Assembly (NCBI GenBank): GCA_003598015.1
Contig: QZKE01000038.1
Coordinates: 1-64,000, forward strand
Reading direction: 5' to 3'
Source: Actinomycetota bacterium
Lineage (GTDB): Bacteria; Actinomycetota; Geothermincolia; Geothermincolales; RBG-13-55-18
DNA: 64,000 nt
Under the pieces are notes generated by a model. It saw nothing but the letters and a program-made list of their open reading frames with translations. It was not told the DNA's origin and ran no database searches. Shown here one piece after another: positions 1 through 64,000 of this stretch (positions are counted from its first letter, which is position 1; every line of letters begins with the position of its first letter). A program made the translations under genes and the position numbers.

Positions 1-7
1 TGTGGTA

Positions 8-28
8 GACGCGGCTTCTATCCGCGTC
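8..28. other. Short GC-rich hairpin at window edge
   Basis: A 7-bp perfect inverted repeat (GACGCGG / CCGCGTC) with a 7-nt loop lies directly downstream of the minus-strand sugar transferase stop codon. It could help terminate that transcription unit. There is no T-run on the minus strand, so intrinsic termination is not convincing. Confidence 0.3.
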
Positions 29-29
29 C

Positions 30-1403
30 TTATACCCCGCTGGAGCCCTGCCCGGAGAGCACCGCGGCGAGGGTCTTCATGATGATCTTCAGGTCCAGCT
101 GCAATGATTGATTCTGGATATAGAGGAGGTCGAACTTGAGCTTGTTCTCGGTAGTGGTGGCGTAATGGCCGCTTACCTGGGCCAACCCCGTCAAGCCCGG
201 CCTGACCGCCAAGCGCTCTTTATACCCGACTATGTCACGGGTATAAAGGCGTACGAACTCGGGTCTCTCGGGGCGCGGGCCGACAAAGCTCATCTGTCCC
301 GCGATGATGTTCAGGAACTGGGGTATCTCGTCCAGGCGGGTACGGCGCAGGAAACGCCCGATTCCCGTCACCCTCTCGTCATCATAAGTCGAGAGTATGG
401 GGCCCGTGTCCTCTTCCGCGCCCTTGAGCATGGTACGGAACTTGAACATCATGTACTCCCCTCCGTCTTTTCCCACCCGTGCCTGGCGGTAGAAAACGGG
501 CCCGCGCGAGGTGAGTATCACGCCAAGGGCGACGAGCAGCCAAAGGGGGAGGAAGGCCAGCAGGAGAACGAGGGCGAGTACGATGTCCATAATGGTCTTC
601 ACCGTCCGGTGGTACGCAGGTGGCGGCAGTTTAACCAGGCTGACCAGGGGGATGTCCCCTATGCCTACCTCGTCGATGCGGCCCACCATTATCTCGTAGA
701 GGTCGGGGACGACATCCACCCTGATACGGGTACTGCGGACCTTGATCAGGTCCTCGATCAACTGCCTCTCCCTTATTGGTGTGGTGATCACGACATACTT
801 GACACCGAGGGATGCCACGAGCTCGGGCACATCCGCCACCGTACCCAGAACCCTCACCCCGCCGTATTCCCCTCCCACGGCGCTGGGCTCACGCCCGACT
901 ACGCCAACGGTACGGTAACCGAAGCGCCGGTGTCTTTCCACCTCCCCTATGAGATAAAGCGCGGTATCCTCCATCCCCACCACCAGGACCGGTATTTCCT
1001 CGAACGCGAAGAGCCCGAGCCTCGTTTCCAGCGCCCGCCAGAGGACGAGCAGGACGACCTGGACACCCCAGGTTATCGCGAAAACCAGGCGCGGGAAGGA
1101 GAACGAGCGCATGACGAAGGTGAGCACGATCACCACCAGGAGCCCCAGGGTGACAGCCTGCAGCACGGAGGCGAAGATGTCCCAGTAGCCGGACATCTTC
1201 CTGGGATCGTAGCATCCGAAGACGTAAAGGAAGGCCAATTGTATGAGGGTGATCCATACCGCCATACGGAGATATGGATCGAAGTTGAACCTGGGGAGCT
1301 CTCCTGCGTAACGCATGAGAAATGACAGCACGATACCGCCGTTGATCAGGCCTATGTCGACGACAAGGGTGAGCGCGGTCCAGGTCGATCTCTTCATACT
1401 CAT
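30..1403 (-). CDS. Polyprenyl-phosphate sugar phosphotransferase (WbaP/CpsE type)
   Basis: This 457-aa membrane enzyme should transfer the first sugar-1-phosphate onto undecaprenyl phosphate to start surface-polysaccharide repeat-unit synthesis. The N-terminal half has four or five hydrophobic segments followed by a CoA_binding_3-like region. The C-terminal bacterial sugar-transferase domain begins around residue 265 with a membrane re-entrant segment. It carries the hallmarks KFRTM, the RLDEIPQ segment and GPRPER. Length and architecture fit the full-length family. Its ATG overlaps the stop of the upstream glycosyltransferase gene by 4 nt (ATGA), so the two are probably translationally coupled. 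It is the last gene of the minus-strand polysaccharide group. The sugar specificity cannot be read from sequence. Confidence 0.9.
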   Translation of the reverse strand: MSMKRSTWTALTLVVDIGLINGGIVLSFLMRYAGELPRFNFDPYLRMAVWITLIQLAFLYVFGCYDPRKMSGYWDIFASVLQAVTLGLLVVIVLTFVMRSFSFPRLVFAITWGVQVVLLVLWRALETRLGLFAFEEIPVLVVGMEDTALYLIGEVERHRRFGYRTVGVVGREPSAVGGEYGGVRVLGTVADVPELVASLGVKYVVITTPIRERQLIEDLIKVRSTRIRVDVVPDLYEIMVGRIDEVGIGDIPLVSLVKLPPPAYHRTVKTIMDIVLALVLLLAFLPLWLLVALGVILTSRGPVFYRQARVGKDGGEYMMFKFRTMLKGAEEDTGPILSTYDDERVTGIGRFLRRTRLDEIPQFLNIIAGQMSFVGPRPERPEFVRLYTRDIVGYKERLAVRPGLTGLAQVSGHYATTTENKLKFDLLYIQNQSLQLDLKIIMKTLAAVLSGQGSSGV

Positions 1404-2509
1404 ACCTCTCGCAGGATCTCAGCGTATATCTTCGCCACCCCTTCTATCAGTCCCTCGAGGCTGAACTCACTCTCCACTCTCTCCCTGCCGCGCGTTCCCA
1501 TCTCCTCCCGCGAGAATTCATCCGCGAGCAGGTGGTTCATGGCTTCCGCCAGCGCGCGGGGATCGCGGGGTGGTACCACCAGTCCCGTAACGCCGTCGAG
1601 GTTGGCATAAGAGGTTCCCGTTCCCAGCTCCGTACTGATCACCGGCTTTGCGCAAGCCTGCGCCTCCAGGAGGACGAGGCCGAAAGCCTCGGTTCTCGCG
1701 GTGGATGGAAGAACCAGCATGTCGCAGGCATGGTAGTAGGCGGGCATCTCCCGCTCGTCCGCCCAGTCCACGAAGTGGACGCGATGCGAGATACCCGATG
1801 CCTCGACTTGAAGCCCGAGCTTCTTCCTGAGCGGCCCTCTCCCCAGGATGAGGAAGCCGGCGTCCACCTCCCTCGCCGCCTCGAGGAGGTGTTCAATCCC
1901 CTTGTAGTAGACCAGCCTTCCCACGCAGAGTATCAGCCCTCCGCCCGCGGAGTATTTCTCCCGCAGGTCCGCCGCCAGGCGGGATATACGCCCATCCGCC
2001 TGGAACCTGGACGCATCTACTCCGTAGTTCACCAACCGGCAGCGGTCGGGCAGGGATGCCAGGACGGGTGAGCTTCGCATGAGCTGCGGGGATGCCACCA
2101 GGATGGCCCGGCACCGTCGCAGAAAAGCCTCGAGCACGGGGCGGTATGCGCGCAGGAGCCGTCTCTGTCTGAACACGTCACTGTGGTACCAGGCGACCAT
2201 CTTCCTTTCTTCGCCGAACATCAATCCGCCCAGTTCGCCCAGGGGGAAGGGGTCATGGAAGTGATATATGGAGGCATCCGTGCGCCGCAGGTGCGAAAGG
2301 AAGGTAGGAGAGATGGGCTCGGACCATATCCTGCCGATGCTGCCGGTCCTGGTTACCTCCACCCCGTTCACGTTCTCTTTCACGCTCCGCGGGCTTTCGT
2401 TACATACCAATACCTGCGAACGCATACCTTCCCTGGAGGCGAAACCCTCCGCAAGCCGCCGCACGACCTCCTCGACCCCGCCTATGTGCGGATAGTACAG
2501 TTTGTTCAC
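1400..2509 (-). CDS. Family 4 glycosyltransferase
   Basis: This GT-B-fold glycosyltransferase has an N-terminal YPHIGGVEEVV acceptor-domain motif. Its C-terminal GT4 domain has ILCVGRLVYYKGIEHLLEA and the donor-site stretch EAFGLVLLEAQACAKPVI with the EX7E pattern. It probably adds one sugar to the lipid-linked repeat unit at the cytoplasmic membrane face. The GTG at 2509 is the conservative start. However, the frame stays open upstream to the TAG of the preceding gene, and residues encoded there (SEVRVLQ) match the usual first beta-strand of GT4 proteins. Translation may therefore begin at a CTG near 2533, behind a G-rich tract. It lies downstream of the ligase/TPR gene and overlaps the sugar transferase by 4 nt. 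Confidence 0.88.
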   Translation of the reverse strand: MNKLYYPHIGGVEEVVRRLAEGFASREGMRSQVLVCNESPRSVKENVNGVEVTRTGSIGRIWSEPISPTFLSHLRRTDASIYHFHDPFPLGELGGLMFGEERKMVAWYHSDVFRQRRLLRAYRPVLEAFLRRCRAILVASPQLMRSSPVLASLPDRCRLVNYGVDASRFQADGRISRLAADLREKYSAGGGLILCVGRLVYYKGIEHLLEAAREVDAGFLILGRGPLRKKLGLQVEASGISHRVHFVDWADEREMPAYYHACDMLVLPSTARTEAFGLVLLEAQACAKPVISTELGTGTSYANLDGVTGLVVPPRDPRALAEAMNHLLADEFSREEMGTRGRERVESEFSLEGLIEGVAKIYAEILREV

Positions 2510-2536
2510 CTGAAGTACCCTTACTTCGGACAGTGC

Positions 2537-4894
2537 CTATTCCCCCCCCGTCAATGACTCCAGTTCCTCACGGGCTTTCTCGTTGTGGGGATTGCGTTCC
2601 AGCTCCATGCGGAACATCTCCTCCGCCATTTGCGGGTCGCCGATCTCCTTGTAGATAATTCCCATCTCGAGATGGACCCCGCCCGCCCAGGGATTCAATT
2701 CGAGCACCATCTCCAGCTCTGCAAGGGCTTTCTCCCACTCCCCCATCTGCTCCAGTACGACGGCCCTCTGGAAATGAAGTGCGGCGTTGTCGGGAACGAT
2801 GGCCAGTGCCGCGTCGATGGTCCCCAGGGCTTCATCGGGCCTCCCTTGCTCGAGACGGATATCGGCTACCCTGCACACGGAGATGCGGATAAAGTCGAAT
2901 TCCGGCCGGTCGCGGAAGGGCACGATACTCTGGTCAGCGTAGAAGGGCAGCAGGGCGATGGCCTTCTCGTATGCCGTGACGGCACCCTCGTAATCGCCTT
3001 CGTCCAGCAGCGATTCACCCTCGTAGTAGAAAGCGATGGGGTTGTTGGGGTAGAGCCTCTGGGCTTCGTGCAGGGAACTCCGTCCCCCCTCGTGATCACC
3101 CAGGGAGAGGAGGAGAATACCCTTCCACAGGTGATGATAGGCGTCTTCAGGCTCGAGCTCTATCGCCCGGCCCAGGTGGAACGATGACCGGGCGCCGTAT
3201 TCCCCCTTGCGTGCCTCATCCGCCTCCCCGGACATGAGGTTCAGGTAGAGGTAACCGAGTTGATGGTGGGCTTCCGGATCCGCCTCCCGGCAGGAGAGGG
3301 CTCTCTCGTACCCCGCGATCGCGCCTTCCGCATCCCTCAGGCTCATCTGCTCTTCGGCCGTCTCTTTATGGGTCTCGGAGAGGAAGCCGACGGTGCAGAC
3401 ATAGCCGGCTGCGACCACCAGCAAGGCGAGGGCAACTCCGACGAGCACGGTCACGCCGGCGACTCCCCTTTCACGCGGGCCGGTACTCGGCGCAGGCTCC
3501 AAACGTTCTCCGCCGCCGCATTCGCCCGCGGCGGTCTCGTTCGCGGCGGTCTCGTGCTGCCAGGTCTTCATGCGGCCGGACAGGGCGAAGAGGGCTCCCA
3601 CGCACAACCAGAAGGCCACCCCCACAAGCGGGCTGTACCATGGGATATCGATGAGGTTGTGGACGAGGAAACCGGCTGACGCGGTCCACAGGGCCGCCGC
3701 CATCACTCTCGCATCCTCCCAGGGTTCCTTCCTGAAGATGTAGCGTATGCGGTAGAGTACCATGATGGAAAGGACGGCCATGAGCAGCAGCCCCGCCACA
3801 CCGGTCTCTGCCCCCGTCTCCAGAAGGTAATCATGGGCGTGGGAGGAATAATAGGCGCGGTACTGGTAGCGCTGCATGGCCAGCCCGAAGCCGCCCGATC
3901 CCACTCCTCCCACCAGGTTGTGTGAGAGCATGTCAAGGCCGCCGCGCCAAATCCCGAACCTTCCCCTCATGCTGCCCGCCGCCTCGGTCACATCGAGTCC
4001 GGAGTATTCTCTCCCGGACCCGTACTCCCCTCCGGCTCCGGCGTCCGTCGCAGCGCCGAGGGGACTGTAGAGAGAGCAGAGATAGGCGGCCAGCACCGCG
4101 AGCACCGCGGCCGCCGCCAGGATCTTCCACCTGATCTTCCATTTACTGCCAGGTACGATGATGGCGAGCAGCAGGATGACGGCGGCGCAGACCAGCCACC
4201 CTCCCCTGGACTGGGTCAGGTAGAGACAGGCGAGCTGCAAAGCCAGCGCTCCTCCCCAAACGAAAGTCAGCGCCCTGCGCTTCTCCGCCAGCAGCAGGGC
4301 CACGGCCACCGGGATGGTTATGTTCAGGAAGGCGGCGAACACGTTGGGGGTGATGAATCGCGAGTTCACCCGGTCGGTTATCACGTAGTCGATACCGTGC
4401 CTGCCCAGGAATTCGACCAGGTCTCCGAAGAAGAAGAAATACTGCATCAAGCCGTAGACGCAGAGGGAGACGGACACCGCCGTGAGCAGCCCCATGAACA
4501 ACCACAGCTCTCCCCGGTTGCGCAGCACGAGATAGCCGAGGATGAAAGCCATTACGAACGAGCCGAGCAGCAAGAGCTGCTGCATACCCCTGTAGCTGCT
4601 TTCGCCCCATATGAGGGAGAGCGCCGCGAGCGCGAGCAAGGCGGCCATGACGGCCGCGGCCGCCAGGAATCCCCTGTCGAAGTGAACCATACGCCGGCGA
4701 GCATAGAAGGCAAAGATCGTACCGGCGAGGAGAAGGGTGAGTCCGAAATAGAGCACGAAGCGCCAGCGAAAATCTCCCGCTCCCGCGGTATTGCCCACGA
4801 GGAGAAGCAGAAGGCCCAGGAGGACGACGATGACGTAAGGGAGGTGCTCCCAGGTCATCTTCCTTACGTCTGCTTCCTCCACGCCGGTTCGCAT
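2537..4894 (-). CDS. O-antigen ligase/polymerase-like membrane protein fused to TPR repeats
   Basis: This 785-aa protein has a long multi-pass membrane region (about residues 15-480, some 11-12 hydrophobic segments). It carries a Wzy_C/WaaL-type stretch with LTQSRGGWL and the periplasmic-loop segment SHAHDYLLETGAETG. A soluble C-terminal half (about 520-785) contains tetratricopeptide repeats, with repeated motifs such as AYEKAIALLP and FRMELERNPHNEKA. Members of this family polymerise or ligate surface polysaccharides on the outer face of the membrane. The TPRs may recruit partners. ATG at 4894 follows AAGGAG. Polymerase versus ligase cannot be decided from sequence. It is divergent from the GT4 gene at 5014. 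Confidence 0.85.
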   Translation of the reverse strand: MRTGVEEADVRKMTWEHLPYVIVVLLGLLLLLVGNTAGAGDFRWRFVLYFGLTLLLAGTIFAFYARRRMVHFDRGFLAAAAVMAALLALAALSLIWGESSYRGMQQLLLLGSFVMAFILGYLVLRNRGELWLFMGLLTAVSVSLCVYGLMQYFFFFGDLVEFLGRHGIDYVITDRVNSRFITPNVFAAFLNITIPVAVALLLAEKRRALTFVWGGALALQLACLYLTQSRGGWLVCAAVILLLAIIVPGSKWKIRWKILAAAAVLAVLAAYLCSLYSPLGAATDAGAGGEYGSGREYSGLDVTEAAGSMRGRFGIWRGGLDMLSHNLVGGVGSGGFGLAMQRYQYRAYYSSHAHDYLLETGAETGVAGLLLMAVLSIMVLYRIRYIFRKEPWEDARVMAAALWTASAGFLVHNLIDIPWYSPLVGVAFWLCVGALFALSGRMKTWQHETAANETAAGECGGGERLEPAPSTGPRERGVAGVTVLVGVALALLVVAAGYVCTVGFLSETHKETAEEQMSLRDAEGAIAGYERALSCREADPEAHHQLGYLYLNLMSGEADEARKGEYGARSSFHLGRAIELEPEDAYHHLWKGILLLSLGDHEGGRSSLHEAQRLYPNNPIAFYYEGESLLDEGDYEGAVTAYEKAIALLPFYADQSIVPFRDRPEFDFIRISVCRVADIRLEQGRPDEALGTIDAALAIVPDNAALHFQRAVVLEQMGEWEKALAELEMVLELNPWAGGVHLEMGIIYKEIGDPQMAEEMFRMELERNPHNEKAREELESLTGGE

Positions 4895-5013
4895 CGCGCT
4901 CCTTCCAGGGTGTTTCCTTGTAATTCATCGGCCCTTGAGCTTATCCCTTTATCACGGTGGCCGGGTTAGGATAATATCACCTGAGGGAGCCGCGGCCTTA
5001 CGGAAAGGCGCAT

Positions 5014-6147
5014 ATGGAAATGGTGCACGGGAAGAGCGTACTCATGGTTGCCGGCACACCCATACTGGCGGGCGGCGAGCGCAACCTCCTCGATCTCGCC
5101 TCCTATGCCCTGGATGAAGGCTTTGAGGTAGGACTCGTAGCGCCGGGAGAGGGAGAGCTCCCCAGGCGCATGCGCTCCCTGGGATGCCCGGTGTGGAGCG
5201 CATCCATGCCCGAGATACCGAATCCGGCATCGCTGCACGCGATACGGAGGATCCTCAAAACGGAGGGTTTCGCGATCGTACATGCACACGGCCATCGAGC
5301 GGGGCTGTACGCCCGGGCCGCCGCATGTGCCTTGCGGGATGTGCGGACCGTATACACCCTGCACGGCATCCATTACCCCCATTACCGCAATCCTTTTAGG
5401 AAGATGGCATTCATCGCCGGCGAGAGATTGCTCAAGCCCTCGACGGACAGTTATATCTGCGTATGCCGCAGCGACCTGGAAAGCGCACGGACCCTCCGCA
5501 TAGTCGCTCCGCGCCGCACTGAGGTCATCTACAACGGCATCGATCCATACGCCGGCGCCGATCTCGAGAGGGCCGCACGCCTGCGGAGCCTCTACGACCG
5601 GGGCGGCGGGATCGTCCTTCATGTAGGCCGGTTCATGCCCCAGAAGGACCACCATACCCTCATCGCTTCCGTGCCCTTGGTGCTCGAGGAATTCCCGCGC
5701 GCCGTCTTCCTCCTGGCCGGATCGGGCCGGCTGCTGCAGAGGGAGAAAGAGCACGCGGCTCGCCTGGGCATACCCGGAGAGTCCCTGGTGTTCCTCGGCG
5801 AGAGCGGCGAGGTGGATAACCTTCTCGCTGCCTGCGACATCTTCGTCCTTCCCTCGCTGTGGGAGGGATTCCCCTACGTAATCCTCGAGGCCATGCGGGC
5901 CGCGAAACCGGTGATCGCCACCGACGCGGGAGGGGGGCCCGAGGCGATAAGCGATGAGGAAAACGGCATCCTGATAAGACCATGCGATGCGCCTGGCCTA
6001 GCCCGCGCGGTTATGCGGCTCCTGGGAGATCCGGAGGAAGCGGAGACCATGGGCCGCCTTGGACGGGAGAGGCTGCACGGATTCAGCCTGGAGGGCATGG
6101 CCCGGAGGACCCTGGAGATATACTCCGGCATATCGGGCCCCGGATAA
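5014..6147 (+). CDS. Family 4 glycosyltransferase
   Basis: This 377-aa GT-B glycosyltransferase is the only plus-strand gene in the polysaccharide locus. The N-terminus reads VLMVAGTPILAGGERNLLDL, with the family's G-G-x-R acceptor-binding loop. The C-terminal GT4 domain has ILHVGRFMPQKDH-type residues and the conserved LPSLWEGFPYVILEAMRAAKPVIA donor-site block, here described in two parts: LPSLWEGFP then YVILEAMRAAKP. RBS GGAAAGG precedes the ATG. It is transcribed away from the ligase/TPR gene, so the roughly 120 bp between them must hold divergent promoters. The next gene is convergent. The sugar donor is unknown. Confidence 0.9.
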   Translation: MEMVHGKSVLMVAGTPILAGGERNLLDLASYALDEGFEVGLVAPGEGELPRRMRSLGCPVWSASMPEIPNPASLHAIRRILKTEGFAIVHAHGHRAGLYARAAACALRDVRTVYTLHGIHYPHYRNPFRKMAFIAGERLLKPSTDSYICVCRSDLESARTLRIVAPRRTEVIYNGIDPYAGADLERAARLRSLYDRGGGIVLHVGRFMPQKDHHTLIASVPLVLEEFPRAVFLLAGSGRLLQREKEHAARLGIPGESLVFLGESGEVDNLLAACDIFVLPSLWEGFPYVILEAMRAAKPVIATDAGGGPEAISDEENGILIRPCDAPGLARAVMRLLGDPEEAETMGRLGRERLHGFSLEGMARRTLEIYSGISGPG

Positions 6148-6317
6148 AGGACGTGATCGATGAGCCCGCGGGGACACGTATACATCCCATGCCCCTGAGC
6201 GCCTGCAACGACCACACGCTCTTCTGATCACGCCTTGGCATCGGCCGCTTACACGATGACCCTCGGCAGGATCGCTATCACCATCGACCTTCTCGTCCTG
6301 GCCAGCCTGGCGCGGGT

Positions 6318-7685
6318 TTAAGAGCGGAGGTCACGGGCGACATCTGCGAGGATGCCGGCAAGGCCAGCGGTCTGTTTCTCCCGGTCGAACTCATCCAGCC
6401 GTGGGTTGTCGACCCAGAGCCCGTCGCCCGCCCGGTAGCGGGAAAGGTAATACCTCAGGGCATCGGCTATGCCCTCTACGTCAGAGGGCTCGACGACCAC
6501 CCCCGCCCCCGTCTCCTCGATAATCGTCTTTGTCGCTCCTTCGCCCGCGAGCGCCAGGATGGGGCGGCGGGAGCCGAAATACTCGAACATCTTGCCGGTG
6601 TAGACCATGCGGGAATCCCTGCCCTCTGCAAGCTGCAAAGCGAGCAGGTGTGACGATCTCATGTAGCGTATGCTCTCCCCGTAAGTGACGAATCCCGTCA
6701 TCTCCACCACCTCGTCGATGCCGGCTTCCTTTACGGCTTTCAGGGTGCCCACGTCCATGGTCCCCACGAAAGAGAGGCGAAAGTCGGCTGGGGTTATCCT
6801 GCCCTGGTCCAGCAGCCTGCGCACCGCCTCGATCAATCCCCTGGGGCTGCGGCCCCCGAAAGCCGATCCTATCCAGGTGACGGTGAACCCGTCCCGCAGG
6901 GTCACCTCTTCCGTGAAATCGGCGGGGTCGAAGCCGTAGGTGATGACCTTGTAACGGCTCTTCTCTACATCACCGTACCTCGACTCAAAGCCCTCGACAA
7001 TACCAGGAAACGCGCCGATCACGGCATCCGCGTTCCTGACGATAGACCTCTCCAGTATGAGATCCGCTTTCTTGTTGAACCACGAGAGGGGTTTGAAATG
7101 AGTGTAATCGACCCATGGATCTATGAACTCGCAGACCCAGGGAAGACCGGTTATTCGCTTGCAGGCCATGGCCACGAGATGGGCCGTAAACGGGGGTGAA
7201 CCGGAGAATATCACCTGCGGTGAGTGTTCGCGGATGAGTCTCAAGGCAGCCGCCAGGGCGAAAGGAAACCAGCCGATCTTCTCGTCCGGTATGAAGAATG
7301 CCTTGATCTTCGCTACCAGGTCGAAGGGAAGGCCCGTATATGAGAAAAGCACTTTGCCCTGCTCCTTATCCGCCGCCTCGAGGTCTTCGCCCCCCGCGCG
7401 TAACCTCTTCATAAACCTGACCAGCCGGGTGGGTTCGAGAGAGAAGGTGCGCACTACGGTCAGTTGCGGGGGCAGCTCGGCCAGCAGCGTTCTATCCGGT
7501 ATGTTAGTCGGGATATCACGCGCCGAAACCACGAGCGGTTCCCATCCGAAATGCGGAAGGAACTTGACATATTTCGCCCTCCACACCGAGGCAATGCCTC
7601 CTACGGGCGGGAACTCGTAGGCGATGATAAGGGCTTTCTTCGCACCGCTCCGCGCATTCACTCCGTCCCGCCGTCCCCGTTTCAA
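6318..7685 (-). CDS. GT4-like glycosyltransferase
   Basis: This 455-aa putative glycosyltransferase has an N-terminal ALIIAYEFPPVGGIASVW motif typical of GT4-like acceptor domains. It contains an internal FSGSPPFTAHLVAM segment and a C-terminal Rossmann half with VTWIGSAFGG and a GKMFEYFGSRRPILA donor-site region. It uses a TTG start at 7685 preceded by AGGAG with 7-nt spacing; no ATG is better placed. It follows the epimerase gene in the same direction with a short gap. It probably adds a sugar during assembly of the surface glycan. The family is clear, but the substrate is not. Confidence 0.82.
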   Translation of the reverse strand: MKRGRRDGVNARSGAKKALIIAYEFPPVGGIASVWRAKYVKFLPHFGWEPLVVSARDIPTNIPDRTLLAELPPQLTVVRTFSLEPTRLVRFMKRLRAGGEDLEAADKEQGKVLFSYTGLPFDLVAKIKAFFIPDEKIGWFPFALAAALRLIREHSPQVIFSGSPPFTAHLVAMACKRITGLPWVCEFIDPWVDYTHFKPLSWFNKKADLILERSIVRNADAVIGAFPGIVEGFESRYGDVEKSRYKVITYGFDPADFTEEVTLRDGFTVTWIGSAFGGRSPRGLIEAVRRLLDQGRITPADFRLSFVGTMDVGTLKAVKEAGIDEVVEMTGFVTYGESIRYMRSSHLLALQLAEGRDSRMVYTGKMFEYFGSRRPILALAGEGATKTIIEETGAGVVVEPSDVEGIADALRYYLSRYRAGDGLWVDNPRLDEFDREKQTAGLAGILADVARDLRS

Positions 7686-7732
7686 TGCTTTTCTCCTACT
7701 GCCGCGGTATAGCGCCCGCTACAGGCCCGCCC

Positions 7733-8749
7733 CTACCTTTCCGTCAGGGAGCTCTCCAGCTTCGCCGCCACCTCTTCCCGGTCCTTGCTGGAGAAGTACC
7801 AGTCGACGGTGCGGTGCAGTCCGTCCATGAACTTCATGCCGGGCTCCCAGCCCAGGAGCTCCCTGGCGAGGGAGTTGTCCGCCACGCGGTTGAGCGGCCC
7901 GGTGGGCATCTCGGGGTGCAGCTCGATCTCCGCCTCATGGCCGGTGTAGCGCATGACCTCCCGTACCGCGTCGAGCACCCGCGTGCGCTCCATGGTGCCC
8001 AGGTTCACCGCCGTGCCGTCGTCGATCTTCTCGGCGCAAAGGATGGTGCCCTCCACGATGTCCCCCACGTAGGTCCAGTTGCGGATCTGCTCCCCGTCCC
8101 CCCATACGATGAAGGGGTCCTGGCGCACGAAGGCGCGGGCGATCATGGCGATGACCGCGTGGTCCTCCTTGCCCCGCTCCCCGTAGACGGTGAAGTAGCG
8201 GCAGGAGGCGGTGTTCATCCCCCACTCGTCGTGGTAGGCACGCAGGGCGAACTCGGCCATGAGCTTGGCCCAGCCGTACATGTTGTCGGCGTCGTAGGGG
8301 GGGCCCACCTTGTCCTCGCTGAGGTAGAGGATCTCCCCGGGGTCGGTCTGCAGGAAGTTGGGGTAGACGCAGCCGGAGGAGGCGTAGACCACCTTGCGGA
8401 CCCCGGCCTGGCGGCAGGCGGCGAAGAGCATGCCGTCCATGGCCAGGTTGGTGGCGCAGGCGGCCTGGTGCAGGTCCACGTAGCCCCGGCCGCCGTGGGC
8501 GGCGGCGAGATGGAAGACCACGTCCATGTCCCTGACGCAGGACGCGGCCACGTCCTGGTGCAGCAGGTCTCCTTCTATGAACTCCACCTTGCCGTCTTCC
8601 ATGTGGCCGGCGATATTCTCGATGCGCCCGCTGGAGAGGTCGTCCACCACCCTGACCCCCGCCCCCCGCTGCAGGAGGGAATCCACCAGGTGGGAGCCGA
8701 TGAAGGAAGCGCCCCCAGTGACCAGCGCACTCATACCTTGCCAGTCCAT
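7733..8749 (-). CDS. NAD-dependent nucleotide-sugar epimerase/dehydratase (extended SDR)
   Basis: This 338-aa extended SDR has the N-terminal NAD motif TGGASFIGSHL (TGxxGxxG variant with SF). It also has HLAAAHGG and the S-Y-K catalytic set seen as YASSGCVYPN followed by MYGWAKL. Such enzymes epimerise, dehydrate or reduce UDP- or GDP-sugars to supply precursors. The closest general type is the UDP-glucose 4-epimerase/GalE-like group. ATG at 8749 is chosen because GGAGG lies six bases before it. A longer reading from 8770 lacks an RBS. It sits between the nucleotide-sugar dehydrogenase and a glycosyltransferase, consistent with precursor supply to this locus. Confidence 0.88.
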   Translation of the reverse strand: MDWQGMSALVTGGASFIGSHLVDSLLQRGAGVRVVDDLSSGRIENIAGHMEDGKVEFIEGDLLHQDVAASCVRDMDVVFHLAAAHGGRGYVDLHQAACATNLAMDGMLFAACRQAGVRKVVYASSGCVYPNFLQTDPGEILYLSEDKVGPPYDADNMYGWAKLMAEFALRAYHDEWGMNTASCRYFTVYGERGKEDHAVIAMIARAFVRQDPFIVWGDGEQIRNWTYVGDIVEGTILCAEKIDDGTAVNLGTMERTRVLDAVREVMRYTGHEAEIELHPEMPTGPLNRVADNSLARELLGWEPGMKFMDGLHRTVDWYFSSKDREEVAAKLESSLTER

Positions 8750-8787
8750 GTAAACCTCCGGTCTCCTCATGCCGTATCCATGTCTAC

Positions 8788-10122
8788 TTATGTATCGTCC
8801 CCGTAGCCGATTCCCAAAGCGCGGTAGGTGGCGTGTTCCCTTACACGTGCCGGGTCCAGGATGCGCCAGCAGTCAATAACCGTGCGGCGCCGCGCGCCCT
8901 CCCCGAAGAGAGCGGGGTCGATGTCTTTGAACTCCCTCCAGGGGGTGGTGATGACGATGACATCCGCCCCGAGGATGCATTCCTGCAGGGAAGAGACGGA
9001 CGAGAACCCCGCGAACTCCCCAGCGGCATCTTCGATGCTGGCGGCGGGGTCGTAGGCGGCGTAGGGGATCCCCTCCCCCTCGAGCCTGCTCGCCAGCAGC
9101 ACCCCCTGGCTCTCCTCCACTACGTTGGTGTCCGGTTTGTAGGTGAGGCCCAGAATGCCCACCTTTCCCCCCGGGGGCAGGTGGGTCTTGACCAGCTCCG
9201 CCAGGCGCGCGACCTGTTCCCTGTTGGCTTCGTCGGTCGCCTCCGCCAGGGTCGCGTCGGCGCCCAACTCGTGCGCGAAGAAAGAGAGGGCGTGGTTGTC
9301 GCGGGGGAAACACGGACCCCCGTAGCCGATAGCCCCCTTGAGGTATTTCCCGCCGATACGGGCGTCCAGACCCAGCGCCGATGCCACGACGTCGGAGTCG
9401 GCGCCCTCTATACGCTCGCAGATCCTGGCCAGCATGTTCGCGAAGGTGATCTTGGTGGTGACGTAGGTATTGACCGCTATCTTCGTCAACTCGGCGTTGA
9501 CGAAGTTCATCCTCGCCATGTGGGGATCGTTGTCGCATACGTCCTCGTAGAACTCCTGGAGCAGGTCCCCCGCACGCCGGTCCGACTCCCCTATGAGTAT
9601 GAAGTCCGGGTTGAGGAAATCGCGGATAACGCTGCCGAGGGCTATGAATTCCGGGCTGTAGCACAGCCCGAACTCCTCCCCGCATCTCTTTCCAGAGATT
9701 CTTTCGAGGAGCGGTTTCAACACGTTTTCGGTGGCCCCGGGAAGTACGGTGCTGGTCAGGACGATCACGTGATACCCCTCGCGGCCTTTCAGGGCGTCCG
9801 CCACTCTCTCTCCCGCACTCTCCACGAATTCCAGGGAGAACGCGCCCCGCTCGTCGCTGGGCGTGGGAACGGTGATAAAGGTTATCGCGGAGCGCGATAC
9901 CGCGTCATGGATGTCACCGCTGGCCCTCAGTCTATGCGTGTTCCGCCCGATCAATTCCTCCAGACCAGGTTCGTAAACGGGCGTCTTTCCCGCGTTGACG
10001 AGGTCGACCGTAGCGGGATTGACGTCTACCCCGATGACCTCGTATCCCTTGGAGGCGACGCAGGCCGCCAGGGGGGTCCCCAGTTTGCCCAATCCGACCA
10101 CGCAGACGGTCATCTTCTTCAT
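8788..10122 (-). CDS. UDP-glucose/GDP-mannose dehydrogenase family protein
   Basis: This 444-aa NAD-dependent enzyme oxidises the C6 hydroxyl of a nucleotide sugar to a carboxylate, giving uronic-acid donors. The N-terminal Rossmann motif VVGLGKLGTPLA, the TPVYEPGLEELI stretch typical of UDP-glucose 6-dehydrogenases, and the catalytic-cysteine motif GYGGPCFPRD are all present. The C-terminal NAD/UDP domain carries GLTYKPDTNVVEES. ATG at 10122 follows AAGGAG with 10-nt spacing; the longer upstream reading looks like untranslated leader. Its position next to the epimerase suggests the glycan contains an acidic sugar. UDP-glucose versus UDP-HexNAc as substrate cannot be settled. Confidence 0.9.
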   Translation of the reverse strand: MKKMTVCVVGLGKLGTPLAACVASKGYEVIGVDVNPATVDLVNAGKTPVYEPGLEELIGRNTHRLRASGDIHDAVSRSAITFITVPTPSDERGAFSLEFVESAGERVADALKGREGYHVIVLTSTVLPGATENVLKPLLERISGKRCGEEFGLCYSPEFIALGSVIRDFLNPDFILIGESDRRAGDLLQEFYEDVCDNDPHMARMNFVNAELTKIAVNTYVTTKITFANMLARICERIEGADSDVVASALGLDARIGGKYLKGAIGYGGPCFPRDNHALSFFAHELGADATLAEATDEANREQVARLAELVKTHLPPGGKVGILGLTYKPDTNVVEESQGVLLASRLEGEGIPYAAYDPAASIEDAAGEFAGFSSVSSLQECILGADVIVITTPWREFKDIDPALFGEGARRRTVIDCWRILDPARVREHATYRALGIGYGDDT

Positions 10123-10210
10123 TTTTCTATTTCTCCTTGTCCAGACGGCATGCCCGCAGGGTGAGGCGCAGACGGCATTCGCCAGGCCCAAGCGATACCT
10201 TGTTCAACTC

Positions 10211-11116
10211 CTACACCTCCAGGCCTGGTTCGGGGACGGTTGCCGTAACGCACAGATGCCATCCGCATCTTCGCTCGAACCAGCTAAAAAGCCTCCGGGG
10301 CAAGCAGCGGAAATACCACACTTTCACGTACCTGTATTGCACGTAGTCGGCGATGCGATAGGGAAAGACGTGTTCTGTGCGGATGTCCTCTACCTTGAAC
10401 CCATGTGCTTCCATAAGTTCCCTTATCTCCTTCCGGGTATAGGTATAGGTGACCGGACACCCCGTTTCCGCCTCGGAATTCTCCGCGATCAGCCTCTTGA
10501 TCCTCCAGAAACGCCCCTTGCCGTACGCCAGGACTATCCACAGAACCTTCCAGGAACGGCGGTTGTAGACCATGATCTTGACGCAGCTTCCCGGCTCCAC
10601 GTACCTTCGTATCTGCTCTAAGACCCTCTCGGGATGGGGAGTATGATGGATGACCCCGAACGAATACACCAGGTCGTAAGCCTCGGCAGGGACGAATTCG
10701 GCCAGGGCTTCGGCGTTCCCGCCGTAGAACTCGATGGCGCCCCCCAGCTCATAAACCCCCGCTCTGGTGCGCGCGATCTCCAGGGACTCCTCGGACAGCT
10801 CCACCGCCGTGACCCTGGCTCCATGCCGGGCGAAGTTTATCGTATCGGTGCCGATCCCACACCCTATCTCCAGCACTTTCTTGCCCCGCCAACGCTCAAA
10901 ACAGGCAAAATCCTTTATATGGGGTTCTACGAAATACTTGCGTTCCTCGACTTCATCGAAGTATTCGCGTGTCCCCACCTGCCGTTGAGAATGCCGGATA
11001 TTGCAGGGGCGCCCATCCCAGAACCCCCTGACCTGCTCGATGGGGACCTCTCGAAACCCTTCTCTGGACTCTGGCCCCCGCTGGGATTTCCCTCGTCGTA
11101 TCGAATCTCCAACCAT
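10211..11116 (-). CDS. Class I SAM-dependent methyltransferase
   Basis: This 301-aa protein has a canonical SAM-binding core: motif I VLEIGCGIGTDTINFA, acidic motif II VTAVELSEES, and the post-motif YDLVYSFGVIHHTPHPERVL. The last is typical of Methyltransf_11/25 enzymes. In this locus it would most simply methylate a sugar of the glycan or cap its end, which is known for ABC-transporter-dependent polysaccharides. ATG at 11116 has a GGAG nine bases upstream. There are about 150 bp between it and the preceding gene. The acceptor is unknown. Confidence 0.85.
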   Translation of the reverse strand: MVGDSIRRGKSQRGPESREGFREVPIEQVRGFWDGRPCNIRHSQRQVGTREYFDEVEERKYFVEPHIKDFACFERWRGKKVLEIGCGIGTDTINFARHGARVTAVELSEESLEIARTRAGVYELGGAIEFYGGNAEALAEFVPAEAYDLVYSFGVIHHTPHPERVLEQIRRYVEPGSCVKIMVYNRRSWKVLWIVLAYGKGRFWRIKRLIAENSEAETGCPVTYTYTRKEIRELMEAHGFKVEDIRTEHVFPYRIADYVQYRYVKVWYFRCLPRRLFSWFERRCGWHLCVTATVPEPGLEV

Positions 11117-11272
11117 CCGGCGATACTCCAGTTCTCTATCAAGCCCCGACCTAAGGGGACGCCGTGGATCCGAATCGCATTAAGACCATTTCCGTCCGGC
11201 AACCGTAAGGATAGCTGGTTCTTCTGCCGGAAGTGTGGATCGCCGCTGGGCGAAGCGCTATATTCGCCCTAA

Positions 11273-12160
11273 TCATCCGCGGCTCTCCTCGCCCGCCAAA
11301 AAACCGGCTCTTCTGGCCGTGCTGACCACAAATCGTGCGATGCCAGGAAATCGGGTTACGAGGAACCTCCTTGCTCGCACCTTGGATCTCTGCTTCATGA
11401 GCTTCCCCCCCGAGAGAACGAGAGTCGCGTCCTCGATGTTATAGTTTACAGCATGCTTTCCCGCCAACTCTCTGTTCGATCGCACCTCATAACCTTCCCA
11501 TGTACCATCCTCTCTCAGGATCACGGAGCGCTCGTTATAACGATGATTCTGATGAATGGCGATAACCTCACCTGTGGCATCTATGACCGGAACTCCCGTT
11601 TTTCTGGCGTAATAGAGAAGCCAGTTATCCCACGCCGTACGCCCGATCGCAAATGGCGGCAGAGCTTGCCCATAAAGGTTGCGATCAAACAGGAAGTAGT
11701 CGATGTAGTTTGCGTGCCTGAGTATGCCATCGGCCATCGCGCGCATGCGAATTTCGTTTTCCCAACCTGTATCGCCCAAGTGCAGGGGTTCTTCGATATC
11801 GAGGTCCCTCCTCCTTCCCACCATGAGAAAGGAAGTGAGGTTTTTAACCCTGTTGAAAGCTTCCATGAAATCGCTCGTCAAGATGATATCGGCGTTCACG
11901 TAACACAGTACACGGTCGTCAGACAGGTCGGCCGCCTTTTCGAACACGGCGTTGACCATCGGGGTGTTGTACTCGTTCCTGGGTATTTCTGGGTAATGCA
12001 TCGCATCGTATTCGCGAGCTGCCTCTCGCGTGCCCTCTTCATCCCCAAAAAGTATCATTGAACATCCCGGCTTCAGCTTCCTCCAACTCGCAATGGCATT
12101 CCTCTGGATCATTCCTATATGGCCCTCAAATGGTTTCGGGATAGCGAAAACGGTCAGCAA
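11273..12160 (-). CDS. GT-A-like glycosyltransferase-related protein
   Basis: This protein of about 295 aa is not confidently assigned to a named family. It starts LTVFAIPKPFEGHIG and has a nucleotide-sugar-transferase-like core: an early strand followed by SMILFGDEEG, and VLCYVNADIILTSDF, where NAD resembles a DxD-type metal/sugar-nucleotide motif. WDNWLLYYARKTG occupies the usual acceptor-region position. The start is taken as TTG at 12160 because AGGAGG lies six bases before it. This places the start 7 nt inside the end of the upstream GT2 gene. It is probably a glycosyltransferase or glycan-modifying enzyme in the same operon. Confidence 0.65.
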   Translation of the reverse strand: MLTVFAIPKPFEGHIGMIQRNAIASWRKLKPGCSMILFGDEEGTREAAREYDAMHYPEIPRNEYNTPMVNAVFEKAADLSDDRVLCYVNADIILTSDFMEAFNRVKNLTSFLMVGRRRDLDIEEPLHLGDTGWENEIRMRAMADGILRHANYIDYFLFDRNLYGQALPPFAIGRTAWDNWLLYYARKTGVPVIDATGEVIAIHQNHRYNERSVILREDGTWEGYEVRSNRELAGKHAVNYNIEDATLVLSGGKLMKQRSKVRARRFLVTRFPGIARFVVSTARRAGFLAGEESRG

Positions 12161-13140
12161 CTGCAGCCTCCTCCCTTTTTTCCGGCTGCAACGATCTCGT
12201 ACTTGATCATTAATCTGCGATGAAGCCATTTGTAGCCGGGCGGGAAAATCACCCGCAGGAGATATATCGACAGGAACTTACCCTGAATCTTCCCGGGATA
12301 GAGCAGGAAGGCCTCGCAAGCGTAGCGGAGACCGGTGAACGTGTCGTTCTCATGGTATAATATGGAAGCGGTCCAGCTTTTTGCCCCGGCATGGGCACGC
12401 TTTTTCAGGGCACGGATGTCCTGCGGCAGAACGGATTCGTCGAACAGCCTGTCCATGACGGATCGTTTTGTATCGTGCATCTCGATGATAGCCCCTTTAT
12501 CCCTTCCCCGCGAACCCTGATGGGCACGATACCGGGTAATGAAACCGGGAATATGCACCATGGGAAAATGCCGTCCTATGCGCACCCACATCTCGTAGTC
12601 CGGACAAGTAGCCAGGGCCGTGTCCGCATACAACCCTACCTTTTCCCAACATGACCTGCGTATGAACGCCGCCTGAGCCGGAATGATGCTCTCGACACAG
12701 AGTACCTTGATGAAATCGTAGGGATCGGGTCCAGGATCGAGATCGACTATCTCGCCCTCATCGTCGATGATGTACTGATCGCCGTATACCACGGCTGCAT
12801 CGGGGTTTTTCGCCATGTTCTCCACCCCCCAGGAAACGGCATCAGGCAGGAGTTCGTCATCGGCGTTGAGGACGATTATCAGCTCGCCCCCGCAGCGTTG
12901 CAGGGCGCGATTCAATCCATCCGCCTGGCCCTCATCAGGCTCTGAGACCCAGTCGATTTGCCCTCCATACGCGCGCAAGATCTCCAGCGTACCGTCACGC
13001 GAGCCACCGTCCTGCACGATATGTTCCACGCGTGGATAGTCCTGCGCCTGCACGCTCTCGATACACCCATGGATATAGCGTGAGCTGTTATAGCATGGAG
13101 TGATTATCGAGACCAGAGGCTGCTCCTTTTCCCCGCTCAC
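12154..13140 (-). CDS. Family 2 glycosyltransferase
   Basis: This 328-aa GT-A glycosyltransferase has the N-terminal SIITPCYNSSRYI motif. It is followed by VQDGGSRDGTLEIL, SEPDEGQADGLNRAL and the metal-binding IIVLNADDELL, all typical of the WcaA/GT2 group. A C-terminal basic, partly hydrophobic tail may attach it to the membrane. Its ATG overlaps the stop of the upstream gene by 4 nt, and its stop overlaps the next gene's TTG start. It therefore lies in a tightly coupled run of four cytoplasmic enzymes behind the ABC exporter. It is likely to extend the lipid-linked glycan. Confidence 0.9.
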   Translation of the reverse strand: MSGEKEQPLVSIITPCYNSSRYIHGCIESVQAQDYPRVEHIVQDGGSRDGTLEILRAYGGQIDWVSEPDEGQADGLNRALQRCGGELIIVLNADDELLPDAVSWGVENMAKNPDAAVVYGDQYIIDDEGEIVDLDPGPDPYDFIKVLCVESIIPAQAAFIRRSCWEKVGLYADTALATCPDYEMWVRIGRHFPMVHIPGFITRYRAHQGSRGRDKGAIIEMHDTKRSVMDRLFDESVLPQDIRALKKRAHAGAKSWTASILYHENDTFTGLRYACEAFLLYPGKIQGKFLSIYLLRVIFPPGYKWLHRRLMIKYEIVAAGKKGGGCSC

Positions 13141-14153
13141 TTCGGCCCCTCGATAATATGCTTCTCCTCAAGACTTACACCGCCCAGACCCCATTCCTCA
13201 CCATTGAAAACAAAGGGGGTTCCCGTCGCCATGGAGTCCTGGATTCTCTCCTTCAAGGGAAGATACTCGGTCAAAGGGCGTTGCGTATGGGCTGTACGAT
13301 CGTGTTCCTGGTGGAATATCCTCATGGGCCGCCTCATTATTGCCTGCCTCAAGGAAAGGGTTGCCGCCATCCAGCACATCATGGAATCGATATGCGAATG
13401 GGTGAATACACCGGGGTAGCCATGAAGATCGAACCAGGCTTCCTTCGCCATGAGGAGAAAGTCGCCCGAAGCGTTCGTGTGCACGTCTTCCAGGTCGAGA
13501 ACCCTCTCTTTGCGTGGTTCGAGGCCGGTTCTCATAAGCTGCCTGTTTTTTGATTCCTCCAGCTTATCGGCCAATTTACGATGGGGCAGCAGGTTTATCG
13601 TTTCATTATGCCTATGAAACCTGAAGCAGTTCTTCCTGCAGAAGTCGAGTTTTCCCTCCAATGCACACTGCAGGGGAACCTGGGAGTCGACGTCGTAGCG
13701 GTCGGTGCGGTAGAAACAATCTCTCGACAGCTTTCCCTCGGCCATATACTCGATGATCTCGTTTGAGAAGATCAGGTCGGGGTTGGTGGCAAGGATAAAC
13801 CCGCCTTCCGCCCTGCGTATCCCCGCGTTCTTTGCGAGATACTCGAAATGGGGAATCTTATCGGAGTTGGGGTAAAGCTGGTGTATTTCATTTGGAACCT
13901 CCAGGAAACGCACTTTGCCGCTCTCGATCTTCCGAGGCCACACAAGCTCTTCCCACAGTCTTTTCCTGTCCCGTGGAGGATTCCATTCGACTACGATAAG
14001 CTCCGCATGCAACGCGAATACGTTCCATTGTTCCAGAAGAGCATCGACGAAAACCTGCATGCGGTGGAGCAATTCGCCTCCATAGTTATCGTTTCTCGCT
14101 CCCACCACTATGCTTATCGCCGGCGGACTGCAGAGGTCACAGGCCAATGGCAA
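13137..14153 (-). CDS. GT-A-like protein of unknown specificity
   Basis: This protein of about 338 aa begins near ISIVVGARNDNYGG, a GT-A-type first strand. It continues through HAELIVVEWNPP and a segment ending FILATNPDLIFSNEIIEY, where NPD resembles the DxD position. The C-terminal part has HTNASGDFLLMAKEAWFDLHG, similar to the galactosyltransferase C-terminal acceptor block (residues given in parts: HTNASGDFLL, MAKEAWFDLHG). The reading frame extends further upstream inside the neighbouring gene but has no biased composition there. TTG at 14153, six bases after GAGG, is the preferred start and gives a 17-nt overlap with the RGP-like gene. It is a probable glycosyltransferase, but the donor is unknown. 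Confidence 0.62.
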   Translation of the reverse strand: MPLACDLCSPPAISIVVGARNDNYGGELLHRMQVFVDALLEQWNVFALHAELIVVEWNPPRDRKRLWEELVWPRKIESGKVRFLEVPNEIHQLYPNSDKIPHFEYLAKNAGIRRAEGGFILATNPDLIFSNEIIEYMAEGKLSRDCFYRTDRYDVDSQVPLQCALEGKLDFCRKNCFRFHRHNETINLLPHRKLADKLEESKNRQLMRTGLEPRKERVLDLEDVHTNASGDFLLMAKEAWFDLHGYPGVFTHSHIDSMMCWMAATLSLRQAIMRRPMRIFHQEHDRTAHTQRPLTEYLPLKERIQDSMATGTPFVFNGEEWGLGGVSLEEKHIIEGPK

Positions 14154-15267
14154 CCACCGCCTCGATCCAAGCTCGCATATGTTCGACCATCGCCTTGAAG
14201 TAGCCGCGCGATGACTCGCTCCATATCGAGCCCTTGAAATGATGTAGTTGTTCCTCCAGTTTCTCCGCCAGGCAAAGGTACGTTTCCTGATAGGTCTTGC
14301 CCTCCAGCTTGAGCTCTCGCAGCCACTCGGAGAGATCCTCGAGGAGCAGGATGCAAGCCAGCTCTTGCTGCAGGTCGCATAGGTGATCATGGCTGTTACG
14401 CTCGTGTAGGGCTACCGGTGTTCCGACTCTGACGCGGAAGCCGAGGTGCCGCGCGCATGCCTGGCAGAAATATCCGGAGAAGATATCCCCGTATCGATCG
14501 ATACGCAGGCCTCCCACCTCATATCCCATGCGCAGGAAGTAGAATGCCGCTATCGCCTCCCTGGCGAGAGCGGTATTCTGCGTATTGACGGGCGCCCAGG
14601 TATCGTTTCCGAGCAACAAAGACTTCTGGGCGAAGCTCTTGACTTGAGGGCGGCAGGCCAACCAGGTTATTGCATCGACATCGGGATCTCGCAACCACAA
14701 TCCCTCGTTTATGTGCACTCTTCCGATCTCCGCCTTAAACTCCCTGTCCGGGTTTCTGAAACGCGCGTGATACGGGAAGCCCCGGGGATAGATGAGAGGC
14801 GGCTCGGTTTCCACAAGCTCGCAAGTATTGTACCAGCCGCAGAAAGAATGCACCGCCTCCTCTTCTACCTCCTCTCCGGCGACCAGAGCATGCTGAGCCA
14901 GGAAAGGTCTACCCGCGATACAATGGTTGTCATCATCGATGGAGACCAGAAAATCACAGCCGGCCTCGAGAGCCATAAGAAAACCCACGTTCCTGCGGTT
15001 ATCCGAATCGTATGGGATCAGCTTTCCAATGTCTCCGAGTTTATTGAGGAAATCCTCCTGTTCGGCCAGAGTGGGGCACCTGATATCTCCTCCCCCAATC
15101 TTTGCCTCCTCGCAAGCCTGAAAGAGCTGGTGAGGGCTCTTGCGGTCGGGTATTACAAACATGGTACATGAGGCTGAGGCATCTTCCGCTTTTATCTGCT
15201 CCAGGTAATTGTGGATGAAGTCTCCCTTTCCGATCGTGGTTACGACGATGGCGCCTTTCTTTCTCAT
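14137..15267 (-). CDS. Reversibly-glycosylated-polypeptide (RGP/GT75) family protein
   Basis: This 376-aa protein resembles plant UDP-arabinopyranose mutases. It has the aspartate triad SIDDDNHC (111-113), the PRGFPYHAR segment around 161-169 at the position of the plant RGYPFS arginine motif, and GLWLRDPDVDA (189-199) against plant GLWLNIPDYDA. It also has RYGDIFSGY (258-266) against RYDDMWAGW, and a C-terminal M-x-x-WIEA. In plants these proteins interconvert pyranose and furanose UDP-arabinose. Here the likely job is making a furanose or other unusual UDP-sugar. The match is by eye. The ATG overlaps the wzt stop by 4 nt, tying it to the exporter. Confidence 0.78.
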   Translation of the reverse strand: MRKKGAIVVTTIGKGDFIHNYLEQIKAEDASASCTMFVIPDRKSPHQLFQACEEAKIGGGDIRCPTLAEQEDFLNKLGDIGKLIPYDSDNRRNVGFLMALEAGCDFLVSIDDDNHCIAGRPFLAQHALVAGEEVEEEAVHSFCGWYNTCELVETEPPLIYPRGFPYHARFRNPDREFKAEIGRVHINEGLWLRDPDVDAITWLACRPQVKSFAQKSLLLGNDTWAPVNTQNTALAREAIAAFYFLRMGYEVGGLRIDRYGDIFSGYFCQACARHLGFRVRVGTPVALHERNSHDHLCDLQQELACILLLEDLSEWLRELKLEGKTYQETYLCLAEKLEEQLHHFKGSIWSESSRGYFKAMVEHMRAWIEAVVAIGL

Positions 15268-16562
15268 ATTCGTTCCACCTCTGACCAGTTCACTTCCATA
15301 TCTACGAGCCCGTGGTTTGCAGGATCCGGGCTCTCCCCCTCTTTGCTCGTGCCGATGATCGAGAGGTCGATAGCATAGGGGATGTAGTCCAGGCTTTTTC
15401 CACTATCCTCCTCGTGGGCACCTACGGAAATCACGTAGAGCCCCGGCATGAGATCGTTCACGAAGCGTGCCAGAACCGCGTATCTCCCCGGCGGCACGCC
15501 AAGGGGTATGCCCCCCTTATCCGTATGGTGCACGGTAGTGATCCTCTGGCCCCCGGGGGAGTTTATCCCTATCCCCAAACGGGCTTTTTCGATCGTCCCG
15601 AGAATACCGATCTCCAACCCGATAGAAAAATCCTCGCGGTAGCTGATCCTCGATGTCGCCCTTCCTTCGGAGTCCAGAATGGATACCTTGTCTATCCTCA
15701 AGAGTCCGCTGTCTACAACGTGAGATTCTTCTGCGATCGTGGATACGGCACTTTCACCGCTGAAGCTCTCTATGTAGAGGTTGATCGCCGAGGTGGCGTC
15801 GCCTTCATAGACTACCTTGCCCTCATCGAGCCATACCCCCCGAGTGCAAAGGCTCCTTATCGCCTCCATGTTGTGACTGACAAAGATGACGGTTCTTCCT
15901 GCATATGCCACCTCGTCCATCTTCGAGAAGCATTTGCGCTGAAATCCTATGTCGCCTACGGCCAGCACCTCGTCGATGAGCAGTATCTCCGGTTCGAGAT
16001 GGGCGGCAATGGAAAAAGCCAGGCGGACCTGCATGCCGCTTGAATAATGTTTCATAGGGGTATCTATATACTTGTCGACTCCCGCGAAATCCACTATCTC
16101 GTCGTACTTGTTTTCTATCTCCGCTTTCCTCATCCCCAAGATCGCCCCGTTCAAGAAGACGTTCTCCCGTCCTGTGAGCTCAGGGTGAAATCCAACGCCT
16201 ACCTCGAGCAGAGAGCCGACCTTGCCCCATACTTCCGCGACTCCTTCCGTCGGTTCGGTGATGCGGGAAAGTATCTTGAGCAGCGTAGTCTTGCCCGCGC
16301 CATTTCTTCCGATAATACCCAATACCTCGCCCTGCTTGACCTCGAAGGATATCTCCTTCAGCGCCCATATGGACTCGTGCAAACCGGTCCCGGCATATGC
16401 CTCACCCCTGAACAGCCTGCCCATGCGTTTAAAGGGTGCCTTGGCTCCATCCACAATGGATTCGCGCAGGGTCTTGTACCTGGCTTGAGTACCTCCGATA
16501 CGGTACTGTTTGCCAAGGCCTTCAGTCTTTATCGCCAGTTCCTGCAACGTTGGTTCTCCCAT
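15264..16562 (-). CDS. wzt: Polysaccharide ABC transporter ATP-binding protein (Wzt type)
   Basis: This 432-aa protein is the nucleotide-binding subunit of an ABC-2 exporter for lipid-linked polysaccharide. The ATPase domain covers about residues 15-245: Walker A GRNGAGKT (85-92), signature YSSGMQ (173-178), Walker B ILLIDE (193-198) and switch His230. Residues about 290-425 form an extra domain like Wzt_C, which in O9a/O12-type systems recognises the chain terminus before export. This C-terminal domain makes substrate-specific export likely and fits a capping methyltransferase in the locus. It pairs with the permease upstream and is coupled to the RGP-like gene downstream. Confidence 0.93.
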   Translation of the reverse strand: MGEPTLQELAIKTEGLGKQYRIGGTQARYKTLRESIVDGAKAPFKRMGRLFRGEAYAGTGLHESIWALKEISFEVKQGEVLGIIGRNGAGKTTLLKILSRITEPTEGVAEVWGKVGSLLEVGVGFHPELTGRENVFLNGAILGMRKAEIENKYDEIVDFAGVDKYIDTPMKHYSSGMQVRLAFSIAAHLEPEILLIDEVLAVGDIGFQRKCFSKMDEVAYAGRTVIFVSHNMEAIRSLCTRGVWLDEGKVVYEGDATSAINLYIESFSGESAVSTIAEESHVVDSGLLRIDKVSILDSEGRATSRISYREDFSIGLEIGILGTIEKARLGIGINSPGGQRITTVHHTDKGGIPLGVPPGRYAVLARFVNDLMPGLYVISVGAHEEDSGKSLDYIPYAIDLSIIGTSKEGESPDPANHGLVDMEVNWSEVERI

Positions 16563-16590
16563 CCATCTCTAGAAATACTTTCTGCCATGC

Positions 16591-17484
16591 TCAGATAACA
16601 TCCGCAAAGATCCTCTCGGTCCGCCGGAAGAAAAAGGCTCCGCTGACGAGCAGGAGCACCGCTACCCCCGACGATACGGCTATAATGCCGCCTGGACGGG
16701 TCTCCGCGCCCAGGAGAGCCCACCTGAATCCCTCTACCACACCCGCCATTGGATTGACGCCGTAGATCACTTTCCACGCACCCGACAGTATGCTGCTTGG
16801 ATAGGCTATGGGGGTGGCGAATAGCCAGGCTTGAACCAGGAAAGGCAGGGCGTAGCGGACGTCCCGGTACATAACGTTCAGCGCCGAGAACCACAACCCG
16901 ACCCCCGTAGTTGTGACCATGGCCAGCAGGAGGAACAGGGGCAGCCAGAACACCGCCAGGGTTGGACCCCTTCCATAGAACAACATCATTATTATCAGGA
17001 CCATGAAAGCGAGGGTGAAGTCCAACAGGCAGGAAAGTATGGAGGAAAGAGGAGCGATCATGCGCGGGAAATATACCTTCTTTATCATGTTTGCCTCTAC
17101 TACCAGGCTATTGGCTGAGAAGGTAACGCCATTGGCGAAAAAGGTCCATATAACCAGGCCGGAATAGGAGAAAAGAGGGTAGGGGATGTCGTCGGAGGGC
17201 ACCCCAAGCAGCCTGCCGAAGAAGATGCTGAAGATGGCCATGACTAGAAGGGGCTGCAGGATGGCCCAAGCCCCGCCTATTATCGTCTGTTTATAACGGA
17301 CTTTGATATCCCGCCAGGTCAGGAAGTAGAGAAGTTCCCGGTAGCGCCATATGTCCCTCAGCTTCAAGGAAGCCCAGCCCCTTGTCGGCTGTATGCGTTC
17401 GGGCATAGGCGCTGCCCCGGTTCTGCCCGCGGTCGAGTTCCCGGTTTCGGTTTCTTGTACCTCTCCTTTTTCTGCCTCTTTCAT
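16591..17484 (-). CDS. wzm: Polysaccharide ABC transporter permease (Wzm type)
   Basis: This 297-aa ABC-2 membrane subunit partners Wzt. About 40 cytoplasmic residues are followed by the family stretch YRELLYFLTWRDIKVRYKQT. There are then six hydrophobic segments and the conserved NPMAGVVEGFRWALLG near the C-terminus. It forms the channel that flips completed lipid-linked polysaccharide across the cytoplasmic membrane. The start is ATG at 17484 after GAGGGG. It is the first gene of the minus-strand group, so the 17485-17753 gap should contain its promoter, facing that of the SDR gene. Confidence 0.92.
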   Translation of the reverse strand: MKEAEKGEVQETETGNSTAGRTGAAPMPERIQPTRGWASLKLRDIWRYRELLYFLTWRDIKVRYKQTIIGGAWAILQPLLVMAIFSIFFGRLLGVPSDDIPYPLFSYSGLVIWTFFANGVTFSANSLVVEANMIKKVYFPRMIAPLSSILSCLLDFTLAFMVLIIMMLFYGRGPTLAVFWLPLFLLLAMVTTTGVGLWFSALNVMYRDVRYALPFLVQAWLFATPIAYPSSILSGAWKVIYGVNPMAGVVEGFRWALLGAETRPGGIIAVSSGVAVLLLVSGAFFFRRTERIFADVI

Positions 17485-17711
17485 CCCCTCAGTCCCTAAT
17501 GTCGTTTTGCAGGGAGTTTTTGTAGCTTTTGACCTGCATACATCCTATCTCTACTTGAATATAACCTCCGTGTCTTCCTTGTTGCGAACGGGTAAACACC
17601 CGCTCAACACTTCCTTCGGTGCCGGTCGGGCATAACTGAAGCATGAGGGAGCGGGTCAAGGTGCCGTTGCGGTGGATTTTTATAAGCGCTCCACTCGACC
17701 CTGTCAGCGCA

Positions 17712-17717
17712 TATAAT
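17712..17717 (+). promoter_or_regulatory. Candidate -10 element for the SDR gene
   Basis: A TATAAT hexamer lies 36 bp before the SDR start codon in the divergent wzm/SDR gap. No good -35 hexamer is seen at 16-18 bp, so this is tentative. The rest of the 17485-17753 gap holds no other recognisable feature. Confidence 0.3.
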
Positions 17718-17753
17718 TATGGCGAAGACAATGCGAGATCAAAGGAGGCCTTG

Positions 17754-18521
17754 ATGGCGGATAATCCATTTGACCTCAGCGGCAAGGTGGCCGCGGTCAG
17801 CGGCTCCGGCAGGGGCATCGGCAGGGCTATCGCCCTGGCCCTGGCCCGGGCGGGGGCGGATGTGGCGGTCTTCTCACGTACCGAGGAGCAGTTCTGCGCC
17901 ACCGCGGAGCAGATCGAGGAGCTGGGCTGCCGCGCGTTGGGGATGCGCGTGGATGTGAGCGTCCCGGCCGATGTCGATGCCATGGTGGCCGGGGTGCTGG
18001 AAGAGTTCGGGCGCCTGGACATCATGATCAACAACGCCGGCCTGAATCCCAGCTACGCTCGGGTGGAGCGGGTTAAGGAGGAAGATTACGACCTCATCAT
18101 GGACGTCAACGTCAAGGGGGTGTTCCTCTGCTCCCAGCGGGTCATACCGGTGATGAAGGATCAGGGTAAGGGGTGCATCATCAACGTCGCCTCCGCCGCG
18201 GGGCTGGTGGCGCTATACAAGTGCAGCGCCTACTCCGCCAGCAAGGGGGCGGTCGTCCAGCTCACCAGGACCATGGCGCTGGAGCTGGCACCGTTCAATA
18301 TCAGGGTCAACGCCCTCTGCCCTGGTTTCGCGACCACGGATATGACCGATGAGTTGCTGGAACATCCCCGGGAGGGCGAGCGCATACTCTCCCACATCCC
18401 CATGGGAAGAGTGGCCGAACCGGAGGAGATGGCGCCCGCGGCGGTCTTCCTGGCCTCCGAAGCTTCATCCTACATGACCGGTGCCGCCCTGTGCGTGGAC
18501 GGCGGCTGGACTTGCTGGTAG
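17754..18521 (+). CDS. Short-chain dehydrogenase/reductase
   Basis: This 255-aa classical SDR, like FabG and glucose dehydrogenases, uses NAD(P)H to reduce or oxidise a carbonyl/alcohol pair. The cofactor motif is SGSGRGIG (residues 16-23, Ser where Thr is usual). NNAG is at 93-96, and the catalytic triad is Ser147, Tyr160, Lys164 (YSASK). The C-terminus ends CVDGGWTCW. ATG at 17754 is chosen because AAAGGAGG lies five bases before it. The stop TAG (18519-18521) is also the first three bases of a perfect inverted repeat, so the C-terminus abuts a repeat element. The substrate is unknown. Confidence 0.9.
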   Translation: MADNPFDLSGKVAAVSGSGRGIGRAIALALARAGADVAVFSRTEEQFCATAEQIEELGCRALGMRVDVSVPADVDAMVAGVLEEFGRLDIMINNAGLNPSYARVERVKEEDYDLIMDVNVKGVFLCSQRVIPVMKDQGKGCIINVASAAGLVALYKCSAYSASKGAVVQLTRTMALELAPFNIRVNALCPGFATTDMTDELLEHPREGERILSHIPMGRVAEPEEMAPAAVFLASEASSYMTGAALCVDGGWTCW

Positions 18522-18578
18522 GGGTCAGGTCTTTCATTTTGCATACCGTGGTATGCAAAATGAAAGACCTGACCCCTA
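18519..18578. repeat. 60-bp perfect inverted repeat (REPIN-like)
   Basis: Two 29-bp arms, starting TAGGGGTCAGGTC and ending GCATACC, are perfectly complementary around a 2-nt centre (GT). The first 28 bases match both ends of the transposase-bearing element at 37244-38433, so this is probably a non-autonomous derivative mobilised by that RAYT. It lies exactly between two convergent genes: it supplies the SDR's TAG stop and ends 3 nt before the DUF362 gene's stop. Its RNA would form a long hairpin on either strand and may terminate or stabilise both transcripts. Confidence 0.85.
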
Positions 18579-18581
18579 ATC

Positions 18582-19661
18582 TTAGTCGATGGGGACGAGA
18601 TCGTAGTCGCGGCTTCCCAGTCCCATCTCGGCGGCGTACTCCAGCTGCGCGGGCCAGTTGGCGGTCGGGAACATCTCTCCCCAGATGTCTCGCTCTGCCG
18701 CCTCATTGACCATGTCCAGGCTGGCCTGCTCGACCGCCACGATGTCCCGGCCGGCCAGGATGCCGATATCCTCAACCACCGGAGCGTCGCTGAAGTCCCA
18801 ACAATCGCAGGCCGGGGTTATGCGCAGCAGGAAGTTGAAGAAGGCGCTCTTCTTCTCCTTGCCCTTGAGGGTCCCCATGGCATACTCCACGATCTTGCGC
18901 TGGGCTACTCCCAGGTCGGTCATGAGCCGCGCGGCGATGGCTCCCTCGAAGCACATCACCGTACATTCACCGCAGCCGATGCATTTCTCGTGGTCGATAA
19001 CCGCTTTCTTCTCCTTGCCCTTGCCTTTGAGGGATATGGCCTCGGCGGGACACCAGCGGATGCACTGCGCGCAGGCTGTACAGCGCTCGGGATTTACCTC
19101 CGGCTTGATATCCGAATGCATCTGCTGCTTGCCGCCCCTGCTGCCCAATCCCATCCCCACGTTCTTGATAGCGCTGCCAAAGGCGGTGAGCTCGTGGCCG
19201 GTGAAGTGCGAAACGACGATCAGGGCATCGGCATGCGCGGCGGCGGAGGCGATCTTGACCTTGTCGAGGAGCTTGCCGTTCACCTCTATCTCCACGAAAT
19301 CATGGCCCTTGAGGCCGTCGGCTATGATTATGGGAGCGCCCAGCGTCTCCTGGGTGAAGCCATGGGACGCCGCGGTGAGAAGGTGGTTTATGGCCGTTGA
19401 CCTGCTGCCCACGTAGAGGGTACCGGCATCGGTCACGAAGGGTTTGCCTCCGCACTCCTTTACCGCCTCAACCAGGCGGCGCAGGTACATCACCGGTACG
19501 AAGGCCGTGCTTCCCGCTTCACCGAAATGGGTCTTGATGGCCACCAGGTCCTTGCGCGCCACCACCTCGGAGAGCCCGACCCTATCGATGAGCTCGCCGA
19601 GCTTTGCCACCATACCGCGGTGGGGTCTACAGCGCGTGTTCGCGAAGTATACCTCGGACAT
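18582..19661 (-). CDS. DUF362 domain protein with 2x[4Fe-4S] ferredoxin domain
   Basis: This 359-aa cytoplasmic protein has an N-terminal DUF362 domain, with IKTHFGEAGSTAFVP, SDAGTLY-like FVTDAGTLYVGSR and VSHFTGHELTAFGSAIKN. An inserted bacterial-type ferredoxin module carries two clusters (CTACAQCIRWCP and CIGCGECTVMCF). A C-terminal segment follows with CDCWDFSDAP. The family is widespread in anaerobes; its function is not established, though it is presumed redox. ATG at 19661 is preferred because AAGGAGG is eight bases upstream. The stop lies 3 nt from the 60-bp inverted repeat. No operon partner is visible. Confidence 0.85.
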   Translation of the reverse strand: MSEVYFANTRCRPHRGMVAKLGELIDRVGLSEVVARKDLVAIKTHFGEAGSTAFVPVMYLRRLVEAVKECGGKPFVTDAGTLYVGSRSTAINHLLTAASHGFTQETLGAPIIIADGLKGHDFVEIEVNGKLLDKVKIASAAAHADALIVVSHFTGHELTAFGSAIKNVGMGLGSRGGKQQMHSDIKPEVNPERCTACAQCIRWCPAEAISLKGKGKEKKAVIDHEKCIGCGECTVMCFEGAIAARLMTDLGVAQRKIVEYAMGTLKGKEKKSAFFNFLLRITPACDCWDFSDAPVVEDIGILAGRDIVAVEQASLDMVNEAAERDIWGEMFPTANWPAQLEYAAEMGLGSRDYDLVPID

Positions 19662-19802
19662 CCCATCAACCTCCTTGGGTACCAGTTCTTGCTTTGTATC
19701 GCCCCCGGGGATATTACCGTCCAACAACCTCGATCTTGTCTGTCTATTATAAGGTATGCCGGCTCGGGCAAACGAACAAGATACTTCTCCAGCGGGCGTG
19801 GG

Positions 19803-19823
19803 ACAGGCACAGGGCCCGACCCC
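19803..19823 (-). repeat. Degenerate REP-like end (GGGGTCGGGCCC)
   Basis: On the minus strand, GGGGTCGGGCCCTGTGCC follows the TAA stop of the HEAT-repeat gene without a gap. It resembles the GGGGTCAGGTC head of the repeats elsewhere in the window. It is a single half with no inverted partner seen. Confidence 0.45.
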
Positions 19824-22277
19824 TTATTCGACGTAGCCGCGCTTGCGCAATACGCCGACTGCCTTGCGCGCTTCGTTGCGCACCACGGGATCGGAGTCGT
19901 CCAGGTAAGCGCGGATGAGCTCCACCACTTCCGGACCCCCGATCTGTCCCAGGGCATAGCAAGCCGCGGCCTTGGTCCTGGGATGAACGGCGCGGCGGCG
20001 CAGGGTGAAAACCTTCTTGCGTAACAGGTCCGAGAGGGGGGCTATGGCTTTTTCCGGACTCAGCCGGGCCAGGGCGAAGCATGCCGCTTCCTCGACCCTC
20101 GGGTTCTCTTCTCCCCCGCTCATGCTCTTACCCTGGACGACAACCAGCAGCGCGTCCACCGAGCGGGGATCGTCGATGGTGCCCAGCCCCCTTACCGCCT
20201 CGCGCCTCACGTCCGGTTCACCGTCTTCCAGGCCGCGCAGGAAATGCGTGAGCAGGCTGGGATCACCGGGAGCGATCTTGGCCATGGAACGCGTTGCCTG
20301 GGCCCTTACCGCGGGGATGGGATTGGCCTCTACCGACTTCACCAGCGACAGAGCGGCATTCCCTCCCATGAGCTCGAGCAGGCGCAAGGCTCTCAGGTAG
20401 ACCTCTTCCCGGGCGTTGCTCTCCAGGACCTCCGAGATATCGCTGAGCACGGGATTCCCGATGGCCGAGCATACCTCGGCAAGTTGGGGCGTGATCGCTA
20501 TCTCTTCCTCGCCTTTCAGGCGATCGACGATCTCCTTGGAGGTCAACGATTCCTCGATATAGGGCAGAATCCTCGTGGCCAGCTTGCGCAGCTCCTCATC
20601 CTCGCCGTAGAGGGAATCCGCCAGCGGTCTGCCCACATCCCACGCATTCATGCTGGAGAGCGCAGCGGCTGCCGCGCGCCTGATCCTCTCGTCGCCGTCC
20701 GGCCCCGCCATATCCGTGAGAACTCCACAAACGCGGGTGAAGGCATCCATCCTCTCCTCGACGAAGAGATCGTTGGCGACGCACCCGAGCAGCTCGAGGA
20801 GTCCCGCCCGCACATCCGGGTCCTGCTCCATGTCCAGCCGGTCCAGGAGTTCGTCCGCCTTGTCCAGGATCTCCGCGCGGTGCCCTCTCTCCTTGAAATC
20901 CAGGTGCATCCGCTTGAGGAAAAAGCAGGCGCGAGCCCTGAAATCGGGCCTCTGGCTCTCCAGGTTACGCGAGGTGACCGCGATGATCTTATGGGTGATC
21001 TCCTTCTCCCCCAGGTCCAGGAGTTTGCCGGCGACGCCGATCACCTCTTCGTCGCTGAGCCCTTCCAACGACCGCAGGGAGCCGGAGGTACGGATATCCG
21101 TGACTATGGTATAGACCTGCATCTCCCTGCTCGCCTGGGGATGGCTTTGCGCCAACTCCGCCAGCAAGCCGGACTCTCGCAGGCGACGCGTTATCTCTGG
21201 ATGAAACGATGGATCACCCTCCGTGTACAGGTCCGCGACGATCTCGTTGAGAACCGATGAGATGTCCTCGTAGTCCTGAGCGCTCATGCCGTCACGCTCT
21301 GCGATGAGCTTGCGGTATTTTTCGATGATCTGATCGGTCAGCTTGAGCACGTTCTCCCCTTCCACCGAGGAGATTATCTCTTTGCGCATATGGGGGTCTT
21401 TTACCACCTGTGGCGTCGACTCGGCCAGCACTTCGATGAGCGTCTCGGGTTCCAATGCCGACAGGATACCGATCATCTGCTCGCTCAGGGTCTCCTTGAG
21501 TTCATCATCCTCCAGGCGCTCCACCACGCTGTACATACGGTCCACCGTATCGCGGATGAGGCGGGCCTTGTCCGGGCCAACTTCCCCGCCCTTGCCCTCG
21601 AAGCCGAGCATCACCGAGGTAAACGCGGCGTTGATGCGTTCGGGATCGGACATCAGGTTGGACACCTCTTCCTGGGAGACCTCCATCGAGGGAGCGCTGC
21701 CCACCAGGTAGCGGACGAAAACCTCGTCGCGCAGGAGCCCCATGGCGTCCCCGCCTGCATCCTGACCCCCACCGGTCGAAACCTCCTGGTCCTTGCTCAA
21801 GGAGACGTAGATCTTCTCGTCCACACTTATGTGCTCGACCGTCCCCTCCTGCAGGGAGGAGCTCAGGTTGCCTTCAAGGGTGCGGTCCGAACGTTTGCGG
21901 CTGAAGACCTCCAGGAAGAAGCGGAGTTCCTCTTCCTGCAATCCGCGGATAAAAGTGATGCTGCGCACCTCCCACAAGGCAAGGTCCTTGAGGAAGGAGA
22001 TGGTGTTGGGGCGCGTCTGGTCTCTTTCGTCCAGGGAGAACTCGTTGATGAGCAGCTTCCCTTCCAGCTCGCAGAAGGTTATGCTCCCCCAGGATGCAAG
22101 GGCGCTATCCAGTTCCTGCAGCGCCCTCTGCACCGAGCCCTCGACGATATCCGAGGTGGGTGGGTAGAGGTGGAAGTTGACCATGGCGGCGTGCAGGGTG
22201 CTGAGGATGGTCATGGACTGTGCCGCTAGATCCTGGCCGTCCGCCGGGCTATCCCGCTGCACGGGTTCATCGGGCAT
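19824..22277 (-). CDS. Large HEAT-repeat protein
   Basis: This 817-aa acidic soluble protein has no signal peptide or membrane segment. The N-terminal roughly 180 residues (TLHAAMVNFHLYPPTSDIVE and a GKLLINEF core) form a distinct domain of unknown role. The middle is helical. The C-terminal roughly 350 residues are HEAT/PBS-type repeats, for example DPSLLTHFLRGLEDGEPDVRREAVRGLG (in part: LEDGEPDVRREAVRGLG), EAACFALARLS and DPVVRNEARKAVG. HEAT arrays are protein-binding scaffolds, so a structural or signalling role is likely. ATG at 22277 follows GGGGAG with eight-base spacing. It is apparently monocistronic. Its 3' end abuts a REP-like sequence. About 245 bp upstream (22296-22541) contain no gene. 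Confidence 0.82.
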   Translation of the reverse strand: MPDEPVQRDSPADGQDLAAQSMTILSTLHAAMVNFHLYPPTSDIVEGSVQRALQELDSALASWGSITFCELEGKLLINEFSLDERDQTRPNTISFLKDLALWEVRSITFIRGLQEEELRFFLEVFSRKRSDRTLEGNLSSSLQEGTVEHISVDEKIYVSLSKDQEVSTGGGQDAGGDAMGLLRDEVFVRYLVGSAPSMEVSQEEVSNLMSDPERINAAFTSVMLGFEGKGGEVGPDKARLIRDTVDRMYSVVERLEDDELKETLSEQMIGILSALEPETLIEVLAESTPQVVKDPHMRKEIISSVEGENVLKLTDQIIEKYRKLIAERDGMSAQDYEDISSVLNEIVADLYTEGDPSFHPEITRRLRESGLLAELAQSHPQASREMQVYTIVTDIRTSGSLRSLEGLSDEEVIGVAGKLLDLGEKEITHKIIAVTSRNLESQRPDFRARACFFLKRMHLDFKERGHRAEILDKADELLDRLDMEQDPDVRAGLLELLGCVANDLFVEERMDAFTRVCGVLTDMAGPDGDERIRRAAAAALSSMNAWDVGRPLADSLYGEDEELRKLATRILPYIEESLTSKEIVDRLKGEEEIAITPQLAEVCSAIGNPVLSDISEVLESNAREEVYLRALRLLELMGGNAALSLVKSVEANPIPAVRAQATRSMAKIAPGDPSLLTHFLRGLEDGEPDVRREAVRGLGTIDDPRSVDALLVVVQGKSMSGGEENPRVEEAACFALARLSPEKAIAPLSDLLRKKVFTLRRRAVHPRTKAAACYALGQIGGPEVVELIRAYLDDSDPVVRNEARKAVGVLRKRGYVE

Positions 22278-22541
22278 GTCGTTTTCTCCCCTCACCTAAG
22301 GGATATTTTCATCTCTTCCTGTTATCTCTGCCGGTTTCTATACGTCTTCCTTTTCTTGCTAGATTATCGCCGAAAAGCGAAAAAACCTTAAAACGCCGTT
22401 GCCTTTCTTGCCGCATACGTATGACCGTCGCGACTTGCGGATATTTATATGCATGTTCCCGTTCTTCAAGGCCGTCTCCTCTTAGCTCCATACAAACGCC
22501 GGCGGTGTGTCATCCTCTTCAACCATAATCACTGCGGATTT

Positions 22542-23753
22542 TCAGCCTTCCCTGACCGCCAATGCGAGTACGGCTATGGCCATGACGGCCAGGCCGGCTC
22601 CCACCAGGAAGGCATAACGCGGGCCCACTGCATCCCACAACAGGCCCATGAGCAGGCTGGCGGGAAGGACGGTGATGCTGATGGTGAAATTATATATGCC
22701 GTAGGCGACCCCTCTCTTCTCGGGGGGCACCAGGTCGGCAACGAACGCCTTCTGCACCCCCTCGGTCACGTAATAGAACCCGTAGACTACGAAGAGCAAC
22801 CAGATCCACGAAGGCCCCACCAGGAAAGCGAAACCGGTATAGGCCAGGACATAGACCGCCCAGCCTACCATGATCACCTTCTTCCTTCCCAGGCGGTCGG
22901 AGAGCGCTCCGCCCTCGATGGATACCGCCGCCTTGACCACGTGCAGAACGCCCCACAGGGCGGGGAGGAGTGCCAGCGAGAAACCGCCCCCCTGGCGGGC
23001 GCGCAGCAGGAGGAAAGCATCGCTCGAATTCCCCAGGGTGAAGATGAATACCGCCAGCAGCAGCCACTTGAAACGGCGGTCGTACGGTTTGAGGCTCAGG
23101 CTCAGCCTTTCGGCCTTGGGTGGGCCCTCTTTTTGTGGCAACGTCCTCTCCCTTACCCCCAGCAGGAGCAACAGAACCCCCAGCGCGATGGGGATGAAGG
23201 CGATGGCGAATATCGTCTTGTAGCCGAAGGAAAAAGCGGTGATGAGTATGGAGGCCGACGCCGCGCCGAAGAGGGCTCCGGTATGGTCCATGGAACGGTG
23301 ATACCCGAATGCCCGGCCCCGCTCTCCGGCGCCGCAGGAATCCGCGATCAACGCGTCTCTGGGCGCCGTGCGTACGCCCTTCCCGACGCGATTGCAGAAC
23401 CATGCCGCCGCCGCCTGCCACGGTGCGGCCACCAGGGCCAGGCAGCCCCGGGACAATCCCGAAAAAGAGTACCCGCTTACCACCAGCGCTTTCCTGCGGC
23501 GTACGTGGTCGGATATCCATCCCGAGAAGAGGTTGAGCAGGCTGGCTACGGAATCGGCGAGCCCTTCCACCAGGCCGAGAAACCAGGCTTGCGCCCCCAG
23601 GAATTCGGTGATGAAGGTGGGAAACAGAGGGTAGACCATCTCGCTGGAGAGGTCGTTGAAGAAACTCACCAACCCCAGGACGAAGACGTTACGGGAAAGC
23701 CCGAAAGGGCCGCGCTCCCCCGCCTCGCACTGGCCGCCGCCGGGCTTGCTCAT
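22542..23753 (-). CDS. MFS transporter
   Basis: This 403-aa major facilitator protein has about 12 hydrophobic segments. The family's cytoplasmic loop motif appears as GWISDHVRRRKALV between TM2 and TM3 and again in the second half as GALSDRLGRKKVIMVG. The NRVGKGVRTAPRDALIADS stretch is typical of an MFS_1 subgroup often annotated as multidrug or unknown-substrate exporters. Its start overlaps the stop of the padR gene by 4 nt (ATGA). The PadR repressor probably controls it, which points to efflux of an amphipathic compound. The substrate is unknown. Confidence 0.88.
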   Translation of the reverse strand: MSKPGGGQCEAGERGPFGLSRNVFVLGLVSFFNDLSSEMVYPLFPTFITEFLGAQAWFLGLVEGLADSVASLLNLFSGWISDHVRRRKALVVSGYSFSGLSRGCLALVAAPWQAAAAWFCNRVGKGVRTAPRDALIADSCGAGERGRAFGYHRSMDHTGALFGAASASILITAFSFGYKTIFAIAFIPIALGVLLLLLGVRERTLPQKEGPPKAERLSLSLKPYDRRFKWLLLAVFIFTLGNSSDAFLLLRARQGGGFSLALLPALWGVLHVVKAAVSIEGGALSDRLGRKKVIMVGWAVYVLAYTGFAFLVGPSWIWLLFVVYGFYYVTEGVQKAFVADLVPPEKRGVAYGIYNFTISITVLPASLLMGLLWDAVGPRYAFLVGAGLAVMAIAVLALAVREG

Positions 23754-24052
23754 GTGTCCTCCATTATCTCATCCACCAGCTCCAATGCTTGTTCTCTCGC
23801 CTTCACGAGCGCCTTCTTGCCCTTGGGAGTGGCGGTGTAGTATATACGCCTGCGGCCTCCCTCGACCCTGCTGGTACTGGAGAGATAGCCGTCGCTCTCC
23901 AGTTTGCGCAGGGTAGGATAGAGAGTGCCGGGGCTGAGGGCGTAACCGTGCCTCGCCAGTTCACGCGACAGGCCGACCCCGCTCACTTCCTCATGGGAAG
24001 CGTGATACAGGATGTGTATCTTCACAAATCCCAGGAAAAGATCTCTGTGCAT
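23750..24052 (-). CDS. PadR-family transcriptional regulator
   Basis: This 100-aa winged-helix regulator shows the family pattern: an N-terminal HILYHASHEEVSGVGLSREL helix (in part: LYHASHEEVSGVGLSREL), the recognition region LSPGTLYPTLRKLESDGYL, and the wing RVEGGRRRIYYTATPKGKKAL. A short C-terminal dimerisation helix follows. PadR proteins typically repress adjacent transporter genes and are released by small aromatic or drug-like ligands. It is first in an operon with the MFS gene, overlapping it by 4 nt. The promoter immediately upstream contains repeated ATATCGG sequences, so autorepression is likely. Confidence 0.93.
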   Translation of the reverse strand: MHRDLFLGFVKIHILYHASHEEVSGVGLSRELARHGYALSPGTLYPTLRKLESDGYLSSTSRVEGGRRRIYYTATPKGKKALVKAREQALELVDEIMEDT

Positions 24053-24062
24053 CTTTCAATAA

Positions 24063-24117
24063 ATATCATATACCGATATCGTTATCCGATATTATACTTC
24101 GCACAGCCCGCTGTCAA
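24063..24117 (-). promoter_or_regulatory. Promoter and candidate operator of the padR-MFS operon
   Basis: On the minus strand a consensus TTGACA (24117-24112) and TATAAT (24096-24091) are separated by 15 bp, shorter than the usual 17. From the -10 towards the gene lie two direct copies of ATATCGG spaced 13 bp apart, with an embedded CGATATCG palindrome. This fits a repressor site for the PadR protein encoded immediately downstream. Confidence 0.65.
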
Positions 24118-24144
24118 TAGCATTTTCCGCGCCGGGTAAGCGCG

Positions 24145-24179
24145 CTAGGGTCAAGCCCTGGGGTCAAGCCCGGCTTGAC
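24145..24179. repeat. Tandem 13-mer and small palindrome (REP-related)
   Basis: Two near-identical 13-bp units (CTAGGGTCAAGCC and CTGGGGTCAAGCC) run head to tail. The second flows into a GTCAAGCC-C-GGCTTGAC inverted repeat. The same 13-mer in another phase is tandemly repeated at 35748-35799. It lies upstream of the plus-strand MFS gene; no gene is present here. Confidence 0.6.
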
Positions 24180-24277
24180 ACGCTTCCAAGTGCAGAACCA
24201 TTTCTGATAACTTACATAGCAATCAGTGCGTTGGTATGGCAATCGCTCAGACCACAGCGACCGCGGAGGGAAAGAGT

Positions 24278-25519
24278 ATGCGGCGAGGCATCGTAAAGGA
24301 CTATTTCCCATCACTCACCCATCGGGATTTCCGCATGCTGTGGACATGGACCTTCGTCTCCAATATCGGTACCTGGTTGCACAACGTCGCCCTCGGTCTG
24401 TACGTGCACGAGGTCTACCGGGCGCCGGGGTGGCTGGGGCTGATCAATTTTTTCAGCTACGCTCCCACCATACTCCTCTTCCTGCCCGCCGGCTCCCTTG
24501 CCGACACGGGCAGGAGGAAGCGCATCCTTATCGTGTCGCAGGTGACCATGGCGGCGGGAGCCCTGTCCCTGGCGGTGCTGGTGGCGGCCGGGGCGGCCGG
24601 CCTTGCGGGCATATCGATCTCCGTCTTCCTGATGGGCATAGGCATCGCGTTCAACTTCCCCGCGTGGCTTGCCATAATCCCGGAACTGGTGCCCAGGGAA
24701 GACCTTCTCAACGCCATCTCCCTCAATGCCGCCTCCTGGAACATGGCGCGCTTCCTGGGTCCCATGCTGGCCGGTATCGTCATCGCCATAGCATCCTACT
24801 CGGCCTGCTTCTTCGCCAACAGTGCCAGCTTTTTCCCATTTATCCTGGTACTATTCGTGATAGCGCTCCCCGAAACTGCCGCATCGCATGCCGGCTCCAC
24901 CTTCTCCTTTCGCACCATGGCCGGCGGCATATCCTACTCCCTCCGGCGCCGTCTGATCCGCAACCTTCTCATCACCTTTGGGTTGATCAACGCCTTCGGC
25001 CTGCCCTATATCGTTTTTATCCCGGTGTTCGGCAAGGATATCCTGTCGCGGGGCAATATCGGGGTCTCTGCGATGTACGCAGCTTCGGGGCTTGGAGCCG
25101 TCGTGGGAGCTCCCCTGGTCACGAGACTCCACCGCAGCTTCGATGAGATTACGCTCGTCAAGGGAGGCGTCATGGGCATCTCCCTGAGCCTCCTGATCTT
25201 CAGCTGGTCGACCAACTTCTGGCTCAGCCTCGTTCTCGTCTTCAGTGCCGGACTCTCCTTCCTGGTCACCGCCACATCCATCAATACCATCCTGCAGATC
25301 AAGACGGATCCCAGGGTGCGCGGCAGGATCATGAGCCTCTACGTCTTCATGCTGGTCGGCGCTTTCCCGGTGGGAGGGGCCCTGCTGGGCTTTATCGCGG
25401 ACGCCGCGGGTATGTCCAGGGCCATGTCCATAGGGTCTCTGACCTGCCTGTTCTGGGGAAGCGTCCTCCTGCTCAAACCCGAGCTGCTGCAAGCTGCAGG
25501 GGTAAGCGATGAGATCTGA
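24278..25519 (+). CDS. MFS transporter (MFS_3/EntS-like)
   Basis: This 413-aa transporter starts MRRGIVKDYFPSLTHRDFRML. That N-terminus, WTFVSNIGTWLHNVALG and the loop AGSLADTGRRKRI are characteristic of the MFS_3 exporter group, which includes the enterobactin exporter EntS. About 12 transmembrane segments are visible, and the LVTRLHR loop sits mid-protein. ATG at 24278 is chosen for its GGAGGG; the upstream in-frame ATG at 24236 has no RBS. The stop TGA sits inside ATCTGACCCC, the reverse form of the REP head. The substrate is unknown. It is unrelated in detail to the PadR-linked MFS. Confidence 0.88.
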   Translation: MRRGIVKDYFPSLTHRDFRMLWTWTFVSNIGTWLHNVALGLYVHEVYRAPGWLGLINFFSYAPTILLFLPAGSLADTGRRKRILIVSQVTMAAGALSLAVLVAAGAAGLAGISISVFLMGIGIAFNFPAWLAIIPELVPREDLLNAISLNAASWNMARFLGPMLAGIVIAIASYSACFFANSASFFPFILVLFVIALPETAASHAGSTFSFRTMAGGISYSLRRRLIRNLLITFGLINAFGLPYIVFIPVFGKDILSRGNIGVSAMYAASGLGAVVGAPLVTRLHRSFDEITLVKGGVMGISLSLLIFSWSTNFWLSLVLVFSAGLSFLVTATSINTILQIKTDPRVRGRIMSLYVFMLVGAFPVGGALLGFIADAAGMSRAMSIGSLTCLFWGSVLLLKPELLQAAGVSDEI

Positions 25520-25665
25520 CCCCGTGCCTGCCCGGAACGGGCCCACCGGCAGCGATGCGTACTTCTTGGATAAGAGCCTCGTTTTGGCAATAATGGCACC
25601 AGGAGAGGAAAAAGGCAGGCGGTCCAGCCTGGTGCTGCCGCAACGCCTTATATCGGAGGCAGTAT

Positions 25666-26508
25666 ATGCCCTACATAACCCTGGGTGACGCCGAGGTCGC
25701 CTACGAGGAGAGGGGCAAGGGAGAACCGCTTATCCTCGTGCACGGCTGGAGCAGTTCGCGCAAACAGTGGCTGCTTAACCTCAAGGCGCTCGCGCCGCGC
25801 TACCGGGCTATCGCCGTCGACCTGCCCGGGTTCGGGGAATCGGAGGAGAACGACTACCCCTATACCCGGGACGGCATGGCGTCTTTTCTGGACGCCTTCG
25901 CGGGCGCGCTCCACCTGTCCTCGTTCCACCTGCTGGGTCATTCCCTGGGAGGATGCATCAGCATCCGTTACACGGTGCTGCACCCGGGGAAGGTACGCAA
26001 ACTGGTCCTGGTCTCCACCCCGACCCGCACGGCGAGTATGGGCGTGCATGCCCTCTTGCCGGGCGCGCAATGTTTCATCTCCCACACCTACCGTTTCCGC
26101 AACGAGGATATGCTGAAGTGGATGTTCTACCGCGGACTCTACCAGCCTGAATATCAGGACCTGGACTTCGTGCGCGCCAACGTCAAGGCTAACACGCTGG
26201 CCACCAGGCGCGCCTTGAGCGAATCCACGCGCCTGGTGCGCAGGATGGACCTGGCTGACGACCTGCGCCGCATCGAACAGCCGACCCTTATCGTCTTCGG
26301 GGACAAGGACAAGAGCGTCAACCCCAGGGAAGCTCTACGGCAGCGCTCGATCCTCGCCAACCCCTACATGACCATCCTGACTGCTTGCGCTCATTGCCCC
26401 CCCTACGAACGCCCGGAGCTATTCAATACCGTAGTCATGGATTTTCTCGAGGCGGAAGGGCTGGAAGATAACACCAGCGACACCCCGTCCCCAAACGCCG
26501 AGGGATGA
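25666..26508 (+). CDS. Alpha/beta-fold hydrolase
   Basis: This 280-aa enzyme of the alpha/beta hydrolase superfamily has oxyanion motif HGWSSSRKQW near residues 26-35 and nucleophile elbow GHSLGG with Ser93. The catalytic acid is Asp215 (FGDKDKSVNP) and the catalytic His243 lies in CAHCPPYERPE. All triad residues are present, so it should be active on an ester, thioester or C-C bond. RBS GGAGG lies four bases before the ATG. It is convergent with the C45 hydrolase gene. The substrate cannot be inferred. Confidence 0.9.
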   Translation: MPYITLGDAEVAYEERGKGEPLILVHGWSSSRKQWLLNLKALAPRYRAIAVDLPGFGESEENDYPYTRDGMASFLDAFAGALHLSSFHLLGHSLGGCISIRYTVLHPGKVRKLVLVSTPTRTASMGVHALLPGAQCFISHTYRFRNEDMLKWMFYRGLYQPEYQDLDFVRANVKANTLATRRALSESTRLVRRMDLADDLRRIEQPTLIVFGDKDKSVNPREALRQRSILANPYMTILTACAHCPPYERPELFNTVVMDFLEAEGLEDNTSDTPSPNAEG

Positions 26509-26517
26509 TCCCCGCGG

Positions 26518-27792
26518 TTACGCGCCCGGCAGCTCTTGCTCCCCCGCGTCCGAAGCACCTTCGCCCTCATCATCCTGCTGCGTTTCGCCCTCCTCCTCTT
26601 TGAAGGGATCGAGAAAATCGCTGAATACGGAGTCACAGGGGTTGCCGTACGTCACCAGCAGGCGCTTGCTGCGCGGCAGCATGATGATGGAGCAGGTTGT
26701 GGTGAAATAGGGGCCGTGGCAGCAGATGGTATTGTCGTCACCGCGGCCGCTCTCGCCATGGTCGCAGAACACGCCCAGGAGGTCCTTCATGGTCACCACC
26801 CCCATATCCGAGAGCAGCTGTTCGGCCCGGCCGTAACGGAGCTCGCTGGATTCATGCAAGCGTATCCCCCGCAGAGCCCTTACGTTCTTGCTCGTGTAGT
26901 AGGCATTGCGGGGGATGTCGTAGGATACCATCTCGCGGCACCTGTAGTGGTTGGTGTTAATGAGGATACCGCCTTCGGGTTTCCGAACGCCGCTGAAGTT
27001 GGAGGACAGTTCCACGGTCACCATGTCTCCGGATGCGTCCGCGACCAGCAGTATCGCTCCGCCTGATCTCTTGCCGGCGCTGAGAAATTCGATGGCCTGC
27101 CCGGTATTGGTGCAATTCTCCAATGCCTCCTGCACCAGCAAGGTTATCGGGACGTTGACGTTGGGCATATCCGTACCGTGGCCGTAGTTGTAACTTATGC
27201 ATAGCCCGTGCTCGTTCATACCGTCATGCGATCCGGCCAGGGGAGCGATGGTGACATCCAGAGTTGATGCGAACCCTACGGGGCTGCACAGCCTGGTCAC
27301 GTAGTACGGCTGAAAGAACGCGGGGTAGTCGAAGTTCTTGATGACCATCGGTTCCCCCAGAGCGCTCCTGTCCGCATCCACGGCAGTGGCCGTACAGGCG
27401 CCGAGACGGTAGTTGGCGTGGGCGAGGACCAGCTCACCGGAGAGGATCAGGAAGAGCATGGATTCATCTATGTCCGCCCCTTTGGCGACGCCCTCCATGC
27501 GCATCTTCTGGCGAGGGCAGTAGTCGGAGACGTCGTTCCACATCTCCCCTACCGCGCGCCGCGCCGCCATGGCCATGTATACCTTGAACGGCAGCATGGC
27601 GGGCTTCTCCACCTGGAAGGCCTCCACGTGGTGGAGGTTTGCCTGCAGGTGGTGTATGGCCTCCCGCATCTGGAGACCCTGCTGATAGCCCATCTCGTAG
27701 TGGTCGCCGCGCATGTCAAAGAGGCGGACCTGCCGTTTTCCCAGCGAAGCCCCTTCCCCAAGGGTGGTACCCAGGTTAAGCGGATCGAGCAT
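26518..27792 (-). CDS. C45-family N-terminal-nucleophile hydrolase / acyltransferase-like
   Basis: This 424-aa protein is related to acyl-CoA:6-aminopenicillanate acyltransferase and other Ntn hydrolases of peptidase family C45. The candidate nucleophile is Cys133 in LGACTATAVD. It is followed by MVIKNFDYP, the AGSHDGMNEHGL block, GGAILLVADASG and the late ILINTNHY. In known members, autocleavage before this Cys frees the nucleophile. The N-terminal DMRGDHYEMGYQQG is also typical. The C-terminal tail is strongly acidic (EEEGETQQDDEGEGASDAGE) and probably disordered. No signal peptide is seen. It is divergent from the ADP-ribosylglycohydrolase gene across a 90-bp AT-rich gap. Confidence 0.82.
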   Translation of the reverse strand: MLDPLNLGTTLGEGASLGKRQVRLFDMRGDHYEMGYQQGLQMREAIHHLQANLHHVEAFQVEKPAMLPFKVYMAMAARRAVGEMWNDVSDYCPRQKMRMEGVAKGADIDESMLFLILSGELVLAHANYRLGACTATAVDADRSALGEPMVIKNFDYPAFFQPYYVTRLCSPVGFASTLDVTIAPLAGSHDGMNEHGLCISYNYGHGTDMPNVNVPITLLVQEALENCTNTGQAIEFLSAGKRSGGAILLVADASGDMVTVELSSNFSGVRKPEGGILINTNHYRCREMVSYDIPRNAYYTSKNVRALRGIRLHESSELRYGRAEQLLSDMGVVTMKDLLGVFCDHGESGRGDDNTICCHGPYFTTTCSIIMLPRSKRLLVTYGNPCDSVFSDFLDPFKEEEGETQQDDEGEGASDAGEQELPGA

Positions 27793-27882
27793 ATTCCCCT
27801 CTTTACATGCCGCTATGTCGCTTAATCCCCGAATATATTAACCTATTAATGTTATCACGGCGAGTTCGAAGGGGTGAACGAA

Positions 27883-28836
27883 ATGGGTGATGAAAACGGC
27901 CCGGAGCAGGTTCGTTTCCAGGGCTCGCTCCTGGGACTTGCCATCGGCGACGCCCTGGGGATGCCGGTTGAGGGTATGCGCGCCTCGGCGATAAGGGACA
28001 GGTTCGGCGGGATACGCGACTTCATGAACGCACCGTGGCGGCTGCTCAAGGCGGGACAATGGACCGATGACACCAAGATGATGCTCTGCCACGCCCGCAG
28101 CATCGCCAGGATGGGTGGCTTCGACATCGCGGACACCGCTCGCGAGTTCGTGGAGTGGTTCGAGTCCAACGACTGGAGGGGGATCGGCAGGGCTACCTAT
28201 GAATCACTCCAGCGCCTGCAGGCGGGCTGCTCGCCGCTGGAGAGCGGTATGCGGGGTGAGATGGCCGCCGGGAACGGCGGCGCCATGCGCATGGCGCCCT
28301 TGGGACTCCTCGACTGCGGCGACCTGGAGAGGCTGCGCGATGATGTGCGGGCGGCCACGACGATCACCCACGATAATCCCGAAGCGGTGGCGGGAAGCCA
28401 GGCCGTAGCCTACGTGGTGGCCCGGGCTGCGCGGGGGGATCTCGACTTAGATCGCGCAGTCTCCGATACGGCCGCCTTTATCGGGCCGGGTGAGACGGCT
28501 GAGAGGTTGCAGCTTGCCCACCGTTTCCTGGAAACGGACATGGCGGTGGAGGAAGCACTGGCGCGCCTGGGGACCAGCGGCTACGTGGTGGAGACGGTGG
28601 CCAGCGCGATGTTCTGCTTCCTCAACTCTCCGGACGATTTCGAGCAGACGGTGTCCCGCGCGGTGGGAGGCGGGCTGGATGCGGATACCACGGGCGCGGT
28701 GGCGGGAGCGATGAGCGGCGCCTACAACGGTCTGGACTCCATACCCGCGAGGTGGCGCCAGCAGGTTGAGGCGGCGGGAGAGATACTCGATCTGGCCTCC
28801 CGCATCTTCACGCTGATGGGGTCGAGGCCTGTTTAA
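27883..28836 (+). CDS. ADP-ribosylglycohydrolase family protein (DraG-like)
   Basis: This 317-aa all-helical hydrolase has the metal-binding signatures of the family. These are GLAIGDALGMPVEG near the N-terminus, WTDDTKMML (Thr61, Asp62, Asp63), and C-terminal GGLDADTTGAVAGAMSGAYNG, given here as GGLDADTTGA plus GAMSGAYNG. Members remove ADP-ribose from proteins, nucleic acids or small molecules using two Mg2+ ions. No nifH or ADP-ribosyltransferase gene is in the window, so the target is unknown. ATG at 27883 is preferred over GTG at 27874, which is too close to the AAGGGG RBS. Confidence 0.9.
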   Translation: MGDENGPEQVRFQGSLLGLAIGDALGMPVEGMRASAIRDRFGGIRDFMNAPWRLLKAGQWTDDTKMMLCHARSIARMGGFDIADTAREFVEWFESNDWRGIGRATYESLQRLQAGCSPLESGMRGEMAAGNGGAMRMAPLGLLDCGDLERLRDDVRAATTITHDNPEAVAGSQAVAYVVARAARGDLDLDRAVSDTAAFIGPGETAERLQLAHRFLETDMAVEEALARLGTSGYVVETVASAMFCFLNSPDDFEQTVSRAVGGGLDADTTGAVAGAMSGAYNGLDSIPARWRQQVEAAGEILDLASRIFTLMGSRPV

Positions 28837-28911
28837 AGGCTCCGGATGAGGGAGAGAATTAAATTAGAAGGCACGTATCGGACAACCAGTTACGGGAAGG
28901 AGGGGGCGAAC

Positions 28912-29052
28912 ATGGAGACACCGGAGATCGAGTTCCTGCTTTATCTGCTGACCCGCTATATAAAGAATAACGGACTGGAACCGGCCGAGATCAGCGTAGC
29001 AGAGCTCCTCGAGAACATCCACGTCAACCTGACCCCCATCGGCGGAGGTTAG
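28912..29052 (+). CDS. Small 46-aa acidic protein
   Basis: This short frame starts METPEIEFLLYLLTRYIKNN and ends IHVNLTPIGGG. A strong GGAGG lies upstream of ATG 28912. It is amphipathic and helical in its first half, without a membrane segment. It lies 75 bp after the ADP-ribosylglycohydrolase gene in the same direction, so it may be cotranscribed. Its TAG stop is followed directly by GGGTC, a REP-like head. It matches no family I recognise. The good RBS and ordinary amino-acid composition support it as real, but only conservation would prove it. Confidence 0.6.
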   Translation: METPEIEFLLYLLTRYIKNNGLEPAEISVAELLENIHVNLTPIGGG

Positions 29053-29192
29053 GGGTCGCATTCCCCATTACTTACCACTCACGCTTCGATCTGTTCCCCG
29101 CAGGGTGTGGGTCGGGTGTTGCTTGTCCCCGGAGGGGGCGTTTCGAGCCGCAGGCGAGAGATGCCAAGACCTGACCCCATATCCCGTTACTT
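29050..29192. repeat. Degenerate REP pair between convergent genes
   Basis: TAGGGGTCGCATTCC begins on the small gene's stop codon. An oppositely oriented GGGGTCAGGTCTTGGC lies at about 29163-29178. A direct repeat (CCCATTACTTA / CCCGTTACTTA) accompanies the two halves. The 155-bp gap holds no gene. It looks like an eroded or composite version of the 18519-18578 element. Confidence 0.5.
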
Positions 29193-29207
29193 AAGACCAA
29201 CGCCAGC

Positions 29208-30983
29208 CTAGGTCAGGAAATAATCCCGCGGGTCGAAGATCCTCACGTCGTAGAGTTCATCCAGCCGCGGCGGCTCCGCCCGTCGCAGACCGCGCGCCAC
29301 GAGCAGCTCCCAGCCGCATTGCGAACGTATCCTCTCCACCGCCTCCGCCTCGCTCATATCCGCCTGCGGGAAATAGGCCTCGAGCACGAATTCATCCTCA
29401 CCGGGAGGCTTCTCGAAGACCCCCATGGTGGTTACCAGGGTGCGTACCCTGTGGCCCGGGGCCGTGATGTAAGATACCTTTTCCGGCGTGCGCATCTTGT
29501 CCTGCACCACGGTGACCAGCATCTCCCTTGCCCCCAGCGCGACGTCGCAGGCGCCACCGGAGCCCACGAGGAAGAGGTCGTATTCGGGGACCTTGGTGGA
29601 GTTGATGTTGCCGAAGCGGTCCACCTGTCCGGCGCCCAGGACACCGATGGCGCGATTACCCGCCGCGCCGACCATGGAGCCTAGAACCGCAAATACGTCC
29701 GTGAGCATGGTGCAGGTGGGAAAGTTACGGAAGTTGAAGATGAAGGGGTCGGCGGGCATGGGCGTATACCCGAAGAAACCCACCTCGGCCATGAGGTCGG
29801 CCTGATATCCGTCCCGGCGCAGGTCGTACCAGGCCTTCCAGGCCGCCAGGTTGGAGGCCCCGATGCCCGCCAGGATGGTGCAATAGCCTTTGGCGCTGAC
29901 GCTCCGCCTGAGCAGGCGCGCAGCCTCGATTACCATCATCTCGGTGGGTGTGTATTCCGGTTCCCGCCGGATGTCGGCCGCGCGCGTAGCCAGCTCGGAT
30001 TTCCACGCATCCGTCGCCGCGCGCCCCTTGAGGAACCATATCTTCTCGAAGCCGACCTTGCCTACGTACTGGTCGTGATCGGCGATGTCGAGGAGCCATT
30101 CCCGTACCCAGGATTCCATGGCCTCGGGGTCCTTGCAGGCCTCGCGCAACTCGAGCATGAACTCCTCGTCCTCGGCGTAGGCGTCCAGTTCCTTGATACC
30201 CTGGTTGGAGGCCCCCGAGGGGTGCACGCCCATGGGAGCCGGGCAGACGGCCCGCACCAGGTATCCCGGGACCTTGACGAAGTGCGAGTAACGGCGGAGC
30301 TCGGCCGTCTCCACCACCTTCTCCACCGTCACCAGAGCACCCTCCCGGGCGGCAAACACCGCGTGCGCGTTCTCGGCGTAGGGCGGGGTGAGCAGGACGT
30401 TCCCGGCCCTGTCGGCGGCCCAGGCATGAATGAGGGTGAGGTCCGGGCGCATGGCGCGCACCATCCCCGTCCTGCCGCCGTCGGGCGTCTCCACCACGCA
30501 GAAGTCACGGGCGTTCTCCTCCTGCATGGAGCTCCCCACTATGGAGTGGGTGGGCATCCACTCCACACCCAGCGCCCCCGCCAGCAGGCGCTGCGGCAGC
30601 GTGAGTACCGTCCAGTTCTCGATCTCGAGGCGCCCCTCCCGGTAGGCGTCCTGGTAGATGCGGTTGGGGCCGGGGAAGGGGTAGGAGTCGCCGCAGAAGG
30701 TGGTTATGATCCTGCGCGCCAATCCGCCGTAGACGAAGAGCACCATGTTGGCTATGAAACCCAGCGAGGAGATGGTAAACGCGGGGTCCTTCCCCCACCA
30801 CTGCCGGCAGATCTCGTAGACGGCGGCGTTGGGGCGCATGTAGGCGTGGCCGACATGGAAATGCATGCCCGGCCTGATGAGCGAGGCGACGGCCTCACGC
30901 AGACCCATGATCTTGCTCTCCGGGCCCTCCTTCCCCGCCAACTCCAGCTTGTCGTTCACCCTGTCCTCGAACACGCCGAACAC
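29208..30983 (-). CDS. Fused class I CoA-transferase (alpha-beta), glutaconate/IpdAB-like
   Basis: This 591-aa cytoplasmic protein joins both subunits of a family I CoA-transferase. The alpha-like half runs to about residue 340 (RPGMHFHVGHAYMRPN, TPPYAENAHAVFAA, VCPAPMGVHPSG). The beta-like half follows (EMMVIEAARLLRRS, LMAEVGFFGYTP, GVLGAGQVDRFGNINSTKV, GSGGACDVALGA). Glu400 in the EVG motif is the candidate catalytic residue. Relatives include glutaconate CoA-transferase and the IpdAB ring-opening hydrolase of steroid degradation. GTG at 30983 follows GAGG. It is divergent from the flavoprotein gene, which suggests a shared catabolic pathway for an acyl-CoA. Confidence 0.85.
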   Translation of the reverse strand: MFGVFEDRVNDKLELAGKEGPESKIMGLREAVASLIRPGMHFHVGHAYMRPNAAVYEICRQWWGKDPAFTISSLGFIANMVLFVYGGLARRIITTFCGDSYPFPGPNRIYQDAYREGRLEIENWTVLTLPQRLLAGALGVEWMPTHSIVGSSMQEENARDFCVVETPDGGRTGMVRAMRPDLTLIHAWAADRAGNVLLTPPYAENAHAVFAAREGALVTVEKVVETAELRRYSHFVKVPGYLVRAVCPAPMGVHPSGASNQGIKELDAYAEDEEFMLELREACKDPEAMESWVREWLLDIADHDQYVGKVGFEKIWFLKGRAATDAWKSELATRAADIRREPEYTPTEMMVIEAARLLRRSVSAKGYCTILAGIGASNLAAWKAWYDLRRDGYQADLMAEVGFFGYTPMPADPFIFNFRNFPTCTMLTDVFAVLGSMVGAAGNRAIGVLGAGQVDRFGNINSTKVPEYDLFLVGSGGACDVALGAREMLVTVVQDKMRTPEKVSYITAPGHRVRTLVTTMGVFEKPPGEDEFVLEAYFPQADMSEAEAVERIRSQCGWELLVARGLRRAEPPRLDELYDVRIFDPRDYFLT

Positions 30984-31108
30984 CGTTCATCACCTCGGTT
31001 TACTTTACTGGCGGGATGCGGTTTTCTGCTATACTATATCACAACCCTCTTCCGGCAATGACCTGGAGAAAAGCAGAGAACAATTATTTTGACTAGGAGT
31101 TGATCGCG

Positions 31109-33112
31109 TTGTTGAAGAGACTGCTCACCCCCCTGAACATCGATGAACTGGAACTGCGCAACCGCATCGTCATGACCGCCATGCACCTCAACTACACTCC
31201 GGACGGCCGGGTGAACGACCGCATCTGTGCCTTCTACGAGGAGAGGGCGCGCGGCGGCACCGGCCTGATCATCGTGGGCGGATGCACCATCAACGACGTC
31301 TCCGGGGCCACGTGGCTGCTGAACATGTGTGACGATACGTGCATCGAAGGCCATGCTATCCTGGCCGATGCCATCAGGAAGCACGGCGCCGCGGCCGCGT
31401 GCCAGCTCTACCATGCGGGGCGTTACTCCCATTCCATCGCCATGGAGGGCAGGCAGGCCCTGGCACCTTCCCCCATCGCCTCCCGCTTCACCAAGGAGGA
31501 GCCGCGGGGGATGACCCGGGAGGACATCGAACAGACCAAGGCGGACTATGCCGCGGCCGCCGGGAGGGTGAAGGCGGCCGGCTACGACATGGTGGAGGTG
31601 CTGGCATGCACCGGCTACCTCATCCCCCAGTTCCTCTCCCCCACCATCAACGTGCGCAGCGATGAATACGGCGGCCCGCTGGAGAACCGCATGCGCTTCG
31701 GCCTGGAGGTTGCCGACGCCGTGCGCGAGGCGGTGGGCCCCGCGTTCCCGGTGAGCTTCCGCATCGACGGGCACGACTTCATGGAGGGGGGCAACACCAA
31801 CCGGGAATGGTCCCTCTTCGCCGCCGAACTGGAGAAGCACGGCGCTAGCGTGATCAACGTCACCGGGGGCTGGCACGAGACCCGCGTCCCCCAGCTCCCC
31901 ATGTCGGTGCCGCGCGCCGGCCTGGCCTACCTGGCGGCGGGCGTGAAGCGCAGGGTGAGTGTCCCGGTCATCGCCTCCAACCGCATCAACGACGTCTTCG
32001 TCGCCGACGAGATCCTGCGCATGGGCATGGCCGACCTGGTGACCATGGCCCGCGCCCTCATCGCCGACCCCTACCTGGCCGAGAAGGCATACGAGGGCAG
32101 GTTCGAGGCCATCACCCACTGCATCGGCTGCAACCAGGGCTGTTTCGACCACATCTTCTACCTGCAGCCGGTTACCTGCACCCTCAACCCCCGGGCCGGC
32201 CGGGAGACGGAGTACGAGATGGAGAAGGCCGCGACCCCCAAGCGGGTGGCGGTGGTCGGGGGAGGCCCCGCCGGCATGAAGGCCGCCCTCACCGCCGCGC
32301 AGCGCGGCCACGAGGTGACCCTGTTCGAGCGCAGCGACGTCCTGGGGGGGCAGCTCAACCTCGCGGCCATCCCGCCCGGGCGGGAGGAGTTCTGGACGGC
32401 CGTGGAGGACCTCGACGTGCAGCTGGACGACGCCGGGGTGGAGCTGCGCCTGGAGACCGAGGCCACCGCGGAGCTGCTCAAGGCGGAGGGCTACGACGCC
32501 GTGGTGGTGGCCACCGGTGCGCGCCAGGTGGTGCCGCCCATCCCCGGCATCGACGGTCCCAACGTGCTCATGGCTTGGGACGTCCTGGACGGCCGGGAGG
32601 ACCCCGAGGGCGACAGCATCGTCATCATCGGCGGCGGCGCCGTGGGTTCGGAGACAGCCATGTACGTGGCCAGCATCGGCACCATCTCCGCCGACGCCCT
32701 CTTCTATCTCTTCATGAACGACGCCGAGGACATCGGCACCCTGAAGGAGCTGTGCAGCCGGGGTATAAAGAAGGTCACCGTGGTGGAGATGCTGGACAAG
32801 GTCTGCCGCGACGTGGGCGTGTCCACGCGCTGGACCATCCTGCAGGACATGCGCCACCTGGGCATCGAGACGCGCCGCAACGCCGTCGCCCGGCGCATAG
32901 AAGCCGATCGGGTCGTCGTCGAGGTGGACGGCGCGGAGGAGGCCATACTCGCGGACACCGTGATCGTCGCCGCCGGCTCCTGCCCCGCGGGCGAGCTGTA
33001 CGGCGAGCTCAAGGAGGCCGGCGTGGAGGCCTACCTGGTGGGCGACGCGAAGGAAGCCCGCAAGGCCATCGAGGCCATCCAGGAAGGATACGAAGCGGGG
33101 CTGGCCTTGTGA
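31109..33112 (+). CDS. Old-yellow-enzyme/dienoyl-CoA reductase-type flavoprotein
   Basis: This protein of about 667 aa has an N-terminal FMN-binding TIM barrel (residues 1-about 330; QLYHAGRYS, SPTINVRSDEYGGPLENR, VTMARALIADP). The [4Fe-4S] cysteine motif CIGCNQGC is followed by a fourth Cys (TCTLNP). A C-terminal FAD/NAD(P) module has AVVGGGPAGMKAA and IVIIGGGAVGSETA. This matches 2,4-dienoyl-CoA reductase, BaiCD/BaiH and trimethylamine dehydrogenase relatives, which reduce enoyl or enone substrates using NAD(P)H. The start is TTG 31109 (or 31112), nine bases after AGGAG; TTG 31100 is too close. Its neighbourhood with a CoA-transferase suggests acyl-CoA or steroid-like substrates. Confidence 0.88.
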   Translation: MLKRLLTPLNIDELELRNRIVMTAMHLNYTPDGRVNDRICAFYEERARGGTGLIIVGGCTINDVSGATWLLNMCDDTCIEGHAILADAIRKHGAAAACQLYHAGRYSHSIAMEGRQALAPSPIASRFTKEEPRGMTREDIEQTKADYAAAAGRVKAAGYDMVEVLACTGYLIPQFLSPTINVRSDEYGGPLENRMRFGLEVADAVREAVGPAFPVSFRIDGHDFMEGGNTNREWSLFAAELEKHGASVINVTGGWHETRVPQLPMSVPRAGLAYLAAGVKRRVSVPVIASNRINDVFVADEILRMGMADLVTMARALIADPYLAEKAYEGRFEAITHCIGCNQGCFDHIFYLQPVTCTLNPRAGRETEYEMEKAATPKRVAVVGGGPAGMKAALTAAQRGHEVTLFERSDVLGGQLNLAAIPPGREEFWTAVEDLDVQLDDAGVELRLETEATAELLKAEGYDAVVVATGARQVVPPIPGIDGPNVLMAWDVLDGREDPEGDSIVIIGGGAVGSETAMYVASIGTISADALFYLFMNDAEDIGTLKELCSRGIKKVTVVEMLDKVCRDVGVSTRWTILQDMRHLGIETRRNAVARRIEADRVVVEVDGAEEAILADTVIVAAGSCPAGELYGELKEAGVEAYLVGDAKEARKAIEAIQEGYEAGLAL

Positions 33113-33121
33113 GAGCAGGGT

Positions 33122-33832
33122 CTATTCGTAGCCGTAGCCGTCCAGGGTCTCGCGGGCGATGCGCACCAGGTCGGAGATGAGTTCGTCCAGCTTGAAGCCC
33201 TGCTCGACCACCAGTTCCAACATCTCCTTCTGGCGGGGGGTGAGGTTGCCCACCTTCTCCCTGCCCACCGTGCTGGCATAGGAGATCATCACCGTGAGCG
33301 GAGTGCGCATATCGTGAGACATGATGGCGCGGATCTTCTCCAGCGTAGCCAGCGCATCCACCGCATCCGCGGGGATATCGCCGCCACCCGTGTCCTCGCC
33401 TTTGTTACCGACCGTATCAACCGCCGTCTCCCCGCGTCCCTGGCGGATGTATCCCTTCACCTCGAGGGGGAAGGCGTCGACGTCGATGGGTTTCTTGAGG
33501 AAGCCGTCGAACCTGGCGTAGACTTCCTCCCTCTCCTCCTCCTTGATGGACGCGCTCAAGGCTACGATGGGGACCTTGTGCAGCTTGGGCACCTTGCGCA
33601 TCAGTTCGACCACGCCGCACCCGTCCATGCCGGGCATATGCAGGTCCAGCAGGATGAGGTCGGGCACGTTCTCACTGGCGAGCCCTATACCCTCTTGCGG
33701 ATCGCCTGTGGTCATGACCTCGCAACCCTCCGCCTCCAGCAGTTGGCGGACGATCTCGCGTTCGACGGTACTGTCGTCGATATAGAGTACAGTCGTCACG
33801 TTCTTCCTGCCCGTTCTCTTCCTACCTGCCAT
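33122..33832 (-). CDS. Receiver domain fused to HisKA dimerisation domain, no ATPase
   Basis: This protein of about 236 aa has an N-terminal CheY-like receiver (residues 13-130) with acidic pocket Asp19/Asp20, phosphoacceptor Asp63 (LLLDLHMPGMDG; Asp in LLD) and Lys114 (FLKKP). A roughly 35-residue linker leads to a HisKA helix with MSHDMRTPLTV, where His173 is the phosphoacceptor. The protein ends about 60 residues later without any HATPase_c (N/G boxes). It cannot autophosphorylate in the usual way. It may be a phosphotransfer intermediate or a dimerising receiver. ATG at 33832 follows GGGGG. It is convergent with the flavoprotein gene. Confidence 0.85.
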   Translation of the reverse strand: MAGRKRTGRKNVTTVLYIDDSTVEREIVRQLLEAEGCEVMTTGDPQEGIGLASENVPDLILLDLHMPGMDGCGVVELMRKVPKLHKVPIVALSASIKEEEREEVYARFDGFLKKPIDVDAFPLEVKGYIRQGRGETAVDTVGNKGEDTGGGDIPADAVDALATLEKIRAIMSHDMRTPLTVMISYASTVGREKVGNLTPRQKEMLELVVEQGFKLDELISDLVRIARETLDGYGYE

Positions 33833-33961
33833 TGTCCGACCCCCTGTCATCGTACTAATAATCGTCAGGCTGTCCCCATAGCATTAGGAACAATGATGTG
33901 CTTCATTTGGTCATGCGCCCCCGTTGTTCTATAATTCACCACAGGTACGGAGAGAAAAGAG

Positions 33962-34600
33962 GTGTTCTACGTGGATATCGTGACTTTTACGGACTACGGA
34001 TTCGGCGCAAATACCTACCTGGCGGTGAACGAGGACTCCAAACAGGCGGTCCTCATAGACGCGGGTACCAAGGCGGAGGCGGTGCTCGAATACCTGGACA
34101 AGAACGGTCTCGAGCTGGTCGCCATCCTCCTCACCCATGGCCATCCCGACCATCTCCTCAGCCTGAAGGAGATAGCCGATGCCACCGATGCCCCTTCCTA
34201 CATGCATCCCGAGGATGCGCAACTGCTCGCGTACATCCCCCCCATGCTCCTCAACATGATGGGGCTGGACAGGCTGGACCTCCCCGAGGAGTTCCTCCCC
34301 CTCGAGGACGGCCAGGAGCTGGAACTGGCGGGCATGGATTTCAAGGTCCTCTCCACGCCTGGCCATTCAGGCGGCAGCGTATGCTTCCTCACTGATGGTG
34401 TGCTTTTCGCCGGGGACCTGGTTTTCCGGGGCTCCATAGGGCGCACGGATTTCCCGGGCGGGTCCATGGAGACCCTGCTGCAATCGGTGAAGGAGAAGGT
34501 CTTCACCCTGCCCAGCGAGACGCGCATCCTTCCGGGCCACATGGACGCCACGGTGGTGGGCTGGGAGAAGCGCACCAACCCCTTCCTCATGGGAATCTAG
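33962..34600 (+). CDS. MBL-fold metallo-hydrolase (glyoxalase II/YcbL-like)
   Basis: This 212-aa metallo-beta-lactamase-fold hydrolase has the metal motif THGHPDH (His59, His61, Asp63, His64), then STPGHSGGS and AGDLVFRGSIGRTDFPGG. The last is typical of YcbL-type hydroxyacylglutathione hydrolases. A C-terminal ILPGHMDATVVGWEK supplies the final histidine. Its length fits the short YcbL class that lacks the C-terminal glutathione-binding domain, so the natural thioester or lactone substrate is uncertain. GTG at 33962 has GGAG nine bases before it. Confidence 0.9.
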   Translation: MFYVDIVTFTDYGFGANTYLAVNEDSKQAVLIDAGTKAEAVLEYLDKNGLELVAILLTHGHPDHLLSLKEIADATDAPSYMHPEDAQLLAYIPPMLLNMMGLDRLDLPEEFLPLEDGQELELAGMDFKVLSTPGHSGGSVCFLTDGVLFAGDLVFRGSIGRTDFPGGSMETLLQSVKEKVFTLPSETRILPGHMDATVVGWEKRTNPFLMGI

Positions 34601-34720
34601 GGGATTTTCCGCAAAGGAGAATCGGCCCGCTCTGTGTAAGAAATCTATGCCGGAAATATCGTCCAGGCTTAGAGGCCGCGTTCCGGCGGACAGGCCATAT
34701 ACACGGAAAGGGGAGCAGCG

Positions 34721-35728
34721 ATGGAAGGGCAGCGCCGCATAGTCATCGCCCTGGCTCTTTTGCTGCTCCTGCTCATCCTGGCCCCCGTGGGCTACATGGC
34801 CATCGAGGGCATGAACTACAACGAGGCCTTCTACATGACCGTGATCACGGTGTTCACGGTGGGTTTCGCGGAGGTCGAGCCGCTGACCACGGCGGGCAGG
34901 TACTTCACCGTATTCATCATCTTCGTTGGCGTGTTCAACCTCTTCTTCTTGATATCAAGCCTCATCAGGTACACGTTCAAAGAGGCCTTCAGGGAGACCT
35001 TTGGGAGGAGGAGAATGGATTTAAGGATCAGGAAACTGGAGTCCCACTACATCATCTGCGGCTATGGACGCGTGGGAGAGGTGGTCTGCGAGACCATGCA
35101 CGAAGCCGGCGTCGATTTCGTGGTGGTGGAGAAAGATCCCGAGAGGATCGCGGATGCAGTGGACCGGGGTTATCTCCACATCGAGGGCAGCGCCACCGAA
35201 ACGGAGACCCTGCAGCAGGCCGGGATAAACCAGGCGAAGGGAATCGTGTGCGCCCTGGAGAACGACGCCGACAACCTCTTCACGGCCCTGTCCGCGCGCA
35301 CGCTGAACAAGGGGGTAACCATCGTTACCAGGTGCGTCAGCGCGGATTCGGTGGAGAAGCTGCGCTATGCCGGAGCTGACCGCATCATATCCCCCTACGA
35401 GATCAGTGGTCGGCGCATGGCCACCTTCCTCCTCAAGCCCGGCGTCTACGACTACCTGGACCTGGTAGCTCATGGCGTATCCCTCGATTACCGCCTGGAG
35501 GAGCTGGTGGTCGAGCCGGGCTCGGCCATCGACGGCCAGACCATAGGCGAGCTGGACATCAAAGCCAGCACGGGGGCCATGGTCCTTGCCGTACGCAAGG
35601 CCGCGAGCGAAGAGTTCAACACCAACCCGGACAAGGACACCCGCATCGACTCCGGCGACCTCATCGTCGCCCTGGGCATGGAACGGGACCTTGCCGGCCT
35701 GGAGAAACTGGCGCTGAAAGGCGCCTGA
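34721..35728 (+). CDS. Two-TM potassium channel with RCK (TrkA_N/TrkA_C) domains
   Basis: This 335-aa membrane protein has TM1 at about 7-28, a pore loop with filter TVFTVGFAEV near 41-50, and TM2 at about 60-80. A cytoplasmic RCK region follows: Rossmann motif HYIICGYGRVGEVV, acidic VVVEKDPE, and a C-terminal TrkA_C domain from about 245 (LEELVVEPGSAIDG). The layout matches MthK/Kch-type ligand-gated K+ channels. The filter lacks the second Gly of GYG/GFG (Ala instead), so selectivity may differ. It probably sets K+ flux or membrane potential. A tandem repeat array begins 20 bp after the stop. Confidence 0.9.
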   Translation: MEGQRRIVIALALLLLLLILAPVGYMAIEGMNYNEAFYMTVITVFTVGFAEVEPLTTAGRYFTVFIIFVGVFNLFFLISSLIRYTFKEAFRETFGRRRMDLRIRKLESHYIICGYGRVGEVVCETMHEAGVDFVVVEKDPERIADAVDRGYLHIEGSATETETLQQAGINQAKGIVCALENDADNLFTALSARTLNKGVTIVTRCVSADSVEKLRYAGADRIISPYEISGRRMATFLLKPGVYDYLDLVAHGVSLDYRLEELVVEPGSAIDGQTIGELDIKASTGAMVLAVRKAASEEFNTNPDKDTRIDSGDLIVALGMERDLAGLEKLALKGA

Positions 35729-35747
35729 TGCGGAGGTGCCTTGCGGA

Positions 35748-35887
35748 AGCCTGGGGGTCAAGCCTGGGGGTCAAGCCTGGGGGTCAAGCCTGGGGGTCAG
35801 GTCTTGTTTTTTGTTACCCTAAGGGGTATTCGGTCTGCATAGATACAGCTTGTATTCCGTTAGGGGCTTGCCATCATCCGCCCCTAA
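35748..35887. repeat. Four tandem 13-mers plus REP head and hairpin
   Basis: Four perfect copies of AGCCTGGGGGTCA fill 35748-35799, and the last runs straight into GGTCTTGTTTTTTGTTACC, a REP-like head. Downstream, TTAGGGGC (35860-35867) and GCCCCTAA (35880-35887) can form an 8-bp stem with a 12-nt loop. The whole 35729-36034 gap between the K+ channel and apgM genes carries no other gene. Replication slippage of a REP core is the simplest origin. Confidence 0.75.
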
Positions 35888-36034
35888 GGGTACCTTTCAG
35901 GTGACGGGATACTGCCCCATCCGTACGGGCGCATTGACGTCACGGAGCAAGGAGATCGATCTCCATGAGTTACGGCAAAGTCGAGGGGTTCGGCTGGAGA
36001 TCACTTGTTGCTTCCGAAACCAGGAGGTTCTGCA

Positions 36035-37246
36035 TTGAGTGATATCGATTTCCTTTCCGCTCTTTCCGCACGGTCATCGTCAAAGATGGTCCTGCTGGTA
36101 CTGGACGGCCTGGGGGGGCTTCCCCGCCCGGACACCGGCTTGACCGAACTGGAGACGGCGCGCACTCCGAACCTCGACGCACTTGCCCGCGAATCCATCT
36201 GTGGCCTCATCCACGCCATCGCACCGGGCATCACTCCGGGTAGCGGCCCGGCCCACATGGCCCTCTTCGGGTACGATCCGGTCCGCTTCGAGGTGGGGCG
36301 CGGCGTGCTCTCGGCGCTGGGCGTGGGAATAGATCTGGGTCCCGATGACCTGGCGGCGCGGGTCAACTTCTGCACCGTCGAGGGCGGGGTCATCACCGAC
36401 AGGCGCGCCGGCAGGATATCAACCGAGGAGAACATGCGTCTTTGTGTGAAGCTGGCGCACATCCACGTGGAGGGTGCGGAGGAGATCATCAGGCCGGAGA
36501 AAGAGCACCGCGCCGCACTGGTTTTTAAAGGATCCGGCCTCTCGGAGCTCATAACCGATACTGACCCCCAGCATACCGGGCTGGCCCCCCTGCGCTGCGA
36601 GGCCCTGCCGGGAGGGGGGGAGGCCGCGGAACGCACCGCCGCGATGGTCAATGTCTACCTGGAAAAAGTGGCTGATCTGCTGGCCGACGAGCACCCCGCC
36701 AACATGATCGTCACGCGTGGTTTCGCCAAGCTGCCGGACATCCCCAGGATGAGCGATCTCTACTCTATCCGCGCGGGCGCAATCGCCACCTACCCCATGT
36801 ACCGCGCCGTGGCAAAGCTGGTGGGGATGGAACTGGTCGACACGGGTATGTCTTTCGCGGACCAGCTCGAAGCCCTGGAGGGAGCCTGGGAGGAGTACGA
36901 CTATTTCTTCATCCATTACAAGTACACCGACAGCCGGGGGGAGGACGGGGACTTCGACGCCAAGGTCGCCTGCATCGAGGAGGTGGACGCGCTCATGCCC
37001 CGCCTGGTCGCCTTGAACCCCGACGTCCTCGCGGTGACCGGCGATCACTCCACTCCCGCCTTGCTCGCGGGCCACAGCTGGCATCCCTCCCCCCTGCTGC
37101 TGCGCTCGCGCTGGGAGAGACGTGACGGGGCGGAGGTCTTCGGGGAGAGCGCCTGTGCCCGCGGCGGCCTGGGCATCTTCCAGGCCACCAGCCTCATGCC
37201 CCTCCTCCTGGCCAACGCCCAGCGCCTCAACAAGTTCGGCGCCTAG
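36035..37246 (+). CDS. apgM: Cofactor-independent phosphoglycerate mutase, archaeal type
   Basis: This 403-aa enzyme of the alkaline-phosphatase superfamily interconverts 3- and 2-phosphoglycerate in glycolysis and gluconeogenesis. The N-terminal metal motif VLLVLDGLGG is followed by TPNLDALA, ITPGSGPAHMALFGYDP and GAGIAT-like RAGAIATYPMYRAVAKL. The late GDHSTPALLAGHSWHP carries metal-binding Asp/His residues. This fits apgM rather than the longer gpmI type. The start is TTG at 36035, with a perfect AGGAGG seven bases upstream. Its TAG stop coincides with the first bases of the RAYT element's left end, so the extreme C-terminus may have been set by that insertion. Confidence 0.9.
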   Translation: MSDIDFLSALSARSSSKMVLLVLDGLGGLPRPDTGLTELETARTPNLDALARESICGLIHAIAPGITPGSGPAHMALFGYDPVRFEVGRGVLSALGVGIDLGPDDLAARVNFCTVEGGVITDRRAGRISTEENMRLCVKLAHIHVEGAEEIIRPEKEHRAALVFKGSGLSELITDTDPQHTGLAPLRCEALPGGGEAAERTAAMVNVYLEKVADLLADEHPANMIVTRGFAKLPDIPRMSDLYSIRAGAIATYPMYRAVAKLVGMELVDTGMSFADQLEALEGAWEEYDYFFIHYKYTDSRGEDGDFDAKVACIEEVDALMPRLVALNPDVLAVTGDHSTPALLAGHSWHPSPLLLRSRWERRDGAEVFGESACARGGLGIFQATSLMPLLLANAQRLNKFGA

Positions 37247-38433
37247 GGGTCAGGTCTTTCATTTTGCATACTCGAGTATCCATATCCTGCGGACTCATAC
37301 TCGTGGATCGCCTGCAAGAAGCATTACCAGCAGCAAGCCCTTGTTAATCATCTATCAAGGATTGATTCTCCCTTATTCTCTTGGCTATGCGGCTCACCAC
37401 AGAATAATGAATATCCAGAAATCCACCTATTTCCTTCAATGTGTATCCGTAACAGTGAAAAGACCTGTAAACCGCCTCGTCCCTTTCATGCCTGTTGAAA
37501 ATCTCCTCTAATCCTGGCCTATTCAGAAGCTCCCTCCTGAAGGGGACTTCGCTGGCTATTTCATATGCCAGTCTAGATAGGATCTCTTCGATTGACTCGT
37601 TCTCTCCTACAATGATCCCTCCCCTTGCATCTAGAAATGGCGATTCCTCTCCGATTCCCTCTTCAATAAAGGTGATATATTGCTTGCGAGCAGAATCTTT
37701 CCGGCTGGTAAAAAAACAGAGCAATTGATCAGGGTTGAGTGATATTCTTGGCCTTCTTAACCCCACGGTATCCTGATAAGAAGACCATTTCCATTCGCGA
37801 GGCAACGTAACAATTCCTGCTCTCACTGGATTTAAGACAACGTAGCGGGCCGCCACTAACAGGCGTTCTTCATCGTGTATGAGGAAGGCCTTGAACCTAC
37901 CTTGGAACAGGTGTCCTACTCGTTCATGCGTTCTATTGAAGTATTGAGAGTAAACTGCGTTCTGATAGTGCATTCCTTGCGATAGGTTTGCTTTGGGTGT
38001 TCTTACCAGAAGATGGTAATGGTTGCTCATAAGACAGAAGGAATATGGAATCCACTTAAAGCGTTCCACCACGGTAGAAAGGATGTTGAGAAAGACATTG
38101 CGGTCCCTGTCGTCTTTGAAAATGTCTCTCTTTTCGTTCCCCCTGGCGGTAACGTGATATAGGGCGTCTTCATACTGGATTCTAAGAGGTCTTGCCATAT
38201 ATTCTCCACGGATGTATCGGTCAATTCATACAGTTTGAGGAAGGTATCCGTTGTCCATTCCTTAGGGGAATAACCTGATTATGAAAATTAATATTATATA
38301 ACATATTTAACTATAATATATTATATATTATATCTTTTGCAAGCCATGCTGCAATAAAAGTGACTAGGATATCATCCTCACGGAGCCGATTGTTCGGATA
38401 CCCTGGTATGCAAAATGAAAGACCTGACCCCTA
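37244..38433. mobile_element. RAYT-bearing element with 28-bp terminal inverted repeats
   Basis: The 1190-bp segment has identical 28-bp ends in inverted orientation (37244-37271 and 38406-38433, TAGGGGTCAGGTC ... GCATAC). Each is followed by a small hairpin (ATAC-TCGA-GTAT on the left, ATACC-AG-GGTAT on the right). Inside is a Y1-type transposase and a very AT-rich 38.28-38.34 kb stretch, in contrast to the GC-rich flanks. No target duplication is visible, as expected for IS200/RAYT chemistry. Both flanking genes (apgM, fdhA) end on the terminal TAG of the element. Confidence 0.8.
37344..38198 (-). CDS. REP-associated tyrosine transposase (RAYT, Y1_Tnp family)
   Basis: This 284-aa single-strand DNA transposase is related to IS200/IS605 TnpA. 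The N-terminus MARPLRIQYEDALYHVTARGN (in part: PLRIQYEDALYHVTARGN) is a RAYT hallmark. HUH metal-binding residues are His60 and His62 (NHYHLL), and the catalytic Tyr119 lies in RYVVLNPVRAG. The C-terminal tail has an HTH-like YTLKEIGGFLDIHYSVVSRI. All catalytic residues are intact. RBS GGAG precedes ATG 38198. Codon use is more AT-rich than the neighbours, which supports recent acquisition. It presumably recognises the hairpin-bearing ends of the surrounding element. Confidence 0.93.
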   Translation of the reverse strand: MARPLRIQYEDALYHVTARGNEKRDIFKDDRDRNVFLNILSTVVERFKWIPYSFCLMSNHYHLLVRTPKANLSQGMHYQNAVYSQYFNRTHERVGHLFQGRFKAFLIHDEERLLVAARYVVLNPVRAGIVTLPREWKWSSYQDTVGLRRPRISLNPDQLLCFFTSRKDSARKQYITFIEEGIGEESPFLDARGGIIVGENESIEEILSRLAYEIASEVPFRRELLNRPGLEEIFNRHERDEAVYRSFHCYGYTLKEIGGFLDIHYSVVSRIAKRIRENQSLIDD

Positions 38434-40491
38434 AAGCTTTTCGATGGATGCGGCGCAGACTTTGAGCTCTGGTATCTTCGACACCGGATCCAGGGCGCTG
38501 TTGGTAAGGGTGTTGGCCGCCGCCTCGGCGAAGTGGAAGGGCATGAAGATAATCCCCTTCCCCACCTTTTCGGTTACCTTGGCATTGACTTCCACGCTGC
38601 CCCGCCGGGAGGATACCTTCACCGCTTCACCGTCGCGGATGCCCAGCTCGGACGCGTCCGCCGGGTTCACCTCCACGAAGGCGCGGTCTATCTCCCGCAC
38701 CAGTGACGGCGAGCGCCGCGTCATGGTGCCGGTGTGGTAGTGGAAGAGCAGCCGGCCCGTGGTGAGCACCAGCGGGTATTCGGCATCGGGGGTCTCGGCC
38801 GGCTCGCGGAACTCGCAGGGGGTGAAGCGCCCCCTGCCGATGGGAAAGCTCTCCATGTGGAGGATGGGCGTACCGGGGTGATCCTCGGCCGGACAGGGCC
38901 ACTGCAGGCCCTGCGTGCCCAGGCGCTCGTAGGTTATCCCGGCATAGGAGGGCGTGACCCTCCTGATCTCCTCGAATATCTCCTGCGGCGATGCGAAATC
39001 GAAGCCGGAAGCGCCCATCTTGCTGCCCAGCAGCGCGATGATCTCCCAGTCTGCCTTAGCCTCTCCGACAGGCTCGATCGCCTTGCGTATCCTCTGCACC
39101 CGGCGCTCGGTGTTGGTGATGGTGCCGTCCTTCTCGGCGAAGGACGCGGCGGGCAGGACAACGTGGGCGAACTCCATGGTCTCGTTCTCCATGATGTCCA
39201 CGACCGCCAGGAAGTCCAGCTTCTGCAAAGCCTCCCGTACGTGATTTATATCGGGGTCGGAGACCATGGGGTTCTCCCCCATGATGAACAGGGCGTGCAG
39301 CTCGCCTTCGGACGCCTTGTCCGTCATCTCGGTGATGGTGAGCCCGGGCTGCCTGGAAAGACCCTCCACGCCCCATGCTTCCTCGAATTTCCTGGCAACA
39401 TCCTCGTCCGCCACCTTCTGGTAGCCGGTGTAGACGTTGGGCAGGCCTCCCAGGTCGCATGCGCCCTGCACGTTGTTCTGGCCCCGCAGGGGATTGACCC
39501 CCGTGCCCGGTCTGCCGATGTTGCCGGTGAGCATGGCCAGGTTGGCCAGGGAGAGGACGTTGTCGGTCCCGGTGGAATGCTGGGTGATGCCCATGCAGTA
39601 GACGATGGAAGCGCTCCCGGCCCCGGCGTATATGCGCGCCGCAGCCTCCAGGTCCTCCGCCGGGACGCCGGAGATCTCCTCCACCTTCTGGGGCGTGTAC
39701 TCCGCCACCGATTTCTTCAGCTCTTCGAATCCCTCGGTGCGCGCGGCGATGAATTCCACGTCCTCCAGGCCCTCGGAGACAATCGCGTTTATCAGGCCGT
39801 TGAGATAGGCCACCTCCGTCCCCGGCCGGGGCCGCAGGAATACCTCGGCGAATTCGCTCAGGTGGATGGAACGGGGATCGATGACCACGAGCCTGGCGCC
39901 TTTGCGCACCGCCGCGAGTATCTTCTCCCCGATGATGGGATGCTGTTCGGTGGTGTTGGAACCCACCACCAGGATGGCCTCCGCGTCCTCCAGCTCGCCG
40001 ATGGAATTGGTCATGGCCCCGCTCCCGAAAGCTGCCGCCAGACCGGCGACGGTAGGGCTGTGTCATAAGCGGGCGCAGTGGTCGACGTTGTTGGTGCCGA
40101 CCGCCGCGCGAGCCAGCTTCTGCAGCAGGTAGTTCTCCTCGTTGCTGCAGCGGGCCGAGGCGAAGAAGCCCACGGAGTCCGGACCATGCTCGTCACGGGC
40201 GCCCGCCAGTCCTGTGGCCACCGCCTGCAGGGCGGTCTCCCAATCCGTCTCGACCAGTTCACCATCCTTGCGGATCATGGGCCGGGCAAGACGGCGCGGG
40301 CTGTGCACGAACTCGTGCACCGACCATCCCTTGATGCACAGGGCGCCCCGGCTGACGGGATGATCCTTCTGGGGCAGGGTCCCGCTCAGGCGATTCCCGG
40401 TGACCTCCAGCAGGACCCCGCAGCCCGTCCCGCAGTATACACAGGTCGAGGGGACGAGCTTGTAGCTCAATTCATTGTTGTTCTCGGCCAT
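38431..40491 (-). CDS. fdhA: Selenocysteine formate dehydrogenase, catalytic subunit
   Basis: This 686-aa molybdopterin oxidoreductase oxidises formate to CO2 (or the reverse) at a bis-MGD Mo/W centre with selenocysteine. The in-frame TGA at 40063-40065 encodes residue 143 in the context HCARL-U-HSPTVAG, the classic formate dehydrogenase active site, so this is not a frameshift or pseudogene. The N-terminal [4Fe-4S] ligands are Cys17, Cys20, Cys24 and Cys52. The C-terminal molydop-binding domain starts near YPLVLTTGRLLFHYHTGTMTRR (in part: LVLTTGRLLFHYHTGTMTR). It has no Tat signal, so it is cytoplasmic. It is last in the hdr-mvhD-fdh operon. Its TAG stop is the end base triplet of the RAYT element. 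Confidence 0.93.
40034..40050 (-). promoter_or_regulatory. SECIS-like hairpin for selenocysteine insertion
   Basis: On the fdhA mRNA, GUCGCC and GGCGGC form a 6-bp stem (one G-U pair) closing a GGUCU loop. This starts 12 nt after the UGA. In E. coli fdhF, as I recall its sequence, the SECIS element also presents GGUCU at the same codon distance from UGA. This makes SelB-dependent decoding likely. Confidence 0.75.
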
Positions 40492-40495
40492 GTCT

Positions 40496-41302
40496 CTACT
40501 CCTGTTCCAACTTCTCTATGTCGTGTTCGGTGCCCAGGAAGCTCAGGGGGTTCTTCTCCTCCACGCTCCCGCCGGCCCGGTATTCCAGTTTATCCTCCAT
40601 GATATCCTGCATCTTGCGATAGAGGCTGCGCAGGGGTATGTCCGCGGGGCAGGCCTCCTCGCACAGCCCGCAGTCGATGCACCTCCCGGTCATGTCCAGG
40701 GCCCGGATGATATGGAAGGAGGGGAAATCGGGCGGGATGACCCCCGGCTCGACCAGATGGGGGTTCTCGAGTGCGCAGTCCTTGCAGAAACACATGGGGC
40801 AGATGTTGCGGCAGCCGTAGCACTTGATGCAGCGTGAGAACTGCTCTTTCCACCACCCCAGGCGCTCCGCATCGCCAAGGGATTCCACCTCGTCGATGAC
40901 CTCCCTTCCCGGCGCCGCCTCCACCTTCTCGCCCAGGGCAATATCGCCGGGATAGGGCCGGGGGCAACCGCAGGCTTCGGCCTCCTCGGTGCTGCAGGCC
41001 ACTCCCACCATGACCAGGCGGTCCAGGTCGATCTGCTCCAGCTTCGACAATTCTATCAATGCACGCTCGTCGCAACCGCGCACCAGCACGGCGAAACGCT
41101 TGTCGGGGTACTCACGCTGCAGGTCTATGAGTATCCTGCCCAGGGGATAGCGCGATTCCCCCACGTCCACGAACTCCAGGTCGGGCGAGTCGGCATCGGT
41201 GATGAGCGCCGGCAGCACCGTCCCCTCCTCGTTCTTGAGGCAGAGGAAGGCGTCCGCGCCGCCCGCAAGTTTCTCCTTGACGATGGTCTTGAGGTCGCTC
41301 AT
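40496..41302 (-). CDS. Iron-sulfur subunit of the Fdh-Hdr complex (FdhB-like)
   Basis: This 268-aa soluble protein has an N-terminal domain (residues 1-about 145) with FAVLVRGCDERALIEL and GVACS, like the C-terminal part of F420-hydrogenase/formate dehydrogenase beta subunits. It is followed by a cysteine-rich electron-transfer region: CIKCYGCRNICPMCFCKDC (Cys158-176) and a classical cluster motif CIDCGLCEEACP (Cys208-218). It would carry electrons between the formate dehydrogenase catalytic subunit and MvhD/HdrA. The ATG at 41302 has GGAGG seven bases before it and overlaps the mvhD stop (ATGA). Whether it also binds flavin is unclear. Confidence 0.78.
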   Translation of the reverse strand: MSDLKTIVKEKLAGGADAFLCLKNEEGTVLPALITDADSPDLEFVDVGESRYPLGRILIDLQREYPDKRFAVLVRGCDERALIELSKLEQIDLDRLVMVGVACSTEEAEACGCPRPYPGDIALGEKVEAAPGREVIDEVESLGDAERLGWWKEQFSRCIKCYGCRNICPMCFCKDCALENPHLVEPGVIPPDFPSFHIIRALDMTGRCIDCGLCEEACPADIPLRSLYRKMQDIMEDKLEYRAGGSVEEKNPLSFLGTEHDIEKLEQE

Positions 41303-41760
41303 GCTCCCACCTCCGCCTTCGCCGCCTTCTTTCCGCGCAGGGGTGACGGCCCCAGGGCTTTGACCTCCTCGGTGAAGGAGCGGATCACGTCGGCGTATTT
41401 CTCGCCCTCCGCCGCCGACACCCACTCCAGGCGCAGCCTGCCCTCCTCCAGGCCCAGGAACTTCAGGGCCTCGCGCAGCACCTGGAAGCGCTTGGCTGTC
41501 ATGTAATTGCCCTTGAGGTAATGGCAGTCTCCGATGTGGCAGCCGGCGATAAGCACCCCGTCCATACCCTCCTGGAAAGCCTTGATCACGAAGTAGGGAG
41601 AGATGGTTCCCGTGCACATCACCCGCACGTCCAGCACGTTGGGCGGGTACTGGAAGCGGGACACCCCCGCCAGGTCGGCCCCGGCATAGGAACACCAGTT
41701 GCACAGGAAGGCCAGGATACGGATATCTTCCTCGTCGTTCTTCTTGCTCTCTTCAGCCAC
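41299..41760 (-). CDS. mvhD: MvhD/FlpD-type [2Fe-2S] electron-transfer subunit
   Basis: This 153-aa hydrogenase iron-sulfur subunit family protein has the conserved cysteines LCNWCSYAGADLAG, RVMCTG and GCHIGDCHYLKGN. In methanogens MvhD links hydrogenase or formate dehydrogenase to HdrA. The same role is likely here, between the Fe-S subunit or FdhA and HdrA. GTG at 41760 is chosen because a near-perfect GGAGGTGA lies five bases upstream; the GTG at 41769 overlaps that RBS. The gene is 18 bp after hdrA and overlaps the next gene by 4 nt. Confidence 0.9.
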   Translation of the reverse strand: MAEESKKNDEEDIRILAFLCNWCSYAGADLAGVSRFQYPPNVLDVRVMCTGTISPYFVIKAFQEGMDGVLIAGCHIGDCHYLKGNYMTAKRFQVLREALKFLGLEEGRLRLEWVSAAEGEKYADVIRSFTEEVKALGPSPLRGKKAAKAEVGA

Positions 41761-41778
41761 GCTCCTCACCTCCCCATC

Positions 41779-44700
41779 CTATTCCCGCCAGGCGGACGCC
41801 GCCGCCTCTATCTGTTCGAATATCTGGTCGGAGCGGAAGCCCTGCAGCCTGCTGGCCCCCGCGGTGCAGGCGGCCGTACAGGTGCCGCATCCCTTGCACA
41901 GCGAGGTGTTGACCACCGCCACTTTCTTCTCCTCGTCGTAGGTCACTGCCTCGAAGGGGCAGAGCTGCAGGCAGATACCGCAGCCGGAACACTTATCGGC
42001 ATCCACTACCGCCACCACTCCCTCGGTCACGATCTTGTCCTTGGAGAGGATCGATTCCGCACGCGCCGCCGCGGCGGCGGCCTGGGAGACCGACTCCTCG
42101 ATGGACTTGGGGGCATGGGCCAGGCCGCATACGAACACCCCGTCGGTGGCGAAATCCACCGGGCGCAGTTTCATGTGCGCCTCCAGGAAGAACCCCTCGG
42201 CGTTGCGGGGCACCTTGAGCATGGGGGCCAGCGCGGCGTTGTCCGGGTTGGCCGTGATACCGGTGGAGAGGACCACCAGGTCGGTGTTGAGAACCACCAT
42301 CTCCCCGGCCAGATTAGCGTCGGGCACCCTCACTTGCAGCGTTCCCGCCACATCGCGCACATCCGGGCGCACGTCGTCGTCGAAACGCGAGAAGACCACG
42401 CCCGCCTCGCGCGCCTCGCGATAGATATCCTCGCGGAAGCCGTAGGTGCGCACGTCGCGGTAGAGGACGAAGACCTCGGTACGCGGGCTCAACTCCTTCA
42501 GGGCCAGGGCGTTCTTCGCGGCTTCGGTGCAGCAGACCTTGGAACAGTACGGCCTCTCCTCCTCGCGGGAGCCTACGCACTGGATCATGACCACGCGCTC
42601 GACGTCGGCAAGGGCTGGATCCTTCTCGGCTATCCTCTTCTCCAGCTCCCACTGGGTGAGCACCCTGCCGTCCTCGCCGCGGAGATACTCCGTGGGCTGG
42701 TACTGGCCGCCGCCGGTGGCCACGATGACCGCCCCGTGCTCGAGGAGTGTCTCCCTGCCCTCGGCGTCCCGGATAAGCGTCTTGAACTGCCCCACGAACC
42801 CGCCCACGTCAACTATCTCGTGCGCGGTGAACGCGGTGATCAGCTCCTCGCGCTCCACTCGATCCGCGAGCTCCTTCACGTAGGCCTGCACGTCCTCACC
42901 CTTGAGGTTGAAATGTATGTTGCGAGCCAGACCTCCCAGCTCGTCCTCCTTCTCCACCAGGTATACCTGGAAGCCGGACGCGGCCAGGTTGAGGGCGGCG
43001 TTCATTCCCGCCACGCCTCCCCCGATGACCAGGCCGCGCGGGATGACGCCGCTCTCCCCCTCCACCAGGGGCTCGAGGCGGCGCGCCTTCTCCACCGCCA
43101 TCTTCACCAGGTACTGGGCCTTGCGCGTGGCGTTCTCCGGCTCCTGCATGTGCACCCAGGAGCAGTGCTCGCGGATGTTGGCCATCTCGAAGAGGTACTT
43201 GTTCACGCCCGCCGACTGCAGCGTCTCGCGGAAGAGCGGCTGGTGGGTGCGGGGCGTGCAGGAGGCCACCACCAGGCGGTTGAGCCCGTTCTCCTCCACC
43301 ACCTGCCGGATCCAATCCTGGGCATCCTGGGAACAGGCATAGAGACGCTCTTCCGCCCATACCACGCCGGGCAATTCCTTCGCGTACTCCACCACCGCCG
43401 GTACGTCCACAAAGCCGCCGATGTTGGAGCCGCAGCGGCAGATGATCGCCCCCACCCGGGGCTCCTCGCCGCCCACGTCCTTCTCCGGCGGATGCTCGCG
43501 CCGGGTGAGCAGGGTGTTCCTGGCTCCGTGCAGCGCCTGGGAAGCGATGCCGGCTGCCGCCGTAGCCTGGGTAACGGTGTCCGGGATGTCCCTGGGCTCC
43601 TGGGCCGCGCCGCAGACCAGGACCCCCGGCCGTGATGAGAGCACGGGAAGGAAGGGATCGGCCTCGGCGAAGCCGTATTCGTTGACCTCGAGCCCCAGGC
43701 CTTCCTTCAGGCCGCAGGGGGCCTCCAGCCCGATGGAGAGCACCACCAGGTCGAACTCCTCCTCTTGCGTGCATCCCGCCTCGTCGGCGTAGCGCAGCAG
43801 CAGGTTCTTGGTGCGCTGTCTCTCGCGGATCCCCGATATCAATCCGCGCACGTAGCGTACCCCGTGGCGCGACTCCGCCGCGGTGTAATACTTCTCGAAA
43901 TCCTTGCCGTAGGCGCGCATATCGATGAAGAAGATGGTCGGCTCGATGCCGGGCAGGTGCTCCTTGGCGATGAGCGCCTGCTTGGTGGCGTACATGCAGC
44001 AGACGCTGGAGCAGTAACCGTTGCCCACCGTGGTGTCGCGCGAGCCCACGCACTGTACGAAGGCGAGCTTCTTCACCTCTTCCCCGTCCGACGGGCGCAC
44101 CACGTGGCCCTGGGTAGGGCCGTTTGCGCCCAGTATGCGCTCGAACTCCAGGGAGGTCACCACGTTCTGGTTTACGCCGTAACCGTATTCCGTCTTGCGG
44201 CCAGCGTCGAAGGGCCTGTAGCCGGGTGCCGCGATGACCATACCGACCTGGAAGGTCTCCTCGCGCTCCTTCTGGTCGAAGTCCACCGCGCCGGCCTGGC
44301 ACACCTTGACGCAGTTGCCGCATTTCTCCTTGGTGAGCCAGCGACACACCTCGGGGTCGATGACCGCCGCTCCCGGTACCGCCTGCGGGAAGGGCACGCG
44401 GATACAGCGCGTGGTGTCGAGACCGGCATTGTAGGGATCGGGTATCTTCACCGGGCACTTGGCGGTGCAGTCGCCGCAGCCCGTACACTTGCCGATATCC
44501 ACGTAGCGGGGGCGGATACGCAGCTTCACGCGCATGTCGCCCACCTCTCCCTCCACGGAGAGTACGTCGGCCAGGGTGATGACCTCGATATTGATGTTCG
44601 AGGCCACTTCGACCATCTTGGGCGAGAGGATGCACATGGAGCACTCGTTGGTGGGGAAGGTCTTGTCCAGCATGCCCATCACCCCGCCCACGGAGGGCGA

Positions 44701-44856
44701 GGAGTCGGCCAGGTAGACCTTGTATCCCATGTTCGCCAACTCCAGGGAAGCCTGGATGCCGCCCACGCCGCCGCCGACCACCATCACCGCTCCGACTGGC
44801 TTCCGGATCTCCGCGGCCTCGCTCCCGGCTTTCTTGCTCTGCTTCTTATCGGCCAT
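41779..44856 (-). CDS. hdrA: Tandem HdrA-like fusion flavoprotein (heterodisulfide reductase A type)
   Basis: This 1025-aa protein is longer than canonical HdrA (about 650 aa). Residues about 20-480 form one FAD-binding HdrA/QmoA-like unit (MVVGGGVGGIQASLELA, KCTGCGDCTAKCP, VQCVGSRD). The rest is a complete HdrA: CRCGSNIGGFVDVPAVVEYA, VIGGGVAGMNAALNLA, then two C-terminal [4Fe-4S] clusters (CSGCGICLQLCP and CKGCGTCTAAC). HdrA is the flavin-bifurcation site in Hdr complexes. ATG at 44856 follows AGGGGG; the frame further upstream lies inside hdrB and is noise. It lies between hdrB and mvhD, consistent with a bifurcating core. Confidence 0.9.
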   Translation of the reverse strand: MADKKQSKKAGSEAAEIRKPVGAVMVVGGGVGGIQASLELANMGYKVYLADSSPSVGGVMGMLDKTFPTNECSMCILSPKMVEVASNINIEVITLADVLSVEGEVGDMRVKLRIRPRYVDIGKCTGCGDCTAKCPVKIPDPYNAGLDTTRCIRVPFPQAVPGAAVIDPEVCRWLTKEKCGNCVKVCQAGAVDFDQKEREETFQVGMVIAAPGYRPFDAGRKTEYGYGVNQNVVTSLEFERILGANGPTQGHVVRPSDGEEVKKLAFVQCVGSRDTTVGNGYCSSVCCMYATKQALIAKEHLPGIEPTIFFIDMRAYGKDFEKYYTAAESRHGVRYVRGLISGIRERQRTKNLLLRYADEAGCTQEEEFDLVVLSIGLEAPCGLKEGLGLEVNEYGFAEADPFLPVLSSRPGVLVCGAAQEPRDIPDTVTQATAAAGIASQALHGARNTLLTRREHPPEKDVGGEEPRVGAIICRCGSNIGGFVDVPAVVEYAKELPGVVWAEERLYACSQDAQDWIRQVVEENGLNRLVVASCTPRTHQPLFRETLQSAGVNKYLFEMANIREHCSWVHMQEPENATRKAQYLVKMAVEKARRLEPLVEGESGVIPRGLVIGGGVAGMNAALNLAASGFQVYLVEKEDELGGLARNIHFNLKGEDVQAYVKELADRVEREELITAFTAHEIVDVGGFVGQFKTLIRDAEGRETLLEHGAVIVATGGGQYQPTEYLRGEDGRVLTQWELEKRIAEKDPALADVERVVMIQCVGSREEERPYCSKVCCTEAAKNALALKELSPRTEVFVLYRDVRTYGFREDIYREAREAGVVFSRFDDDVRPDVRDVAGTLQVRVPDANLAGEMVVLNTDLVVLSTGITANPDNAALAPMLKVPRNAEGFFLEAHMKLRPVDFATDGVFVCGLAHAPKSIEESVSQAAAAAARAESILSKDKIVTEGVVAVVDADKCSGCGICLQLCPFEAVTYDEEKKVAVVNTSLCKGCGTCTAACTAGASRLQGFRSDQIFEQIEAAASAWRE

Positions 44857-44866
44857 CTTCATCCCC

Positions 44867-45739
44867 CTAAGCCAGCCCCGCCGCGTAGAGCAGCGGCCGT
44901 GGATCGATAAGGTGCCTGGCGAACCACTCCTCGGCGCCCGGGATGTCCAGGGCCAGGCCCAGCAGCTCGGTGAAGAAGAAGACCGGCAGATCGTGCTCCA
45001 GGCCGAAGGTGATCTTCCCCTCCTTCTGCCGCATCTCCAGGTTGGCCAGGCACATGGGGCAGGCGACCACGATGCAGTTGGCATCCGCCTCCTCGGCCGC
45101 CTCGAAGATGCGGTTGACCAGGGTGACGACAATATCTGTACGGGTGAGCGAAAGGCTGCCGCCGCAGCAGTCGGTCTTGTAGGACCAGTTCTTAACCTCG
45201 GCTCCCAGGGCGGTCAGGAGGTCGTCCATGAGCCGGGGGTTATCGGGATCGTCGCCGGTTATCATTCCCCGTGGCCGCACCATGAGGCAGCCGTAATAGG
45301 AGACGGGCTTCAGCCCCTCCAGGGGCCGGAGTATTTTATCCTTGAGATCCTCCAGGCCCACCTCCTCGGCGATGACGTCCAGGAGGTGGACGATCCTGCC
45401 CGCGAAACGGGGGTCGGAGCCCACGATGGCCTCCACCCGCGCCGCGAGCTTCGCGTCCTCGAGGATCTCCATCTGCGCTTTCTTGAGATTGTGGTAGCAC
45501 GCGGCGCATACGACCACCAGGTCATCCCCTTTTTCCTTCGCCTTGGCCAGGTCGCGACCCGGCAGGGACACCGCGAGGAGGTGATTGGTCATATGCGCGG
45601 AAGAAGCTCCGCAACAGTTCCAGTCCTCCAGGGTATCCAGGCTGAAACCAAGCGCTTGCGCGACCTCCTGCGCCGAGACGCCGTACTCCTCCGCCGAGGA
45701 GAGTTGCGAGCAGCCGGGGTAATATCCGTAGCTTTTCAT
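44867..45739 (-). CDS. hdrB: Heterodisulfide reductase subunit B (HdrB)
   Basis: This 290-aa CCG-domain protein binds the non-cubane [4Fe-4S] clusters that reduce disulfides in methanogen HdrB. It has both cysteine-rich repeats: YYPGCS with DWNCCGASSAHM and CAACYHN, then YYGCLMVRPRG with KTDCCGGSLSLTR and CPMCLANLE. The presence of complete CCG motifs suggests catalytic rather than vestigial function. The bacterial disulfide or other acceptor is unknown. ATG at 45739 follows GGAGAG and overlaps the stop of a 34-codon frame by 3 nt (ATGA arrangement). It lies 10 bp ahead of hdrA. Confidence 0.92.
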   Translation of the reverse strand: MKSYGYYPGCSQLSSAEEYGVSAQEVAQALGFSLDTLEDWNCCGASSAHMTNHLLAVSLPGRDLAKAKEKGDDLVVVCAACYHNLKKAQMEILEDAKLAARVEAIVGSDPRFAGRIVHLLDVIAEEVGLEDLKDKILRPLEGLKPVSYYGCLMVRPRGMITGDDPDNPRLMDDLLTALGAEVKNWSYKTDCCGGSLSLTRTDIVVTLVNRIFEAAEEADANCIVVACPMCLANLEMRQKEGKITFGLEHDLPVFFFTELLGLALDIPGAEEWFARHLIDPRPLLYAAGLA

Positions 45740-45840
45740 TGCCTGCTCTCCTTCTCCGCTACCGCGGGTGCGGTACATTCGCCGTGCACGGGCACGGCGG
45801 GAATGGGAGTGCGATCCAGAGAGTGGCCGTAGTCACTCAT
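45736..45840 (-). CDS. 34-aa micro-ORF between hdrC and hdrB
   Basis: This tiny frame (MSDYGHSLDRTPIPAV... ending EKESRQ, with one Cys) has ATGA overlaps at both ends. Its ATG overlaps the hdrC stop and its TGA overlaps the hdrB start. A GGAG sits eight bases before it. It may be a real small subunit or only a translational bridge that couples hdrC to hdrB. It has no recognisable domain and no membrane segment. Conservation in related operons would decide. Confidence 0.5.
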   Translation of the reverse strand: MSDYGHSLDRTPIPAVPVHGECTAPAVAEKESRQ

Positions 45841-46373
45841 CGCTTCGTCTCCTTGAAGATACGCCTGACCTTGCGGCGGTCCTTGACCACGCTGGGTATC
45901 AGCTTGATCTTTCCCTTCTTGAGCATCTCCACCGCGAGGCCTATATCGCTCACCAGGTCACCCGAGAAGGTCTTGTAGGAGCCCATGAGGATGGGCTCGC
46001 TTATGCGTCCGGTGGCCTGGATGTTGCCGAGGAAGCACGCGTGGAAAAGGGGGATGTTCCTCTCGGCGGGTTTGACGCCCTCCTCCAGTGCCATGGCCCG
46101 CAGGGTGTCTATTACCCCGGCTACGTCTATGTCGTTGGGACAGCGCGCCGTGCAGGTTTCGCAGGCAGCGCAGATCCAGATGGTGTGGCTGCCGAGCAGT
46201 CTCTTTTTCTGCCCGTAATGGACCAGTTTCATCATCTGGTGCGGGAGTATATCCATGGCGAAGTTGAAGAGGCACCCCGTGCTGCACTTTCCGCACTGGT
46301 AGCATAGCCGCGGCTTTTCACCACTCCTCTCCTCCACCTCCCCCTCCAGGGCCGGACTGAATGCGTTTATCAT
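45837..46373 (-). CDS. hdrC: Heterodisulfide reductase subunit C (HdrC)
   Basis: This 178-aa ferredoxin-like protein has two [4Fe-4S] motifs, CYQCGKCSTGC and CAACETCTARCP, and the HdrC signature ILPHQMMKLVHYGQK. It passes electrons from HdrA to HdrB. Its length fits the family. ATG at 46373 is chosen because GGAGGAGAG immediately precedes it. An in-frame extension to 46505 exists but has no RBS and does not resemble HdrC. It is first in the operon, so the operon promoter should lie in the AT-rich region upstream. Confidence 0.92.
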   Translation of the reverse strand: MINAFSPALEGEVEERSGEKPRLCYQCGKCSTGCLFNFAMDILPHQMMKLVHYGQKKRLLGSHTIWICAACETCTARCPNDIDVAGVIDTLRAMALEEGVKPAERNIPLFHACFLGNIQATGRISEPILMGSYKTFSGDLVSDIGLAVEMLKKGKIKLIPSVVKDRRKVRRIFKETKR

Positions 46374-46688
46374 CTCTCCTCCTCCGCTTCGATTGGCAGC
46401 TTCGAAATACAATGATAATCTTACTCGCAACCATCTTTCCATAACCTCAGTCATAAATACATAATTCAAGGCCGTATCGGGCCATGATATGATGCGCTTC
46501 TCCATAACGCATATCTATAATGACTCATTAGTATACTATAGATTACCGTTTCCGAAAGACCTCGGCGGGTTATGGGGAGCAAAGCGGATGCATTAACATA
46601 TGGTGGATACAGGCCGATGCAACCAGGGAAATGATGGGTCCGGACTGCTGCGTGCGCCATGGCCGGCAGGCCGTCAGGAGTATGTCAC
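46374..46688. promoter_or_regulatory. AT-rich divergent control region, hdr operon / GT-C gene
   Basis: The 315-bp gap is AT-rich relative to its flanks and divides the minus-strand hdr-fdh operon from a plus-strand membrane-protein gene. It contains a 10-bp palindrome TAGTATACTA at 46529-46538. Next to it lie -10-like hexamers on both strands (TATAAT at 46516-46521 on plus; TATAGT at 46540-46535 on minus). No convincing -35 elements were found, so exact promoters are unassigned. Confidence 0.4.
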
Positions 46689-49253
46689 ATGCAAGCGTGG
46701 AAGGGACTGCTAGCCCGCAGAAGGACGGAGTACGCTCTCGTGCTCGTCTTCTTCCTTCTGATTACGATCATCTTCACCTGGCCCCTGCTCCTCCATCTCC
46801 ATGACGGCTTGACCAATAACAGCAGCGACACCCTGTGCAACACGTGGATAATCTCCTGGAACTCGAAGACCATGTTTACGCAACCCGCACGCCTCTTCCA
46901 GGCGAACTCCTTCTATCCCTCGCGAGATACGCTCGCCTATTCGGAGATCCTTCTTCCCATCTCGTTGCTGGCAAGCCCGATATACTACACGACCCGCAAT
47001 CCCATCCTGGCCTACAATATCCTCCTCGTCCTCGGCATGGTCCTGTCGGCCTTCGGATGTTATCTGCTGGTGAAGGAGTTGACCGGCAGCAGGTGGGGTG
47101 CCCTGGCGGCCGGCATCTTCTACGCCTTCTGCCCCTATAAGATGTCGTTGATCGGTGAATTGCATCTGCTCTTTGCGCCCTTCCTCCCCCTGATGTTTCT
47201 CTACTTCTACCGCTACCAGCAAACGGGGCAAAGGAAGGACCTCGTCCTCTTTGGCCTTTTCTTCCTGCTCCAGTCCCTGTCCAGCTGGCATTATCTCGTG
47301 TTCTGCGCTTTTGCCGTTGCTCTGCTCCTGGTATGGACGGCCGTCTTCTCGCGCCACAAACGGGATTGGCTGAGACTGGCGGGGGTCCTGGCGGCGGTCT
47401 TGATCGCGGCGGCGTTGATCCTCCCGTTCGCGCTTCCCTATGTGAGGGTTCACAGCCGGCTGCCCGACTTCGAGCGGTCCCGGGAAGACGCCGAGATCTT
47501 CTCGGCCGTTCCGGGCGACTACCTGCGCGTGGTACCCGAAAGCCTGGTTTACGGGAGCACCCCTCCACCGTTCCGAGAATACGTACCGGGGGCTACCGCG
47601 GTCCTCTACCCGGGATTGCTCGTATTGATCCTGGCTCTGGCCGGATTGTTCGTACGCCGTCGCGAAAATGACGACCTGCTTGCCTTCGACCGGAACTCCT
47701 ATCGCAAGGGATTCCTCTTTTTTCTGCTCTTCACCGTAGTCGGCATAATCCTGACCTTCGGCCCGAGCATCGGGAGCGTGGATAATCCGGTCTACATGAT
47801 CCCTTACAACCTGGGGATCCTCAAGATAATACGTTTTCCGACGCGCTTCTTCCTCATGGTCTCCCTGGGCCTGGCCGTGATGGCAGGATATGGCATAGCC
47901 AGGATCGCGACCAGGATATCACAGTGGAGAAGAAACCTGGGTGCGGGACGCCTGGCCGCCGCGGCACTGATCTTTCTGCTGCTTCTGGAGTTGGCCACTT
48001 TCAACCTCGTGATCTATCCCATCCCCGTATGGGGACAGGTTCCGGATGTCTACTCCTGGCTCGAGGAACAGGGTGATGTTGAGGTGGTGGAGCTCCCGGC
48101 GACCATCCTGGGTCCGGGCTCCGTGCGCTATGATGACTGGCACATCGGCTTCATGCCGGCGCAGGCGGATTACACCACCCGCGAGGCATTGCTGCAATAC
48201 TACAGCATCTATCACTGGAAAAGGATAGCCAACGGCTACAGCGGGTACCTTCCCTTTTTCTATCGCCGTATCTACACGGAGATGCAGGCCTTCCCTTCGC
48301 AGAGAAGCGTCGATCTGCTGCTGGCCCTGGACATCGACTACGTCATCTGGCATTGGGACTGGGTGGACGCGGATATGGAGGCGGCATTCCGGGACCGCCT
48401 CTCCTCTACGTCCGGCATCTCCCTGGAAGGCGATTTCGGCAATGAATCCGTATTCCGCATCGAAAAACGCGCAACCGCTACCCCAGAAGACCTGGAGGTC
48501 TCCATGGCATCACCGCATGAGATCCCCTCCGGCGAGGGCTTCAACCTGGCATTTATGCTGCGCAACGCCGGGGACGGTCCCATAGCCATGGCGGTCGAGG
48601 ATCCCCAGTCATTCCGTCTGCGTTTTCTGGACACGAGGGGGAACGAGGCCTGCGAGGAGAAGGGGGAATACCGCGTACCCTTCTTCCTCGAACCGGGCGA
48701 GGAGACGTATGTACCTTTGCAGGCGGCTGCCGCGCCTGGCCGGGGCTCCTACACGATGGAGCTTTCGCTTAGCGGCGGTCTCCTGGGGGAATGGGAATTG
48801 TCAAAGGACATCGAGGTCATGGAGCCAGGGGATCTCATCGCATCCGCCGTTCTCAACGGGATGGTCAGAGCCGGCGGGGACCATGCCGAAGCGGGGCCGA
48901 TCGAAGCGGACGGAACCTTGCCCCTCAGCCTCGAGGTGGATAACACCGGGACCATCCTCTGGCGATCGAGCTGGGAGAAAGAACAGGTGGGGACCGGTTA
49001 CCCTTACGGTCTGGTCTATGTGGGCGCGCTCTGGATGCAGGGAGAGGAGGTCGTCTGGGAGGAGCAAGCCGCCGTACTCCCTTGTGACGTCTCGCCCGGC
49101 CAGTCCATAGAGGCGCCGATCCTGTTGCGCTCTCCGCCCGTGCCCGGGCCGTACCGTCTGGTCCTGGGCCTGAGGGACAAAGAGCTGGATTGGTTCGGAG
49201 AGATTTTCGTGATGGAGTTCGAGGTCAAAGAAGCGGCGGGTACTCCGCCTTAG
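46689..49253 (+). CDS. GT-C/YfhO-like membrane protein, long paralogue
   Basis: This 854-aa protein has an N-terminal TM helix ending in FTWPLLLHLHDG. A luminal acidic-aromatic loop (SSDTLCNTWIISWN) follows, with about 10-12 more TM segments to residue 430. A soluble domain contains HWKRIANGYSGYLPFF and IDYVIWHWDW, and the C-terminus carries about 240 residues of two beta-rich domains. It resembles polytopic GT-C glycosyltransferases or YfhO-type proteins that use polyprenyl-linked sugars outside the membrane; the exact family was not verified. ATG at 46689 follows AGGAG. It is the largest of three close paralogues in this window. Confidence 0.75.
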   Translation: MQAWKGLLARRRTEYALVLVFFLLITIIFTWPLLLHLHDGLTNNSSDTLCNTWIISWNSKTMFTQPARLFQANSFYPSRDTLAYSEILLPISLLASPIYYTTRNPILAYNILLVLGMVLSAFGCYLLVKELTGSRWGALAAGIFYAFCPYKMSLIGELHLLFAPFLPLMFLYFYRYQQTGQRKDLVLFGLFFLLQSLSSWHYLVFCAFAVALLLVWTAVFSRHKRDWLRLAGVLAAVLIAAALILPFALPYVRVHSRLPDFERSREDAEIFSAVPGDYLRVVPESLVYGSTPPPFREYVPGATAVLYPGLLVLILALAGLFVRRRENDDLLAFDRNSYRKGFLFFLLFTVVGIILTFGPSIGSVDNPVYMIPYNLGILKIIRFPTRFFLMVSLGLAVMAGYGIARIATRISQWRRNLGAGRLAAAALIFLLLLELATFNLVIYPIPVWGQVPDVYSWLEEQGDVEVVELPATILGPGSVRYDDWHIGFMPAQADYTTREALLQYYSIYHWKRIANGYSGYLPFFYRRIYTEMQAFPSQRSVDLLLALDIDYVIWHWDWVDADMEAAFRDRLSSTSGISLEGDFGNESVFRIEKRATATPEDLEVSMASPHEIPSGEGFNLAFMLRNAGDGPIAMAVEDPQSFRLRFLDTRGNEACEEKGEYRVPFFLEPGEETYVPLQAAAAPGRGSYTMELSLSGGLLGEWELSKDIEVMEPGDLIASAVLNGMVRAGGDHAEAGPIEADGTLPLSLEVDNTGTILWRSSWEKEQVGTGYPYGLVYVGALWMQGEEVVWEEQAAVLPCDVSPGQSIEAPILLRSPPVPGPYRLVLGLRDKELDWFGEIFVMEFEVKEAAGTPP

Positions 49254-49416
49254 CCGTTGCGAACGCGTGTCGGAAGGAAAATGGACCGGCGGACACTACG
49301 GGAGCCCGGCGATTCCACAACCCCCGGGTACTTGAAGGCCCGCGGGGAAGATCGTGTTTCGCTCGCGGCCGGGACACCGCGTGCCACGGGCGTCCTCCGG
49401 ACAGGAGCATGGAGCC

Positions 49417-51492
49417 GTGAAGGATATGGATAGCCTCCTCGCCAGTAAGCGTAAAGAGTACGGCCTGGTGATCCTCTTCTTTACCCTCGTATCCATCGTC
49501 TTCACGTGGCCCCTGGTGCTCCACCTTCACAACGGGGTCCTGGGCGGGACAAGCGACCCGCTTCTCAATACCTGGATCATGACCTGGGACGCCCATACCT
49601 TCTTCACCCATCCGGCCCAGCTCTTCCAGGCGAACATCCTCTATCCCGCCAGGGACGTCCTGGCCTACTCGGAGCACCTCTTCACCATGGGCATAATGGC
49701 CGCACCGATCTACTACCTCACCGGCAACTCGGTGCTCGCCTACAACCTCCTCATTTTTTTCGCCTTCGTGTTCTCGGCCTTCGGTTGTTACCTCCTGGTC
49801 AAGGAGCTTACCGGCAGCCGCTGGGGCGCTCTGATCGGCGGCCTCTTTTTCGCCTTCTGCCCTTTCAAGACATCCAAGCTCGGGCTGCTTCATGTCCTCT
49901 TCTCCCCCTTCCTCCCCTTCATGCTCCTGTATCTCTACCGCTATCTCTACGCGGGGAAGAGAAAGAACCTCGTCCTCTTCGCCTTCTTCTTTCTCGCCCA
50001 ATCCCTGGCGAGCTGGCATTATCTTCTTTTCTGTTCCCTGGCGGCGGGATTGCTGTGGCTGTGGACGGCGGCTTTCTCCCGCACCCGGAGCGAATGGAAC
50101 AGGCTGCTCGGGGTGGTCCTGGTCGCGCTGATAATCGCGGCCGCGATCCTGCCCCTGGCCCTTCCCTACCTGCGGGTACACGAGCGCATGCCCGGCTTCG
50201 AGCGCACCCTCTCCAATACCGAGTACTTCGCCGCCTATCCCAGGGATTTCCTGACCGTATCCGAGGACAGCGTCATCTACGGCAATTCGCTTTCTCCGCT
50301 TTACATCGAGGGGCTCAAGCAGGAACGGGTGCTATTCCCCGGCCTGACCATCATCATCCTGGCCCTCGCGGGATTGTTAATACGGCGCAAGCCAGAAGAT
50401 GATACCCAGGCCTTCGATCCCGATTCCTTCCGCGGGGGCGCGCTCTACTTTCTCGTGCTCATCGTCATCAGCCTGATCCTGAGCATGGGACCCGAGATCG
50501 CCGGAGTGACCAATCTCTTCTATACCATCCCCTATCACCTGGGGCTGTTCAAGTTCATCCGTTTCCCCGGCCGTTTCTACGTCCTGGCCGCGTTGGGACT
50601 GTCCGTGCTCGCGGGGTACGGCGCGGGCAAGCTCTGCCTGAGGGCGACGCAGAGCGGACGCAGCAGGAGATTCGTGCGGCTCGCCATGGCGGCCGTCGTT
50701 CTCATCCTCCTCGCCGAGCTGGCCACCTTCAACCTCCACGTATCCACCGTCCCGGTATGGGGAGAGGTGCCCGAGGCCTATGCCTGGCTGAAGGAGCAGG
50801 GCGACGTGAGGGTGATAGAGCTGCCCGACATCTCCTGGGATTTTGAGCTCAAGGGGATGATCGTCTATCTCAGCACCTTCCACTGGAAGGACATCGCCAA
50901 CGGCTACAGCGGTTACCGTCCGCCCTCCTACGAGAAAATCTTCACCGAGATGGAGGGATTCCCCTCCGGACGCAGCGTCGATGTGCTGCGGGAGGTCGGT
51001 ATAGACTACGTCTTCTGGCACTGGGATTGGGTGGATCCACAAGCCAGGGGGGAGTACCGTTCCCGCCTTTCCTCGCAGGAGGGGTTGAGGTTGGAGAGGA
51101 CCTGGGGCGAGATCGCCGTCTACGCGGTGGAGCCCGGCCCATCGGCCGATGCGAACGACCTGGAGGCGACCCTGGACGTCGCCGCCGAGGCGCGCGAGGG
51201 AGAGGAGATACCCCTGTTTCTGCATTTGCGCAACCCCTCGGAATATGCGCTGCTCTCCTTCGCGGAGGATCCGCAGGATTACACCCTGGTGTGCAGGGAC
51301 GAGCGGGATGGCATGGTCAGCGAGACGGCCGGTGAGATACAGCTGTACATCTTCCTCGAGGGAGGTGAAGCGGCTGTGTTTCCCCTGGAAGCGCAGGTCC
51401 GCCTCGAGCCGGGCGTCCGCACCCTCGAGCTGCGTTTCACGAGCGGGATACTCGACGGGCGCGTGTTGTATTGGCAGGTCGGCGCGGATTGA
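49417..51492 (+). CDS. GT-C/YfhO-like membrane protein, middle paralogue
   Basis: This protein of about 691 aa closely matches its upstream neighbour: FTWPLVLHLHNGVLGG, SDPLLNTWIMTWDAHTFFTHP (in part: SDPLLNTWIMTWDAH), FGCYLLVKELTGSRWGAL, ANGYSGYRPP and IDYVFWHWDWVD. It has about 12 TM segments, the shared soluble domain and only one C-terminal beta-rich domain (about residues 570-691). The start is GTG 49417 or ATG 49426; GTG has an AGGAG nine bases before it. Tandem duplication explains the pair. It is likely to act on a lipid-linked sugar or surface glycan on the outer face. Confidence 0.75.
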   Translation: MKDMDSLLASKRKEYGLVILFFTLVSIVFTWPLVLHLHNGVLGGTSDPLLNTWIMTWDAHTFFTHPAQLFQANILYPARDVLAYSEHLFTMGIMAAPIYYLTGNSVLAYNLLIFFAFVFSAFGCYLLVKELTGSRWGALIGGLFFAFCPFKTSKLGLLHVLFSPFLPFMLLYLYRYLYAGKRKNLVLFAFFFLAQSLASWHYLLFCSLAAGLLWLWTAAFSRTRSEWNRLLGVVLVALIIAAAILPLALPYLRVHERMPGFERTLSNTEYFAAYPRDFLTVSEDSVIYGNSLSPLYIEGLKQERVLFPGLTIIILALAGLLIRRKPEDDTQAFDPDSFRGGALYFLVLIVISLILSMGPEIAGVTNLFYTIPYHLGLFKFIRFPGRFYVLAALGLSVLAGYGAGKLCLRATQSGRSRRFVRLAMAAVVLILLAELATFNLHVSTVPVWGEVPEAYAWLKEQGDVRVIELPDISWDFELKGMIVYLSTFHWKDIANGYSGYRPPSYEKIFTEMEGFPSGRSVDVLREVGIDYVFWHWDWVDPQARGEYRSRLSSQEGLRLERTWGEIAVYAVEPGPSADANDLEATLDVAAEAREGEEIPLFLHLRNPSEYALLSFAEDPQDYTLVCRDERDGMVSETAGEIQLYIFLEGGEAAVFPLEAQVRLEPGVRTLELRFTSGILDGRVLYWQVGAD

Positions 51493-51510
51493 TGCCGGAC
51501 CAGCCGCGGT

Positions 51511-52176
51511 TCACTCCACCATCCAGAGAAGGTTATCGATCTCGACTTCCGCGCCGGCACGCTTGATAAGGAAGGCCGCGAGTTGGGTAGCGAGCACCTT
51601 GAGGTCGTCGGTATTCAGGTAATGGGAACAGCAGCGATCGAAGAGCATACGGCTGCCGGGGGCGAACTCCTCGTCGCCCCAATGGAGGACGAGTAGAAGC
51701 GGGGTGCGCGGGAAGGGCCGGAATACGTATGCTTCGTCTCCAAAGGGGGCCGCTATGCCTCCCAATCCCCGGCTGATCTCACCCAGCATCCCGGGCTTCC
51801 CTCCGAAGAGCATGGCCAGGGGCTGTTCGATGGTGGGGACCAGGGTGGCGGCATAGAAGCGGCCGCCGGGAAGATCGCGATAGGCGATCCATTCCCCGCT
51901 CTCGGGGACCCCGCATGAGAGCTTTACGTAGCGCAAGGCCAGCACGCGCATGGACAGGCTGTCCATCCCCGGGGGCAGGGAGATTTCCCCGCTCGGCATC
52001 TCCATCTCTATGCGGCTGCCGAATGAGGTCAAGATCAGCCGGCATCCACCGTCCGCGCAATCCTCGCAGTCAAAACCTCCCCTGCGGGCTTGTTCTCGCA
52101 GGTCCAGATCCCGTATCTCATCCAGTGCGGCCTTTATAACGTGCCTGCGCCGCGCTTCGAAGCTGGACGTGTCCAT
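51511..52176 (-). CDS. DUF3786-like protein
   Basis: This 221-aa soluble protein resembles DUF3786 by the stretch ALRYVKLSCGVPESGEWIAYRDLPGG (in part: GEWIAYRDLPGGRFY), followed by FGGKPGMLGEISRGLGG and PLLLVLHWGDEEF. The N-terminus has a cysteine cluster, CEDCADGGC, that could bind metal or an Fe-S cluster. Function is unknown; the family is seen mostly in anaerobes. ATG at 52176 follows GAGGAG. It is convergent with the upstream GT-C gene. Confidence 0.7.
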   Translation of the reverse strand: MDTSSFEARRRHVIKAALDEIRDLDLREQARRGGFDCEDCADGGCRLILTSFGSRIEMEMPSGEISLPPGMDSLSMRVLALRYVKLSCGVPESGEWIAYRDLPGGRFYAATLVPTIEQPLAMLFGGKPGMLGEISRGLGGIAAPFGDEAYVFRPFPRTPLLLVLHWGDEEFAPGSRMLFDRCCSHYLNTDDLKVLATQLAAFLIKRAGAEVEIDNLLWMVE

Positions 52177-52901
52177 GTGAGCTCCTCGATCCCCTACCCA
52201 CCATGCGAGCGTCTCCCATGCAAACGATGGGGAGCAACCTTCCATGCGTCAATAGCCCTGCCAGGCGCGACCGCGGTGATCTCCCATCATCGCCATGCAG
52301 ACTTCGCCGCAGATGGATTTCCACCTCCGAGAGGCATCCATCATCGCGACTCAGGGTTTGGGTTCTCCGCGGGATATCGAGAGGACTCCGCAGCCGGATA
52401 CGGGACGAAGCCCCGATTAAAGCGCCGGGAAGCTGCGGCTCCCGCCCGGCCGGATACCGGCCGTAAGCGGGGCCGGACCTATTCTTTCTTCGCCGTTTCC
52501 GGGGGGCTGTCGGGGAGGGTGAGCGGGCAGTCATCCCTGATCTTGCGCGATATGGCTTGCTTCGAATACCGGCCCTTCCCCCTCCAGAAATCAGGCTCCA
52601 GCATCTGCGAATCCTTCTCCTCTATGTATCTCTCGCTTACCCCAGAATTATAATATATTTAACTATTCTATACAATATTATAATATTATTGACGCTTATA
52701 ACAGGCCGAGCCATCATATCGCCTTTACGCTGCATCGCGAGGCCCCCCTCAAGTCAAATAGAGGTATTGCCGTTTATGAGATAGGTATCTCGAGAGCCTC
52801 GGAGTACGGGCGCTGGCTATCCAGCCGCCGGGCGAGCGATGCGGGGACGCCGCTGCTGATTCGCTCCCGGCCTGCGTATCGCTTCGCGAGGAGGTTGCGT
52901 G
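52177..52901. other. Long gap without a convincing gene
   Basis: No reading frame here shows protein-like composition or an RBS. The stretch includes a perfect 7-bp GC hairpin (52447-52463, CGGCCGG-ATA-CCGGCCG) and a GGGGCTTCGTCCC-type hairpin near 52405-52420. A sharply AT-rich block lies at 52650-52690. It may carry divergent promoters for the DUF3786 and DUF2889 genes and an untranslated leader or structured RNA. I could not match it to a known riboswitch. Confidence 0.4.
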
Positions 52902-53396
52902 GTGGGAATATTCAATAGAGCGATTTCCTTCGCTATCGAGGAAGGCGTGGACGGCAGGCTGCTGATAACCGGAGCCTTGAGCGACACGCGGCTCGACAAA
53001 CCCATACACGTCATCGAAGTGCGAGCGGAGATAGGATTGGAGGATGGGCTCATCCACTCTCTCTCGGGGGAAATGCCGCATATCCCCCACGAGGATTGCC
53101 GCCATGCGCTCGAGATCCTTCCGCGACTGGTGGGGGAACGCATCGTGCCCGGCTTTACTCAACTGGTGCGCGATGTCGTGGGTTCCTCGCTGGGTTGCTC
53201 GCACCTGGCCGTGCTGGTAACGAACCTGGGGCACGTGAGCGTGCAGGGGCGCGGAGCCGCGGTCATGTCCCGGATGGGCGGGGGGGAGGCGGCCGTGAGA
53301 CACCTGCGCAAGCAGGCCGTCGAACTCGATATCATGGGAAACTGTTACACGTGGCGTGAGGATGGCCCGCTGATGCGGGAGATGCGCGGTGAGTAG
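52902..53396 (+). CDS. DUF2889-family protein
   Basis: This 164-aa soluble protein shows the DUF2889 pattern: LEDGLIHSLSGEMPHIPHEDC, then LVGERIVPGFTQLVRDVVG and SLGCSHLAVLV. The conserved His and Cys residues (PHEDC, GCSHL) suggest a metal or catalytic site, but function is unknown. AGGAGG lies seven bases before the second of two adjacent GTG codons, so the start at 52902 is preferred. It is followed 68 bp later by the prepilin peptidase gene in the same direction. Confidence 0.78.
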   Translation: MGIFNRAISFAIEEGVDGRLLITGALSDTRLDKPIHVIEVRAEIGLEDGLIHSLSGEMPHIPHEDCRHALEILPRLVGERIVPGFTQLVRDVVGSSLGCSHLAVLVTNLGHVSVQGRGAAVMSRMGGGEAAVRHLRKQAVELDIMGNCYTWREDGPLMREMRGE

Positions 53397-53464
53397 GGGG
53401 AGGCTCGAGAGGCGCCGCATGACGCCGGCCTCGCCGGGGGGAATCGCAATGGAGTGGGGAAGCC

Positions 53465-54244
53465 ATGTTCTATGAGGTCTATTCCTCCGTAGTATTCTTC
53501 CTCTTCGGATTGGTGGTGGGCAGTTTCGACAATGTGGCCATCTACCGCATACCCGAGGGGAAGTCGCTGTGGGCCCCGCGTTCGTTCTGCCCCCAATGCG
53601 GGACGACGATAGCCTGGTATGACAACGTCCCGCTGGTAAGCTACATCGTTCTGCGCGGCCGCTGCCGCCACTGCGCCAAACACATTCCCGTACGATATCC
53701 CCTGGTGGAGCTCATCAGCGGCTCGCTGTGGCTGGCCGTCTTCGCGAAAGCGGGGTTCACATGGTCCATTGAACTCCTGCCCAACCTCTTCCTGGTGACC
53801 ATACTCATCATCGTCTCCGGCATCGACCTGCAGAAGCAGATCATCCCCAACAAGGTCATCGTACCCTCCATCCCCATCGCCCTGGCATGCATGGGGATAG
53901 TAGCGCTGGTGCGCGGCGACTACCACGTGATCACGGACAGCCTCATCGGTTTCGCCGTAGGAGCCGTGCCCCTTGGGATCCTGGCCCTCGCCTTGCCCAG
54001 GGGGATGGGTATGGGGGACGCGAAACTGGCGGCCCTCACCGGAATCATATTGGGCTGGAGGAGCGAGATAATCGCACTGTTCGCGGGTTTCTTCCTGGGA
54101 GCGATAGTCGGGGTCCTGCTGATGAGCCTGGGCAAGAAGGGGCGAAAATCGCGTATTCCCTTCGGTCCATTCCTGTCCGCGGGAGCGATCATCGCCCTGT
54201 TCTGGGGTCCTTCCCTGTGGGACCTCTACGTGGGCCTCTTCTAG
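53465..54244 (+). CDS. pilD: Type IV prepilin peptidase (A24 family)
   Basis: This 259-aa integral membrane aspartic protease cleaves and N-methylates type IV prepilins. The N-terminal domain has the methyltransferase-associated zinc motif Cys42/Cys45 ... Cys67/Cys70 (CPQCG, CRHC). About eight TM segments follow. The catalytic aspartates are Asp121 (GIDLQKQIIPNK) and Asp185 (GMGDAKL). All key residues are present, so it should be active. No other pilus assembly gene is in the window. A likely substrate is the pilin encoded at 58912-59262. Confidence 0.94.
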   Translation: MFYEVYSSVVFFLFGLVVGSFDNVAIYRIPEGKSLWAPRSFCPQCGTTIAWYDNVPLVSYIVLRGRCRHCAKHIPVRYPLVELISGSLWLAVFAKAGFTWSIELLPNLFLVTILIIVSGIDLQKQIIPNKVIVPSIPIALACMGIVALVRGDYHVITDSLIGFAVGAVPLGILALALPRGMGMGDAKLAALTGIILGWRSEIIALFAGFFLGAIVGVLLMSLGKKGRKSRIPFGPFLSAGAIIALFWGPSLWDLYVGLF

Positions 54245-54256
54245 GCGCGGCAAGCG

Positions 54257-54297
54257 GGCGGTTGTGGATATCTACGGCAAAGGAAGGAACAACCGCC
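54257..54297 (+). terminator. Possible terminator hairpin after pilD
   Basis: GGCGGTTGT (54257-54265) pairs perfectly with ACAACCGCC (54289-54297) across a 23-nt loop, 12 bp after the prepilin peptidase stop. A weak GTTTAAT tail follows. The long loop and poor T-run make termination uncertain. Confidence 0.35.
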
Positions 54298-54403
54298 GTT
54301 TAATCCAAATCTTAATTAAGGTCGATATACCGCATCACCGGCCGGCGGGAGTAGCGCGAGGTACGGACATGCCCGTTCCGTCCAATGGTTGGAGAGCATT
54401 TGT

Positions 54404-56482
54404 ATGCAAGCGATAAAAGCCGTTAAGGCGAAGGGTTCGGCATTGCTCGACTGGTATTACGACTCGGTGCCCCCCTATCGCCTCGACCGCATGGACAGGC
54501 TCATCTCCGTCCTGGTCGGGTGCCTGTTCTTCATCCTCTACCTCCTGACCTGTTCCCGCCAGCCCAACATCGCGGGCGACTCGCCCGAGTTGATCGCCGG
54601 TTCCTATTCGCTGGGTATCGTCCACCCTCCCGGCTACCCTCTGTATACGATGGCCGGCTATCTGGTAACCCATATACCGGTTGGAAGCGTCGCCTTCCGG
54701 CTCAACTGCTTCTCCGCGCTCCAGCACGCGATCACACTCGCCCTGCTCTTCGCGATAATGATGAAGATAACCCGCAGCCGTACATCGTCGTGCATCGCCG
54801 CCTCGGCGCTCGGACTATCCTACCTGTTCTGGTTCTATTCCCTCGTGGCCGAGGTATTTCCCCTCAACGACCTCTTCGCCGTCCTCCTCATCCTCATGGC
54901 TATAATGGTGAGGGAAAGGAGCCAGAGCGGGGAGGAGCGCAGGGCGGAAAGACTCTTTCTCATCATGGCCTTCGTAGCGGGCCTGAGCCTGACCAACCAT
55001 CAGACCATCATCCTGATCTTCCCGGCCCTGCTCCTCTTCTGCCCGCGCACTTTCCTGGCCATCGTCCGCAAGCCCCGCCGTCTCCTGCTGGCCGTCGCCG
55101 CTTTCCTGCTGGGCCTTCTGCCCTACGTTTACCTGCCGCTCCGCGCCTCACAGGATCCCTACATGAATTTCGGCGACCCTTCTTCCTTCAGATCCTTCTT
55201 CGACACCATCACCAGGAAATACTACGGAACGTCGAGCCTGTGGAAGGGGCCGAACGCCATCCACCGCCTGGACCTGGTCTTCGACTACGCGAACGCCTTG
55301 TACAAAGAAGTTTTCATGTCGGGTATGATCCTGGGCCTCGTGGGCATGTTTCAGATGGCGCGTAAGAGATGCGCGGATTTCATCCCCTTGATCACGGCCT
55401 TCATCCTCAGCGGCGTGGTGTTTTTCATGATGGCCAACGTTATCGTCACGGAGACCTTCTACCTCTCCACCATCGAGAGATTCTACATCCTGCCCACCGT
55501 CGTCTTCGCCGTCTTTATCGCCATGGGTATCAAGGAGATTCTCGCATGGCTCTCACGGCTCGTGTCCGCGAGCAAGCGGCACGTGACGCTCTCCAGAGGC
55601 CTGGTGCCCCTCGCCGCGCTCATCCTCGCACTCGCTTTCCTGATCCCGGCGATAGCGACGCTGGGTGATGTGGATCTCCACGAAGACTATTTCTCCCAAT
55701 CCTATACGGATGACCTCCTGGGGGACATGGAGACGGGGGCCGTGGTCTTCTGCGCGGGGGATCCGCCCATCGAGCTCATCGACGAGTATTATACGGTGAT
55801 CAACGATTATCACGGCGAGGTGATCACCCTGTCCTGGTCGTTCTTCGGACAGCAGTGGTACATGGACGGCCTGCGCAAATGGCGGCCGGAGCTCAATCTC
55901 CCCGAGGATATCGAGAGCTATACCCCGGAAGACGAAGCCTTCGAGCAATACCGGGCGCGGCTCGCCTATCGCCTGATACTCGACAATCCCCAGATACCGG
56001 GATTCTACATCCTGGTCAAGGACAGGGATCTGGACGCATACGTAACAATGATCTCGCACGGCATGGCCTACAAGATCCTTGCGGAAGACACCCCTGTCGA
56101 CTACGACTCCTATTACGCTTTCCTCGCCGCATACTGGGCCGACATCGACCGCCGCGGGCTGGATGCCGTTTCCTACCCCGGCAACCGGAGGGAACCCTAC
56201 ATGATCGATGTGATATCCAGCTATGCCGACAACGCGGGCCAGCAGTTCGCCTCCGTCTCCCGTTTCGCCGCGGCGGCCGATATGTACAGGGAAGCCCTGG
56301 GGCTTTCCGCCACCATCGTAACCGAGTTGAACCTGGCGTCCGCCCTGGACGAGCTGGATATGCCCGGTAGTGTCGAGCTGCTCTACCTCGACGTCATCAA
56401 CAACATTCCGCCCTCCGAACCGCTGCTGTGGCAGACGGTCGAGGACCTGGAGGCACTGCTGAAGAACGAGGGGAGCCCGTGA
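54404..56482 (+). CDS. DUF2723-type membrane protein (protein O-glycosyltransferase-like)
   Basis: This 692-aa polytopic protein has an N-terminal TM segment followed by the DUF2723 signature SRQPNIAGDSPELIAGSYSLG (in part: GDSPELIAGSYSLGIVHPPG). The Asp-containing luminal loop is typical of GT-C enzymes, and AEVFPLNDLF and LTNHQTI follow. About ten more TM segments lead to a large soluble C-terminal domain. Relatives include protein O-mannosyltransferase-like enzymes. ATG at 54404 is behind a GGAG ten bases upstream. Its stop overlaps the next start by 1 nt (TGATG), so the two are coupled. Confidence 0.8.
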   Translation: MQAIKAVKAKGSALLDWYYDSVPPYRLDRMDRLISVLVGCLFFILYLLTCSRQPNIAGDSPELIAGSYSLGIVHPPGYPLYTMAGYLVTHIPVGSVAFRLNCFSALQHAITLALLFAIMMKITRSRTSSCIAASALGLSYLFWFYSLVAEVFPLNDLFAVLLILMAIMVRERSQSGEERRAERLFLIMAFVAGLSLTNHQTIILIFPALLLFCPRTFLAIVRKPRRLLLAVAAFLLGLLPYVYLPLRASQDPYMNFGDPSSFRSFFDTITRKYYGTSSLWKGPNAIHRLDLVFDYANALYKEVFMSGMILGLVGMFQMARKRCADFIPLITAFILSGVVFFMMANVIVTETFYLSTIERFYILPTVVFAVFIAMGIKEILAWLSRLVSASKRHVTLSRGLVPLAALILALAFLIPAIATLGDVDLHEDYFSQSYTDDLLGDMETGAVVFCAGDPPIELIDEYYTVINDYHGEVITLSWSFFGQQWYMDGLRKWRPELNLPEDIESYTPEDEAFEQYRARLAYRLILDNPQIPGFYILVKDRDLDAYVTMISHGMAYKILAEDTPVDYDSYYAFLAAYWADIDRRGLDAVSYPGNRREPYMIDVISSYADNAGQQFASVSRFAAAADMYREALGLSATIVTELNLASALDELDMPGSVELLYLDVINNIPPSEPLLWQTVEDLEALLKNEGSP

Positions 56483-58800
56483 TGGCCTTCTTGAGAAGAC
56501 CCTCCGTTGCCATCTGCATACTCATGGTCCTGTCCCTTGCCCTGTTTACCTTTCCGCTCTGGAGCTCGCACAGACTTCTCTACCAGGGAGGCGCGGATGG
56601 GAGCGAGGTCACCGATGAGACCTTCCCCGCGCAGCAGTTCGCGTCCGAGCATGTGAAGGACGGCTCCATCACCCTGTGGAATCCCGATATCGCCTGTGGT
56701 TTCCCGGTATTGGCGGAAGGGCAATCGGGAACCCTCTATCCCGTCAACCTGCTTATCTCTCTGCTCTTCGACCCCGTACTGGCCTTCAACCTCTCCATAG
56801 TCATCGGCCTGCTTCTCGCCCTGATATTCTCCTACCTGCTCCTGCGTCACTACGGGATCTCCGCGGCATCGTCCCTGTTCGGCGCGATAGCTTTCACTTT
56901 CTCGGGATTCATGATCGCCAAGTTGAAATATCCTTCCCTGATCACCGCCACGTGCTGGTTGCCCCTGGCCGTATTCGGGCTGGAAAAGACCTTCCAGCGC
57001 AGGCATCTCGCATATCTCTTCCTGACGAGCCTCGCCCTGGCCATGCAATTCCTGGCCGCGGGTCCCCAGGTCTTCCTGATAACCATGAGCGTTATCGCGG
57101 TCGTCTTTGTCTTCCGCTTCGCCGTTCTCCTGTCCGGCGCCAGGCGGGAGGAGCAGGCCGCCGGCCGCAGGATGCTCGCCGGCCTCTGCGTGGGGGTATT
57201 GTTCGCCGTGGTCCTCGGCACTGCACTTGCCGCTCCCCAACTGATGCCCATGACCCAGGGGGTTCCTTACCTCGAGACCGCGGCGGCCGACGGCTCCTTC
57301 TACGGCTCTACGGGTACGACTATGCGCCCCCGGGACCTCGACCTCTTCATCGCTCCCTACCGCTACGGCAATCCCGCGCGGGCGACCTTCGACGTGGACT
57401 ACGATATCTTCTGGGAGAACATCGCCTACCCGGGCCTGCTCACACTCGTTCTCGCCCTCATCGCCGTGCTCTGGCTGGCGAAAAGGGACCGTACCGTGCA
57501 GATGTGGCTGCTCATCGGGCTGCTGGCCCTGGCCGTATCCCTGGGATCCAACACCCCCCTCGCCGGATTTATGTGGAAATATATACCAGGTTTCAGGTTT
57601 CTCTACTACTTCCAGAGATACCTGGTGGTGGTGGTGCTGTGCATGGCCGTCCTGGCCGGCAAGGGCCTGGATCATGTCATCTCGTATTTTCACAACGGGA
57701 AGGCGTGGAAAGCCGCTATCATACTCCTGGTCTTCGCGACCCTCCTCGCGGATTTGGGCCTCTTCGCCACGCAGCAGGTATCCACCATCGAGGCCGCGAG
57801 CGTACTGGAACCCAACAGCACGGCGGAGCTGCTCGTGCCGGCTCAAGGCGAGCTGCAGGGTCAGCGCATCGCGGTCCTGGGATACGGCGAGACGTGGAGG
57901 AGGGCTAATGAAGAATCCGGCGGGTGGCTCGGGGACAAGCGCCTTTTCGTCGACAGCCTGAGGCTGCTCCCGGCCGACTACAGCGGCGTCTTCGCCATCC
58001 CCGGCAGCGGGATCGCCGGCAAGCGTATCCTGGCCTCGCAAGAGATCTACTGGATCTATGCCACCTACGGACATACCGTCCAGGGACAATGGCGGGTGGA
58101 GATCCCCGACACGGCAGTCAACCTCATGGCGACCCAGAGCGTCAGGTACCTGCTCTCCCCATACCTCATCGATAATCAATCCATCAACCTCGTCAAGGAG
58201 GAGGGCGCCGAGATCGAGGGGGTCACCTATCGCCTCTACGAGATACCATATGCGGCACCCCGCGCGTTCATAGCCAGCGAGATCCTTCTCGAGGAAGGCG
58301 CCCGGAGCATGACCGTCGCCGATGCGGTCGAGTACTTCTGGGATCCCCTGCAGATTATCGGCAGGGTCATACTCGAGCGAGAACCTACCCTGCTGCGAGG
58401 CCGTGCCTCGCAGGGAGAGGCGCACATAGTCTCCTCCGGTGATACCAGGGTCGTTATCGAGGCCCACTCTCCCAACGGCGGAGTGCTGGTCCTCAACGAC
58501 TCGTACTTCCCGGAATGGAAGGTATACGTGGACGGGCAGGAGAGGGAGATCCTGCGCGCGAACCTCGCTTTCCGGGCCCTGGAGCTGGAGGCGGGCGACC
58601 ACAGCGTGGAGTTCGTCTACCGGCCCTCATCCTTATACTACGGACTCGTCATGGCGGCGGCCGTTCTTCTCCTCCTGCTCTGCATCTTCCTCTATCACCG
58701 GCAGTGCGGATGGCTGGACCTCGAGGGAGAATACTATGCCGGCATTCCGCGGGAGCAGGGCGATGCGGAGGAAGACGGTGAGGGCGAGGAGCGGGAGTGA
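56482..58800 (+). CDS. YfhO-family membrane protein
   Basis: This 772-aa protein has an N-terminal TM helix followed by GADGSEVTDETFPAQQF and a loop ending LWNPDIACGFPVLAEGQSG (in part: WNPDIACGFPVLAEGQ). These are hallmarks of YfhO proteins, GT-C-like enzymes or transporters implicated in lipoteichoic and other surface glycan glycosylation. About 12 TM segments are followed by a C-terminal beta-rich domain (VLVLNDSYFPEWKVYVDG) and a final TM near 735-755 with a charged tail. It overlaps the DUF2723 gene by 1 nt. A strong intrinsic terminator follows 40 bp later. Confidence 0.82.
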   Translation: MAFLRRPSVAICILMVLSLALFTFPLWSSHRLLYQGGADGSEVTDETFPAQQFASEHVKDGSITLWNPDIACGFPVLAEGQSGTLYPVNLLISLLFDPVLAFNLSIVIGLLLALIFSYLLLRHYGISAASSLFGAIAFTFSGFMIAKLKYPSLITATCWLPLAVFGLEKTFQRRHLAYLFLTSLALAMQFLAAGPQVFLITMSVIAVVFVFRFAVLLSGARREEQAAGRRMLAGLCVGVLFAVVLGTALAAPQLMPMTQGVPYLETAAADGSFYGSTGTTMRPRDLDLFIAPYRYGNPARATFDVDYDIFWENIAYPGLLTLVLALIAVLWLAKRDRTVQMWLLIGLLALAVSLGSNTPLAGFMWKYIPGFRFLYYFQRYLVVVVLCMAVLAGKGLDHVISYFHNGKAWKAAIILLVFATLLADLGLFATQQVSTIEAASVLEPNSTAELLVPAQGELQGQRIAVLGYGETWRRANEESGGWLGDKRLFVDSLRLLPADYSGVFAIPGSGIAGKRILASQEIYWIYATYGHTVQGQWRVEIPDTAVNLMATQSVRYLLSPYLIDNQSINLVKEEGAEIEGVTYRLYEIPYAAPRAFIASEILLEEGARSMTVADAVEYFWDPLQIIGRVILEREPTLLRGRASQGEAHIVSSGDTRVVIEAHSPNGGVLVLNDSYFPEWKVYVDGQEREILRANLAFRALELEAGDHSVEFVYRPSSLYYGLVMAAAVLLLLLCIFLYHRQCGWLDLEGEYYAGIPREQGDAEEDGEGEERE

Positions 58801-58840
58801 GCCTGCGGTGCATGTTCATCGACGATGCAACGAACAAAGT

Positions 58841-58874
58841 AAAGGAGGGGGGTCGAACCCCCCTCCTTTTTTTT
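58841..58874 (+). terminator. Strong intrinsic terminator
   Basis: A 13-bp perfect stem (AAAGGAGGGGGGT / ACCCCCCTCCTTT) with a 3-nt loop leads into an unbroken T-run ending at 58874. It terminates the DUF2723-YfhO unit. On the minus strand the same stem could help end the pilin transcript, though its T-tract is weaker. Confidence 0.93.
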
Positions 58875-58911
58875 GACAGTCCTGGTTGATCACCAATCCG
58901 TCAATTGTCCT

Positions 58912-59262
58912 TTAGACATCGTCACAGCTGGAGCAGCTGATATTGATGGGCTGGTCAGCGCCGCTGACCACGGTCCAGGCGCCGCTCCTCGGGCAGGTCA
59001 GGGAATCGATGTTCTCAACATACCCGGTCAGGTCGGTCCGCCAGGAGGCGGTTCCGGGATAATCACCGTCATTGCTGGCTGCGTAGATGTTGGAGGAGCT
59101 CTTGATCGTCCTGCGGTTGGACATACAGGTCTTCTCCTCGGCGCTTCCCCTGGCAGCCAGGAACACCGGGACGGCAATACCTACTAGGATACCGATGATA
59201 AGAATAACGATCATCAACTCGATCAGGGTGAAACCCTCCTGCCTGTGTATTCTTTTCGCCAA
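58912..59262 (-). CDS. Type IV pilin (prepilin-type N-terminus)
   Basis: This 116-aa prepilin has the leader MAKRIHRQEG and the processing site Gly10/Phe11 (QEG|FTLIELMIVI). It has Glu at +5 and a roughly 20-residue hydrophobic helix. The short C-terminal globular part has four cysteines, including C-S-S-C near the end (SCSSCDD) that may pair to form the D-loop disulfide. TTG at 59262 is chosen because AAGGAGG lies eight bases upstream. It is small for a major pilin. No pilus motor genes are nearby; the prepilin peptidase gene 5 kb away is the obvious processing enzyme. Confidence 0.9.
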   Translation of the reverse strand: MAKRIHRQEGFTLIELMIVILIIGILVGIAVPVFLAARGSAEEKTCMSNRRTIKSSSNIYAASNDGDYPGTASWRTDLTGYVENIDSLTCPRSGAWTVVSGADQPINISCSSCDDV

Positions 59263-59429
59263 TTGTTTCACCTCCTTCCCACGCAGACTAATAGAAAGCT
59301 TAACATCACACCTCGAAGTCCTCGCTCCCACCTCCCTTCCTTGCACCCATATACTTCGATAATACTTCGATTATTGATATTCTCGGCAGTTTCTCCGTAT
59401 CGCTTTACCGGCTTCCCTTCGGCCGTTAC

Positions 59430-59578
59430 ATTATATTTCTCTTCCCTAATGGTAACGGCGTGCAGGGCCTTTTATTTCGCACTTTGCCGGTGAACGGTGC
59501 TTTTCGGGCGGTGAACGGTAGCAAATCGCCGGTTAACGGCTCGCATTTGTATAATCCCTTTTCAGAGGGGTGATCGGT
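59430..59578. promoter_or_regulatory. Divergent promoters with 21-bp-phased direct repeats
   Basis: Two copies of CGGTGAACGGT and one CGGTTAACGGC start at 59488, 59509 and 59530, exactly 21 bp (two helical turns) apart. They end just before a plus-strand TATAAT (59550-59555). A looser copy GGTGATCGGT lies at about 59569. On the minus strand, TATAAT (59435-59430) has a related GGTAACGGC motif at its -35 position (59451-59459). This looks like an activator-binding array serving the pilin and/or DUF1786 genes. Confidence 0.6.
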
Positions 59579-59745
59579 CGCGCCAGCGGTGCGCATGCCG
59601 GCGGATTTCATCAGCGATCCTCAGCTCGGCGTTCTCCCGTTTCCTTTCATGCCTCGTGGTGCGCGTGGCGCGGTTGGACCTATAATATCCCGGTGGGTGA
59701 TTTTCCTGTAACAGAGGTTGCACTGTCCAGTCGCGAGGTGAGCAT

Positions 59746-60822
59746 ATGAAGATTCTGGCCATGGACATCGGGGCGGGTACCCAGGATATCCTGCTCTACG
59801 ATTCGGAAAAACAACTCGAGAACTGTATCAAGATGGTCCTGCCCAGCCCCAGCTCCCTGCTGGCTGCCAGGGTAGACGCAATCGGCGCGGAGGGAAGGGA
59901 TCTTTTCGTGAGCGGCCATACCGTGGGCGGGGGTTCGTTCTCCCGGGCGGTAAAACGGCATCTCTCCTCCGGGCTCCATGTATACATGACCGCAGCGGCC
60001 GCCTGCAGCATCCGCAACAACCTCGCGGACGTCGCCGCATTGGGGATTGAGGTACGCGAGAAACCGCCGCCGGGTTTCAGCGGCGCCGTTCTCGAGGCCG
60101 ACGAAATCGACCTGGGCCCCCTGCGGAGAACGCTGGAGGCCGTGGGGGAGGACATGGATGGGGTCGCGGCCGCGGCAGTAGCGGTGCAGGATCACGGAGC
60201 ATACCGGAGCGGCGAGAGCAACCGTAAGACACGGCTCTCCCTCATGCGCGGCAGGCTCGGCGAGAATCCCGATCCCCTGGCCCTCTCCTACTTGGCGGAC
60301 GAGGTCCCGGGGATATTTCCCCGCATGATCTCGGCGGCAAGCCGCGTGCGCGAGCAGCTTCCCTGCGAACATATCATGTTGATGGATACCGCTCCGGCCG
60401 CCGTCGCCGGTTGCCTGGCGGACCCGCGGGTGGTGGAGAAGGCCGGCGGCAACCTGCTCCTGATAAACGCGGGCAACGGACACACCCTCGCATGCCTCAC
60501 GCAGGGTGGAAACGTCGCCGCACTGCTGGAACATCACACCAAGCGCCTGCAGCCCATCCCCTTCGCCTCCTACCTCGAGGATTTCTGCCGCGGCAAAGCG
60601 CGGGACGGCGACGAATACATGGCCTCGGGGCACGGCCTCTTCTATATCGGCGACCCGCCGGGGATGGAGGAGCTGGACATGATCGCGATAACCGGACCCA
60701 ACCGCGAGCTCCTGGAGGGCAGCGGATTGCCGGTATACTATCCCTCACCGGGCGGCGACATGATGATGACCGGACCCATGGGCCTGGTCAAATCCCTGCT
60801 CATGCGCCTTGGGTATACCTAG
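59746..60822 (+). CDS. DUF1786 family protein (ASKHA-like)
   Basis: This 358-aa soluble protein has the ATPase-like phosphate-1 motif ILAMDIGAGTQDILLYD at the N-terminus and MDTAPAAVAGCLADP later. NAGNGHTLAC in the second half resembles the phosphate-2/adenosine motifs of the acetate-kinase/Hsp70/actin superfamily. The family, DUF1786, is found in anaerobes and sometimes labelled pyruvate-formate-lyase-activating-like; that label is not supported by a radical-SAM motif here (no CxxxCxxC). The GT-C gene follows in the same direction after a gap of about 180 bp. Function unknown. Confidence 0.8.
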   Translation: MKILAMDIGAGTQDILLYDSEKQLENCIKMVLPSPSSLLAARVDAIGAEGRDLFVSGHTVGGGSFSRAVKRHLSSGLHVYMTAAAACSIRNNLADVAALGIEVREKPPPGFSGAVLEADEIDLGPLRRTLEAVGEDMDGVAAAAVAVQDHGAYRSGESNRKTRLSLMRGRLGENPDPLALSYLADEVPGIFPRMISAASRVREQLPCEHIMLMDTAPAAVAGCLADPRVVEKAGGNLLLINAGNGHTLACLTQGGNVAALLEHHTKRLQPIPFASYLEDFCRGKARDGDEYMASGHGLFYIGDPPGMEELDMIAITGPNRELLEGSGLPVYYPSPGGDMMMTGPMGLVKSLLMRLGYT

Positions 60823-61004
60823 GTGATCGCGCCGGGCCTCCATCTCCGCATGCACCGCCTTTAGCCCGGGTCACACCACGTACGCGGCCCACGCAACGGG
60901 AAATGCCGTTTAGGCTTCACCGCCCTCAAGCCGAGTTGAAAAAGAGTATGGCGGAAGATATCGCGGAGTCAAGGCTGCACCGGCTCGGTAGGAGAACAAA
61001 GCCC

Positions 61005-62747
61005 ATGGGCCTGTGGGATGGGATCTTCACCTCGAAAGCGAGGGAGTATACCCTTGTCATCCTGTTCTTTCTCCTACTTGCGGTTATCTTCACCTGGCCC
61101 CTGATCCTGCATATCCATGACGGCGTGATCGGGGGGCATGGGGATCCTCTGCTCAATACCTGGATCGTCTCCTGGGATGCCAGGACCATCTTCACCAATC
61201 CCACCGGCCTCTTCCAGGGAAACATCCTCTACCCGGCAACGGATGTCCTGACCTACTCGGAACACATGTTCACCATCGGGCTCATGGCGGCGCCCGTCTA
61301 TTACATATCCGGAAATCCCATACTCGCCTACAACACCATGGTCTTCCTGGGGCTCGTCCTCTCGTCTTTCGGTTGCTACCTGCTGATCAAGAAGCTCACC
61401 GGCAGCAGATGGGGGGCGCTGGTCGGAGGAGTATATTTCGGCCTGTGCCCGTACAAGATCAGCCAGCTGAACCACCTGCATATAGTCTTCTCCGCATTCC
61501 TGCCCTTCATGTTGCTGTACCTGTACGGTTACCTCGAGGAAGGCGGCATCAAGAACCTCGTCCTCTTTGGGGTCTTCTTCCTTCTCCAATCGCTGGCGAG
61601 CTGGCATTACCTGGTATACGGCTCCATACTGATCCTTCTCTTGTGGGTGTGGAAAGCCGCTTTCTCCCGTACCCGGGAAGAATGGATGAGGATAGCGGGC
61701 GCGGTGGCGATGACCTTGATCGCCGCGGCGCTGATGCTCCCTTTCGCCCTGCCTTACCTGCGCGTCCACGCACGCCTCCCCGATTTCGTACGCACCCTCG
61801 AGGAGAGTGCCAGGAACTCCGCCGCCCTGGCCGATTATCTCAACGTCCTGCCGCAGAGCGTTCTTTACCGCGCCGGATTTTCTCCTCTGCGCGTCGCCTT
61901 CATGGGATCGGAGACTATCCTCTTCCCGGGCCTCGTCATCCTCCTGCTTGCCGCCTGTGGTGTTTTTCTGCGCGGCCGCGGGGAGGACGAGTGTGCCTCT
62001 CCGTTGCTTGCCAGGCACGCCAGGGAGCCCTATCTCTTCCTGATCGTGACCGTGGTCGGTGTGCTGCTGAGTTTAGGACCGAAGATCGGCGGGATAAGCA
62101 ATCCGCTGTATACCGTCCCCTATCATCTGGGCCTGTTCAAGCTGATCCGGTGGCCGCCGCGATTCTTCGTGCTGGTCTCCCTGGGCCTCGCCGTCCTCTC
62201 CGGATTCGGCGTGGCCAAGATCTCGCAGGGACTACAGGCGCTCAAACGCCCCCGTATATCCTTTCGCCTGGTGTGCGCCATACTGTTGCTGGCCATAGTG
62301 GTCGAAGCGGCCACTTTCAACTTCGAGGTTACCCCCGTGCCCGTCTACGACGAGGTGCCCGAGGTATATACATGGCTCAAGGACCAGGATGCGGTGGCGG
62401 CTATCGAGATACCGGCATCCTTCCCGGCGCCCAATCCGCAAGGGCTTTTCGTATACCTGAGCACCTATCACTGGAAGAGGATCGCGAACGGCTACAGCGG
62501 ATACAACCCGCCGGTCCTCAAAGAGCTGTACGAGATCATGCCCTCGTTTCCTTCCGGCGACAGCGTGGACCTGTTGCGGGAATACGGCATAGACTTCGTT
62601 ATCTGGCACCGGGAGCTCTTGCCCCCTCAGCAGGTCGCGGAATACGATGCGCGGCTGATGTCCCAACCCGGCCTATCCCTCGTGCGTGACTTCGGCGAAG
62701 AGGTCGTCTTCAGGGTCGATCCCGCCGGGGCAGGTAAGGATCCGTAG
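61005..62747 (+). CDS. GT-C/YfhO-like membrane protein, short paralogue
   Basis: This protein of about 580 aa is the third member of the family at 46689 and 49417. It shares FTWPLILHIHDGVIGG, GDPLLNTWIVSWDA, FGCYLLIKKLTGSRWGAL, HWKRIANGYSGYNPP and IDFVIWHREL. It ends after the soluble domain with no C-terminal beta-rich domain. ATG at 61005 aligns with the paralogues' starts and has GGAG ten bases upstream; an earlier ATG at 60948 is possible. It has about 12 TM segments. It is presumably an outer-face glycosyltransferase or glycan-handling protein. Confidence 0.75.
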   Translation: MGLWDGIFTSKAREYTLVILFFLLLAVIFTWPLILHIHDGVIGGHGDPLLNTWIVSWDARTIFTNPTGLFQGNILYPATDVLTYSEHMFTIGLMAAPVYYISGNPILAYNTMVFLGLVLSSFGCYLLIKKLTGSRWGALVGGVYFGLCPYKISQLNHLHIVFSAFLPFMLLYLYGYLEEGGIKNLVLFGVFFLLQSLASWHYLVYGSILILLLWVWKAAFSRTREEWMRIAGAVAMTLIAAALMLPFALPYLRVHARLPDFVRTLEESARNSAALADYLNVLPQSVLYRAGFSPLRVAFMGSETILFPGLVILLLAACGVFLRGRGEDECASPLLARHAREPYLFLIVTVVGVLLSLGPKIGGISNPLYTVPYHLGLFKLIRWPPRFFVLVSLGLAVLSGFGVAKISQGLQALKRPRISFRLVCAILLLAIVVEAATFNFEVTPVPVYDEVPEVYTWLKDQDAVAAIEIPASFPAPNPQGLFVYLSTYHWKRIANGYSGYNPPVLKELYEIMPSFPSGDSVDLLREYGIDFVIWHRELLPPQQVAEYDARLMSQPGLSLVRDFGEEVVFRVDPAGAGKDP

Positions 62748-62794
62748 CGCCCTGCCTCAAGCCCGCCTTCCATGGCCGGGGTCGCCCTGCCGTC

Positions 62795-64000
62795 TCAACC
62801 CTTCCCGCCCAGCCTCTTCTTCAGCATGACCAGGGCGAGCAGGGCCAGCAGCGCCGGCTGGCCGTATTTAATAAAGGGGGTGAGTCCCGTCGAGAAGTGG
62901 GGGTGAAGGGTATAATCCTCTACCACCCCCATCTTGTCCAGCAGTATCGCGGATGTAGCCATCTTTCCGGAAACCACCGCCCCCTCCATCCCCGCGGAGT
63001 GTCCCGCCATGGTGTAGTCGCCGCACAGGTAGAGGTTGTCCAGGGGGGTGCGCTGGGTCGGGCGGTAACGGTCCATATGCGGGCGCTGGGCGAATATTCC
63101 CTGCCGCTCCCGCACCAGGCGCGACTTGAGTACCTGCGCGTCCCTCGCACCCGGCAGAAGCTTGCGGATATCCGCGAGGACCATCTCCATGATACGCTCG
63201 TCGCTCAAGGGCATGAGGTGGCCGCAGGGCGTGATGACCAGCTCGAGTACGGATCCCTCCTGAGGGAAGGCCTCCGGTACCACCTGGGTGAGATCGGCGA
63301 ACCAGTTGAATACGGTACCGATCCCGGTAGCGATGTTCCCGAGCTCCAGCACCTTGCGGTCGAACCACACCATGGCCGAGAGGGAGGGCGCTTCCTCGAA
63401 GCGCCACAGGTTGCGGAAGTACTGGTAACGGTAGACCTCCTCGGGAAGCACGCGGCGCAGCACCCCGTAGGGCAGGGCGGATACGAAAACGTCCGCGCGC
63501 ATGTTGCGTCCCCTGGTAGGGGTGATGTTAAGAACCGCCTTTCCCTTTAAACCCATGGATTTGACCCCCACGCCGCTCACGATCTTGCCGCCGCGTTCGG
63601 TCACGTATTCTACCGCCTTGCGCACGTAGATCTCGCCCAGGCCTCCCCGGGCGAAACCGACCTTCACCGCCTCCCTCGTCGTGGTGAGATTGCGGATCCA
63701 GTAGGCTGCGGCCTTCGCCGATACCTCGTAGGGCTCCAGGAAGGTCAATCCGTTGACCATGGCGCGCAGCAGATTGTCGATGAGGTGCTGGGAGACGCCG
63801 TAGCGATGCATGAAGTCCTCCACGGTTATGCGGTCGTAGGAGGCTACCGCGGCCTCGCTCATGGACAGGGCGCGCATCGCCGCCGGCCCGAAACGCAGCA
63901 GGTCCTTCTGGCCGATATGGTGAAACCTGGCTATGGACATGCCGTGCAGCGGCGCGGGCAGGTTTAAGGGCGTGAAATGGGCCGCGTCCCCATCGGCCTT
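62795..64000 (-). CDS. FAD-dependent amine-oxidase/desaturase-like protein (5' end beyond window)
   Basis: The reading frame is open to the right edge, so the N-terminal FAD-binding GxGxxG region is outside the window. The 401 residues present include MVNGLTFLEPYEVSAKAAAYW and a substrate domain. The C-terminal FAD signature is NLYLCGDYTMAGHSAGMEGAVVSG (in part: LYLCGDYTMAGHSAGMEGA), typical of phytoene/zeta-carotene desaturase and HpnE-type enzymes. A basic C-terminal helix (LALLALVMLKKRLGG) may anchor it to the membrane. It probably acts on isoprenoids, but the substrate is not certain. Confidence 0.8.
   Translation of the reverse strand, partial: KADGDAAHFTPLNLPAPLHGMSIARFHHIGQKDLLRFGPAAMRALSMSEAAVASYDRITVEDFMHRYGVSQHLIDNLLRAMVNGLTFLEPYEVSAKAAAYWIRNLTTTREAVKVGFARGGLGEIYVRKAVEYVTERGGKIVSGVGVKSMGLKGKAVLNITPTRGRNMRADVFVSALPYGVLRRVLPEEVYRYQYFRNLWRFEEAPSLSAMVWFDRKVLELGNIATGIGTVFNWFADLTQVVPEAFPQEGSVLELVITPCGHLMPLSDERIMEMVLADIRKLLPGARDAQVLKSRLVRERQGIFAQRPHMDRYRPTQRTPLDNLYLCGDYTMAGHSAGMEGAVVSGKMATSAILLDKMGVVEDYTLHPHFSTGLTPFIKYGQPALLALLALVMLKKRLGGKG

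Follow-up and report, generated by a model that had tools for sequence, protein, structure and literature searches.

A 34-codon open reading frame on the minus strand (45736..45840) bridges hdrC and hdrB in the window, which is the whole 64,000-nt stretch of DNA that was analysed, and it overlaps each of the two genes by an ATGA. Comparison with related junctions suggests that the frame is probably a coupling cistron, indifferent to its own sequence, that would keep termination–reinitiation (or continuous translation) running from hdrC to hdrB across an insertion. Because relatives keep the frame open but let its protein sequence vary freely, or lack the insert altogether, the frame probably serves only as a stepping stone for ribosomes.

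The gene hdrC (45837..46373, minus strand) encodes an HdrC/QmoC-like 4Fe–4S protein that ends in ..KETKR*; the evidence for the gene includes orthologue alignments. The hdrC TGA (45839-45837) and the mini-ORF ATG (45840-45838) lie within one ATGA (45840-45837), and the mini-ORF TGA (45738-45736) and the hdrB ATG (45739-45737) lie within another (45739-45736); each is the 4-nt stop/start overlap of coupled cistrons. The insertion between hdrC and hdrB is 97 nt, and the mini-ORF peptide reads MSDYGHSLDRTPIPAVPVHGECTAPAVAEKESRQ. In the 3′ end of hdrC, an AAGGAG (45849..45854, minus strand) is positioned 8 nt upstream of the mini-ORF ATG. A second AAGGAG (45748..45753, minus strand) lies within the mini-ORF, 8 nt upstream of the hdrB ATG, and is hdrB's own ribosome-binding site. 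These coordinates bear out the sequence-only reading, which had reported a double ATGA overlap and a well-spaced GGAG.

The product of hdrB (44867..45739, minus strand) has CCG cysteine-rich domains and belongs to the HdrB family; solved HdrB chains such as 7bkb_B are closest to it. The next gene, hdrA (HdrA2-like; 41779..44862, minus strand), has its ATG 4 nt past the hdrB stop, and the operon continues with an MvhD-like gene, an Fe–S gene and fdhA, the gene for the formate dehydrogenase alpha subunit. HdrB and HdrC are subunits of one complex in known HdrABC enzymes. The gene order resembles that of formate-dehydrogenase/MvhD-linked HdrABC complexes, but the mini-ORF is absent from all family models of those complexes. 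At three loci (L001, the window's own, L004 and L006), the N-terminus of HdrA carries a variable Lys/Ala/Glu-rich extension ahead of the conserved FAD-binding core; the extension is very long in G005 (MAEKEKSGKKGAARTK..) and short or absent in G001. Gene fdhA (38431-40491) contains an in-frame TGA (40065-40063, minus strand) at the usual selenocysteine position (..NVDHCARLUHSPTV..). With the TGA read through, the product is a TIGR01591 Fdh-alpha of full length, scoring 880 bits where the cut-off is 666, and the same genome has a tRNA-Sec candidate well above the Rfam cut-off; the 59 nt surrounding the TGA fold with unremarkable stability (z = -0.43). A pair of adjacent genes divergent from the hdr operon (46659-49253 and 49354-51492, plus strand) encodes multi-pass membrane proteins that are paralogous; they share stretches such as CYLLVKELTGSRWGAL and look glycosyltransferase-like by eye.

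The orthologous operon is present in 13 genomes of the order, and their hdrC–hdrB junctions fall into three groups. In five of them (G002, G003, G014, and the sister-family genomes G016 and G017), hdrC and hdrB overlap directly by ATGA with no spacer, and the ATG that lies 8 nt downstream of the AAGGAG motif at the hdrC end is that of hdrB. Two (G006 and G010) have a 7-nt gap. The remaining six (G000, the genome of the window, and G001, G005, G009, G012 and G013) have insertions of 94-225 nt. In all six of these Ca. Geothermincolaceae insertions, one open frame-0 route leads from the hdrC ATGA to hdrB. It is an exact single bridge at L001 (34 codons), L003 (33), L005 (59) and L006 (59), a chain of 53 and 24 codons joined by ATGA overlaps at L004 (G009), and a 69-codon frame whose stop lies 4 nt before a GTG start at L011 (G013).

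Under a uniform test that requires a start near the hdrC stop and a stop no more than 12 nt from the start of hdrB, single bridges occur at five of the six spaced junctions of the family, against 0.87 expected. Outside the family, 3 of 28 spaced hdrC–hdrB junctions are bridged, against 3.09 expected. With the window's own locus left out, the probability that at least four of the five loci are bridged is ~5e-4 from the per-locus nulls, a figure that assumes an independence that does not fully hold. Across the six spacers, frame 0 contains 2 stops in 328 codons and the other frames 18 in 648 (Fisher p = 0.016). Both frame-0 stops lie at or beside the next start, one forming the ATGA link of the chain and the other lying 4 nt before the hdrB start. 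By codon score, too, frame 0 ranks first among the three frames in five of the six spacers. Since the spacers go back to two or three ancestral insertions and are not phylogenetically independent, these nominal probabilities are optimistic. In addition, the 7-nt gaps of G006 and G010 and the unbridged gaps in other phyla indicate that strict coupling is not universal for hdrC–hdrB.

The main competing explanation is a neutral one, in which an unselected insert was tolerated, hdrB starts from its own Shine–Dalgarno sequence, and the double ATGA arises incidentally from flanking codons and GC-rich, stop-poor DNA. The ATGAs at the two ends are partly given by the last codon of hdrC and by the Met-Lys of hdrB; at 60-70% GC, few stop codons are to be expected; and the good Shine–Dalgarno sequence upstream of hdrB likewise speaks against coupling. 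At the window locus, an exact bridge appears in 11.6% of dinucleotide shuffles (random register, NTGA at both ends), and over the four exact bridges the chance is 5-15% per locus. The claim of the sequence-only reading that a chance double overlap is unlikely is therefore overstated for this locus taken singly; the recurrence at the hdrC–hdrB junction across relatives is what does not look like chance. The more-than-chance case for the window locus alone is weak, and the evidence comes from the relatives.

We surveyed ~2 Mb sampled from five genomes for double-NTGA bridges, with the hdr junctions included in the counts for G000, G005 and G001. Observed against shuffle-expected numbers of exact bridges are 3 and 1.7 in G000, 6 and 2.4 in G005, 2 and 1.4 in G001, 1 and 1.9 in G006, and 0 and 1.2 in G019. 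Apart from a small surplus in G005, the sample contains no clear genome-wide excess; a constraint, if there is one, would then be particular to the hdrC–hdrB junction. The lack of a clear excess suits the neutral explanation, as does the roughly neutral rate at which the spacer sequence evolves. That explanation has to accommodate five bridged spacers of six, plus one chain, where 0.87 were expected and controls outside the family stay at expectation, and a frame 0 that runs through 328 codons with no uncoupled stop. We regard it as a real but rather doubtful possibility.

G001 and G002 are congeners of G000 and allow a closer comparison. On the hdrB tree, the spacer-free G002 is the sister of G000 (support 98/97), and G001 branches next (88/90). 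A neighbouring gene is 83% identical to its counterpart in G001 and 82% to that in G002; with these values nearly equal, the splitting order at the species level is less certain than for the hdr genes. Homology links the spacers of G000 and G001, both of which are bridged. They have 52% nucleotide identity with one 3-nt gap, a value reached in 0 of 500 shuffles (p < 0.002), while the fourfold sites of hdrB and hdrC are 54-59% identical between the two genomes. Spacer identity by codon position is 0.45/0.55/0.53, which carries no codon-position signature. By this comparison the spacer has changed at a roughly neutral pace and bears no mark of protein constraint, while its start, its register and the two overlaps have been retained. 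None of the three frames of the G001 spacer is closed by a stop. In neutral simulations, ~54% of runs leave the G000/G001 frame open and ~22% the L005/L006 frame; because frames stay open easily at this GC content, selection for an open frame has moderate, not overwhelming, support.

The same comparison bears on whether the frame encodes a real small protein, either an Hdr-associated subunit or an assembly peptide. The frame has a good Shine–Dalgarno sequence and start, and its codon score falls between those of coding and out-of-frame windows. Against this, the peptides are unrelated or barely alike among congeners, identity by codon position carries no sign of protein constraint, and the peptide has no match among Pfam or NCBIfam families. 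The sister congener G002 keeps the same operon, with hdrB 89% and hdrA 93% identical, and has the direct ATGA overlap in place of the frame, as do the other direct-overlap genomes. With the peptides unconserved and the spacer missing in G002, the frame is not a conserved Hdr subunit, and the missed small Hdr-associated subunit that the sequence-only reading had offered, which also has no second copy, can be set aside. A small protein of any kind is highly improbable here. The other suggestion of that reading was a coupling cistron, which might set HdrC:HdrB stoichiometry. A coupling cistron draws support from the architecture and the comparison, in which the start, the frame and the two overlaps outlast changes of sequence and length.

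The spacer of the window contains a perfect 7-bp hairpin, GCCGTGC-CCGT-GCACGGC (45781..45798, minus strand), and a second short stem just upstream of the hdrB AAGGAG. Hairpins before the hdrB Shine–Dalgarno sequence could stabilise, cut or attenuate the message, in which case the frame would be incidental or would merely unfold the hairpin. The whole-region fold of the window spacer (z = -1.8) agrees with such an element, but the other five spacers have no excess structure (z +2.07, +0.62, +1.17, -0.46 and -0.12), and the coding strand has no terminator-like site at the spacer. No counterpart of equal strength to the 7-bp hairpin was established in those five spacers, and by fold z no RNA structure is common to the six. 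An RNA element is very unlikely to explain the frame.

Engineered bicistronic designs (PMC5995908, PMC12548453) use a short leader cistron that overlaps the start of a gene. As in such designs, the mini-ORF is a short ORF whose end overlaps the next gene's start codon and which contains that gene's Shine–Dalgarno sequence; it differs in being natural, in lying within an operon, and in having an overlap upstream that would feed it. By this analogy, the mini-ORF would work like a natural bicistronic leader. Each of its junctions also resembles an ATGA-overlapping termination–reinitiation pair, with a canonical -4 overlap and a Shine–Dalgarno sequence in the upstream frame, and a pair of exactly this kind makes up the ancestral hdrC/hdrB junction. 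The difference is that here two successive overlaps enclose a sequence-indifferent cistron between real genes.

The mycobacterial MIRUs are similar in another respect. They are short inserts at coupled junctions whose ORF is joined to its neighbour by a -4 overlap, an arrangement thought to preserve expression (PMC12548453). They too occur in Actinomycetota, and an internal ORF that overlaps its neighbour by 4 nt at a coupled junction, as MIRUs are defined (PMC12548453), is found here. A mobile repeat of the MIRU type that had entered the ATGA junction would account for this match with the described architecture, namely insertion at a start codon, an internal ORF and coupling by a 4-nt overlap (PMC12548453). 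But MIRUs are dispersed, apparently mobile repeats, whereas the spacer is single-copy in G000 and elsewhere has only chance-level short matches, with no significant match in five relatives; the relatives share its architecture and not its sequence. The peptide at L006 is also unique, and no further spacer copies that would make up a MIRU-like repeat family were found. Because the dispersed-repeat feature is lacking, the spacer is not filed as a MIRU, and we consider a mobile repeat extremely unlikely. The ORFs of mycobacterial MIRUs and engineered bicistronic leaders are the closest known cases.

Some inserts may derive from the junction itself. The L004 spacer (2371-2599, minus strand) is an imperfect tandem repeat of ~74 nt, and its units share a 25-nt stretch that is 92% identical. 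The units begin like hdrB: MRTHSYCLLEK.. and MKAHGYCLLEN.., compared with MKTYSY.. in hdrB (p = 0.0004 and 0.02). Judged by these sequences, the two additional units of G009 resemble duplicates of the start of hdrB. For the L001 spacer, the window's own, resemblance to the hdrB start gives p 0.01-0.15 at the 5′ end and p 0.01-0.05 at the 3′ end, varying with test and length; its likeness to the start of hdrB and the end of hdrC is no more than suggestive. Such resemblance is unsupported for L005, L006 and L011 and inconsistent for L003. The proposal that every spacer is a duplicated hdrB start was rejected; it is supported for the L004 units and weakly for L001.

The L005 (G012; 224-399, plus strand) and L006 (G005; 2371-2546, minus strand) spacers are both exactly 172 nt and have similar 3′ ends. 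Their ungapped identity is 40%, compared with 29% in the null and with 73-79% at fourfold sites. Since the identity is far below the fourfold level, the middle has turned over faster than by point substitution, and orthology of the two spacers was rejected on the same figures. Turnover at constant length is unusually fast in this pair.

A coupling cistron fits the following history. The ancestral state would be the direct ATGA overlap, as still seen in G002, G003, G014, G016 and G017, and a short insertion, possibly a duplication of the junction, would have split hdrC from hdrB in a common ancestor of G000 and G001. In reporter work on native gene pairs, reinitiation is nearly abolished at gaps of ~20-38 nt (PMC10666635), and genes for subunits of heteromeric complexes overlap briefly more often than other genes do (PMC10666635). 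A gap of ~100 nt would abolish termination–reinitiation, and we therefore propose that only inserts translatable from the hdrC ATGA to the hdrB ATGA were retained. Ribosomes that end hdrC would restart on the mini-ORF, finish it, and then restart on hdrB, with direct initiation at hdrB added by its own AAGGAG. Selection for coupled HdrC/HdrB synthesis would keep the frame open; avoidance of Rho-dependent polarity on untranslated mRNA (PMC12548453) is an equally compatible cause and indistinguishable from it here. To judge from the hdrB tree, the spacer would later have been lost precisely in G002, a deletion that the matching AAGGAG–8 nt–ATGA motifs at both spacer ends would permit.

More broadly, and as a speculation that we hold quite tentatively, the hdrC–hdrB junction of Ca. 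Geothermincolaceae may repeatedly gain short inserts, some by junction duplication, that are kept solely as translatable filler; selection would act on an unbroken ribosome path and not on peptide or RNA, and the number of coupled steps would tune HdrC:HdrB output. If the coupling cistron is real, it would be a natural open reading frame preserved for ribosome traffic and not for its product. Such frames resemble small genes to annotators and in small-protein surveys but are not. The family offers natural variants, with no spacer, one bridge, a two-step chain or a 7-nt gap, that suit tests of whether reinitiation requires overlap and of how a bridge affects the subunit ratio.
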